Source: Leptolyngbya sp. Prado105 (GTDB taxonomy: Bacteria > Cyanobacteriota > Cyanobacteriia > Leptolyngbyales > Leptolyngbyaceae). From it: 42,598 bases of DNA. The stretch lies in NCBI GenBank assembly GCA_025454375.1, contig JALOOO010000013.1, positions 1 to 42,598 on the forward strand, in the 5' to 3' direction. This document shows positions 1 to 42,598 of the stretch, piece by piece; within the stretch, counting starts at the first letter, position 1; every line of letters begins with the position of its first letter. A model generated the notes under the pieces. The model was given only the letters and a program-made list of their open reading frames with translations, searched no databases and was not told where the DNA came from. The translations under genes and the position numbers were made by a program.

Positions 1-24
1 AGTTTTGAAGCGCGTTTAAGTCCT

Positions 25-97
25 GCCCCCATCGTCTAGAGGCCTAGGACACCTCCCTTTCACGGAGGCGACAGGGATTCGAATTCCCTTGGGGGTA
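25..97 (+). tRNA. trnE: tRNA-Glu (anticodon UUC)
   Basis: A 73-nt cloverleaf. The acceptor arm pairs 25-31 with 90-96, closed by a G-U pair at the end, and the discriminator is A97. The anticodon loop reads CTTTCAC with anticodon TTC, and the T-arm contains GATTCGAAT. CCA is not encoded. In cyanobacteria this tRNA also supplies glutamate for 5-aminolevulinate, and so for chlorophyll, haem and bilins (known biology, not visible here). A U-rich hairpin follows immediately. Confidence 0.95.
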
Positions 98-100
98 TTG

Positions 101-140
101 AAAAAGAGAGGTAAGGCTTTTAGTCTTATCTCTCTTTTTT
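101..140. terminator. Bidirectional rho-independent terminator
   Basis: AAAAAGAGAGGTAAG and CTTATCTCTCTTTTTT form a long stem around a short loop. The T-run ends the tRNA-Glu transcript on the plus strand. The A-run on the other side gives a U-tract for the convergent gene that stops at 143. Confidence 0.8.
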
Positions 141-142
141 AT

Positions 143-979
143 TTAATCACTTGGTGCTGATTCTTCCTGTTCTACAACTGCTTTTAACTTATTGTGGAAT
201 TCGGTTGCCGTTGGCATAAATTGATGAATCGGGGGATGCACTTCTTCAGAGAGTTCGGGAAAGGAGTCTGGTTCTGGAGGGGACTGTCCATTTGTTAAGG
301 ATTTGAATTCTTCATTCTGCCATCTCGTTTTCATTGCTTCAGTCGAAGCATTTAGGCTCGAAGTCGCTTGTTCGATTAGTGCATCTACGCCTGCTTGGAG
401 GCGTGCAACTCGATTTAGCAGAATTTCTTCAGGAGGTTCTAATCGATCGACTTCGAGTGGCAAAATTCCTGGGGTCGGTTCGGGTTCTTCGGATTCTTTT
501 TGAATCTGCTCGGCGAGTTCTGCCCAAGCGGGGGGATCTTCACTGACTGGAGTCGGCAGAGTCGCTAGCTTTGCTTCCCGTGGGGGACGAGTCGGAGAGG
601 GAACGGCTGGCAGGGCTGTGAAGTCTGGGGCGGGTTGCGGGCTACGGGGTTGTGAGAGATCGCGAGGGAATTTGTTGCAGACTAATCGTTCAAATTCGTA
701 ATTGAAGTGATAGCAGGGTTGCTGACGACGCTGCCAAAGTTGCAGAATTTGCTCGACGGAGATTGCTTTGTAGCGTCCTTGGTAAAGCGCTTCGATCACT
801 GCCCATCGTACCCAGTTTGCAGAGTAGTTTGCTTGCCAAAAGTCAACAAGCTGCCGCGCCCGCTTTCCACCCAAGTCAAAGCCGTAGTGAACGAGTAAAT
901 CCACGACATGGGTTGCAGGTTCACTTCCTTTAGAAGTGCTGCTGTTATCAGAAGAACTTTTCGACGGATCTGACATCAT
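143..979 (-). CDS. Conserved hypothetical protein, unknown function
   Basis: 278 residues. I do not recognise a named family. The N-terminal 20 residues are Ser/Thr-rich and probably disordered. Residues about 25-110 form a compact Trp/Tyr-rich helical segment (motifs VDLLVHYGFDLGG, WVRWAVIEALYQGRYKA and ILQLWQRR) that looks like a folded domain. Residues 110-180 are Pro-rich linker, followed by an amphipathic helix near 185-225 and a disordered acidic tail. There is no signal peptide or membrane segment, so it is probably cytoplasmic. Two tandem Met codons begin the frame and either could be the start. It converges on tRNA-Glu and shares its terminator. Confidence 0.75.
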   Translation of the reverse strand: MMSDPSKSSSDNSSTSKGSEPATHVVDLLVHYGFDLGGKRARQLVDFWQANYSANWVRWAVIEALYQGRYKAISVEQILQLWQRRQQPCYHFNYEFERLVCNKFPRDLSQPRSPQPAPDFTALPAVPSPTRPPREAKLATLPTPVSEDPPAWAELAEQIQKESEEPEPTPGILPLEVDRLEPPEEILLNRVARLQAGVDALIEQATSSLNASTEAMKTRWQNEEFKSLTNGQSPPEPDSFPELSEEVHPPIHQFMPTATEFHNKLKAVVEQEESAPSD

Positions 980-1122
980 AACCCGCTATTCTAGGGCAAA
1001 ATTGCAATCTATTTCCTCTTGCCGCGATCATTCTTCTTAAGAATTGACACATACTCTTACTTAATTTATACGGATCAGGAGTTTCTCGTGAGTGTGGATG
1101 CGAATCAAGCCGGGATGATTTG

Positions 1123-3276
1123 TTACTGGGGCGATCGAATAATTCCGCCGTCAACTGGGATAATGCCGCTGCCTGCGAAGGGTTCGCGGCTGCCCTGATT
1201 CCAGTTGAAATCGCTAATTTCAAGGCTGACCGAGCCAATCTGCTGAACTGGGTTGTAGCGCAGTGCAATGCCATAGGAACGGCGTTTGTATTCTAAGAAG
1301 TAATCGGTACTAATTTCTCGCCCATTCTGAACGTTGTATGCCGTTTGAAAGCCAATACGAAAGGGGCCGTAAAGCTGTTGGGTAATTCCTGCATACAAAA
1401 TTTTATCGTCCGCAATTCGATCGAATAAAAACGGCGATAAGCCATTGCGAAAGGCTTGTGAGTAAGTAATATTAAAAGCCGTGTAATCAAAGAACTGACG
1501 AGAAAAATTGCCAAACTGCCCCTGCAAGCTCACGGCTCCACTGATACTATTTTGGCTTTCTCCATTGCTATAAGCTGTTGCGACCCCTGTCACCCCAAAC
1601 CCAAGTCCAATGTAGGGGCGAATCGGCTCTGGAGAATATTTCAAGCCTTGATCAGGAGTCGCAGGCAGAGCATTGCCTTGCCATAAGGTAAAGCCTTTAC
1701 TGAGTGCAACACTTGCTTGAAAACGTCCTAGGCTAATGCGATTGTTCGATCGTACTGGCTCTAGTAAATCAACGCGATCGGTATCTGCTGTGACGTACTG
1801 ATAGCCTGCTTGATAGCTGAGATTGATCCCCGTTTTGCCGATCTCGATGACAGGCGAGAAGAACAATGCCCCGAGACTACTCTGGACATCTTGGAAGCCG
1901 AGCGAATTGTTGAATAAGCGATTGCGGTAGCTGGCTTCGAGACTTAAGGTATGAGTTCCAATCAGTTGTTGTGCGCGTAGGCTGCCCCGGAGTGCTTCTT
2001 CACTGCGGTTAAAATCAAAACTTGTGAGTACCCCTTCACCTCGAATGAAGGTACGTGGACTTAGAGGAGCCGATAACTGAGCGCGAAGCCCAAATAGATT
2101 GGCAATATTACTCCAGTCTTGAAAGACTCGTTGGACAAAGAACTGCGGTGTGAGTGTAAATTGAATTGGCGATTGCGGGAAAACATTAATATCGCGTTCG
2201 ATAAAGAGTCCGCCTCGATCTTGTCCATCAAACCCGAAATTAAATAAAGCAGGCGATCGCTGATTGCGATCGAGAACAAGGGTTCGGCTAATCAAGGGTA
2301 GGGTAAAGCCCTGATCAAACACTAAGCGATTCCCACTGACCCGAAGTTCGTCTCGAAGCGGTGAAATTCGGCGAAGTTCTGCACGATCCGATCGCAGTTC
2401 TAATTCGGGTGGAGAAAACGGATCATTTGTGACTCGAATATTGCGGGCTTGGAATCCTTCTGGATAAAACTCGATCTGGGCTGCTTCAAATCGTAGTCGT
2501 CGAACGGTTCCACCAGAGGGTTGAATAACGGTTGATCCACTTGAATTTTGCTGAGAGCCGAGATTAATTCTTGCGCGACCTGCGAGTGAGATATTGTTTT
2601 GAGCGGCACTGACTCGATCGCCAACTGAACCGACGGGGACAACCCCTGCGGTAATATTCGTCGGGAGATTTGGATTGAGATCTGTTCCCGCAGTTGGAAT
2701 GAAGATTTCGCCGCTCGCTTGTTCGACGGTTCCTTCTTCTTGGATTAAGTTATAGCGAAATCGCTGTCCTCGGAGAACTTGATCGCCTCGGGTGAGTGTG
2801 ACATTGCCTTCTGCAACGGTCAGACGATTGGCTAAGTTGACTTGTAAACGATCGCCTGTGAGTAAAGCTCCTCGAAATCGCAGGGAGACATTTCCTTGTG
2901 CGGTGAAGATTTGGCGATTGGTGTCGTAGTCTTGTTGGTCAGCTTTTAGCTCTAGGATTCCCTGGTTGGTTAGGCGTTCTGTGGGGATGTTGCCGGGGGT
3001 TGGGGCAGTGGGAAGTGGGGCAGTGGGAAGTGGGGCAGTGGGAAGTGGGGCGGAAGAAGGAGGGAGGGGAGTTTGGGAAAGGGGGGTGATGGGAGTTTCA
3101 GGACTTGCAAAGTTCCAAATCGGTTCGATCGCTGAAATTGGTTGGGTTCCAGTGAGGTCTTCTGCGGTCTTTGACTCAACGGCAAGCTTTTCAGGTGGGG
3201 AGGGCTTGGCAAGGTTGAGCGCTGAATCTGCGGGGGCAGGTTGGACGATCGCAGGAGGTTGAACCGGATAAGGCAT
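1123..3276 (-). CDS. DUF3769 LptD/OstA-like outer-membrane protein
   Basis: 717 residues. Residues about 1-105 are a Pro-rich low-complexity linker that includes three PLPTA units. Residues about 105-190 form an OstA/LptA-like beta-jellyroll (GILELKADQQDYDTNRQI, AQGNVSLRFRG and AEGNVTLTRGDQVL). The remainder is a series of alternating amphipathic strands typical of a large beta-barrel. This layout matches the cyanobacterial DUF3769 family, regarded as the cyanobacterial counterpart of LptD, which inserts lipopolysaccharide into the outer membrane. No clear signal peptide follows the chosen Met, so the true N-terminus may lie elsewhere or be poorly predicted. The domain assignment is fairly secure; the transport role is inferred from the family. 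Confidence 0.85.
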   Translation of the reverse strand: MPYPVQPPAIVQPAPADSALNLAKPSPPEKLAVESKTAEDLTGTQPISAIEPIWNFASPETPITPLSQTPLPPSSAPLPTAPLPTAPLPTAPTPGNIPTERLTNQGILELKADQQDYDTNRQIFTAQGNVSLRFRGALLTGDRLQVNLANRLTVAEGNVTLTRGDQVLRGQRFRYNLIQEEGTVEQASGEIFIPTAGTDLNPNLPTNITAGVVPVGSVGDRVSAAQNNISLAGRARINLGSQQNSSGSTVIQPSGGTVRRLRFEAAQIEFYPEGFQARNIRVTNDPFSPPELELRSDRAELRRISPLRDELRVSGNRLVFDQGFTLPLISRTLVLDRNQRSPALFNFGFDGQDRGGLFIERDINVFPQSPIQFTLTPQFFVQRVFQDWSNIANLFGLRAQLSAPLSPRTFIRGEGVLTSFDFNRSEEALRGSLRAQQLIGTHTLSLEASYRNRLFNNSLGFQDVQSSLGALFFSPVIEIGKTGINLSYQAGYQYVTADTDRVDLLEPVRSNNRISLGRFQASVALSKGFTLWQGNALPATPDQGLKYSPEPIRPYIGLGFGVTGVATAYSNGESQNSISGAVSLQGQFGNFSRQFFDYTAFNITYSQAFRNGLSPFLFDRIADDKILYAGITQQLYGPFRIGFQTAYNVQNGREISTDYFLEYKRRSYGIALRYNPVQQIGSVSLEISDFNWNQGSREPFAGSGIIPVDGGIIRSPQ
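3001..3045. repeat. 15-bp in-frame tandem repeat, three units
   Basis: Three perfect copies of TGGGGCAGTGGGAAG, with a partial fourth to about 3051. On the minus strand each unit encodes five residues (PLPTA) in the linker before the OstA-like domain of the DUF3769 protein. Unit number may vary between strains without shifting the frame. Confidence 0.85.
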
Positions 3277-3376
3277 AGTATGTCTGAATACGACTCGGAA
3301 CAGAGGGTAGGGAACAGCATAGGCACTTTAACGGATTGACGGTAATCTCTGCAAATTGATTCCGTCACGTTCCTAT

Positions 3377-3402
3377 AAAAAAAGGGCAGACTTCTGCCCT
3401 TT
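3377..3402 (-). terminator. Terminator downstream of psbI
   Basis: AAAGGGCAGA and TCTGCCCTTT form a tight GC-rich hairpin, followed on the minus strand by a run of seven T. It sits just past the psbI stop and should separate psbI from the DUF3769 gene. Confidence 0.8.
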
Positions 3403-3403
3403 C

Positions 3404-3422
3404 ATTCTCAGAATGTGAGAAT
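3404..3422. other. Second small hairpin after psbI
   Basis: ATTCTCA and TGAGAAT form a perfect 7-bp stem with a five-base loop only a few bases past the psbI stop and before the main terminator. It could stabilise the 3' end of the short psbI message. The function is inference. Confidence 0.4.
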
Positions 3423-3425
3423 GGA

Positions 3426-3542
3426 TTATTCTAAATCGCGGCGGTTGGGGTTCCGAGCGGGGTCATTCGAGAGAAATCCGAAGACGAATAGACCGATGAA
3501 GAAGAAGACGGTGATATATACAACGATTTTGAGCGTGATCAT
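3426..3542 (-). CDS. psbI: Photosystem II reaction centre protein I (PsbI)
   Basis: 38 residues, beginning [19 protein letters not shown] and ending NPNRRDLE, the usual length and the conserved ends of PsbI. One transmembrane helix spans about residues 5-24, and the charged tail faces the cytoplasm. PsbI is a low-molecular-mass subunit next to D1 and CP43 that helps stabilise early photosystem II assembly intermediates. A GGAG ribosome-binding site lies about 8 bases before the ATG. The gene has its own likely promoter and terminator, so it is probably monocistronic. Confidence 0.95.
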
Positions 3543-3589
3543 GTGAATGACTCCAAACTGGTTTGGCGGGGTTTGAAATTAGTCCCTTT

Positions 3590-3618
3590 ATCTTACAGGA
3601 GTGGGGGATTCTTGTTAA
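3590..3618 (-). promoter_or_regulatory. Likely sigma-70-type promoter of psbI
   Basis: On the minus strand TTAACA (-35) and TAAGAT (-10) are separated by exactly 17 bases. The -10 ends about 48 bases before the psbI ATG. The -35 overlaps the stop codon of the upstream gene. This is seen in sequence only; no transcript start is known. Confidence 0.45.
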
Positions 3619-5069
3619 TTCCGACCGCTGAGCCTGTGCCAGAGGGCGATGATGCGGCGTTCGATCCAGAGGATTAAATTATCGAACCATTTGAGAATTT
3701 TTTGCCAGCGGCTGTGAACATATTCGACATGGGTGGCAGGGGTTTCGATCCAGTCGAAAGCAGGTTCGACTGAGGTTTGCTCATGGCGTTTTGCAGCCAT
3801 GCCGGATGCTTGCTGAGTCGTTGTGATTTCGGTGGGTGTGCCAAAATCTAACGGTTGCACGGGGTCGATCGAGACTTGTGTGATTCTCGTTTCGGTACGA
3901 ATTGAAAGAGCAGCACGACGGTTTGGTTTGGGTTGAGCGACAATTTTTCCAGGAAATTTTCTGAGTTGTCGTTGGATTCGATCGAGCAGGGCTTCTGTAA
4001 AAGAAGGGGATTGAGTCGGGAGGAGTACTGTATTGAAAGTCGCTGAGCCTTCTAGAATTTGAATTTCGCTGACGGATTGACTCGGCAAGGTTCCACCAAA
4101 GACATCGGTAAAGCTTAACCAAGGCTCTCCCGTGGTTTCTGGCAAGGTTGCCCCGGCGGTTGCAAGACGGGCTTTGCTGCCAAAGAAGTAATGGATTGCT
4201 GCCCAGATTAGGGCTTCGAGATCTGCTAGGTTTGGCATTTGAGCAAACCAGGCTGTGACTTCTTGGCGACTGGGAGGGGTGGGAATTAATCCACTGGGGT
4301 TCCAAGCAGCCAAGGGGACACTGGGTATAAACCAATTGAGTTCGGCGACTTCGACGAGTTCGGATTCTTGGAAGAGATTAGCTGCGATCGCGACGGGACT
4401 CGTTTGCATCCAAGCCATGAGTTGCCGGAACACTCGAATCGGCGGAAGTAGAACTTCGCGATCTTCTGGCAGGGTGAGTGGAGCCGATTTTAAATAGAGT
4501 TTGCGTCGCCATTGCCAGTAGCGGGCGAGTTCGACTCGAATTCGCTGTTCGATTTGGCGCTGTTGTTCGGGGTTGAGGATGTCGAAGATGACGTTATCTT
4601 CAAGGACAATCACGATTTTCTGCGTGTTGATCGCGCAGGCGATCGCACTGATGCGGTAAGGATTTGAAACGGGGAATCCCTCTTCGCGTCGCCAGATCGA
4701 TCGACCGATGATGACTAACGGATGACGATCTTTGAGAACGGGGAGATTGCCGCCTGTGACTAATGCCCGTTTAACGGCAGTCAGGACGTTTTGAATTGGA
4801 GCATCGCTGAGATTTGTTTCAGGGTCGATCGCGATTTCTTCTCGGCTCATCCTTAGCCGCAATACTGCTTTTTCTACTCTTTGCCCGATTTGCTGTCCGA
4901 TGTAGCGACTGCCCTGGAAGAGGGCGTAAATGGGATACAGCAGAATCTGAGTGCCCCAAATCGCGGCAAGTTTGGTGTGCCGGAGTAGGGTGCTGGTTTT
5001 GTCCGCAAACTTCTGAGTTTTTTGCGTGACAAATTTAAACAATTGGCTTTGATAGCGTTGAGAGGTCAT
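3615..5069 (-). CDS. Conserved hypothetical protein, unknown function
   Basis: 484 residues from the ATG at 5069. A GTG at 5105 would add 12 residues, but neither start has a strong ribosome-binding site. I do not recognise the family with certainty. Residues about 1-75 are basic and amphipathic with a hydrophobic stretch (AAIWGTQILLYPIYALFQG) that may be membrane-associated. A central domain carries VIIGRSIWRREEGFP and IVIVLEDNVIFDIL. The C-terminus has aromatic and basic helices (KILKWFDNLILWIERR) that could bind membrane. It is divergent from the mannosidase, with only about 50 bases between them, so their promoters must be close together. The function is unknown. Confidence 0.75.
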   Translation of the reverse strand: MTSQRYQSQLFKFVTQKTQKFADKTSTLLRHTKLAAIWGTQILLYPIYALFQGSRYIGQQIGQRVEKAVLRLRMSREEIAIDPETNLSDAPIQNVLTAVKRALVTGGNLPVLKDRHPLVIIGRSIWRREEGFPVSNPYRISAIACAINTQKIVIVLEDNVIFDILNPEQQRQIEQRIRVELARYWQWRRKLYLKSAPLTLPEDREVLLPPIRVFRQLMAWMQTSPVAIAANLFQESELVEVAELNWFIPSVPLAAWNPSGLIPTPPSRQEVTAWFAQMPNLADLEALIWAAIHYFFGSKARLATAGATLPETTGEPWLSFTDVFGGTLPSQSVSEIQILEGSATFNTVLLPTQSPSFTEALLDRIQRQLRKFPGKIVAQPKPNRRAALSIRTETRITQVSIDPVQPLDFGTPTEITTTQQASGMAAKRHEQTSVEPAFDWIETPATHVEYVHSRWQKILKWFDNLILWIERRIIALWHRLSGRN

Positions 5070-5122
5070 AGACTGAGGACGATCGTAACAATCGCGATTT
5101 TCCACCCCAATATCATATCGGT

Positions 5123-8100
5123 ATGGTTGAATTTGTCACTTCTTTTATTGAACGTTTGCGGAAATTAGTTCAAGCAGACGCGATCGAGGGTTGGTCGGTC
5201 TGTGAAACCGATTGTGCGATCGAGGATTTACTGACACAATCTTTTACCACTAATGAACTGAATGAGAAGCGCTACCTGATATGGGAGAAGGGGCGAAAAG
5301 TTCGCTGGTTCTATCAAGAGTTTAGCGTGCCTGAAGACCTGGCGGGCTATCCGTTGGAGGGATTGACGCTGCGGTTAGCGCTGACCTGGTGGGCAGAACT
5401 GGCTGAGGTGTTTGTCAATGGGCAGAAGGTTCAGGAAGGGGATTTATTTGATCATTCTTGTCGGATTGTTTTGAGTTCTGCGGTAGTTCCAGGTGAGAAA
5501 ATTGCAGTTGCGATTCGATTAGTCAGTCCGGGGCATGACATTGGCGGATTGATGCGATCGCGCTTGATTTACGAATCGAATTACGACGAGATCGATCCGG
5601 GCTTTGTCGCGGATGAATTGGAAGTGATTCAGAGCTATGTTGAGGCATTTGAATTAGACAAGATCGAATTTGAATTAGATTGGCAGGTTAGTAATCGATC
5701 GCAGTTTCATCAATCTCTCGAAGCACTGAGAAACTCACTTTTACCGTTTAGTACCCAAATCAAACAACATACGATTTACTTACTCGGTCATGCTCATCTG
5801 GATATGGCTTGGCTTTGGGATGTGGAGGAAACTTGGAGAGCCGCAGAACGCACGTTTGTTTCGGTACTAAGCTTGCAGAGAGACTTTCCTGAGTTGACCT
5901 TTTGCCATACGACTCCTGCTTTATTTGAATGGATTGAACACAATCGACCGGAGCTATTTGCTCAGATTCAAGCGCAAGTGAAAGCTGGAACCTGGGAAAT
6001 CGTCGGCGGGATGTGGGTTGAGCCGGAGATGAATTTGATCAATGCAGAATCGATCGCGCGTCATCTCTTGTATGGTCAACGCTACTGTCAAGAAAAGTTT
6101 GGTGAAATCTGCCGAGTCGCATGGCTTCCGGATACCTTTGGCTTCAATTGGCAAACGCCGCAATTCTTGAAGCTAGCAGGCATTGATTACTTTGTCACTC
6201 AAAAGCTGCGCTGGAATGATACGACGCAGTTTCCTTACGAATGGTTTAACTGGCAAGCTCCGGATGGCTCCCAGGTTAAGAGTCTGATGTCTTCGCCACT
6301 TGGGGAAGGGATTGATCCGATTAAGATGGCGAACTTTACTTGGGATTGGGTGAAGAAAACGGGGCTACCTCATCCGATGTGGCTATTTGGAGTCGGTGAT
6401 CATGGCGGCGGTCCAACGCGCGATATGTTGGAGATTGCGGAACGGTGGAAGCGATCGCCCTTTTTCCCAAAGCTAGAATTTACGACCGCATTGAACTATT
6501 TAGAAAGCTTAGAAGCTCCAAAAGAGACTTGGAATGATGAGCTTTACTTAGAGTTTCATCGCGGTTGCTATACAACACATGGCGATCAGAAAAAATTTAA
6601 TCGCGAGTGTGAAAGTGCGATTTATGAAGCAGAACTGTGGGCATCGATCGCAGCAATCTCAACACAAGCTCCTTACCCAAAAAAGGAATTAGAAACGGCT
6701 TGGAAAAAGATTTTGTTCAATCAGTTTCATGACATTCTTCCGGGTTCTTCTATTACTCAAGTTTTTATCGATGCTAATCGAGAATGGGAAGATGCAGACC
6801 GCATCTGTGATGAAATTAGAGCGCAGGCAACAGAAGCGATCGCGGCTCAAATTTCATTCTCTCAGGCTCCTTACTCTCCTTACCCTGACACGAAGCCTAT
6901 TGTTGTCTTCAATGCTTTAAATTGGTCACGTTCTCAAATTCGCACAGAATTAATTCAACCAACTAAGGGGAAAACTTTTGGCACTTGGAGCGTTTGCAGT
7001 GTAGATGGAATCGAAATCGAATCCGAATGTGATGTAATAGCCAGTGGCTACCATACTTTTCATACAGTGACATTTGAGGCTCAACATATTCCTACACTAG
7101 GATATGATTGCTTTTGGCTCTACTTTCAAAATGTGCTTGAGCGTGAATCTGTTGAGAAATCGTTCGTTTTGGAAAATGAATTTCTCAGAGTTGAAATCGA
7201 TCCTAAAACAGGGTATATCGAAGGCGTTCTAGATAAATCTAGCAACAGAAACATTCTCTCTGAAGCAGGCAACAAGGTACAAACATTTAAAGATGAAGGA
7301 CAGTACTGGGATGCTTGGAATATAGATCCAAATTATGCAAATTCTCCTTTACTAGATGCCAAGCTTATAAAAATTCAGTCTGCTACTAAGAGTAAGTTTA
7401 AGTCCAGCATTTATGTGGAGAAGGAGATCGCAGACTCTAATATCGGTCAATGGTACTTCCTAGAAAAAGGCTCTGCGGCACTTAGAATATTTACTAGCGT
7501 GGATTGGAAAGAGAGACATACTCTTGTCAAAGTCGGCTTCCCACTGGACTTAGAAGCTGATTTTGCAACATATGGAATTTCTAGTGGTGCAATCACAAGA
7601 ACGACCAAGCCGCAATCTGAGCAAGACAAAGCAAAGTGGGAAGTCCCATTTGTTGGCTGGACAGATTTAAGCGAAGGAAATTACGGCGTAAGCTTGCTGA
7701 GTGATTATAAACATGGCGTTGACACTACCTCAAAGCAGATGCGTCTCACCTTGTTACGTGGCTCAGAATTTCCTGATCCTGAAGCTGATCTCGGTGTTCA
7801 TGTTTTTCAATATGTACTCTATCCACATTCAGGAGATTGGCGATCGGCAAAAACAGTTCATAAAAGCTATGAACTCAACAATTCTCTGAGAATTATTTAT
7901 ATTCAGAATTCAGCAGAACAAGGTCATCTTGCCACTAGACACTCATTCCTCGATCTCGGAGCAGACAATCTGATTCTCTCCTGTCTAAAGCAATCTGAGG
8001 ATGATCCAGACGAGTACATTCTGCGCTGCTACGAATGCCACGGAGAACCCGCAGAACTCAATTTAAAAGGTGACTTCGAGATCATTGAATCCGTTGATTT

Positions 8101-8179
8101 GCTCGAAAGACCGATCGAATTACCTGACACGATCGAACCTTGGCAAATTCGGTCTTATCGAATTAGAAAGAAAGCATAA
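5123..8179 (+). CDS. Glycoside hydrolase family 38 alpha-mannosidase
   Basis: 1018 residues, normal for a GH38 enzyme of the MAN2C1-like cytosolic type. It hydrolyses alpha-mannosidic bonds with retention of configuration, using a zinc ion. The zinc and active-site motif HAHLDMAWLWD is at about residues 223-233. The nucleophile Asp lies in WLPDTFGFN at about 336, and a further conserved block GDHGGGPTRD is near 430. The middle domain (FNQFHDILPGSS) and the C-terminal beta-sandwich domains follow. There is no signal peptide, so it is probably cytoplasmic and acts on free or imported mannosides. The first half is rich in HIP1 octamers. The second half (after about 6.9 kb) looks more AT-rich and poorer in them. 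No mannose pathway genes adjoin it. Confidence 0.92.
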   Translation: MVEFVTSFIERLRKLVQADAIEGWSVCETDCAIEDLLTQSFTTNELNEKRYLIWEKGRKVRWFYQEFSVPEDLAGYPLEGLTLRLALTWWAELAEVFVNGQKVQEGDLFDHSCRIVLSSAVVPGEKIAVAIRLVSPGHDIGGLMRSRLIYESNYDEIDPGFVADELEVIQSYVEAFELDKIEFELDWQVSNRSQFHQSLEALRNSLLPFSTQIKQHTIYLLGHAHLDMAWLWDVEETWRAAERTFVSVLSLQRDFPELTFCHTTPALFEWIEHNRPELFAQIQAQVKAGTWEIVGGMWVEPEMNLINAESIARHLLYGQRYCQEKFGEICRVAWLPDTFGFNWQTPQFLKLAGIDYFVTQKLRWNDTTQFPYEWFNWQAPDGSQVKSLMSSPLGEGIDPIKMANFTWDWVKKTGLPHPMWLFGVGDHGGGPTRDMLEIAERWKRSPFFPKLEFTTALNYLESLEAPKETWNDELYLEFHRGCYTTHGDQKKFNRECESAIYEAELWASIAAISTQAPYPKKELETAWKKILFNQFHDILPGSSITQVFIDANREWEDADRICDEIRAQATEAIAAQISFSQAPYSPYPDTKPIVVFNALNWSRSQIRTELIQPTKGKTFGTWSVCSVDGIEIESECDVIASGYHTFHTVTFEAQHIPTLGYDCFWLYFQNVLERESVEKSFVLENEFLRVEIDPKTGYIEGVLDKSSNRNILSEAGNKVQTFKDEGQYWDAWNIDPNYANSPLLDAKLIKIQSATKSKFKSSIYVEKEIADSNIGQWYFLEKGSAALRIFTSVDWKERHTLVKVGFPLDLEADFATYGISSGAITRTTKPQSEQDKAKWEVPFVGWTDLSEGNYGVSLLSDYKHGVDTTSKQMRLTLLRGSEFPDPEADLGVHVFQYVLYPHSGDWRSAKTVHKSYELNNSLRIIYIQNSAEQGHLATRHSFLDLGADNLILSCLKQSEDDPDEYILRCYECHGEPAELNLKGDFEIIESVDLLERPIELPDTIEPWQIRSYRIRKKA

Positions 8180-8187
8180 CAATGACG

Positions 8188-8268
8188 CTACGATTTCGCA
8201 AGGTCGCGTAAGTCTCGTTTGAATCGTGGAGCAAGTTCGATTTGGACAAGAGGCGGATCAGTCGGCAT
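8188..8268 (-). pseudogene. Remnant of a RelE/ParE-type toxin gene
   Basis: A 26-codon frame starting at an ATG that overlaps the antitoxin stop, the usual toxin-antitoxin arrangement. The peptide contains LVQIELAPRFKRDLRDLAKS, which resembles the first strand and helix of RelE-superfamily toxins (which usually continue with a Tyr-Arg segment and run to about 80-100 residues). Here TAG interrupts after LAKS. The next codons (Arg, His) would still fit the family, but then the sequence runs into the end of the mannosidase gene at 8179. The toxin is therefore non-functional, and the catalytic C-terminal part is absent. The family assignment rests on a short match. Confidence 0.65.
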
Positions 8269-8500
8269 CAATTCCATCCCACATTTGCGAAAGTGGAATT
8301 GTTTGCCCAGTCAAAGCTTCACGTAATCCCTGATGAATTCCTTCAATGACAATATCGGTAGGAGTTTCGTTTGGATCTGGAGATTGGAAGCGCTCCTGAA
8401 GAGATTGGAGAATTAGCGTTTCGATCGACAAATTCAGTTGTTGAGCTTGTTCAGCGAGGTGAGTTTGCAAGTCTTGAGGGAGATCGATCGTAATTTGCAT
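8258..8500 (-). CDS. Type II antitoxin-like protein, probable ribbon-helix-helix
   Basis: 80 residues. The N-terminus (MQITIDLPQDLQTHLAEQA) followed by NLSIETLILQSL fits a short strand plus two helices of a ribbon-helix-helix DNA-binding antitoxin. The C-terminal part (REALTGQTIPLSQMWDGIDAD) is the flexible segment that would wrap the toxin, and PLSQMWDGIDAD-like endings occur in cyanobacterial RelE-partner antitoxins. The stop overlaps the ATG of a truncated toxin, so this is now an orphan antitoxin. It may still bind its own promoter or neutralise a related toxin elsewhere; that is inference. Confidence 0.75.
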   Translation of the reverse strand: MQITIDLPQDLQTHLAEQAQQLNLSIETLILQSLQERFQSPDPNETPTDIVIEGIHQGLREALTGQTIPLSQMWDGIDAD

Positions 8501-8550
8501 AATGAACTGCTCCTTATCCTGTAGTCATTGTACACAGTGATAAAGGACGC

Positions 8551-8576
8551 AAAAAAAGGGCATCCTTCGACACCCT
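8551..8576 (-). terminator. Terminator of psbN
   Basis: On the minus strand AGGGTGTC-GAAG-GATGCCCT forms a stem with two wobble pairs and a four-base loop, followed by seven T. It lies 8 bases past the psbN stop. Confidence 0.75.
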
Positions 8577-8583
8577 CTAATTT

Positions 8584-8715
8584 CTAGTCTTCATGATCTT
8601 CAAACGGGTCATCCAAATCAACTGAAGGCGGCCCAAAAGCCGTATAAATTGCATATCCAGTCAGTCCAACGATCGCTAGGCAGAGCGAAATATTCAACGC
8701 GAATGCAGGTTCCAT
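8584..8715 (-). CDS. psbN: PsbN, photosystem II assembly factor
   Basis: 43 residues starting MEPAFALNISLCLAIVGL and ending in an acidic tail DDPFEDHED, with the conserved YAIYTAFGPPS between them. This is the full standard PsbN. It has one transmembrane helix near the N-terminus. PsbN is not a stable photosystem II subunit but is needed for early reaction-centre assembly and repair (known for the family). It is usually found next to or opposite psbH. No psbH frame is visible on either side here. Confidence 0.95.
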   Translation of the reverse strand: MEPAFALNISLCLAIVGLTGYAIYTAFGPPSVDLDDPFEDHED

Positions 8716-8741
8716 GGAAAGATTTAATAATGATTTCTAAC

Positions 8742-8747
8742 ATTATA
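8742..8747 (-). promoter_or_regulatory. Likely -10 element of psbN
   Basis: A perfect TATAAT on the minus strand, 26 bases before the psbN ATG. No convincing -35 is present at 16-18 bases, so an activator or an extended element may be used. The leader would be about 20 bases and lacks a Shine-Dalgarno sequence. Confidence 0.45.
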
Positions 8748-8846
8748 AAGGATTGTAACAAACTGTCCTCATTTCCAATTGATCGATCGAGCGACTTCGC
8801 CCTAAATTCTCTAAACTAGAAAGTATAGAAATAACGGAGATCTAGG

Positions 8847-9488
8847 ATGACTGTGCAAACCGATGCTCGTGCCTTATTTCGGGCTGCCTACGAAAATCGC
8901 TACACTTGGGACGAGAATTTTCCCGGCTACACCGCAGATGTAACCTACCGCGAAGGCGATAAGACTTACAGCGCAAAGTGCCGCATCAATCCAGATTTCA
9001 CCTTCGACGTATTTGACATCGAAGACGGAGAAGGCAAAAAAGCGATCCACGGGCAAGTTTGGGAAATCGCAGTTCACCGGGTTCGTCGAGCCTTTGAAGC
9101 GACCCACGGAGAAAATACATTCACCCTCGGCACAAGCGATCCCGATGGCGGAGTCGAAATCTTCGTCGGTGGAAAGTCAGAAGGCGATCGCTATAAAGTT
9201 CGCAATAACGAAGTCAGCCTTGTCCATCGTCAAATTCATGGGGTCGTCGTCACGATCAACACCTTCAGCAGTCACGACACCGGAGACGGCTATCTCTCCC
9301 ATCGCTATGATTCGATCTACAGCGATCCTAAAACCGGAGCCGTCAAAGGCGCAAGAAGCGAATTTGAAGACCTGTACGAAAAAATTGGCGGATATTACAT
9401 CCTGACCAGCCGCACGATCAAGACCGAACCCCATACGAGTGAATTTTCCTTCGCAAATGTGCGTTTGTTGGAACCTGCGATCGTATAG
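8847..9488 (+). CDS. DUF3386 family protein
   Basis: 213 residues. The whole protein matches the cyanobacterial/plastid-lineage DUF3386 type: an N-terminal helix (ARALFRAAYENRYTW), then a beta-rich body with GYTADVTYREGDKTY, HGQVWEIAVHRVRRAFE and FEDLYEKIGGYYILTSRT. There is no signal peptide or membrane helix. The function is not known. It is divergent from psbN across about 130 bases that hold both promoters, and the ATG follows a good GGAG site. HIP1 sites occur inside the gene, so it looks like long-resident chromosomal DNA. Confidence 0.85.
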   Translation: MTVQTDARALFRAAYENRYTWDENFPGYTADVTYREGDKTYSAKCRINPDFTFDVFDIEDGEGKKAIHGQVWEIAVHRVRRAFEATHGENTFTLGTSDPDGGVEIFVGGKSEGDRYKVRNNEVSLVHRQIHGVVVTINTFSSHDTGDGYLSHRYDSIYSDPKTGAVKGARSEFEDLYEKIGGYYILTSRTIKTEPHTSEFSFANVRLLEPAIV

Positions 9489-9539
9489 TTTTGACAATCA
9501 AAGTTACGATGAAGTTAACAAGCTGTTAGTAGGTGAACT

Positions 9540-9776
9540 ATGTCTTTGACACTTACGACCGAAAATGTCGAAACCGTTTTAGATGAAATGCGCCCCTATC
9601 TGATGTCAGATGGTGGCAACGTCGAATTAGTTGAATTAGATGGACCGATCGTGAAACTGCGTCTTCAAGGCGCGTGCGGAAGCTGTCCTAGCTCTGCAAT
9701 GACCTTGAGAATGGGGATTGAACGCCGTTTGCGCGAGATGATTCCGGAAATCGCAGAAGTTGAGCAGGTTTTGTAA
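9540..9776 (+). CDS. nfu: NifU-like (Nfu) iron-sulfur scaffold protein
   Basis: 78 residues, a stand-alone NifU C-terminal domain. The CGSC motif (residues about 46-49, in [19 protein letters not shown]) supplies the two cysteines per monomer that hold a bridging [4Fe-4S] or [2Fe-2S] cluster in a dimer. Stand-alone Nfu proteins in cyanobacteria and plastids (CnfU type) deliver clusters to photosystem I and ferredoxin. The N-terminal [21 protein letters not shown] is typical. It sits alone between the DUF3386 and GH57 genes, with an AGGTG site before the ATG. Confidence 0.93.
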
Positions 9777-9853
9777 GGAAATCCTGAAAATGAAATGGGA
9801 GGCAGGCGGTAGACTATTAAACTAAACAGGTCTATCCTCAGCCTCCATTTTTT

Positions 9854-12088
9854 ATGCCGTATCCGATCCACGTTGCTTTCATCTGGCACCAGCATCAACC
9901 GCTTTACAAAAGTCGAGGCGATGCAAATTATTATGCTGCTTCTGAGGGGCAATATCGTCTGCCGTGGGTGCGGTTGCACGGAACCAAAGATTATCTCGAT
10001 TTGATTTTGCTCTTAGAGCGCTATCCAAAACTGCATCAGACGGTGAATCTTGTGCCGTCGCTGATCATGCAAATTGAGGATTATGTCGCAGGAACAGCAC
10101 TCGACCCGTATTTGACAGCAACCGTTACACCTGTCGAGCAACTCTATCGCGGATTAAAAGAATTCGTCATTGAGCATTTCTTCGATGCGAATCAGCACAC
10201 TTTAATCAATCCGCATCCGCGCTACTCAGAACTCTACGGACAGCGACAAGAACGGGGGCGCGGTTGGTGCTTAGAAAATTGGCAGGCACAGGATTATAGT
10301 GATTTGCTCGCTTGGCATAACTTGGCATGGATTGATCCGTTGTTTTGGGATGATCCGGAGATTGAGGCTTGGTTGAAGCAGGGGAAAGGATTTACCTTGA
10401 GCGATCGTCAAAGAATTATCGCAAAGCACAGAGAAATCCTCAGCCGCATTATTCCGCAACACCGCAAAATGCAGGAGTCGGGACAGCTTGAGGTGACGAC
10501 GACCCCCTACACGCATCCGATTTTGCCTTTGCTTGCAGATACAAATGCGGGTCGGGTTGCCGTTCCGAACATGACTCTGCCAGAAGCGCGGTTTCAATTT
10601 TCCGAAGATATTCCTCGACACTTGAACAAAGCTTGGCAGATGTATGAGGAGCGATTTGGCTGTGCGCCGCGTGGGTTATGGCCATCGGAACAGTCGGTGA
10701 GTCCAGAAATTTTGCCGTATGTAGCAAAACAGGGATTTCAGTGGTTGTGTTCGGATGAGGCAGTTTTGGGTTGGTCGCTGAAGCATTTTTTCCATCGAGA
10801 TGAGACGGGGAATGTGTATGAGCCTGAAAAACTCTACCGTCCGTATCGGTTGGAAACGCCTGCTGGAGATTTAGCGATCGTTTTCCGCGATCATCGTTTG
10901 TCGGATTTGATCGGCTTTACTTATAGTGCAATGGAGCCGAAGCAAGCGGTTGCTGATTTGGTGGGGCATTTAGAAGCAATCAAGCGATCGCTCAAAGACA
11001 AAGCGGATCAACCTTGGCTTGTGACGATCGCGCTCGATGGTGAAAACTGCTGGGAGTTTTACCCACAAGATGGTAAGCCTTTCTTAGAATTGCTTTACCA
11101 AACCTTGAGTGATACTCCCGATATCAAGTTAGTAACCGTTTCAGAATTCATTGAACAGTATCCACCGACAGAGACGATTCCTACTCATCAGTTGCACAGT
11201 GGATCTTGGGTCGATGGTAGCTTTACGACTTGGATTGGTGATCCTGCTAAAAACAAAGCTTGGGATTTACTAACGGCTGCTCGTCAGACTTTAGCGAATC
11301 ATCCTGAAGCAACAGAGGAGAACAATCCTGAAGCTTGGGAGGCACTTTATGCAGCAGAGGGATCAGATTGGTTCTGGTGGTTTGGAGAAGGACATTCCTC
11401 AAATCAAGATGCCATGTTTGATCAATTGTTTCGGGAGCATTTAGCTGCGGTGTATCGATCGCTAAATGAGCCTGTGCCGGAGAATGTTCGCGAGCCTGTA
11501 GAAGTTCACGAAGCGCAGGGAGATCATACGCCGCAAGGATTTATTCATCCCTCGATCGAGGGTTTGGGGAATGAGCAAGATTGGGATAAAGCTGGACGGA
11601 TTGAAGTGGGTGGTGCGAGAGGAACAATGCACCAAAGTAGTCCAATCCAGCGACTTTGGTATGGGGTAGATCACTTGAATCTCTACATTCGCTTGGATTT
11701 TCAAACGGGAGTACAACCGGGTAAAGAGATTCCGCCAGAGTTGAATTTACTTTGGTTTTACGACAATCGCCCGATGCACAATAGTCCGATTCCCCTAGTA
11801 GATTTGCCAGATCAAGCACCTTTGAACTATGCGTTTCACCATCATTTAGGAATCAATTTGCTGACGCAGACAGTTTGGTTGCAAGAGGCGGGTGAGTATG
11901 GGCGCTGGCAGTCGCGGGCAAGTCGGGCGCAGGTTGGGATTGATAGTTGTGTTGAGATTGCGATTCCGTGGGCGGATCTTCAGGTGCAGCCGGATTATGG
12001 ATTGCGCTTAGTGGTCGTGTTCTCAGAAGGGGGACGCTATCGACAGTATTTGCCAGAAAATGGGATGCTTGCGATTTCGGTTCCGTAA
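9854..12088 (+). CDS. Glycoside hydrolase family 57 glucan enzyme (amylopullulanase/alpha-amylase type)
   Basis: 744 residues. GH57 signature regions appear in order: HQHQP near residues 13-17, the nucleophile region GLWPSEQSVS (Glu about 279) and the acid/base region LDGENCWEFYP (Asp about 395). The C-terminal part (about 520-744) resembles the glucodextranase-C/DOMON-like beta-sandwich seen in GH57 amylopullulanases. There is no signal peptide, so it probably works on cytoplasmic glycogen-type alpha-glucan. Exact specificity (hydrolase, debranching or transglycosylation) cannot be read from sequence. It lies about 80 bases after nfu and is followed by a HIP1-based hairpin. Confidence 0.88.
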   Translation: MPYPIHVAFIWHQHQPLYKSRGDANYYAASEGQYRLPWVRLHGTKDYLDLILLLERYPKLHQTVNLVPSLIMQIEDYVAGTALDPYLTATVTPVEQLYRGLKEFVIEHFFDANQHTLINPHPRYSELYGQRQERGRGWCLENWQAQDYSDLLAWHNLAWIDPLFWDDPEIEAWLKQGKGFTLSDRQRIIAKHREILSRIIPQHRKMQESGQLEVTTTPYTHPILPLLADTNAGRVAVPNMTLPEARFQFSEDIPRHLNKAWQMYEERFGCAPRGLWPSEQSVSPEILPYVAKQGFQWLCSDEAVLGWSLKHFFHRDETGNVYEPEKLYRPYRLETPAGDLAIVFRDHRLSDLIGFTYSAMEPKQAVADLVGHLEAIKRSLKDKADQPWLVTIALDGENCWEFYPQDGKPFLELLYQTLSDTPDIKLVTVSEFIEQYPPTETIPTHQLHSGSWVDGSFTTWIGDPAKNKAWDLLTAARQTLANHPEATEENNPEAWEALYAAEGSDWFWWFGEGHSSNQDAMFDQLFREHLAAVYRSLNEPVPENVREPVEVHEAQGDHTPQGFIHPSIEGLGNEQDWDKAGRIEVGGARGTMHQSSPIQRLWYGVDHLNLYIRLDFQTGVQPGKEIPPELNLLWFYDNRPMHNSPIPLVDLPDQAPLNYAFHHHLGINLLTQTVWLQEAGEYGRWQSRASRAQVGIDSCVEIAIPWADLQVQPDYGLRLVVVFSEGGRYRQYLPENGMLAISVP

Positions 12089-12096
12089 AGGGTTTT

Positions 12097-12120
12097 GCGA
12101 TCGTCGTTTTGGGCGATCGC
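12097..12120. terminator. HIP1-based hairpin after GH57 gene
   Basis: GCGATCG and CGATCGC enclose a ten-base T/G-rich loop 8 bases past the GH57 stop. No strong T-run follows on the plus strand. A near-identical hairpin with a T-run occurs at 27355-27387, which supports a 3'-end role. Confidence 0.5.
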
Positions 12121-12196
12121 GACCCGCTTCGTCTTTGGTCACTTCAAAGCTGCAACGAGGGGAGTCTTTGCTCCACCTAATTTGTTGTGTGAAAGA

Positions 12197-12279
12197 TGGG
12201 GGCGAAGGGACTTGAACCCTTACAACCTTGCAGTCAACGGATTTTAAGTCCGTAGCGTCTACCATTCCGCCACGCCCCC
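12197..12279 (-). tRNA. trnL: tRNA-Leu (anticodon UAA), no intron
   Basis: 83 nt with a perfect 7-bp acceptor stem (GGGGGCG/CGCCCCC), discriminator A, a long variable arm and T-arm motif GGTTCAAGTCC. The anticodon loop CTTAAAA is uninterrupted and gives anticodon UAA. Many cyanobacteria and plastids carry a group I intron within this anticodon loop; here it is absent. CCA is not encoded. Confidence 0.95.
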
Positions 12280-12451
12280 AAGATTTGCATCCTGATCCGA
12301 AAAATCAGAAGCTCACCTAGGATATCACTAGATTCGATCGATAAGCATAGAAATTTGTAAAACGATCGCACTTTACATTTCACTATCTAAATCCACAACC
12401 GCGATCGAAGAAAAGCGGTAGGATAGAAACGTTAGTATTCGGTTGAAATAG

Positions 12452-12664
12452 ATGGACGTAGCACTTCTATACCTCGCTCTCGGCGGCGCTTATCTCGTTG
12501 TTGTGCCCTTAGTAATCTTTTTCTACCTTAAGACGAGATGGTACGTCGCAAGTTCGTTCGAGCGCGGCTTCATGTATTTCATGGTGTTTTTCTTCTTTCC
12601 GGGAATGCTCGTCCTCGCACCCTTTTTGAATTTCAGACCGAAAGCACGTCAGATCGAGGCGTAA
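12452..12664 (+). CDS. ndhL: NAD(P)H-quinone oxidoreductase subunit L (NdhL)
   Basis: 70 residues with two transmembrane helices (about 5-26 and 39-60) joined by [20 protein letters not shown], the characteristic NdhL pattern (also called IctA). It belongs to the thylakoid NDH-1 complex, which drives cyclic electron flow, respiration and CO2 uptake, and it helps anchor the hydrophilic subunits and ferredoxin docking. It is followed after one base by the DUF3007 gene and then by trpA. The ndhL-DUF3007-trpA order recurs in cyanobacteria, so the first two are almost certainly co-transcribed. Confidence 0.95.
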
Positions 12665-12665
12665 A

Positions 12666-12968
12666 ATGCGGCGGATTGATGCGATCGCGATTACATTTGG
12701 CGTATTTGTTGCGGGTGGTTTGGCTTACCTGATTTTTCAGAGTGTAGGTTTAGATAGCTTTAGCGCCGGAATTTGGAGTCAAGTTTTACTTGTGGGGGGC
12801 TTGATTGGGTGGCTGATCAGCTACCTCACCCGCGTTTTGAGCAAAAATATGACGTATAACAAACAGCTTCGGGATTACGAAGAAGCTGTGCTGCAAAAAC
12901 GTCTCGAAGAATTAACCCCAGAAGAATTAGAAAACCTTCAAGCCGAAATCGAACAAGAGAAGTCTTGA
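12666..12968 (+). CDS. DUF3007 family membrane protein
   Basis: 100 residues. Two hydrophobic helices (about 7-27 and 37-57) are followed by YLTRVLSKNMTYNKQLRDYE and an acidic coiled C-terminal helix (LEELTPEELENLQAEIEQE). This fits DUF3007, found in cyanobacteria and plastids next to ndhL. The function is unproven; position and two membrane helices suggest a thylakoid role, perhaps linked to NDH-1. The start codon lies one base after the ndhL stop, which implies translational coupling. Confidence 0.88.
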   Translation: MRRIDAIAITFGVFVAGGLAYLIFQSVGLDSFSAGIWSQVLLVGGLIGWLISYLTRVLSKNMTYNKQLRDYEEAVLQKRLEELTPEELENLQAEIEQEKS

Positions 12969-13047
12969 GATTGAACAAAAAAAGTCTTGAGATTTCGCAC
13001 CCAGATTTGCAGTACGCTACTGAAGTTGTGAACTTCAGGAAATTGAG

Positions 13048-13848
13048 ATGTCTTCAGTGTCGGAATGCTTTGAGCGGCTACGGAATCAGGCTCAGTGCGC
13101 GTTGATTCCTTTTTTAACTGCGGGAGATCCCGATTTAGAAACGACTGCCAAGGCGTTGGAGATTCTCGATCGCACTGGAGCCGATTTGATCGAATTGGGA
13201 GTTCCCTACTCTGATCCGTTAGCAGATGGTCCTGTGATTCAAGCGGCGGCAACTCGATCGCTTGCCAACGGAACTCGGTTAGAAGATGTGCTGCAATTGG
13301 TTAAGCAGAGCGCTCCAACTCTTCGCGCTCCTATTATTCTTTTTACTTATTACAATCCGATTCTGAATCGCGGCATTGAGAAATTCTTAAAAGATATTGC
13401 TGATGTGGGCGTGAAAGGCTTAGTCGTGCCTGATTTGCCGCTTGAAGAAGCAGATACGCTGCTAGAACCTGCGAAACAGTTCGGGATTGAGTTGACATTA
13501 TTAGTTGCACCCACGAGTCCACGCGAGCGAATTGTGGCGATCGCTGAACAGTCTCAAGGATTTATCTATCTCGTCAGCACCACAGGCGTGACTGGAATGC
13601 GATCGCAAATGCAGGCGCGAGTCAAAGATTTGATCGCAGAAATGCGACAAGTCACGGATAAACCGATCGGGGTCGGATTTGGAATTTCGCAACCGGAACA
13701 GGCGAAACAGGTGATGAATTGGGGAGCAGATGCCGCGATCGTCGGAAGTGCATTTGTGAAGCGACTCTCAGAAGGCACACCAGCGGAGGGATTGAAAGCG
13801 ATCGAGGAATTTTGTCGGTCTTTGCGATCGGCGCTTACTGCGGATTGA
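13048..13848 (+). CDS. trpA: Tryptophan synthase alpha chain (TrpA)
   Basis: 266 residues, full length. TrpA cleaves indole-3-glycerol phosphate to indole and glyceraldehyde 3-phosphate and passes indole to TrpB. The catalytic Glu lies in [11 protein letters not shown] and the catalytic Asp a few residues on in PLADGPVIQ (equivalents of E. coli Glu49 and Asp60). The phosphate-binding GFGIS is present near 210. The N-terminal [12 protein letters not shown] is standard. No other trp gene is nearby, as is usual for cyanobacteria. Its last 14 bases overlap the end of the convergent kinase gene. Confidence 0.96.
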
Positions 13849-16300
13849 GTAGGACAAAGCCAGTCTTAGAGGTTTTTAGGGCAACCCGTTCGGGAGATTG
13901 ACGATCGCCTGACCTGTCAAAGCGAATCATGCGTCCTTTGCGAACATCGCTTTCAAGATTGATCTGGCTCAAACTCTGGCGAAGATCCCTGGGTGAATTT
14001 TTCAAGGCAGTAACTAGAGCTTGAGCCGCTTCGTAGGCGAGCGCAATCTTATCACCGAGATCACCCCCCCAGTACTCATTAATGTCCCTTCTAAAATTCT
14101 CGGCTCTATCCTGTTCATAAAACCAATCAGCAGAAACAATCATTGGAGCAGGATTACTGCGATTCTCTGTTAGCCGCTTGACTCGTTCTCGCATGGGATT
14201 GTTATAGAAGGTATTGGCAGCGAGTACTAGCTTCTTTGCTTGATTTTGTTCCAGGACTTTTACCCCTCGATTGAAGGCATCGGCATTATTGGTCTGCCCA
14301 TCTGGGAAAATTGCCAGTGCTGCTGCATCCTGCATCTCTGTGACCTTTTGCTCCACATCAAACGACTCTGCGAGATTTTGGGTGACAAATTCAATGTTTT
14401 CCCGTTTCAGAATCGCTGAGAACTGATTGAATAAATCCTGACTAAAGCCTTCTTTCGCATTGTAAAAAATCCCGATTTTTTTGCCATTCGGAACCTGCTG
14501 CTGAAATGCCTTGAATAAGGTTTCGGCTTCTGTCTGAGTCGTCGAGATCGTTCTAAAAAAAACAGAGTTGGAATCGCCACAGTTGCGGAGATTGACGATC
14601 GTGCTTGTCGAAGACATCAGCACCATTTTCGCTTGACTGTAAATTTTCAACGTATCACAGGTGATTGGACTGGTATAGTGACCGATCACGGCTGCAATGG
14701 GCTGTCCATGCACTTTGGTTGTTGTCAGATATTCAGCAATTTCTTTAGCTTGACTGCGACTGCCACGATCGTTCGCAATAACCACTTCTAAATTAATTTT
14801 CTCTGATCTAAGTTCTAAGGGGCGCTTGTAGACCACTTGATCTTGAAATTGGGCAACCCCAAACAGTGTTTTGCGACCTGCATCAATTTCTATTAAGTTT
14901 AGAGGCATTGCAACCGCGATCGTATAGAGCGGAGTTTTCTCTCTCAAACTTCGTTCACGGGATCTGGCGTTGTTCGGATAAATCAAAGTTTCGGGGTCTT
15001 GTTTTGCACTCTGCCGCAGAGTTTCAAAGATTTTAATCGCTTGAGAAAAATCTCCCGTTGAATCTGCTTGATCAAGAGCATCCATTCCTTTCTGCTTCAA
15101 CCTCTCTTCGTTTGTGTTGAGGTTAGCAATTTTGTTGTCTGCGATCTGCCGCTGACCATAACTCACGAGTTGCTCAACCGGAAGTAATGGGGTGGGATCG
15201 GGCTGAAATGGATTAATGTTTGTAAGTTGAGGAGACTGACTACATTGATGAATCACAAAAGCAAGCAGCACTCCCAATAGTCCTAGAGCAATCAGGATGT
15301 AGGGACGACGAGACAGTCGAAATAACTTCGGTTTGGATTTAACCTCAGACTGACCCGGTATAGGAACGGGTGAAATAGTTTGCGGATAGCTAGTAGTCGA
15401 GACTCCAGTTTGAACTGTTCCAGTTTGAATGGTTTGGATCTCATTCAAAATTGCTTTAGCACTTGCAGGACGACGCTGAGGATCGTAGTTCACACATTGA
15501 TTGATCAAATTGCGGAAGCGATCGCTGGGGATGAAATCGATCATCGTGTCCCAGTAAGCAATATCGACATCAGAAGGATGATGCCCGGTTAGTAAGTGTA
15601 AGAATGTTCGACCCAAGGCGTAAAAATCAGACGGTGGAACTGCTCGACCGTCGTGCTGTTCTGGTGCAGTATAGCCTGCTGTGTAGACTTGGGTAATCGA
15701 TCGACCATTGACCACGGTTTGAGTCAGTCTTCTTGCTGTACCAAAATCAATCAACACAAGCTGCCCGTTGGGTTGACGAATAATATTTGAAGGCTTGATA
15801 TCGCGATGAAAAAAGTCTTTTTGATGCACATAGTCTAAAACTTTCGCGATCTGAGCGAACCAATTGAGGGCAGTCGCTTCATCTGGAAGTTTTTGACCTC
15901 GATTCACCCAGTTTTCTAAGTTCTCCCCTTCGATTAGTTGCATCACGATACAGGGCAGTTCGCGATGAGTTGGATGAGCGATCGCGATCGAAAACGCATT
16001 CTCATACCTTGGAATGCTTGGATGTCTCAATTCTGACAGAATCTTACGCTCTTGCTCAAACAGTTCTTCTAGCTTGGGATTACTTTGATCCTTTAGCGTT
16101 TTGAGAACTTGCCGCACTCCGCCAGTTTGCACATCCTCAACCTCAAACACTTCGGTGTAGGGATGTCCGTTTGCATCTAATAGCGATCGTAAAATTCGAT
16201 ACCGTCCCTCAATCAGTAACGACGATCGACAGGTCTGGCAATACTTTGCAGATGCGGCATTATTTCGCTGAGAACACCACGGATTAATGCAATAACTCAT
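13835..16300 (-). CDS. Ser/Thr protein kinase fused to a periplasmic-binding sensor domain
   Basis: 821 residues. A zinc-ribbon-like N-terminus has Cys4, Cys9, Cys21 and Cys24. A eukaryotic-type kinase domain spans about 30-295, with HRDIKPSN at 165-172, DFG at 185-187 and APE at 212-214, so all key residues are present. One transmembrane helix follows at about 333-350. The C-terminal part (about 450-810) resembles a type I periplasmic binding protein (Leu/Ile/Val-binding or receptor ligand-binding fold): [31 protein letters not shown] and [17 protein letters not shown]. The kinase should face the cytoplasm and the binding domain the periplasm, so an extracytoplasmic ligand could control phosphorylation. 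The ligand is unknown. A second kinase gene lies 53 bases upstream on the same strand. Confidence 0.88.
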
Positions 16301-16353
16301 AAATCACGCCGAGGGGGAAGAATTTTCTCACTATGCCATAAACCGTTGAGACT

Positions 16354-17754
16354 TTACTTTGTCACTGGGAGATTCAACCAATTTGATAATTCTTGCGCGA
16401 GCCATGCCAGGTCAGATTCGTTCAAAATTCCGCTCCCCAACTCAATCTTTTGTCCCCCAAACCACAGAATTAGCTTCGGTGGGACTTCGATCTTGCCTTC
16501 CCCGGTGTCTTTGTGGCTTCGTGGAGACACTTTGATCGCGCTGATTTCTTCGCGTAAGAAAGTGCGGTAAAACAAGGCAATTCCGAACAGTCTAGAAATG
16601 TAACGAATCTGCGATCGGGTGATCTCTACTTCTGTTGTGCCAAACAAGGTAAAGAGAGTCCCATAAGTGATGCCGATCCCAAATAAAAGATGCAAACTTC
16701 CAAACAGTGCTGCGATCCATCCTCCAATACTCCAAGTCAGAATTGCGGTTCTATACCAGAACACTAAAAACGTGTCCCAAACCACTGTGAAGAAGATTAA
16801 GAAACAGACTGTACTATTCAATCCGTAAGGCGCGATGAAGACCTCTAGCGTATTGTCAGTTTTAGTCACGGCGACTTTACTACCGATCGGCTGTGTGACT
16901 AGACCTATTGTGCTTATTTTTTCGGGTTCTGGATTTTCTAGTGCAGCCAGTGCAATGTCTGCCGATTGAAATCGACGATTTAAGTCGGGATCGCTAAGCC
17001 GTCTCAGCCAGCGAACCAGATTTGGGGTGAGTCTGACCTGATTTTCAAAGAGCAGGCGCATTTCTCTTTGTGGCAAATCCACTGGATTTTGTCCTGTTGC
17101 TAGGTAAATCAGCGTTGCCCCTAAGGCATACAGATCAGAAGCCGCGATCGTTTGTCCGCCAAACTGTTCGGGCGGCATATAGCCATAAGTTCCTACAATC
17201 GTTCTTGTGCCATCGGGTCGGGTCGCCGTTTGTACGGAGCCAAAATCGACGAGGTAAATTTGACCGAGATGATTGCCACTGCGGTTGCTTCGCAGTTCCC
17301 CAGATGGGTAATCGCCAAGCAGAACATTACTCGGTTTGATATCTCGATGGATGAGAGCAGGCTGACGATGATGGAGATACTTGAGAATGGAGAGCAATTC
17401 TTTGGCAATGGCTTTCAAGTCATCTTCGTTGAAGGTTCGCCCAGACTGTACCCAGTCTTTCAACGATCGAGCTTTAATCTGCGTTTGCACCAGCGCAAAC
17501 CCTTTTCCTAGTTCAGTCTCCACCTCAAAGTCATCGAGATATTTTGGAATGGCAGGATGATCGATCGATTTGAGTACATTGGCTTCGCGCTCAAATAGTC
17601 TAACGGTGTCCCAAGTAATCTCTGTCCCAAATAGCAGCAACTTGAGAATCACGGAAGAGTTAGTGTGTGGGTCATAGGCTTGGAAGGTTCCGCGCTCGAT
17701 CAGGGATTGAAGAACATAGCGATCGTTCAGAGTTTTTCCAACAAGTTGATTCAT
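16354..17754 (-). CDS. Ser/Thr protein kinase with C-terminal membrane domain
   Basis: 466 residues. The kinase domain covers about 10-275, with the ATP lysine in VILKLL (about 38), HRDIKPSN at 136-143, DFG at 170-172 and PPE near 195. The glycine-rich loop is degenerate (LIERGTFQAYD), which may lower activity. Residues about 314-375 hold two to three transmembrane helices, followed by a C-terminal beta-rich domain of about 90 residues (VEITRSQIRYISRLFG) that resembles small membrane-linked PH-like modules; that likeness is weak. The gene lies upstream of the kinase-sensor fusion with a 53-bp gap on the same strand, so the two may form an operon. Confidence 0.85.
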   Translation of the reverse strand: MNQLVGKTLNDRYVLQSLIERGTFQAYDPHTNSSVILKLLLFGTEITWDTVRLFEREANVLKSIDHPAIPKYLDDFEVETELGKGFALVQTQIKARSLKDWVQSGRTFNEDDLKAIAKELLSILKYLHHRQPALIHRDIKPSNVLLGDYPSGELRSNRSGNHLGQIYLVDFGSVQTATRPDGTRTIVGTYGYMPPEQFGGQTIAASDLYALGATLIYLATGQNPVDLPQREMRLLFENQVRLTPNLVRWLRRLSDPDLNRRFQSADIALAALENPEPEKISTIGLVTQPIGSKVAVTKTDNTLEVFIAPYGLNSTVCFLIFFTVVWDTFLVFWYRTAILTWSIGGWIAALFGSLHLLFGIGITYGTLFTLFGTTEVEITRSQIRYISRLFGIALFYRTFLREEISAIKVSPRSHKDTGEGKIEVPPKLILWFGGQKIELGSGILNESDLAWLAQELSNWLNLPVTK

Positions 17755-17829
17755 GGCTGAAAAGTCGAACAGAACAACCTTTCATAGATCTGGCAGCTTG
17801 AAAGATATGTGAATTAGTGAAACGGTCTT

Positions 17830-17845
17830 CTTCCGTTAGCGGAAG
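17830..17845. other. Small palindrome between divergent genes
   Basis: CTTCCG-TTAG-CGGAAG lies in the 157-bp region between the kinase (minus) and the TIGR04255-type gene (plus). It could be an operator or part of the leader of the rightward transcript. Nothing further supports a role. Confidence 0.3.
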
Positions 17846-17911
17846 GTCAGGTTACGCTGGGAGTGTTACGATACAGAGATCCCTTCTAGGTAAGGTGCAA
17901 TTTCAAGCCGT

Positions 17912-18715
17912 ATGCCCTCTTCCCAGATGTTAAAAGCATCTTTTGAGAAAGTACCATTGACCGAGGTTATCTGCGGAATTACATTCAATGCCGCAGAGTT
18001 CTCTTCTGTTCATTTTGGGCTGTACTGGCAAACAATTCAAGAGCGGTTTCCCTTGCCTCCGACCGATACTTACCCAATCGGGGAGGTTCCTGTTCTGGCA
18101 CTGACTCCAAAATTGCGTCGAGTCTGGTTTCGATCGAAGGATCAACATCAGTTTATTCAACTCCAAGCAGATAAGTTTCTCTATAACTGGCGCAAATCAA
18201 CGGCGACTGACCAATACACTGAGTTTCGTGATGTTTATCAGGGCTTCCAGCATGAATGGAGATACTTCCAGAAGTGGTGGACTGATCTTGCCCAACAGCA
18301 TTTCGTTGACACGCCGTTTAACGCTCTCGAAGTTGCTCAGTATGAACTCACCTATCTAAATCATATTGATAGCTCAATGGGTTGGAGTAGTTCTGAAGAT
18401 ACTCAAAAGATTTTTGGGTTTCTCGCTTGGGACTGGTCTAGTTTTCCACTGGGTCATCCTAAAACTCAACAAATCAATCTTGAATTTGCAATCCCTGAGC
18501 ATATGGGAATGCTATCGCTGGTGATTACTCCAGGAGTGAGAACAGACGATAATTTCCCCGTCCTAATTTGTGAATTAACAGCACGCAGTTTTGATGCTAG
18601 CCAACCTTTCGATCAATGGTTTCATTTCGCTCATCAGTCAGTCGTGCAATCTTTCGTAAATTTACTACAAGAAGATATTAAAGAAGCGTGGGGGTTCAAA
18701 TGGTTGGATCAATAG
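17912..18715 (+). CDS. TIGR04255-type protein, unknown function
   Basis: 267 residues. The N-terminus (FEKVPLTEVICGITFN), the middle segment (FRSKDQHQFIQLQADKFLYN and FRDVYQGFQHEWRYFQKWW) and the mid-C-terminal AQYELTYLNHID match my recollection of the TIGR04255 family, proteins of about 260 residues found sporadically in diverse bacteria, usually in accessory regions. No catalytic motif, signal peptide or membrane segment is visible. The next gene starts inside its last codons, so the two are translationally coupled and probably form a complex. The biochemical role is not known. Confidence 0.75.
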   Translation: MPSSQMLKASFEKVPLTEVICGITFNAAEFSSVHFGLYWQTIQERFPLPPTDTYPIGEVPVLALTPKLRRVWFRSKDQHQFIQLQADKFLYNWRKSTATDQYTEFRDVYQGFQHEWRYFQKWWTDLAQQHFVDTPFNALEVAQYELTYLNHIDSSMGWSSSEDTQKIFGFLAWDWSSFPLGHPKTQQINLEFAIPEHMGMLSLVITPGVRTDDNFPVLICELTARSFDASQPFDQWFHFAHQSVVQSFVNLLQEDIKEAWGFKWLDQ

Positions 18716-19350
18716 GTTATTCAGCAAGTATGTCTAGCCATTACATGCTTCCTGTAAGCGGAAGTATTCAAGCTAAATCAGTCAATTCGCTATACGGCGA
18801 TCCAGATTTGCTTATTAAGGAATATTTTCTCGCTTCGCCTGAGCAACGGGCAAAACTCCGAAGTTCGATCGCCCAAAGATTGAGTTCCGCGAAATCAATT
18901 CTTTCAATTCTTGGGTGGACACATCTTACAACCGTTAAAGATGTTTATGACGGTGCAGTGGATCTCTTAGCGGAGTGTGAAGATGTTCGAGTGTTTGCAA
19001 ATGCTTGCGATTGCCTACTCGATCTGACTCATTCATCAAGTCGCGATAGCAATTTATATCGTCCTGAAGTTTATGAGAGATCTTGGGATATTCTCATTAA
19101 GGGAATTGGATGCGCTTATCATATTCAGCCTCAAGCTCGGTTAAGACTACTCCAGAAGCTTGCTATGTCTTTACTACCGATTCTAAATCGAAGAAGCATT
19201 AAAGCAACTTTACTAGATGTGCTAGCAATTCTTTTTGATCAAGAGGGAGTTAATCAGCATTTTATTGAAACCTATATCCAATTTTTTGAGCAGGATCGAG
19301 ATGAGTATATTCGTAACTATGCGAAAGAGACTCTAGCAGAGTTATCTTAG
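18700..19350 (+). CDS. Hypothetical partner of the TIGR04255-type protein
   Basis: 216 residues from the ATG at 18700, which follows a GGGGG purine tract. A GTG at 18688 would add four residues. Frames overlap the upstream stop by 16 bases. The N-terminal 35 residues are polar and may be unstructured. The rest is almost wholly alpha-helical (for example YFLASPEQRAKLRSSIAQRL, VDLLAECEDVRVFANACDC and LLQKLAMSLLPILNRRS), with a spacing that resembles HEAT/ARM-type helical pairs. No catalytic motif is seen. The overlap with its neighbour argues for a shared job, most likely as a protein-protein adaptor, but this is inference. Confidence 0.65.
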   Translation: MVGSIGYSASMSSHYMLPVSGSIQAKSVNSLYGDPDLLIKEYFLASPEQRAKLRSSIAQRLSSAKSILSILGWTHLTTVKDVYDGAVDLLAECEDVRVFANACDCLLDLTHSSSRDSNLYRPEVYERSWDILIKGIGCAYHIQPQARLRLLQKLAMSLLPILNRRSIKATLLDVLAILFDQEGVNQHFIETYIQFFEQDRDEYIRNYAKETLAELS

Positions 19351-19386
19351 CTGTGTTTTTTGATAGTGCTAGATTGGTATGGGTAG

Positions 19387-19899
19387 ATGGAATCGCTTCT
19401 GCAAGAGTTTGGAATTAAGCCTCCAGTCTTTATTAGAAAGCTTGACAAGCGTTCTGACTGGAATCCTGAAGTTAGCAACCCTTTAGATCGCCCTCGCAGA
19501 AGCGCAGAGCTTATTTTTCGAGATGCAGGGCGAATTTTTAGCTTGTATCGGGTGGAGAGCGATCGAGATTTTTGTAGTGCAGTCACTGCTATTTCTGCAA
19601 ACCGAAGTCCTCAAAACCAAAATCTAGACTTTATCTGGATGACAGCAAATGACTTAAACAGCGCAGGCATACCATTTGAACTCTCTATTGAAGGTCGATG
19701 CCTCCAAGCTGGGGCTTTGCATTACAATGCCACGATTCGTCCAGATGCTGCAATCTCGCTCTGCCGAACCCTGCTAATTGCAGGTCGCCAAGACTATAGA
19801 TGCGGGAAAAGAAAGACTGGAGAAATTTTAGAGCAAAGAAGACTAGAAGGCTGCCATGCAGTCGTCTTTGATTCAGAGAAATGCTTGTGTGAGCGATAA
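19387..19899 (+). CDS. Hypothetical protein, third gene of the cassette
   Basis: 170 residues, 36 bases after the previous gene on the same strand. I do not recognise the family. The N-terminal part contains FGIKPPVFIRKLDKRSDWNP and a beta-alpha segment RIFSLYRVESDRDFCSAVTA. The C-terminal half has several cysteines and FELSIEGRCLQAGALHYNA. There is no signal peptide or membrane helix. Its stop codon (19897-19899) directly abuts the stop codon of the convergent NB-ARC gene (19900-19902) with no gap. It may be the end of a three-gene operon that starts at 17912. Confidence 0.6.
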   Translation: MESLLQEFGIKPPVFIRKLDKRSDWNPEVSNPLDRPRRSAELIFRDAGRIFSLYRVESDRDFCSAVTAISANRSPQNQNLDFIWMTANDLNSAGIPFELSIEGRCLQAGALHYNATIRPDAAISLCRTLLIAGRQDYRCGKRKTGEILEQRRLEGCHAVVFDSEKCLCER

Positions 19900-21147
19900 T
19901 CAAGGTTTCAAATGCTTTCGCACAAATTCCATTACCATCGGTTGGAGTGTGTACAAAACCTCACCCTCTTCTGCAACCTTTTCGACTAAAGAGCGACGAC
20001 CCAATCGATACAAGGCTTGAATAAAATCACCCGGATCGATCAATTCATCCTGCAATTCCTGTCGAGATAAGGGTTCAGAGCTAGACAGCGATCGCAAAAT
20101 CGCGCGCTCAAATTCTGTCAAATCCTGAACTTGCTGTCTTAATACTTGCTCAATCTTTCCGGGAACATAGATGCCAGGGTTTTCTAGAAATCGTTCGACT
20201 CGGTTTTGAAACAGATCTTTGACGATCGGACAAAGTAACTCCAATGCTAAAGGATTCCCACTATATTTCTGAACAAGCTGCGCTCCACTCATAGCATCAA
20301 ACATCAGTTGTCGATTTGCTAAAATTTGACAGCCTGCTTCAGGCTCCAAGCCTTGCAACACATGAGAAATCGCTTGCCCTCCCATGACTGCGGTAAAGCC
20401 TTCAGGACGTTCGCGCGTGGTGACTAAAATACAGCTTTGATTCTGCTTTTGCCCGAGCGTTTGCAACGTATGAATCAGATTTGGATAGTAACTGCGATCG
20501 TCAACCTTACTCTCCAAATTCACCTCATCTAAAATAATCAACGTTCGAGATTTCGCCAGATCTTGCACCAGCAATTGTGCCAAAGTAGTCAGATCAGTCG
20601 GGAAAGTTCTAGGAGATTGAGACAAGGTATCGAGTAGATCGAGTAAAAGCTGCTCAATCGGAAGCGTTCGATCGAATCGTTTCCAAATTCTACGATCGAA
20701 CCTCGCTCGAACTTGCTCAACAAGCTGCACAGCAAGCGCCGTTTTTCCAACTCCCCCAAAGCCATAGAGAATGACAAATCGATGATTGAGTAGAGAAGCT
20801 TCAATCTGGTTGAGTTCTTGAGTTCGTCCATAGAAATTTGCAATTAACGGCATCAGACTCAAATCATCAAGTTGAGATTCGACATGAGGCAAATCTGCAA
20901 TCGATCGCCAATCGAGATCGAGAATCTTACAATACGCCTCAAATGTATCCCGTCGAATCGCACGCTTCGCATACACGAAGCGTTTCCAAGTCGTTTCCGA
21001 AACACCATTGGCATATAGACCATTAAACTCTCCGAGGAACTGACTGGTCGCAATCAACGGATCTTCGCTCGTGACATTCCAGTTCCGAGCCTGAATGGCT
21101 TGTCGGATTTGAAATTTTCCTGCTTCTGATGCCCGCAAACCTGCCAT
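19900..21147 (-). CDS. NB-ARC (STAND) NTPase with N-terminal HTH-like domain
   Basis: 415 residues from the ATG at 21147, chosen because AGAGGTGG lies just upstream and MAGLRASEAGKFQIRQA matches the usual start of cyanobacterial NB-ARC proteins. A longer frame begins at 21210. Residues about 1-80 include the module SETTWKRFVYAKRAIRRDTF, typically placed before NB-ARC in cyanobacteria. NB-ARC follows: Walker A GFGGVGKTALA, Walker B TLIILDEVN, sensor LVTTRERPEG and GNPLALELL near the ARC region. A winged-helix part (about 345-415) ends the protein. There are no WD40, TPR or other C-terminal sensor repeats and no obvious effector, so it is short for a STAND protein. STAND ATPases work as signalling or defence switches; the trigger here is unknown. 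Confidence 0.85.
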   Translation of the reverse strand: MAGLRASEAGKFQIRQAIQARNWNVTSEDPLIATSQFLGEFNGLYANGVSETTWKRFVYAKRAIRRDTFEAYCKILDLDWRSIADLPHVESQLDDLSLMPLIANFYGRTQELNQIEASLLNHRFVILYGFGGVGKTALAVQLVEQVRARFDRRIWKRFDRTLPIEQLLLDLLDTLSQSPRTFPTDLTTLAQLLVQDLAKSRTLIILDEVNLESKVDDRSYYPNLIHTLQTLGQKQNQSCILVTTRERPEGFTAVMGGQAISHVLQGLEPEAGCQILANRQLMFDAMSGAQLVQKYSGNPLALELLCPIVKDLFQNRVERFLENPGIYVPGKIEQVLRQQVQDLTEFERAILRSLSSSEPLSRQELQDELIDPGDFIQALYRLGRRSLVEKVAEEGEVLYTLQPMVMEFVRKHLKP

Positions 21148-21321
21148 ATGCCACCTCTTGATCCAGTTCATTTTACCTGACCCAAAAGTGACCCGACTCC
21201 CGAATTGCACAAATCATCGGACATTCAACGATCGCAAAAACTGACCCAGAATTCGCTCTAGCAAGACCTCAATTTGGATTCTTATGATGCTGCCATCGCT
21301 GCTGAAATTGGAGAGTTCAAG

Positions 21322-22584
21322 ATGAGTACATCCCGCTACTGGATTCTGATCCGTCTTAATGCTGCGGGTCAAGCGATTCCAAAATATCTGCCCCTCGTAA
21401 AAGCATTTTTTCAACAGCAGATCGACCTGACACAAGATCCCCGCCAGATTCAAACTCAACTGCTTGCACTGAGCCAAACTTCGGCGATCGCACAACTTTG
21501 CTTGCGCTGTTATGTCTCCTATCAAATCCTGTCAACCTGTATTCGACTCGTTCAGCAGTTTGGCAATCGCTACGGTTTTACCTTGTCAGATATCTTGCCC
21601 TATGTCCTCGACGATCGAGGAGATGCCAGATTTTCAGAGACTGTAGCCTGTCGGATTCTCAAAACATTTCAGCCTGACAGAGGCAGTTTGAATGCTTGGA
21701 TTGTCCGATTGGTGCGACAACATCCTGAATTGACCAAATTTCTCGCCCAACAGGGCTTGCTGCTCATCAGTGATTGGGCGCTCCTAAATGACACCACTGA
21801 AACGCAGCTTCAACGAATTCTCAGTGAAGTCTACTCGCTCTCGCCGTTTGAAATCTCACAAGCGATCGCGCTCCTCAGGGCGTATCACGCTGTCGGCTGT
21901 CACAAGCATCGAGGGCGCTGCATCCCTCCTTCGATCACACAACTCGACCAAATTCGACAATATCTTGCAAGCGATCTGGCTCCCGATACAATTTTGTCTC
22001 GCTTACAGCACCTCGCCCATCAAGTCCGGCAATACCGAATTCAGCGCAGACAGGGTTCTATTCATCCTTGCTCGATCGATGTCTTATTGATCAAGTCAGA
22101 ACTTGCACCTGAAGAAGAACCAGAACTTCAGTTTTTACGGCGCTATCAGCAGGCATTAGAAACCGAATTAGATCAGGCGATTCGAGAGGTTGTCGAAACT
22201 CGAATCCAACGAGACTCTCGATTTCTCTTTGCACTTCGAGGACTCTACTGCGATCAATTAACCACGACTGCCATTGCTCAACAATTAGGCTTATCCGGGC
22301 AGGATCGGGTCGTTCGATTACTGCAACTGCCAAGACTGCGATCGCAGATCCAACACCAACTCATTCAGCGCTTAATGCCGCGTCTCTTTCCGCTGATCCC
22401 CCAACCCCTGATCAATTTGGAACAAATTCTGCAAGATCACCTCGAATCCTTATTTCATTCCGATGCAAAATATCTGCGCACGCCTGTGTCATTTCGGCGC
22501 ACGGAGACTCGGAGTTTGTTTACGTTGCGAATGAGGCATTGTCTCGATCGCACATTTATCGAGACGCGATCGATCTGTTTGTGA
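21322..22584 (+). CDS. Sigma-factor-like regulatory protein
   Basis: 420 residues from the ATG at 21322, preceded by a GGAG site; an earlier Met at 21274 is possible. It is all-helical and Gln/Leu-rich. Residues about 110-150 (RFSETVACRILKTFQPDRG and SLNAWIVRLVRQHPELTKFL) look like the helical region 2 segment of degenerate sigma-70 proteins. A C-terminal helix-turn-helix-like segment (LTTTAIAQQLGLSGQDRVVR, about 310-330) could correspond to region 4. Cyanobacteria have such divergent sigma-like proteins of about 400 residues. Promoter recognition is not shown. It is divergent from the NB-ARC gene with about 175 bases between starts. Confidence 0.6.
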   Translation: MSTSRYWILIRLNAAGQAIPKYLPLVKAFFQQQIDLTQDPRQIQTQLLALSQTSAIAQLCLRCYVSYQILSTCIRLVQQFGNRYGFTLSDILPYVLDDRGDARFSETVACRILKTFQPDRGSLNAWIVRLVRQHPELTKFLAQQGLLLISDWALLNDTTETQLQRILSEVYSLSPFEISQAIALLRAYHAVGCHKHRGRCIPPSITQLDQIRQYLASDLAPDTILSRLQHLAHQVRQYRIQRRQGSIHPCSIDVLLIKSELAPEEEPELQFLRRYQQALETELDQAIREVVETRIQRDSRFLFALRGLYCDQLTTTAIAQQLGLSGQDRVVRLLQLPRLRSQIQHQLIQRLMPRLFPLIPQPLINLEQILQDHLESLFHSDAKYLRTPVSFRRTETRSLFTLRMRHCLDRTFIETRSICL

Positions 22585-22612
22585 ATACGGATACCAATCT
22601 CATCGAACCCTG

Positions 22613-22646
22613 ACACGGAGGATTCTACGGAAATCTCCGTGTTTTC
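22613..22646 (+). terminator. Terminator of the sigma-like gene
   Basis: ACACGGAG and CTCCGTGT form an 8-bp stem, extended by GATT/AATC with a bulge, followed by TTTTC. It begins 28 bases after the stop codon. Confidence 0.7.
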
Positions 22647-22955
22647 ATTGACTGGTACAAAGATGCGTATTTCTGACAGAGTTTCTAAATTTCAGGAATT
22701 TGAGCCACTCGATCACAGCCTTCTCGATTCTCCAGTCCTAGAATTCACCAGGTATGTGTCCCAATCGATGCCGTGTTCATACGCAGCCTTAGAAAAATCA
22801 TTTATGTTGTTTTTATAACACCAAGAAATTCTTCCTGATCTATCCGGATAATCACTGTATCAGTAGTCGTGTGCATCCAAATAAAGGCAAAAAATACTGA
22901 ACGCCTTAACTGATTTCCTGAATGTTGGTGTAGCAAAGTTCAACCCCGTGAGCTT
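22647..22955 (+). other. Intergenic region upstream of the exopolysaccharide pair
   Basis: About 310 bases without a credible gene. It is more AT-rich than its surroundings and lacks HIP1 octamers. It probably holds the promoter and a long leader of the Wza-like gene. No clear -35/-10 pair, riboswitch fold or repeat was found by eye. Confidence 0.4.
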
Positions 22956-25118
22956 ATGAAGTTGAAGTTAACCCCTACTCGTATTTCGCTCCTCACTTTG
23001 GGGGCTTTCGCAGCGGTCGTTGCCCAGGAGCTAACGCGCTCTGATGCAAAAACGCCGAGCGCTACTCCCAATGATTCCCAATCAAAACGGACTGCCACTT
23101 CTGCTTCGCTGCCAAATCGTGCAATGGCACTCTCGCAGCCAGAAAGCCTTTTTTCTTCGGCAACGCCGCCGCTCGTCCCCAATTCTGCGACTCAAGCCTC
23201 GGAGACACTCAAGTCTGACGCTCCCAAGCCTCCAACGATCGCAACTCCCCATCTCAAAATCAATCCACCTCCTCAAGTCAGAGTCGCCCAAAATCAACTC
23301 CGGGTTGTTGGTGTCGATCAACTTCCGATCGATGACCTTATTGCCGAAAGTATCAACCTCGCAAACGCGGCTCCCCCGCCACCTCCGCCTAAAGTCGCAG
23401 CAGTATCACCCCCTGCTCAGGACGATAGCCCGATCCCGCAAGAGTCCTCTAGAATTCCAAAAGATATTCAAGGACACCGCGCTCAAGCTAGCATTACTGC
23501 ATTAATGACCCAGGGGTTGATGCAGGGCTACAGTGATGGCACATTTCGCCCGAATCAGAAAATCACAGATCAGCACTTTCAATCGATCGTGAAGCAAGCC
23601 GCAACTCGATCGAAATCCCTCGCATCCCTACGTCGTCCGCGTGACATCGTGACCCGGGCAGATGCTGCCACCTTTATCCATCGGCAACTCCAACGCACTA
23701 ACCCCAGCACGATCGCATCGTCACAGTTGCCAAAACTTGCCTCGGCTTCCGTTACCCAGGTTGCTCAAAGTCGTCCTTTACCCCCGACAACCGCACCTGT
23801 GACGCAAAGCCGTCCCCTACCCCCGCTCACGACTCCTGCTGTCAACTTTGACCTAGCTGGAAATACAGCAGCCGAAGCCGCTGATGCCGATTCTTATACT
23901 CTCGGAGCAGGCGATCGCGTTCGCGTCGATATCTTTAACGTGCCAGAATACGGCAAAGAATATACCGTACTCGTCAATGGCACGCTGAATCTGCATCGAG
24001 TTGGCAGTCTATCAGTTTCAGGCTTAACCATGCGGCAGGCACAAAGCGCGATCGCAGCGCGATATGCTCGTCTTGTCAAAGATCCGATCGTCGATCTGAG
24101 TCTCATCGCTGCGCGTCCTCTCAATGTGGCGATCGCAGGGGAAGTGAGTAAACCTGGAACCTATGCCCTCGCCTTTGCAGATGGTAAGTTTCCCACCGTG
24201 ACAAAGCTGATTCGAGAAGCAGGTGGGATGAATCGCTCCGCAGATGCGCGTCAAGTCGTTCTGCGTCGTCCTCAGAGATCGGGTGCGGATCAGCAGATCC
24301 GAGTCGATATGTGGGAACTGTTCAACGGCAATATCCGCCAGGATCTAACGCTGCGTGATGGGGATTCAATCTTCATTCCTGCATCCACAGCCGTGAATTT
24401 AGCCGAAGCGACACAGATGGCAGATGCCAACTTTAGCGTCAATTCACCTGACCCGATTAGTGTCGCGATCGTGGGTGAAGTCGCTCGCCCCGGTCCTTAT
24501 AAACTCAAAGACAAAATGCCAACCCTTTCCGCTGCAATTCGAGAAGCAGGGGGAATCAAACAATTGGCAAACCTCAAAGAGGTAAAAGTCAGTCGTAACA
24601 CTCGCAACGGCACGCCTCAAACTATCAGCGTCGATCTGTGGCAGTTGCTCAGATCGGGAGACTTAAATCAAGACCTCGTTCTTCAACAAGGCGATACGAT
24701 TACCATTCCAACCGCCCTGGCATTGAACTCTGAACAGGCAAGAGAACTAGGAGATGCAAGCTTCGCACCGAGTGCCGTCAAGATCACGGTCGTGGGTGAA
24801 GTCACGAAACCGGGTCAGATTGAGGTTCCGATGAATACGCCATTGAATCAGGCACTTCTCGCTGCCGGAGGCTTTACGCGCCAAGCCAATCGCCGCCGCG
24901 TTGAACTGGTGCGCCTGAATCCAAATGGCAGTGTCACCCGTCAAGATGTGTCGATCGATTTGTCACGCGGCATTGATGAGAAGGGCAACCCATTACTTAG
25001 AAATGGAGATGTGCTAGTCGTCGATCGCTCGGGCGCAGCAAAAACAGGCGATGCGATCGAAAACGTCCTCAGACCTGTCTTCCAAATCCTGCCATTCCGC
25101 TTCCTGTTTGGACTGTAA
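22956..25118 (+). CDS. Wza-like polysaccharide export protein with SLH and SLBB domains
   Basis: 720 residues. A signal-peptide-like N-terminus (ISLLTLGAFAAVVAQ) precedes a Pro/Ser-rich linker. An SLH-like module lies at about 177-245 (LMTQGLMQGYSDGTFRPNQK). A polysaccharide export (PF02563) domain begins near 314 (YTLGAGDRVRVDIFNVPEYG). Three SLBB-type repeats start near 389, 501 and 610, each with a GEV-x-(R/K)PG signature. Outer-membrane exporters of this type form the channel for exopolysaccharide, working with a Wzc-like co-polymerase, whose gene follows 74 bases on. The SLH module may anchor the protein to peptidoglycan. No glycosyltransferase, Wzx or Wzy gene is adjacent, so the rest of the pathway must lie elsewhere. 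Confidence 0.9.
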   Translation: MKLKLTPTRISLLTLGAFAAVVAQELTRSDAKTPSATPNDSQSKRTATSASLPNRAMALSQPESLFSSATPPLVPNSATQASETLKSDAPKPPTIATPHLKINPPPQVRVAQNQLRVVGVDQLPIDDLIAESINLANAAPPPPPPKVAAVSPPAQDDSPIPQESSRIPKDIQGHRAQASITALMTQGLMQGYSDGTFRPNQKITDQHFQSIVKQAATRSKSLASLRRPRDIVTRADAATFIHRQLQRTNPSTIASSQLPKLASASVTQVAQSRPLPPTTAPVTQSRPLPPLTTPAVNFDLAGNTAAEAADADSYTLGAGDRVRVDIFNVPEYGKEYTVLVNGTLNLHRVGSLSVSGLTMRQAQSAIAARYARLVKDPIVDLSLIAARPLNVAIAGEVSKPGTYALAFADGKFPTVTKLIREAGGMNRSADARQVVLRRPQRSGADQQIRVDMWELFNGNIRQDLTLRDGDSIFIPASTAVNLAEATQMADANFSVNSPDPISVAIVGEVARPGPYKLKDKMPTLSAAIREAGGIKQLANLKEVKVSRNTRNGTPQTISVDLWQLLRSGDLNQDLVLQQGDTITIPTALALNSEQARELGDASFAPSAVKITVVGEVTKPGQIEVPMNTPLNQALLAAGGFTRQANRRRVELVRLNPNGSVTRQDVSIDLSRGIDEKGNPLLRNGDVLVVDRSGAAKTGDAIENVLRPVFQILPFRFLFGL

Positions 25119-25192
25119 CGGCTTCTACCGTTCACCTGTTTCCCCTGTCCGCTCCCGTGCAACTGACTTCCGAATTTTCCTAAGGTGTCTCA

Positions 25193-27340
25193 ATGGAAAA
25201 CCAGACCAAACTCCCCACATCTCTCAACTCCACAAACGGCAGAGTCCTGCCACCGCCTGAGTACTTACAAACCCTTGAACCTTCTCAATCTGAAGAAGAT
25301 TCAGGACAGTTGTTTGAGATGTTGCAGCGTCGGCTGGTTCTCATTGCAGGCGTGACTGCTGCGACAACAGCCGCAACTTGGGCAATTACTTGGAACCAAC
25401 CTGCAACCTATGAAAGTGGTTTTCAGCTTCTGATTGAGCCAGTCAGTACGCAGATCCAGCAAGACCGCGATCCATTGAGCGATCGCAACGCTAACGATAA
25501 AGGCGGAGTCGATTATCTGACGCAAATTGAAGTGTTGCGCAGTCCAAAACTGCTTCAGCCAATTGTGGAGCAGATTAAGTCTCGCTATCCCAATACTTCA
25601 TATTCTGAGATCTTTCAGAAGCTCAAGATCGAACACCCACCTGACACGAAGCTAATCCAGGTCATCTATTCTCATTCTGATCCGGATCGCGTCAGGTTTG
25701 TTCTAGAAAAGATCGCAGATGGCTATCTGAGATACAGTCAGAAGGAGCGGGAAAGTAATCTGAGCTATGGGATTACATTTGTCGATCGCCAAATTTCGGA
25801 CACGCGCCGACGGGTGGATACCTTGCAGCGGCAAATGCAAGCCTTTCGACAGCAAAATAACTTTATTGGGCCCGATGCGTTAGCCAATCAAGTCAGTAAT
25901 CAGATTCAATCGCTTGAACAGCAAAAGCTAGAGACGGATAAATCGATCGCTGAAATGCAGCGTCAGTACAATAATCTACAAGGTCGCGACGGGGCAATGT
26001 CAGCTTTATCAGCTGATCCGGCTTATCAAAAAACCTTGGACAAAATCCGTGAACTAGAGAGCAAACTCGCGACTGAATCGACTCGCTTCCAAGAAGACAA
26101 TGCTGAAATTCGGGTCATTCGAGAACAGCGAGATAGCTTATTACCTGTACTGCGCCAAGAAGCTCAGCGAGTGTTAGGCAATCAACTTGCAAAATTGGGA
26201 ACCGAGTTATCTGTCTTACAAACTCGGCAGCAGGTTTTAGATCGCGCTGAGAACTATTGGAACGGTGAAGTTCAACGAGTTCCGGTGCTTTCGCGAGTGT
26301 TTACGGATCTCGATCGAGAACGCAATGTTGCAACAGACAGCTTAAATCGGTTACTCAAAACCCGTGAGACTTTGCAAATTGAAGCCGCTCAGAATGAAAT
26401 TCCCTGGCAGTTAATCACTCCGCCGGAACGTCCAAATCGACCGAAAGAGTCCCGAGAACGGAACCTAATTCTTGGTGCGATCGCAGGATTGCTGCTGGGA
26501 ACCGGAGCCGCATTGATGTCAGAGCGCTTAGATCGACGACTGCGTTCTGTTTCAGAATTGAAAAAGCTCTCGAAGCTTCCGATCTTGGGTGTGGTTCCAA
26601 ACGAGTCAAATCCGCTTGGGCGAGGCGCAATGCCCCAGATTCTCAAGACGATGCAGAGCGATCGACCGAGATACGATCTCAGTCAGTACTCACAATTTAC
26701 CGAGTCATTTCGATCGCTTTACACGAATCTTTGCTTACTCAATACGGATCATCCCGTTCGATCACTAGTCGTTAGTTCTCCAACGGCAGGGGATGGCAAA
26801 ACGACGATCGCGCTTTATCTGGCTCAAGCAGCAGCAGCAATGGGGCAGAGAGTGCTACTTATTGACGCTGATTTGCGCAATCCACAAATCGCCGATCGTT
26901 TAGAGGTTTCAGGCGATCAAGGTTTAACCGAACTGGTTGCAAAAAATCTCAATCCTCAAGATGTCGTCCAACGAATTGATGCGCTAGTAACAGCCGGGGG
27001 CGGTAGCGATCACACACCGCTTGAGCCAACCAATCTCTCCGTGTTAACTAGTGGGAAAATGCCGCTTGATCCAACGCGGTTACTTTCATCTCAGAAAATG
27101 CAGCGTTTGAATGACTATTTCAAGGCAATGTATGATCTGGTGATCTTCGATGCGCCACCCTTGTTAAATTTTGCGGATAGTAGCTTGCTTGCGAACCATA
27201 CGGATGGCATGGTTGTGGTCACAGGACTCGGAAAAACGGATCGCAGTGATTTACGACAGATGCTAGATACCTTGCAGACTGCTCGAATTTCGGTGCTAGG
27301 GATTGTTGCAAATCGCAGTGGATCAGGTTCTGACGCTTAA
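25193..27340 (+). CDS. Wzc/GumC-like polysaccharide co-polymerase with BY-kinase domain
   Basis: 715 residues. A Wzz-type chain-length domain is flanked by two transmembrane helices (about 45-65 and 423-441) with a long periplasmic coiled coil between them (about 200-370). A cytoplasmic tyrosine-kinase-type ATPase follows: Walker A SSPTAGDGKTTIALYLAQ near 528, Walker A' LLIDADLRNP near 553 and Walker B LVIFDAPPLL near 648. The C-terminus ends in VANRSGSGSDA and has no tyrosine cluster, so classic autophosphorylation sites are missing. It controls exopolysaccharide chain length and export with the Wza-like partner upstream. The ATG follows the AAGGTG site. Confidence 0.92.
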   Translation: MENQTKLPTSLNSTNGRVLPPPEYLQTLEPSQSEEDSGQLFEMLQRRLVLIAGVTAATTAATWAITWNQPATYESGFQLLIEPVSTQIQQDRDPLSDRNANDKGGVDYLTQIEVLRSPKLLQPIVEQIKSRYPNTSYSEIFQKLKIEHPPDTKLIQVIYSHSDPDRVRFVLEKIADGYLRYSQKERESNLSYGITFVDRQISDTRRRVDTLQRQMQAFRQQNNFIGPDALANQVSNQIQSLEQQKLETDKSIAEMQRQYNNLQGRDGAMSALSADPAYQKTLDKIRELESKLATESTRFQEDNAEIRVIREQRDSLLPVLRQEAQRVLGNQLAKLGTELSVLQTRQQVLDRAENYWNGEVQRVPVLSRVFTDLDRERNVATDSLNRLLKTRETLQIEAAQNEIPWQLITPPERPNRPKESRERNLILGAIAGLLLGTGAALMSERLDRRLRSVSELKKLSKLPILGVVPNESNPLGRGAMPQILKTMQSDRPRYDLSQYSQFTESFRSLYTNLCLLNTDHPVRSLVVSSPTAGDGKTTIALYLAQAAAAMGQRVLLIDADLRNPQIADRLEVSGDQGLTELVAKNLNPQDVVQRIDALVTAGGGSDHTPLEPTNLSVLTSGKMPLDPTRLLSSQKMQRLNDYFKAMYDLVIFDAPPLLNFADSSLLANHTDGMVVVTGLGKTDRSDLRQMLDTLQTARISVLGIVANRSGSGSDA

Positions 27341-27354
27341 GTGTTCATGGGGTA

Positions 27355-27387
27355 TGCGATCGTCATTTTGAGCGATCGCACTTTTTT
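27355..27387 (+). terminator. HIP1-based terminator after the Wzc-like gene
   Basis: TGCGATCG and CGATCGCA form an 8-bp stem around a ten-base loop, then ACTTTTTTC. It starts 15 bases after the stop codon. The same hairpin, differing mainly in two loop bases, occurs at 12097-12120. Confidence 0.75.
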
Positions 27388-27534
27388 CGCTTTGAAAATT
27401 CCACTTCTGGTAGATCACGGCTCTGTCCTACAGCAGAGGATCACCCGTCACAGAGATTTCTCTTGAGGTAGATAGATTCTAGAAGGGTTGCACTCTAGAA
27501 TTCACTTATAACAAGGAATTTTCGGAACTAAACC

Positions 27535-29016
27535 ATGTCTGAACCAAATGGCGTGATGATGCAGTACTTCCATTGGTATAACTCACCGGATGGAAATTTT
27601 TGGAATGAATTAATTGCCAATGCGGAAGAACTGGCAAATGCTGGCATTACATCGCTTTGGCTCCCACCTGCCTACAAGGGACTCGGCGGCGATCATGAGG
27701 TTGGGTATGGAGTGTATGACCTTTATGATCTGGGTGAATTTGATCAAAAAGGCAGTGTTCGGACAAAGTATGGCACAAAAGAAGAATATCTAACCGCCAT
27801 CAAAACGGCTCAATCGCATGGATTGCAAGTTTATGCAGATGTAGTTTTCAATCATCGCATGGGCGCAGATGCGGAAGAAGAAGTAGAAGCAACGCCATTT
27901 AATCCTGAGAATCGGGATGAAGTCATCGGTGAGTATCAGCCGATTCGAGCTTGGACACATTTTACTTTTCCAGGGCGGCAGGGCAAGTATTCCGAGATGG
28001 AGTGGCATTGGTGGCATTTTGATGCGATCGACTATAACGCGAGGGAAGCAGATAAGGACGCGATCTATCTGCTTAAGGGGAAGCAGTTTGATGACAATGT
28101 GGATCTCGAAAAAGGCAGCTTTGACTATCTGATGGGCTGTGATCTCGACATGGATAATCCTGAAGTAAAAGAGGAGCTAAAGCGCTGGGGGGAATGGTAC
28201 ATCGATACAACAGGTGTGGATGGCTTTCGCTTTGATGCAGTCAAGCACGTGAAAGCGGAGTTTTTTAAAGAATGGTTTGAGCATGTGCGGCATTATGCTC
28301 AGCAAGATTTGTTCTCAGTGGGGGAGTATTGGTCTGCTGAAGTGGATGCGCTGCACTATTTCTTAGATGTCACAGACGGCAGAGTTGCACTGTTTGATGC
28401 GCCGTTGCACTATAACTTCCACGCGGCAAGCAAAGCGGGCGATGGCTATGATATGCGTCAGATTTTTGACAATACTTTGGTGCAACAGCAGCCTGCACTT
28501 GCGGTCACACTGGTTGATAATCACGATTCGCAACCGTTACAGTCGCTAGAGTCTCCAGTAGAGTCTTGGTTTAAGCCATTAGCTTATGCGTTAATTTTAC
28601 TACGGGCAGAAGGCTATCCTTGCATCTTTTATCCTGACTACTATGGAGCCTGCTACAAGGACAAGGGCAATGATGGAAATGAGTATGAGATTTGGATGGA
28701 TAGCCATCGCTGGCTGATTGATAAGTTCCTTCTAGTACGCCGAGAATTTGCCTATGGGGATCAATATGATTACTTTGATCATCCAAATTTAGTCGGCTGG
28801 ACGCGCTTAGGAGATGAGCAAAATCCTTGTGGAGTCGCTGTACTGATGAGCAATGGTGAAGGCGGCAGCAAGTACATGGAAGTCGGGAAGCCAGATTGCA
28901 CCTACGTTGATATTACAGAACATGTAAATGAGACGGTCACAACCAATGAGCAGGGTTGGGGAGAGTTTCATTGTAATGGCGGGTCAGTGTCCGTGTGGGT
29001 TCCAAAGAAAGAGTAA
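27535..29016 (+). CDS. Cytoplasmic alpha-amylase, GH13 subfamily 5 type
   Basis: 493 residues, the standard length for AmyS/AmyA-like cytoplasmic amylases. It hydrolyses alpha-1,4-glucan. The N-terminal MMQYFHWYNSPDG and WLPPAYKG are typical. Catalytic residues are the nucleophile Asp in GFRFDAVKHV (about 233), the acid/base Glu in SVGEYWSAE (about 263) and the transition-state Asp in VDNHDSQPL (about 330). There is no signal peptide. It is likely to act on glycogen-derived maltodextrins, as does the GH57 enzyme at 9.9-12.1 kb. It is alone between two terminators. Confidence 0.94.
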   Translation: MSEPNGVMMQYFHWYNSPDGNFWNELIANAEELANAGITSLWLPPAYKGLGGDHEVGYGVYDLYDLGEFDQKGSVRTKYGTKEEYLTAIKTAQSHGLQVYADVVFNHRMGADAEEEVEATPFNPENRDEVIGEYQPIRAWTHFTFPGRQGKYSEMEWHWWHFDAIDYNAREADKDAIYLLKGKQFDDNVDLEKGSFDYLMGCDLDMDNPEVKEELKRWGEWYIDTTGVDGFRFDAVKHVKAEFFKEWFEHVRHYAQQDLFSVGEYWSAEVDALHYFLDVTDGRVALFDAPLHYNFHAASKAGDGYDMRQIFDNTLVQQQPALAVTLVDNHDSQPLQSLESPVESWFKPLAYALILLRAEGYPCIFYPDYYGACYKDKGNDGNEYEIWMDSHRWLIDKFLLVRREFAYGDQYDYFDHPNLVGWTRLGDEQNPCGVAVLMSNGEGGSKYMEVGKPDCTYVDITEHVNETVTTNEQGWGEFHCNGGSVSVWVPKKE

Positions 29017-29043
29017 AAAAAAGCCCCTCGATCGAGGGGCTTT
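29015..29043. terminator. Bidirectional terminator between amylase and porin
   Basis: AAAGCCCCTCGA and TCGAGGGGCTTT form a perfect 12-bp palindrome just past the amylase stop. The preceding A-run serves as a U-tract for the convergent porin gene. Confidence 0.88.
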
Positions 29044-29064
29044 CAGGGAGTTTTAAGACCTCGT

Positions 29065-30918
29065 TTAGAAGCTAAACTGAGTCCGAATGTTTCCAACAAA
29101 TACAGTTGGATTGCTATCAAAGTTGTTCGCGTTAAAGACGGCATAGAACGTCGGCACGATCGCAATCTTGTCTGATAGCGGATAGAAGTACGAAGCCTCT
29201 ACCTCATACTGAGTTCCGCCATCTCCGCCACCGGATGCAAAGAACTGCCGACCTCTAGTAATGTCCATCGGCATGACAAATGCCACCGTTGCCTGCGCTC
29301 CTTTCTTACCTAGATCTGGGAATGCCGCCCCGACTTGGAACGATTGGGTTCTTACCTTGGCATCGATCGGGTTCAAGTTGATATTGGCGAAGCTATAGCG
29401 CCCAAATAGTCCAAACCCAGGCGTAACTAACCAATCAAAGTTCACCCCAACCATGCTCGCCGTTGCATCGCGCAGCCCGCCACCGATTGCACCTTCTGAG
29501 AAGCCGGGACCTGCATCAAGGTAGCCATAGGGAATCGGTTCTCCGATCGCTCCGCCAACCTGCCCACCATAGGCTTGAATTCGCGAGTAGTTGTACTGTA
29601 AGCGTAGATTAATGGTGTTGCTCGGCGAATAGGTCAGTTCGGCAGAGGCAGTATTCGTCCCGCCAAATAGTCCAAATCTTGGATCACTGGAAGTATTAAA
29701 GCCGAATCGAGGCGAGAGAAACTCTGTGTTCTCGCCCAAGTAGCCTAAAGCAAGCTTAAGCTGATTGCTCAATTGCCATTCAACGACTGCACCTGATCCT
29801 CGATCGATGCTGTTCGATTGCGTGCTGTTCGAGGTATCAAAACTCGCACCAGAGCCAAAGACCGACAAGAAGCGATTGCCGTCAAAGTGGCGATACCAGT
29901 TGACGCGAGGTCCGACCGTGACTTTAATCGCATCATTGAGCGGGAAGCTATAGAACAAGTCCCGGATAATCACATCACTGCGACCGTTCTCAGTTCCAGC
30001 CGTTTGATCGAAGAAAGGTACACCGCTTGCATTGTAGAAACCTGCGGAGGCGTACTGGTTATAGGGCGATCGACCATTGCCTGCGGCTAGCTGGGTGACT
30101 AATTGGTCTTTACCGCTGAAAGAGGTAACAAGAGTGAGCCAAGCTAGGAAGCTCGCCGTGATTTCAGGATCTTCAGCGACAACGCGAGTTGGCTGTCCAT
30201 TGGTTCGAGTCGCAAAGAATCGTCCTTCGGTATTGTTTCCACTGCCTGCGGGACCTTCAAAGACAACATCATCGCTTGCACCTGCGCCTGTGATGTTAAA
30301 CCAGACATTGCCAAAGAGTTTTGTCGTGGTTGAGAACTGTTGTTTTTCAAGTGTGGTTGTCCGAGCTTCGAGAGAATCGACTCGACCCCGCAGAGTTGCA
30401 AGTTCTGCCGCGAATTGTTCTTGCAGCTTTTGCAGAGTCGCGAGGTCTTCTTTTTTAACCAGGTCAGAGGTTGCAGCGGCGATCAGTTCGTTGACGCGAT
30501 CGAGACAAGCATTCAGACCTGCTGCAAATTCGTAGCGGGTTAGCGCACGGTTACCGCGATAGGTGCGGTCTGGATAGCCTGCGATACAGCCATAGCGCTC
30601 AACCAGCGATTGCAAGGCTTGGAATGCCCAATCGGTCGGTCTGACATCGGTTAGCTGCGAGACTGAGGTGACTTGAGCCAGGTCAGCCTCAAGTTGAGCT
30701 TCTGGAGCATTGAGTTCTGCAACGGTTGAGACACGATCGAAGTTTGGAGTTGCATCTTTTACGTCAGATTTTGCTTTGTCGGCGAGACTGTGTAAATTTT
30801 GAGTTGAGATCGTCGAAATAGGCGCTGGGATTTTTTCTGAAGCTTGAGCAGATTGTACACAAAATAGAGCCGCTGGTGCTGCTAACCACAGCTTCCAGCG
30901 TCGAGCAGGATTTGACAT
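29065..30918 (-). CDS. Iron-uptake-type outer-membrane porin with SLH domain
   Basis: 617 residues. A signal peptide (LAAPAALFCVQSAQA) is followed by a linker, an SLH domain at about 90-150 (SQLTDVRPTDWAFQALQSL and GYPDRTYRGNRALTRYEFA) and a short coiled coil near 155-195. The rest is a 16-strand-type beta-barrel of the OprB/carbohydrate-selective porin class, ending with a terminal Phe in NIRTQFSF, the usual outer-membrane signal. Cyanobacterial SLH porins of this type (Som/iron-uptake porins) link outer membrane to peptidoglycan and allow inorganic ion passage. The substrate is not readable here. A long upstream region of 276 bases suggests its own promoter. Confidence 0.9.
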   Translation of the reverse strand: MSNPARRWKLWLAAPAALFCVQSAQASEKIPAPISTISTQNLHSLADKAKSDVKDATPNFDRVSTVAELNAPEAQLEADLAQVTSVSQLTDVRPTDWAFQALQSLVERYGCIAGYPDRTYRGNRALTRYEFAAGLNACLDRVNELIAAATSDLVKKEDLATLQKLQEQFAAELATLRGRVDSLEARTTTLEKQQFSTTTKLFGNVWFNITGAGASDDVVFEGPAGSGNNTEGRFFATRTNGQPTRVVAEDPEITASFLAWLTLVTSFSGKDQLVTQLAAGNGRSPYNQYASAGFYNASGVPFFDQTAGTENGRSDVIIRDLFYSFPLNDAIKVTVGPRVNWYRHFDGNRFLSVFGSGASFDTSNSTQSNSIDRGSGAVVEWQLSNQLKLALGYLGENTEFLSPRFGFNTSSDPRFGLFGGTNTASAELTYSPSNTINLRLQYNYSRIQAYGGQVGGAIGEPIPYGYLDAGPGFSEGAIGGGLRDATASMVGVNFDWLVTPGFGLFGRYSFANINLNPIDAKVRTQSFQVGAAFPDLGKKGAQATVAFVMPMDITRGRQFFASGGGDGGTQYEVEASYFYPLSDKIAIVPTFYAVFNANNFDSNPTVFVGNIRTQFSF

Positions 30919-31084
30919 CTTTTCCTCACACCAAGATAAAATTCACCGAGAATGTATGGTATCAGACATTCTTAGGCAGATATGTAACCTGGGGTACTGA
31001 TATCGGGGGAGGATGTCACGCTTTGTATACATCTTAGGAAGGGTATTTATAGCGCTCCTGTTTAGGTTGTGAAAGCTACAAAGA

Positions 31085-31126
31085 GTGGGGAGTAGGAAGT
31101 TATTTCTTATCTTCCCGACTCCCCAC
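31085..31126 (-). terminator. Hairpin downstream of the M1 peptidase gene
   Basis: GTGGGGAGTAGGAAG and CTTCCCGACTCCCCAC form a long stem with one bulge and an eleven-base AT-rich loop, 69 bases after the peptidase stop on the minus strand. There is no good T-run, so it may be an interspersed repeat rather than a terminator. Confidence 0.45.
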
Positions 31127-31194
31127 CTTCACGACTCATCTAGGACTGCCATAGCACCGGAATCAAAGCATTTTTCTCCAATCCTCTAATTTCT

Positions 31195-33747
31195 CTACCT
31201 CGCCTTTGCTTCTAGATTTTCTAAGCGACTCTTGAGGTCTTGATTCTCCTTCTTTAATTGATCAAGTTCTTCTCGTAGTTGTGTAACGGCTTTATCTGAT
31301 CCGGCATTCTTTTGCACGGTTTGGATCGATTCTTCTGCAATCCGGCGAACTCGACCATCTGGAGTCTGATTCGCAAGCGATTGAAGAATCTTGATCGCTT
31401 TTGTCGTTTCCATTTGTCCCAAAGCGACTGCAACTGCAACTTGAGTCAGAAAGAATGTCTCACGGGATAGGGTTTTTAATCTTTCTAAAATGCGCTCTAG
31501 ATTGATCTTGTCCTGTCCGGTTGAGATTGCTCCTAATGCTCGGATTGAAGCGAGACGCAGCGGTTGAGGCACTCCAGGCTGCGTGTAGTCTAGAATCAGA
31601 TTTAAGGCAGATTCAGAAGTCTTCATCTGGCTCAATGCACCAATTGCCCCGGCTCGCACAATCTCATTCCAGCCTTGACGCTGTTTGAGGACAATATCAA
31701 TCAGTTGAAGCGTATTTGCTTCTGACGCTTCACTCAAACCCGATGCCGCAACTTTGCCGAAACTGCGGAGTGCTGCGGCTTCAGTGTAGTAACTTGCATC
31801 GCCTTGTTCTACGATCGCTGCGAGGGCTTTGTAGCTTTCAGGAGTTGCAATTTGAGCAAGACTGGTGACGATCGATCGTCTGACTCGTGCTTCTGGATCG
31901 CTCAATCCTGCAATCACTGCGTCAACAGCTTGGTCGAGTTTGATCGTGGCTAGATTTTCTGCAACTTCAGCCCGCACGCCCCAGAATTTATCATTTTTCA
32001 ACGCATCAGAGAGTGCTTTCACGGCTTCAAGTCCGCCTTTTTTCGCGATCGCTTGTGCGGCACAGATTCGCGAAACTGGGTCAGGATCATGCTGCAATTG
32101 TGCTTTGAGTTCTGGGAGGGGATACTCTAAAGTTACTGTTTTAAGATGATAGTTATCAACATCGAAGCGAATGAAGTCAGGCTTCTGCTCTAGCGGGAAG
32201 TAGAAGCTTTGCTCTTTTTCGTGAACTCGAACGCTAAAGGTTTTCGATTCGCCATTGATGTAGCAAATCGCGATCGGAATTCTCAAGTCAAACAAATCAG
32301 ATTGCGTCTGAGTGACTGTAATCTTTGCCAGGTTACTATCTGAGTCAAAGCTATACCCCAGTTTGAAGTCAGGATGTCCACCGCGATAGACATATTGATC
32401 AAACAAAAAAGTTAGATTTCGCCCTGTTGTCTTTTCGATCGCTCTGAGTAAATCAATTGTTTCAACGGTTCCATGAGCATTGTCTTTGAGGAACGTTGCG
32501 ATCGAACGATAAAACAAATCGTCTCCTAGCTCTGCTCGTATCATGTGATAGACGCAAGATCCTTTCTCATAGATATGTCGATCGTAGAGTTCGATTGCTT
32601 CTCGATAGACATGCGTGACCAGCGATCGACGATAGCGCGATGCGTCTTCGTCTAAGTACTGTCGAGCCTGACCGAATAGGTAGTATAAAGCTTCTTCACG
32701 CCCATATTCTGACTCAAACCACATGACTTCAGCATAGGAAGCCATGCCTTCTTTGATCCAAGCATGTGACCAGTGTTTGATCACAATCAAATCACCAAAC
32801 CACTGGTGCGCGAGTTCGTGAGCGACTAATGACTCGGTACTGCGATTGTCGAGCGCGGCTCGTTCATCAAGTAAACAGCGATCGGTGAGCAATGTGGTAG
32901 ACGTGTTTTCCATGCCTCCGAAAATAAAGTCATCGACGCAGACTTGAGCATATTTCGGAAACGCATAAGAGTAGCCATATTTTTGACTATAAAACTCAAT
33001 CATGCGAGGCGTTTTACTCATACTGAGGCGGGCTTGATCTTCGCGACCTTTCTCGACATAGTAAGTCACAGGTCTGCCATTCCACTCGTCTCGGAGTTCA
33101 GCAAAATCTCCGATCGCTAAGGTCATCAAGTAAGTCGGATGAATTTCTCGCTGATACCAGTGAAAGATTTGAGTGTCGCCTTTATCTTCAGTGGCAATAA
33201 GTTCACCATTAGAAACCGCAATCAAGGGCTTTGGAATCTGGACGCGAATTTCTGAAGTTGCAAGCTGTCCAGGATAGTCAAAGCAAGGAAACCAGAAGCG
33301 CGAATCTTCATCCTCGCCTTGTGTCCAGACTTGAGTTGGTTTATTGGGATAGTCCTGGCTTGGCGCAATGAAGTAGATGCCGCGTTGGGGTTTTTCAACG
33401 TGATAAGCGATCGCTAATTCGATTTTTTCCCCGATTTTAGTTGCTTGCTTAAGTTGGATGTTTAATTGCTCTGCGTCATAGTCAAAGGGTTGTGAAACGT
33501 TATCAATTTTAATCGTTTCAATATTGAGATTGACCGCATCAAGCGTTAAGCGATCGATGCCATTGCGAACCGGTTTGATCCGAATGGTGCAGGTTCCCCG
33601 GTAGCTTTGATTGGGAACATCGAGGATGAGGTCGAGTGCGATATGCTCCACTTGACCGGGGCGATCGGGATTGTAGTGAGGACGAGCGCCGGGTAGCTCG
33701 AATGATTTATAAGCGTTAGTGTCGTCGCGTAAACGTTCGTGTAGCAT
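31195..33747 (-). CDS. M1-family zinc aminopeptidase with C-terminal HEAT-like repeats
   Basis: 850 residues. The exopeptidase motif GGMEN is at 277-281 and the zinc-binding HELAH at 310-314, with the third ligand Glu at about 333 in KEGMASYAE, the correct spacing for M1. Residues about 540-820 form helical HEAT-type repeats (AAQAIAKKGGLEAVKALSDA, WGVRAEVAENLATIKL and ARVRRSIVTSLAQIA). A short C-terminal coiled coil follows (LREELDQLKKENQDL). It lacks a signal peptide, so it is cytoplasmic and removes N-terminal residues from peptides. The HEAT plus coiled-coil tail is not the ERAP/APN C-terminal domain of classic members. Confidence 0.93.
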   Translation of the reverse strand: MLHERLRDDTNAYKSFELPGARPHYNPDRPGQVEHIALDLILDVPNQSYRGTCTIRIKPVRNGIDRLTLDAVNLNIETIKIDNVSQPFDYDAEQLNIQLKQATKIGEKIELAIAYHVEKPQRGIYFIAPSQDYPNKPTQVWTQGEDEDSRFWFPCFDYPGQLATSEIRVQIPKPLIAVSNGELIATEDKGDTQIFHWYQREIHPTYLMTLAIGDFAELRDEWNGRPVTYYVEKGREDQARLSMSKTPRMIEFYSQKYGYSYAFPKYAQVCVDDFIFGGMENTSTTLLTDRCLLDERAALDNRSTESLVAHELAHQWFGDLIVIKHWSHAWIKEGMASYAEVMWFESEYGREEALYYLFGQARQYLDEDASRYRRSLVTHVYREAIELYDRHIYEKGSCVYHMIRAELGDDLFYRSIATFLKDNAHGTVETIDLLRAIEKTTGRNLTFLFDQYVYRGGHPDFKLGYSFDSDSNLAKITVTQTQSDLFDLRIPIAICYINGESKTFSVRVHEKEQSFYFPLEQKPDFIRFDVDNYHLKTVTLEYPLPELKAQLQHDPDPVSRICAAQAIAKKGGLEAVKALSDALKNDKFWGVRAEVAENLATIKLDQAVDAVIAGLSDPEARVRRSIVTSLAQIATPESYKALAAIVEQGDASYYTEAAALRSFGKVAASGLSEASEANTLQLIDIVLKQRQGWNEIVRAGAIGALSQMKTSESALNLILDYTQPGVPQPLRLASIRALGAISTGQDKINLERILERLKTLSRETFFLTQVAVAVALGQMETTKAIKILQSLANQTPDGRVRRIAEESIQTVQKNAGSDKAVTQLREELDQLKKENQDLKSRLENLEAKAR

Positions 33748-33920
33748 AATCGCGTGGGGTAATCTAGCCTTTAAGTTTAACGAGAGTTCGGCAATGCGAA
33801 CCCTCTGGACGATATCAAACTTTTAAGCGGTTGAATAGAAGTTGCAGCGATCGTGAATCCCTACCTTAAGATTTTTGCTCAAGAATCAGAATTCGCTGGG
33901 TAAGCGGGTGTTCAAAATCA

Positions 33921-34871
33921 CTAGCGATACGCGCGCGTCACCCCATCCAACTTTGTCACCGCTTCTGGCTCCATCGCCCATCCCATCGCTCCCGCATTCT
34001 GTTCTGCTTGACTCGCCGTTTTCGCCCCTGGAATCGGAATCACATTACCCTGAGCCATAAGCCAATTTAGTGCCACTTGAGCAGGAGTGCGATCGTACTT
34101 TTTCCCAATCTCAGCTAATAGCTCAATCACAGGCATCAACTTCTCTAACCCCTGCCGACTAAACTTCGGATCTAGCTTTCTTGCACCTGTCACTGAGTCT
34201 GCATTTTCTGGCTTATATTTTCCAGTGAGCAAGCCTTGCGCCAGCGGACTATACGCCAAAATTGTGACTCCCAACTCTTTCGCCATGTCGAGAATGCCAT
34301 TGACCTCAATCTCACGATTAATCAACGAGTAGCGCACCTGATTCACGGCTAAAGGCACACCCTTTGCCGCTAAATAGCCCTGTGCCTCCCGCATCTGCTG
34401 CGCCGAATAATTGCTCACGCCAACTGCGCCAATTCGTCCCCGCTTTACCTCATCCGCCAACGCATCCATTAGCGTCTTCTTGCTCATGAAAAAATCAAAC
34501 GGCATATGCACCTGATAAAGCGCGATCGACTCTACTCCTAAGCGATCCAAACTTGCTGTCACTGCATCATGAACCGCATCGCGATTAAATCGCCAGGGCA
34601 ACGGCATATACTTTGTCGCAATCTGAACGGACTGAGGATTCTGCCGCATAAATTGCCCAATAAACTGCTCAGACTTGCCCAAGCCGTAAATTTCAGCCGT
34701 ATCAAAAAACGTTGCACCTGCTGCGATCGCGTTGTCAAATGCCCGTTTTAAATCTGCCTCGCTATAGTCTTTACCGAAGCTCCAGAAAAACGAATCGCCC
34801 CAAGCCCAAGTGCCAATGCAGATCGGCGGAACCTTCAAATCCGTTCTGCCAAGCGTCATTAATGTTTCCAT
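33921..34871 (-). CDS. Aldo/keto reductase
   Basis: 316 residues from the ATG at 34871 (METLMTLGRTDLKVPP); a longer frame reaches 34934 but adds an atypical N-terminus. It is an NADPH-dependent (beta/alpha)8-barrel oxidoreductase. The catalytic tetrad is complete: Asp57 and Tyr62 (FFDTAEIYG), Lys87 (IATKYMP) and His122 (YQVHMP). The cofactor-binding region IPIPGAKTASQAEQNAGAM is near the C-terminus. The substrate is unknown. It is divergent from the PucC-like transporter with about 130 bases between. Confidence 0.92.
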   Translation of the reverse strand: METLMTLGRTDLKVPPICIGTWAWGDSFFWSFGKDYSEADLKRAFDNAIAAGATFFDTAEIYGLGKSEQFIGQFMRQNPQSVQIATKYMPLPWRFNRDAVHDAVTASLDRLGVESIALYQVHMPFDFFMSKKTLMDALADEVKRGRIGAVGVSNYSAQQMREAQGYLAAKGVPLAVNQVRYSLINREIEVNGILDMAKELGVTILAYSPLAQGLLTGKYKPENADSVTGARKLDPKFSRQGLEKLMPVIELLAEIGKKYDRTPAQVALNWLMAQGNVIPIPGAKTASQAEQNAGAMGWAMEPEAVTKLDGVTRAYR

Positions 34872-35001
34872 GCAGATCTCACTTTGCCTTTGTAACGTTA
34901 TTTTAAGTTTAATGATAGATTCCATTTTTGACATTCCTCTTTAGAACGACGCATCGACTGCCGTAAGCTATGAATATCAATTTGCAGTTTTAGATTTTGA
35001 T

Positions 35002-36393
35002 ATGCACGCGGTAAAACCACCCTCAATCAAGCTGTTCACAATGTTCCAACTGGGGTTATACCAGATGGGACTCGGCATGATGTCTGTGCTGACGTTGGGC
35101 GTTTTGAACCGCGTCATGATTAAAGAGTTGGCGATTCCAGCGACGCTTGCGGCAAGCGCGATCGCAGTTCATCAACTCATGGCTCCGGCAAGATTATGGT
35201 TTGGGCAATTGTCTGATGCGAAGCCGATTGCGGGCTATCACCGGACTGGGTATGTTTGGATTGCTTCGGTGCTATTTGCGATCGCTGCGTTTCTCGCGGT
35301 GCAAGTCATGTGGCAAGTTGGGGATAGCTTGCAAGCAGTCGGATGGACTACTCCAACCTATCTTTGGATGCTAATGCTGGGATCGGTGTTTGCAGTTTAC
35401 GGATTGACTTTGAGTGCTGGGTCAACGCCGTTTGCCGCTTTACTGGTTGATGTGTCAGAAGAAGAGAATCGATCGAAGCTCGTCGGGGTTGTCTGGTCAA
35501 TGTTGATGGTTGGTATTGTGATTGGAGCGATTCTAAGTTCCCGGTTGCTGCCGAGCGAAGGAAGTATTGCACTCGATCAACTCCGTCCTGCGGTTAATCG
35601 CTTATTTGTCATTGTTCCTGGCGTTGTCTGTGGATTATGTGTGCTGGCAACTTTTGGCGTTGAGAAAAAGTACTCGCACTTTTTTAACCGATCGCAAGAC
35701 CACAATCGAGAAGATCAAGTTACTCTGGGTCGCGCAGTTCGGGTCTTGACCGCTTCTCCGCAGACGGGATTGTTTTTCTCCTTCTTGCTAATGATGACGA
35801 TTAGCTTGTTTATGCAAGATGCGGTGATGGAATCTTATGGCGGACAAGTGTTTGGCATGTCGGTATCGGAGACGACTCAGTTAAATGCGTTTTGGGGCAT
35901 GGGAACTTTAGTCGGAATTAGTAGTGCCGGATTTGCGATCGTGCCGCGATTGGGAAAAACCCGTACTGCAAAATTAGGCTGTCTCTTGGTTGCAGGCTGT
36001 GCTGGGATTCTAATTTTGGCAGGGTTTACGACCAGTCCGAAACTGTTACAAAGTGGATTATTTCTGTTTGGATTAGCGTCGGGTATTACGACGACTGGGG
36101 CGTTGAGTTTGATGCTGGACTTGACGGCTGTTGAGACGGCGGGGACATTTATTGGAGCGTGGGGCTTGGCACAGGCTTTAGCGAGAGGATTGGCAACTGT
36201 TCTCGGAGGCGGTGCGCTCGATTTTGGCAAGATCATTTTCCCGAACCTGACCCTGGCATATGCCTTTGTGTTTGGACTCCAAGCGATCGGGATGTTAGTC
36301 GCAGTCCGACTTTTGAATCAGGTCGATGTCAAGGCGTTTCACCTCAAAACAAAAGCCGCGATCTCAACAATTCTGCAAGGAGAGTTAGATTAA
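35002..36393 (+). CDS. PucC/BCD-family MFS transporter
   Basis: 463 residues with about twelve transmembrane helices. The N-terminal FQLGLYQMGLGMMSVLTLGV and NRVMIKELAIPATL, with the APARLWFGQLSD loop, are typical of the PucC/bacteriochlorophyll delivery family. In phototrophs these proteins assist pigment-protein assembly and possibly chlorophyll or light-harvesting complex delivery in the photosynthetic membrane. Cyanobacterial members are less well defined. The next gene starts 30 bases after its stop, on the same strand, and may be co-transcribed. Confidence 0.88.
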   Translation: MHAVKPPSIKLFTMFQLGLYQMGLGMMSVLTLGVLNRVMIKELAIPATLAASAIAVHQLMAPARLWFGQLSDAKPIAGYHRTGYVWIASVLFAIAAFLAVQVMWQVGDSLQAVGWTTPTYLWMLMLGSVFAVYGLTLSAGSTPFAALLVDVSEEENRSKLVGVVWSMLMVGIVIGAILSSRLLPSEGSIALDQLRPAVNRLFVIVPGVVCGLCVLATFGVEKKYSHFFNRSQDHNREDQVTLGRAVRVLTASPQTGLFFSFLLMMTISLFMQDAVMESYGGQVFGMSVSETTQLNAFWGMGTLVGISSAGFAIVPRLGKTRTAKLGCLLVAGCAGILILAGFTTSPKLLQSGLFLFGLASGITTTGALSLMLDLTAVETAGTFIGAWGLAQALARGLATVLGGGALDFGKIIFPNLTLAYAFVFGLQAIGMLVAVRLLNQVDVKAFHLKTKAAISTILQGELD

Positions 36394-36422
36394 TAGATGT
36401 GGTTTATTAAGTTTTGTTGCTT

Positions 36423-36965
36423 ATGACTCGTCGAACTCTTATTCTTGGTTGGCTCAGTACGGTGCTTGCGATCGTTGCGAGTCTGAGCTTGTCTTTTCCT
36501 GCGGTTGCGCTAGGCGGAGTTTTGCCGCAAGTGAATCAACCTGCGCCTGAATTCTCACTGCCGAGCAATTCTGGAGAAGGAACGGTTTCGCTGTCGGATT
36601 ATCGTGGCAAGTGGGTCGTGGCTTACTTCTATCCGGCCGACTTTACGCCGGGATGCACTTTAGAGGCGAGAAAATTTCAGGAAGATTTGCCAAAATATCT
36701 CGATCGCAATACGCAGGTGCTTGGGATCAGTGCGGATGATGTCAATTCTCACAGTGATTTCTGCGATTCTGAAGGGCTGAAATTTCCGCTGTTAGCCGAT
36801 GAGAAAGGAGCGGTGAGTCAGGCGTATGGCTCATGGCTCGGTATTCGATCGGCACGGCATACGTTCATTATTGATCCGGAAGGGATTCTACGGGCGACGT
36901 TTACGGGGGTGAATCCGATCGTGCATAGTCGCGAGGTGTTGGCAACGCTAGTGGATCTGCAATAA
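36423..36965 (+). CDS. bcp: Peroxiredoxin Q/BCP type, exported
   Basis: 180 residues from the ATG at 36423. A signal peptide (LSTVLAIVASLSLSFPAVA) suggests periplasmic or thylakoid-lumen location. The peroxidatic cysteine is in DFTPGCTLEARKF (Cys78). The usual PrxQ resolving cysteine five residues later is replaced by Arg; the only other cysteine is Cys114 (SDFCDSEG). The protein should reduce hydroperoxides, with disulfide chemistry different from the classic type. It follows the PucC-like gene, fitting a role near the photosynthetic membrane. Confidence 0.9.
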   Translation: MTRRTLILGWLSTVLAIVASLSLSFPAVALGGVLPQVNQPAPEFSLPSNSGEGTVSLSDYRGKWVVAYFYPADFTPGCTLEARKFQEDLPKYLDRNTQVLGISADDVNSHSDFCDSEGLKFPLLADEKGAVSQAYGSWLGIRSARHTFIIDPEGILRATFTGVNPIVHSREVLATLVDLQ

Positions 36966-36980
36966 TTTTCGCAGTCCTTG

Positions 36981-37006
36981 TAGAGACGCGATGAATCGCG
37001 TCTCTA
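36981..37006. repeat. Interspersed palindrome (TAGAGACGCGAT type)
   Basis: TAGAGACGCGAT and ATCGCGTCTCTA form a perfect 12-bp inverted repeat with a two-base centre, 15 bases after the peroxiredoxin stop. This sequence type is, from memory, a common dispersed repeat in filamentous cyanobacteria. It may also act as a 3'-end hairpin. Confidence 0.7.
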
Positions 37007-37030
37007 AGAAATTCGCGGTTTTACGAGGGA

Positions 37031-37552
37031 TCAAAACCGCAATCCCACCCCACCCTGTAAGGTCGCTGCGGCACCACCGCTTTTATACCCATCAAACGCG
37101 ATCACGGCATTGCCAAACACGACGACATTGCTATTTGGTAACGCATAATCAATTCCGGGCTGAATCGCGAAACTAGTCCGATCTCCCAACACGGTATCGC
37201 CACCCAACGGAATCGAAGCCCCAGCGCCGATATAGATATCCGTCTGCCAATTCAGTGCGTAATCGTAAGAAATAGTTGGAACAATTGCAGTTCCATTGCC
37301 AATGAATGCCTGTGCCCGCAGCGAAACTGGCGCTCTTAGAAACTTATAGCGTCCCGCAACGACTGCCGAAACGCTACCCCCATCGCCATTATTGTCATTC
37401 GACACCGCAACTCCAGGACCGACACCAATATAGCTGCCGTAGGCTGCTTGACCCCAAGCAGGAGCTTGCATCGCACAAATTCCAATGAGTGCTGCTCCAC
37501 AAACCCCAAGCTTCTTATCGAATCGTCCAAACAAACCTGTTAAAAATTTCAT
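37031..37552 (-). CDS. Small outer-membrane beta-barrel-like protein
   Basis: 173 residues from the ATG at 37552, chosen because GAGGAG lies about 6 bases upstream; a longer frame starts at 37567. A signal peptide (GAALIGICAMQAPAWG) precedes a mature region of alternating Gly/aromatic beta-strands (YGSYIGVGPGVAVS, VSLRAQAFIGNGTAI and TDIYIGAGASIPLG) and ends GGVGLRF with a terminal Phe. This fits a small 8-stranded barrel in the outer membrane. The family is not recognised. A short inverted repeat (GCGGTTTT/AAAACCGC) overlaps its 3' end. Confidence 0.7.
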   Translation of the reverse strand: MKFLTGLFGRFDKKLGVCGAALIGICAMQAPAWGQAAYGSYIGVGPGVAVSNDNNGDGGSVSAVVAGRYKFLRAPVSLRAQAFIGNGTAIVPTISYDYALNWQTDIYIGAGASIPLGGDTVLGDRTSFAIQPGIDYALPNSNVVVFGNAVIAFDGYKSGGAAATLQGGVGLRF

Positions 37553-37725
37553 TGCTCGACTCCTCACTACCAGGAACAGCGCCGCATCAAACTGCGATCG
37601 AATTATTTTTTATCATACCGAAGAATGCCCGATTCTCAAGCCCTACGCACCGAGTTTTGATCAGAAACAAAAGACTTTTGCGGAAACTTTTAGAATAGAG
37701 AAAGCTCCATTTATTTCGGTATTTT

Positions 37726-39588
37726 ATGTCTGATTCTGCACTGGGCGATCGCTATTCTAATTTGATTGAACAGATTATTCAGCAAACGCTGAAGGGCAAT
37801 ATTCGGTCAAAAGAACAGGTTTATCAAATGCTGGTGCAGGAGATTGAACCAGATAGCGGTGAAATTTTTGATGTGAAATTTCGCGATCGCATGGTGCAGA
37901 CTCAGACCTCAGCCCAGGATAAAAGTGATGAATTGAAACAGGCGAAGGCGATGCGGGCGATACGAGCATTGCAAACCATTGAAGGAGAATGGAAGCGCTG
38001 GCAATCTGAAAATCAAAACAGGAGCGCGATTGCAACTTCAGTCCGACAGTTAAATCAGGCGGATAGACGCGATCGAATTCTAATTTTTCTGACGCTGAGC
38101 GATCCCAATCACCCTGAAAGCCTCAATTCCGATCAACTGAAACAGGTTGCATTAACACTTCGACAACAACCCATTTCTGATGCTGAAACCCAGCAAGAAT
38201 TAGCGCAATTGAGCGATGGAATTCTGCGCGGGTTCAAGTCTTGGGAGATTTTGCAGCCGCATTTGATTAGCTGGATTTATAACCCGGAGCAATTGGGATT
38301 TGGTGGGACATCTAGAGGAGTTCGACCTTGGGAATTATGGGCGAATCAAGCAATTGGAATTTTTCCAAAATCGTTTTTTACAGCACTCGATCAAGACCAA
38401 TCTGCGGGAACCTGGGCAGAATCACAGACTGAAGTTGATCTATCGGATTGGATCGAGCTTTTGATTGTGATGCAAACGCTGCAACGAGGTTTAGTCAGTT
38501 GGGCAGAAAATCAAAGCTATAGTGCCAAAGCGGGAATGTCGATGTCGGTTTCGATTTTTCTGACCTTTGCGCTGCTTTGGTCTGAATTAGCAGGCGGATT
38601 TTCGCGATCGACTGGATTGAATTCAATCAATCGCGATCGCTTCTCAGAATCAGCGTTCCGCGTCACTTTACAAATCCTGCGCGTCTTTGCTCAACGAAGT
38701 TATTTTCCACTGTATGGAACGATCTATACCTCTTTTACTGGTACTTACTTCCGAGAAGCAATGAGTTATCTGAGCGAGCCACTCAAGCGAGTCGAAGGCA
38801 CACAGGAGAAGGCACGAATTCTTACGCTAATTGGCGCAACACAGCGGATTATTGGAGCATTAGACATTGCAAAAGAGCTTCACACTCAAGCAAAGGAGAT
38901 TGCCCAAGAGGCAGGCGATAAGCGGTGTGAGATTGCAAATCTGAACCATTTGAGTCGAATTAGCATTACTGAGAAGAACTATACAGAAGCAATTAGTACG
39001 AGCCAAAGAGCCTTAATTCTCAGTCGGCAATCGGGCGATCGGATGGGGGAAGCAAATGCTCTTGCAAATTTGGGCTATGCCGAAGTTTTCCAAGCCCAGT
39101 TACTTGAATTAGATCCCGATGCGTATGAGTTAGCGATCGGGTATTTAGAACAAGGCTTAGCTCTATCCGAAAAGCTTGGTGATTTGCAGAGTCAGGCATT
39201 GTGTGCCATTAGTCTCGGAAGTGCCTATGTTACTTTGAATGAGACTGAGCAAGCTTTGAAGTATCTAGAGCAGGGAAGCTATGCAGCGGGAGAGTCGGGC
39301 GATCGCTATTTACATGCGTTGTGTTTAGCTTATGTCGGTGAGGTATGTTACCAGCGTCAAGATTCTGAGCGAGCTATTGTTGCCTCTGCGATCGCAATGT
39401 ACAAGCTTGAGCAGATGGGTTCAACAGATTGGCGGACTTCTGCCGGATTACTTACTATCTTGCAGGGACAATTGGGCGAACGATTTGAGCAGATTTTGCA
39501 AAGTCAGCGATCAAGCTTCATCGCAGAAATTGGCATGGACGGGTTTGACTATCTGAGAGAGTTACTCGATCGATATCGCCAAGCTTAG
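37726..39588 (+). CDS. TPR-repeat protein, cyanobacterial type
   Basis: 620 residues. Residues about 1-340 form a helical N-terminal domain (RYSNLIEQIIQQTLKGNIRS, AMRAIRALQTIEGEWKRWQ and SWEILQPHLISWIYNPEQLG), resembling a conserved cyanobacterial protein of unknown role. Tetratricopeptide repeats follow at about 360-560 (ANLNHLSRISITEKNYTEAI, ANALANLGYAEVFQAQ and CAISLGSAYVTLNETEQALK). There is no signal peptide. TPRs indicate protein-protein binding, so it may be a scaffold or sensor. The partner is unknown. Neighbours give no clue. Confidence 0.8.
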   Translation: MSDSALGDRYSNLIEQIIQQTLKGNIRSKEQVYQMLVQEIEPDSGEIFDVKFRDRMVQTQTSAQDKSDELKQAKAMRAIRALQTIEGEWKRWQSENQNRSAIATSVRQLNQADRRDRILIFLTLSDPNHPESLNSDQLKQVALTLRQQPISDAETQQELAQLSDGILRGFKSWEILQPHLISWIYNPEQLGFGGTSRGVRPWELWANQAIGIFPKSFFTALDQDQSAGTWAESQTEVDLSDWIELLIVMQTLQRGLVSWAENQSYSAKAGMSMSVSIFLTFALLWSELAGGFSRSTGLNSINRDRFSESAFRVTLQILRVFAQRSYFPLYGTIYTSFTGTYFREAMSYLSEPLKRVEGTQEKARILTLIGATQRIIGALDIAKELHTQAKEIAQEAGDKRCEIANLNHLSRISITEKNYTEAISTSQRALILSRQSGDRMGEANALANLGYAEVFQAQLLELDPDAYELAIGYLEQGLALSEKLGDLQSQALCAISLGSAYVTLNETEQALKYLEQGSYAAGESGDRYLHALCLAYVGEVCYQRQDSERAIVASAIAMYKLEQMGSTDWRTSAGLLTILQGQLGERFEQILQSQRSSFIAEIGMDGFDYLRELLDRYRQA

Positions 39589-39709
39589 TAACCGTAAGGC
39601 TATTTATAGTGTTTATCTGCAAACTTTTGCTTCACTCGATTACGCTAGCGATCGCGCAATTCCTACCCTAATACGCAATAATTTAAGAAGTTTAATACAC
39701 TGCCAATCT

Positions 39710-39928
39710 ATGAACTTGAGCGCTGAAGATCTCAACTTACTCCATCAGGCAGAAAAACGACTCAAGCAGCTATCTCCCGAACGGTTGCGAGTTGCCAGCG
39801 ATTTTCTTGCCTATCTACAAGAACGTGAGGAAAACGAAGCAACAGAGGAACTATTAACGATTCCTGGCATTGAAGCAGAATTTCTTGAGGCTTTACAAGA
39901 AGCTGATGCTGGCGAGGTTGTCTCCTAG
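39710..39928 (+). CDS. Small hypothetical protein, possibly an orphan antitoxin
   Basis: 72 residues, helical and acidic: LNLLHQAEKRLKQLSPERLR then ASDFLAYLQEREENEATEEL and LTIPGIEAEFLEALQEADAG. The layout (amphipathic helix with Pro-Glu-Arg, then an acidic tail with IPG) resembles small antitoxin proteins common in cyanobacteria. No toxin frame follows, and I saw no RelE- or PIN-like motifs in the next 200 bases. It lacks an obvious ribosome-binding site. The function is unproven. Confidence 0.55.
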   Translation: MNLSAEDLNLLHQAEKRLKQLSPERLRVASDFLAYLQEREENEATEELLTIPGIEAEFLEALQEADAGEVVS

Positions 39929-40087
39929 TGAGATGGCTTTAATAAGTGATTCAAAGGGAAGTTGGAGAGTGAGGAGCGCTGACATAAAGCTTTTTCCCGC
40001 TCGATTCCCACATTTTAGAGCAAATGGTCTACTCAATTTGAAAGCTACTAGAGGAAATATACACCCGTACATCCTCTAGCATCCTCA

Positions 40088-40222
40088 TCATCGATTTTGT
40101 GATGGAATGGTATGCCGACTTCGCCAACTGCGAATGTGCTGATCACCGGAATTAGAGCTTCGACATGACATCATCAAGGGAAAGATAACCAGGATAAGAG
40201 CAGGAACGATCAAACGCTTCAT
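40088..40222 (-). CDS. Short lipoprotein-like peptide
   Basis: 44 residues. A strong AAAGGAGAAATATC ribosome-binding site precedes the ATG. The sequence MKRLIVPALILVIFPLMMSC is a classic signal peptide with a Cys at 20 in a near-lipobox context (L-M-M-S-C). The short mature part is polar and ends at TGA. It may be a small lipoprotein, or the front of a longer one truncated by decay. No homologue is known to me. Confidence 0.5.
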   Translation of the reverse strand: MKRLIVPALILVIFPLMMSCRSSNSGDQHIRSWRSRHTIPSQNR

Positions 40223-40330
40223 GATATTTCTCCTTTCAGTTTTATCTAAAGTGGGCTAGACTCAGAAGAAATTATCATAAGGAAAGCTAACCATTTCAGC
40301 GATTAAACTACCAGAATAACTAGCAATAGC

Positions 40331-40384
40331 TGTGGGATGGGCATCTTGCCGGACTCCGGAAAGCAGGCAAGATGCCTGCCCCAC
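40331..40384. repeat. REPIN: inverted pair of REP palindromes
   Basis: GGGCATCTTGCC on the left and GGCAAGATGCCTGCCCCACA on the right are inverted copies, separated by about 15 bases, forming one long hairpin bounded by TGTGGG and CCCACA. The core GGCATCTTGCC is the same as in the REP copies at 41827-41850 and 42384-42407. Confidence 0.85.
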
Positions 40385-40479
40385 AATTAAATCAGAAAAA
40401 TTCACCATTGAGAAACTACTACTACTACTACAAGTCCTTTGATTACCAGTCTCCTCAAACCAAGGTGTGATCAGAACTG

Positions 40480-41754
40480 TTAAAAGATGCTGGCGCTTTG
40501 GCTATTTAATTTTCTACAACGAGAACGACCCTCAATTAGCTGATGACCTTGTAACGTTAACTGATGACTCTGTGCAGACTCCTTAGCTTTCTGCTCTTTG
40601 CAACCATAAATCCCGCTTAGTAAGCCCCAGCTATCAAGTACTAGTGACCAAAACTCCATAAAATGCCATTCATATAGGGGAGTCAGATGTGCAGCGCGAT
40701 TACGAAGATGTCCAAGTTGATCAAGAATGGATGCGGCTTGTTCTCCCTGCGCTAGCCAAGTTGCAGCTGGATGTTCCCACTGTTGAATGAATTTGCGAAT
40801 GACTTGTCTATCAAATTCACTTATTTGATCGCGAGGTTGGTATTCAAAAAGAAGAGCATCCCTATCTTTAAAGTCCCACTCTGGCTTATCAAACTCAGCA
40901 GGAATAAACCGCTTCCATTGTTTTGCAATTAACCTTGGAAGCTGACCGATTGTGTGACTCTGTTGACCTCTCAGTTGAAGTCCCCCAATTTCAAAGGTTC
41001 TTTCTTGTTTATTGGCTGATTGCACCAAGAAATTGTAAAGCGCTTCAAAGAAAGGAGCTACGACTTCCGTTTCTACAACCAATCCCAGTCTTGTTCCGGC
41101 TTCCGTATAGTCACTAAAAACATCCCTTTTTTTTGTGATCCTATAATTCATGTTTGCCAGAATGAGGTTTGTCCGGCTAGATTCAGATATGCTTTGCCAA
41201 ACATTACTTCCAATCAAAGCCTCGATTTTCTTGCCAACTTTGTTCGCATCATATGACAAGGACGATTTTTTGATTTGAGATTGTAGACTTTGAATCTCGG
41301 TTTCTCTGCGTTCGATTTCTGCTTCTTTTGCTAATAGTGAAGCTTGGAGAGTTGCTAATTGCTCTTGCTGTTCAGTTGAAAATTGACTGATTGTTTTTTG
41401 AAGGATTGCAATTTGCTGTCTCAAATTTCTAATCTGCTCATTCTTGCTATGACTCAGTTGCCTCTGCTCCGCAATGAGTTGGTCTTTCTCTTTAATAATT
41501 TGATTTCTCTCTTCTGCTTCTAAGCATTGGATTGCAGTTTTAATTAAATTATAGAAATGTGGTTTAGTTACATCGATTTCTTCATTTTTTCCATTAGTTC
41601 TCTCAAGCGTTCCAACTCTTTGTCCCTTTCTAACGACTAGAGTATCACCCTGAGCATTGTAAATTCTGAGTTCTCCTAAAGCCCCTGAAAGGATATGGCA
41701 AGTATATCTACGCTTGCTATAGTCAAAAATCGCCTTAACGTTATAGAGCAACAT
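40480..41754 (-). CDS. Coiled-coil protein with C-terminal Rx4H (HEPN-like) motif
   Basis: 424 residues from the ATG at 41754. A longer frame starts at GTG 41850, but its first residues (MGQARCLPFF) are just translated REP sequence. The N-terminal about 70 residues form a small beta-rich module (YTCHILSGALGELRIYNAQG). A long coiled coil spans about 80-163. The C-terminal half is helical and contains LGHLRNRAAHLTP, an Arg-x4-His motif (about 351-356) as in HEPN RNases, preceded by WLAQGEQAASILD. The HEPN match is motif-level only. Codon use and AT-richness differ from the core genes. The likely setting is accessory or defence, but this is unproven. Confidence 0.6.
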   Translation of the reverse strand: MLLYNVKAIFDYSKRRYTCHILSGALGELRIYNAQGDTLVVRKGQRVGTLERTNGKNEEIDVTKPHFYNLIKTAIQCLEAEERNQIIKEKDQLIAEQRQLSHSKNEQIRNLRQQIAILQKTISQFSTEQQEQLATLQASLLAKEAEIERRETEIQSLQSQIKKSSLSYDANKVGKKIEALIGSNVWQSISESSRTNLILANMNYRITKKRDVFSDYTEAGTRLGLVVETEVVAPFFEALYNFLVQSANKQERTFEIGGLQLRGQQSHTIGQLPRLIAKQWKRFIPAEFDKPEWDFKDRDALLFEYQPRDQISEFDRQVIRKFIQQWEHPAATWLAQGEQAASILDQLGHLRNRAAHLTPLYEWHFMEFWSLVLDSWGLLSGIYGCKEQKAKESAQSHQLTLQGHQLIEGRSRCRKLNSQSASIF

Positions 41755-41826
41755 ATTTTCTTGATGAATACTGAGAATGTTTCTCCAATATGATTCCCCC
41801 ACGATAAGCCAAATAACTTTGAAAAA

Positions 41827-41850
41827 GGGCAGGCATCTTGCCTGCCCCAC
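41827..41850. repeat. REP palindrome, downstream side of RAYT
   Basis: GGCAGGC-ATCTT-GCCTGCC hairpin followed by CCCAC, 7 bases past the stop of the transposase. It has the same ATCTT loop orientation as the copy at 42384. Confidence 0.88.
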
Positions 41851-41856
41851 CTGACA

Positions 41857-42365
41857 TTAAAGATATGGAAATTGGTTTGATGAGAGATCTAATGAAGGTT
41901 GTTGCCACAGAAAGGGATATTGCTCTGGAGTTTCAGATAAACCTGCTCTAACTGGATTTAGTCGAATGTAATTCCAGAAATTCTCAAACTCATGCGCATC
42001 TCTGACAATACGATCGTACCGTTCATCCTGCCAAACGACTCCGATATGATTCATCGCAGCAGCAATCTTTTTAGCACTATATCCCTTCATGCTTTTCATG
42101 ATCTCACTCAGGCTCCAAAATTTTGATTCAGTTTTCAATAGAGGCTGAACAATCAGATGGACATGATCAGGCATGACAACGACGATAAAGACTTTGTATC
42201 TCTGATTGTTGAAGAATAAGCAAGTGTCTAAAGCGATCTGCCGAGCCTGAAAACTTAGCTCAAATTTTTTCCAAGTATTGAACGTAATAAAGTAGCGCCA
42301 TCCAACTCCCAATGTGGGAGGTTTCGCTTACTAAATTTTACCTGTCTATTTCCAATTTTCTTCAT
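41857..42365 (-). pseudogene. REP-associated tyrosine transposase (RAYT), frameshifted
   Basis: A Y1/IS200-like transposase of the RAYT group. The HUH motif is in VVMPDHVHLIVQ, the catalytic Tyr in SMKGYSAKKI, and WQDERYDRIVRD and EFENFWNYIRLNPVRAGL are typical. The conserved frame has no ATG, only a TTG at 42312. The missing start, MKKIGNRQVKFSKRNLPHWE, is in another frame from ATG 42365 and meets the main frame near 42294-42303, where about one base is missing (GGCGC-TACTTT). HWELDG then YFITFNTW reads as one RAYT N-terminus. The gene is therefore probably inactive unless rescued by frameshifting or unless this is a sequencing error. REP copies flank it on both sides. Confidence 0.85.
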
Positions 42366-42383
42366 TACTAATGGAATCTCCCT

Positions 42384-42407
42384 GTGGGGTAGGCATCTTG
42401 CCTGCCA
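42384..42407. repeat. REP palindrome, upstream side of RAYT
   Basis: GTGGGGTAGGC-ATCTT-GCCTGCCACC; one G-T wobble in the stem. It lies 18 bases upstream of the proposed RAYT start and is in direct orientation with the copy at 41827. Confidence 0.88.
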
Positions 42408-42433
42408 CCAGCCCCAAGAATTCCCCTTCAAAC

Positions 42434-42465
42434 TAAAAATCCCCCACCCGAAGGCGAGGGATTTT
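42434..42465 (-). terminator. Terminator of psaB
   Basis: On the minus strand AAATCCCTCGCC-TTCG-GGTGGGGGATTT forms a strong stem with a stable TTCG loop, followed by TT then AG. It lies 27 bases after the psaB stop. Confidence 0.85.
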
Positions 42466-42492
42466 CTATCTATCTACCGCATTTAGTTCAGA

Positions 42493-42598
42493 TCAACCAA
42501 ACTTACCCGCAGTAGCAGCAATCACGAAGGCTGCATACGTCAGCACATAGCCCGCCGTGAAGTGGACCAGACCGACCAACCGAGCTTGAACGATCGAT
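42493..42598 (-). CDS. psaB: Photosystem I P700 apoprotein A2 (PsaB), 3' end only
   Basis: The last 35 codons of psaB; the rest lies beyond the window. The C-terminus reads [20 protein letters not shown] then [14 protein letters not shown], matching the end of PsaB, which is one of the two large subunits that bind P700 and the electron-transfer cofactors of photosystem I. The last transmembrane helix is included. The gene is partial because of the window edge, not because of damage. Confidence 0.93.

Follow-up and report, generated by a model that had tools for sequence, protein, structure and literature searches.

The stretch of DNA analysed here (the window; 42,598 nucleotides) is an entire contig of a 383-contig draft assembly of a 5.69-Mb genome, 93.4% complete. 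At the edge of the contig, the minus strand carries the truncated 3′ end of psaB (photosystem I P700 apoprotein A2; 42493–42598; Pfam PF00223, 28.3 bits with a cut-off of 23.3), followed by a terminator hairpin (42436–42465; inverted repeat I4), a REP, an ATG at 42365, a break in the reading frame and the body of a REP-associated tyrosine transposase (RAYT). Past the RAYT stop at 41857 lie a second REP (41850–41827) and an ORF of 456 amino acids (40480–41850), the listed GTG start of which falls within that REP; profile and family searches with this ORF returned just matches below cut-off or ones without an informative name. The terminator is genus-native, present in all seven same-genus genomes (by eye and BLAST), and the BLAST similarity to the genus stops at 42421–42437, 15–31 bases beyond the upstream REP. 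A second match to the psaB tail lies elsewhere in the same genome (78% identity, G000:C67:38319–38417, locus L069), and a weaker second match of this kind is found in seven of the eight genomes of the genus. Further inside the window, about 85 bases at 39936–40019 share 84% identity with a region of genome G004 (L057, 2697–2781) that lies downstream of both psaB and its neighbour, and part of the stretch, 39970–40014, also matches locus L059; from its sequence, it looks like a dispersed element.

The identification of the gene as a RAYT, made in the preliminary description, is borne out by NCBIfam: the body, 151 amino acids from a TTG at 42312 (minus strand, 41857–42312), scores 92.9 bits against NF047646, REP-associated tyrosine transposase, with a cut-off of 80, and 33 bits against PF01797. 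An insertion sequence of the IS200/IS605 type was considered and rejected, NF033573 reaching 25.6 bits on the body, under its cut-off of 55. Elsewhere in the same genome, an IS200-like Y1 transposase gene adjoins a CRISPR-like array (L001, approximately 1100–1500; repeat ATTGCAATTAACATGAAACCCTTTCAGGGATTGAAAC, by eye). The HUH motif of the window RAYT, HVH at residues 50–52 (minus strand, 42157–42165), and the catalytic tyrosine Y115 within YIRLNP (codon at 41968–41970, minus strand; compared with Table 1 in the available part of PMC6006769) are both intact, and both are invariant across the 10 sequences aligned; Y7, F8, T10 and F11 of the YFITFN stretch are likewise invariant. In a wider alignment of 23 close-clade members, from which L085 (C-terminally broken) and L093 were omitted, the window departs from 2 of the 48 invariant columns, and the other members, each left out in turn, break from zero to four (L027 the most with four, then L087 with three). 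Differences from L005 at codon positions 1, 2 and 3 amount to 0.30, 0.12 and 0.50 for the window and to 0.22–0.31, 0.10–0.16 and 0.46–0.60 for six other members. The terminal branch of the window RAYT, 0.40–0.41, is the longest in one tree and the second longest, after L027, in another.

Ahead of this body, and out of frame with it, lies the normal N-terminus. A reading frame opens at ATG 42365 with the stretch MKKIGNRQVKFSKRNLPHWELDGA, is conserved through PHWELDGA and, after 36 codons, runs into a TAA, the full frame (minus strand, 42255–42365) reading MKKIGNRQVKFSKRNLPHWELDGATLLRSILGKNLS and ending at 42255; the body sits in the −1 frame relative to it. The preliminary description was thus right that the two parts are in different frames but put the shortfall at about one base: the spacing from HW to YF is 14 nt in the window, whereas each of the 29 relative loci whose HW is in frame (24 distinct, five sharing their matched segment with another row) has 18 nt, which makes a net loss of four bases, placed at 42292–42299 of the minus strand. 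The comparison covered 42 loci, the window and 41 relatives; of the 12 relatives without an in-frame HW, 11 have no HW match inside 60 nt, and L088 has an out-of-frame match at a spacing of 17 nt. Twelve named relatives read LPHWE..GA.YF.TF within a single frame, and the alignment to related RAYTs, suggested at the outset as a check, makes the break real relative to every relative with the HW motif. As the window lacks a single open frame across the whole protein, we class the gene as a pseudogene.

An error of sequencing or assembly, the gene being really intact, would leave both the N-terminus and the body well conserved, as they are, and the join does lie about 300 bases from a contig end in a 383-contig draft. 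The net four-base loss sits outside any long homopolymer, however, where it would be unusual as a short-read error, and we hold this account to be improbable. Programmed −1 frameshifting (programmed frameshifting was also raised by the preliminary description) or polymerase slippage could in principle join both frames at the heptamer A_AAA_AAT (minus strand, 42264–42270), which we take to be a slippery site and which is in phase with the N-terminal frame and ahead of its stop. Yet the product of such a shift would exchange the invariant YFITFN stretch for unrelated residues, and the 12 named relatives manage with one frame; the idea is weak, and we give it very little credence.

Another possibility is a shortened but functional protein. 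Translation from the TTG at 42312 would give M-G-V-G-W-R-YFITFN and onwards, with the YFITFN stretch, the HUH motif and the tyrosine intact and the catalytic core complete. Seven diverged-clade loci lack the PHW segment (L028, L029, L030, L031, L090, L091 and L095), and in four of them (L029, L030, L090 and L095) the longest ATG frame starts four to five residues ahead of YFVTF. A structure model retains the strand at residues 6–13, although with a mean pLDDT of 55.4, for which reason we used it for strand order alone, this carries little weight. Against a short protein, those seven loci are just 43–51% identical to the window RAYT. The preliminary description had named relatives without the HWELDG-like N-terminus as what would tell against it, and the 12 relatives without an in-frame HW are of this kind, but at identities of at least 52% there are only two, L094 (60%) and L083 (58%), and their N-terminus differs. 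Inspection by eye shows nothing like a ribosome-binding motif ahead of the TTG, but AGGGAG, presumably such a motif, stands before ATG 42365; the low numbers of REPs described below also speak against a working enzyme. We regard a functional short protein as unlikely, though the body contains no additional stop, and an intact body of this kind would also be expected if a shortened protein were in use. With HVH, the tyrosine and 46 of the 48 invariant columns kept, the break appears young, and the pattern suggests either a gene that stayed conserved for a long time and was disrupted only late in its history, or one with a body that continues to be used.

The two REPs flank the gene closely, within the 20 bases originally claimed: the gap is 6 bases at the stop and 18 bases at the ATG. 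The upstream copy (plus strand, 42384–42406) has the head GTGG at 42384–42387, a TCT loop and no mismatches to the REP pattern; the downstream copy (minus strand, 41827–41850) has its GTGG head at 41850–41847 and the loop AGA, flipped relative to the usual TCT. Their hairpins are GGGTAGGCATCTTGCCTGCC at 42387–42406 and GGGCAGGCATCTTGCCTGCC at 41827–41846, and as DNA the two REPs fold with −6.8 kcal/mol (z −2.8) and −11.5 kcal/mol (z −5.0), respectively. The direct orientation assigned to them earlier does not hold when judged by the consensus head GTGGGG: the heads are inverted, upstream reverse and downstream forward, both facing the gene and both of the form GT[AG]G. The same layout of inward heads is seen in 8 of the 10 distinct psaB-linked relatives, the other two (L082 and L085) having no match on one side, and the loops of the relatives, read from the gene-facing head, are TCT or TCC. 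Direct orientation is what the loop triplet suggests, the downstream copy having it flipped, and is favoured also by another GTGG on the outer side of the upstream REP (minus strand), two bases from the stem GGCA, a distance not seen in the consensus; with the consensus heads pointing the other way, we disfavour it. The head is nevertheless an imperfect guide to orientation, since such two-headed hairpins occur in L005 and L076 as well as in the window. With a palindromic stem, a loop could be flipped by inversion of the hairpin. A search for the AGA form (up to two mismatches) found it once in the window's own genome, and five further genomes contained one to four copies each. The inverted layout of REPs is described as universal for RAYTs in the available part of PMC2817692. 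A REPIN-like doublet of two REPs with the heads outward lies further downstream (40332–40384; DNA fold −16.8 kcal/mol, z −4.7).

The hairpins are not chance palindromes. With up to three mismatches, the REP pattern gives 12 rows representing 11 sites in the 5.69-Mb genome and none in a backward control; four of the 11 lie within the final 2.3 kb of the window contig, two of them forming one doublet. The genome-wide count and the search for another RAYT that the preliminary description proposed returned seven REPs (up to two mismatches; control zero) and no second RAYT of this type in the assembly, itself 93.4% complete, the single match being the window RAYT. Among 13 genomes drawn from the 27 other genomes with a matching RAYT, 11 have from 27 to 421 REPs at the same stringency, and the remaining two, G133 and G042, have 6 and 0, their RAYT ORFs running without a stop before the natural end. 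Genome G356, one of the 11, has 97 REPs in spite of a C-terminally broken RAYT (L085), and in a sample of 39 genomes, G006, G014, G015 and G046 show 33, 21, 27 and 37 REP matches without a close RAYT. Because of these genomes, the number of REPs and the state of the RAYT can be tied together just loosely. In G006, which belongs to the same genus, the orphan REP matches (L058, L105) include several opposed pairs about 30 bases apart, making this genome a natural comparison for the persistence of REPs without the enzyme. Three of the seven REPs in the window's own genome lie in an approximately 100-bp MITE-like repeat with a central REP and the inverted ends GCTGAAT...ATTCAGC by eye (G000:C345:3085–3193 and 3467–3543, C198:2006–2107; L020, L023, L025), present in three copies there and in none of the seven other genomes of the genus; those three REPs may therefore have been dispersed by that repeat. 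The low number of REPs may reflect an inactive source and is also compatible with a recent arrival.

Taken together, we consider it probable that the locus is a RAYT of known kind that became a pseudogene recently, a REPtron placed directly downstream of psaB whose activity as a local source of REPs has likely ceased. Such a unit would consist of a gene for a Y1/HUH single-strand endonuclease between its two REPs. By analogy with the E. coli enzyme, a RAYT with an unbroken frame would recognise the head GTGG together with the hairpin in single-stranded DNA and cut at that point, the presumed route of REP multiplication; the proposal that the cutting drives REP copying comes from studies of the E. 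coli enzyme (available part of PMC6006769). The net loss of four bases near codon 23 would make translation from the normal ATG stop at codon 36, so the full protein would not be made. Without the full protein, the local source would most likely be off, and the very small REP population fits this. The break would be recent compared with how far the gene has diverged, since the remainder is open and conserved. The window RAYT would then no longer cut REPs, and the unit would have come into the genus from outside. Of the three options in the preliminary description, decay of the local source is the best supported, given the real break, the absence of a second RAYT of this type from the assembly and the few REPs; the last of these is, however, a poor marker of activity.

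As a frameshifted RAYT, the locus is ordinary, and its unusual part is the address. psaB lies directly upstream of the RAYT in at least 14 of the 41 relative loci tested, in addition to the window, and the distance from the end of psaB to the RAYT match is 184–437 nt in the psaB-linked loci; 14 is a lower bound because a contig end cuts the upstream side of L006, L075 and L083; L106 and L107 stand outside the count. Among 37 differing rows, 11 are psaB-linked: seven in family f32, two from Nostocales (L011 and L014, without a family number), L077 (f24; genome 83% complete) and the window itself (f1). The linked RAYTs come from three families, that of the window and two others. Across the class sample, a RAYT match at E ≤ 1e−15 was found in 28 of 388 genomes, the window's own included. 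None of the seven other genomes of the genus holds a close copy of the RAYT, although psaB and the terminator are present in all seven; G003 and G007 have just weak partial matches (E 2.2e−4 and 9.3e−5), and the DNA after the terminator varies among the seven, G004 and G006 being alike by eye. Within the window's family, a close copy is absent from all 41 other genomes, four of which have matches at E ≤ 1e−10, all at 43–44% identity and none psaB-linked. Judged from titles and the openings of abstracts, no report of a RAYT adjoining psaB was found among the literature matches listed, and psaB is not mentioned in the available part of PMC6006769. In Dolichospermum sp. FACHB-1091, the RAYT linked to psaB (L015, 1501–2107; identical segment in L085, G356) diverges in sequence directly past the catalytic tyrosine, reading ...QYIPHSAPPSV..., and is, to judge by this, another decayed RAYT at the psaB address. 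Another RAYT relative, L089 (G177), carries an internal TGA midway through its gene.

The RAYT–REP unit is probably foreign to the window's genus: for this speak the missing close copies in the seven same-genus genomes and the distant, unlinked matches elsewhere in the family. The RAYT has a GC content of 0.40 against 0.47 for the window, but by itself this is no marker of a foreign gene, as the neighbouring ORF at 40480–41850 is equally low at 0.40. A two-sided empty site was not found. Homologous replacement via psaB is disfavoured, the last 105 nt of the window's psaB being genus-like, with 86.7–92.4% identity to the psaB genes of the seven same-genus genomes versus 75.2–80.0% to those of 10 psaB-linked RAYT loci from other families. 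Instead of a foreign arrival, ancient inheritance with many losses is possible. The trees place the window RAYT without a firm position. In a first AU test, a single origin of psaB linkage was rejected (p 0.0005; L027 dropped, 36 rows), but that run scored L006 as unlinked, although L006 falls inside the linked clade and its contig has 413 bases ahead of the match. Omitting the contig-edge rows L006, L075 and L083 gave p 0.389 (34 rows), removing L027 too gave 0.395 (33 rows), and leaving out L027, L006, L075, L083 and L031 gave 0.333 (32 of 37 rows), although the upstream side of L031 is actually present. The exclusions were selected after the first result was known, and with p going from 0.0005 to 0.333–0.395 by the rows kept, the psaB-linked RAYTs are neither shown nor excluded to be one lineage.

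Candidate readings of the shared address are transfer, ancient inheritance with losses and a common target site. A tentative proposal, to which we attach rather modest odds, is that the 3′ side of psaB is the residence site of one RAYT lineage that moves from one cyanobacterial family to another as a unit bounded by REPs, the window being an arrival that died. If true, it would mean movement of a whole REPtron, which according to the available part of PMC6006769 seemingly does not happen. The occurrence of the address in three families makes it a place to test whether whole REPtrons move, and to put REP-bounded movement, a long stay with frequent loss and a preferred target to the test.

Among known systems, the structure of PDB 4er8, which we take to be the E. 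coli TnpA-REP, is matched by the intact relative L010 over residues 16–150 (E 5.9e−05), a distant likeness. Another close system is the REPtron of TnpA-REP/RAYT subclass 2.7, which occurs in Cyanobacteria and few other phyla (PMC6006769, available part): the window shares with it DHVH, WQ, the YIR-NP tyrosine motif and a pair of flanking REPs with GT[AG]G heads. Of the motifs that characterise the subclass, [ND]HVH, WQ and YI[LR][NQ]NP, the first two are present in the window and the third, YIRLNP, is off at one place, so that the assignment, made by motif, is tentative; the window further differs from the subclass in its broken frame. RAYT pseudogenes arising by frameshift are known in Pseudomonas and Stenotrophomonas, where frameshift or nonsense mutations have been read as recent pseudogenisation (available part of PMC3686654), as we read the break in the window. 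Unlike those RAYTs, the one described here belongs to another phylum and another class of REP, and it is accompanied by a very low number of REPs.
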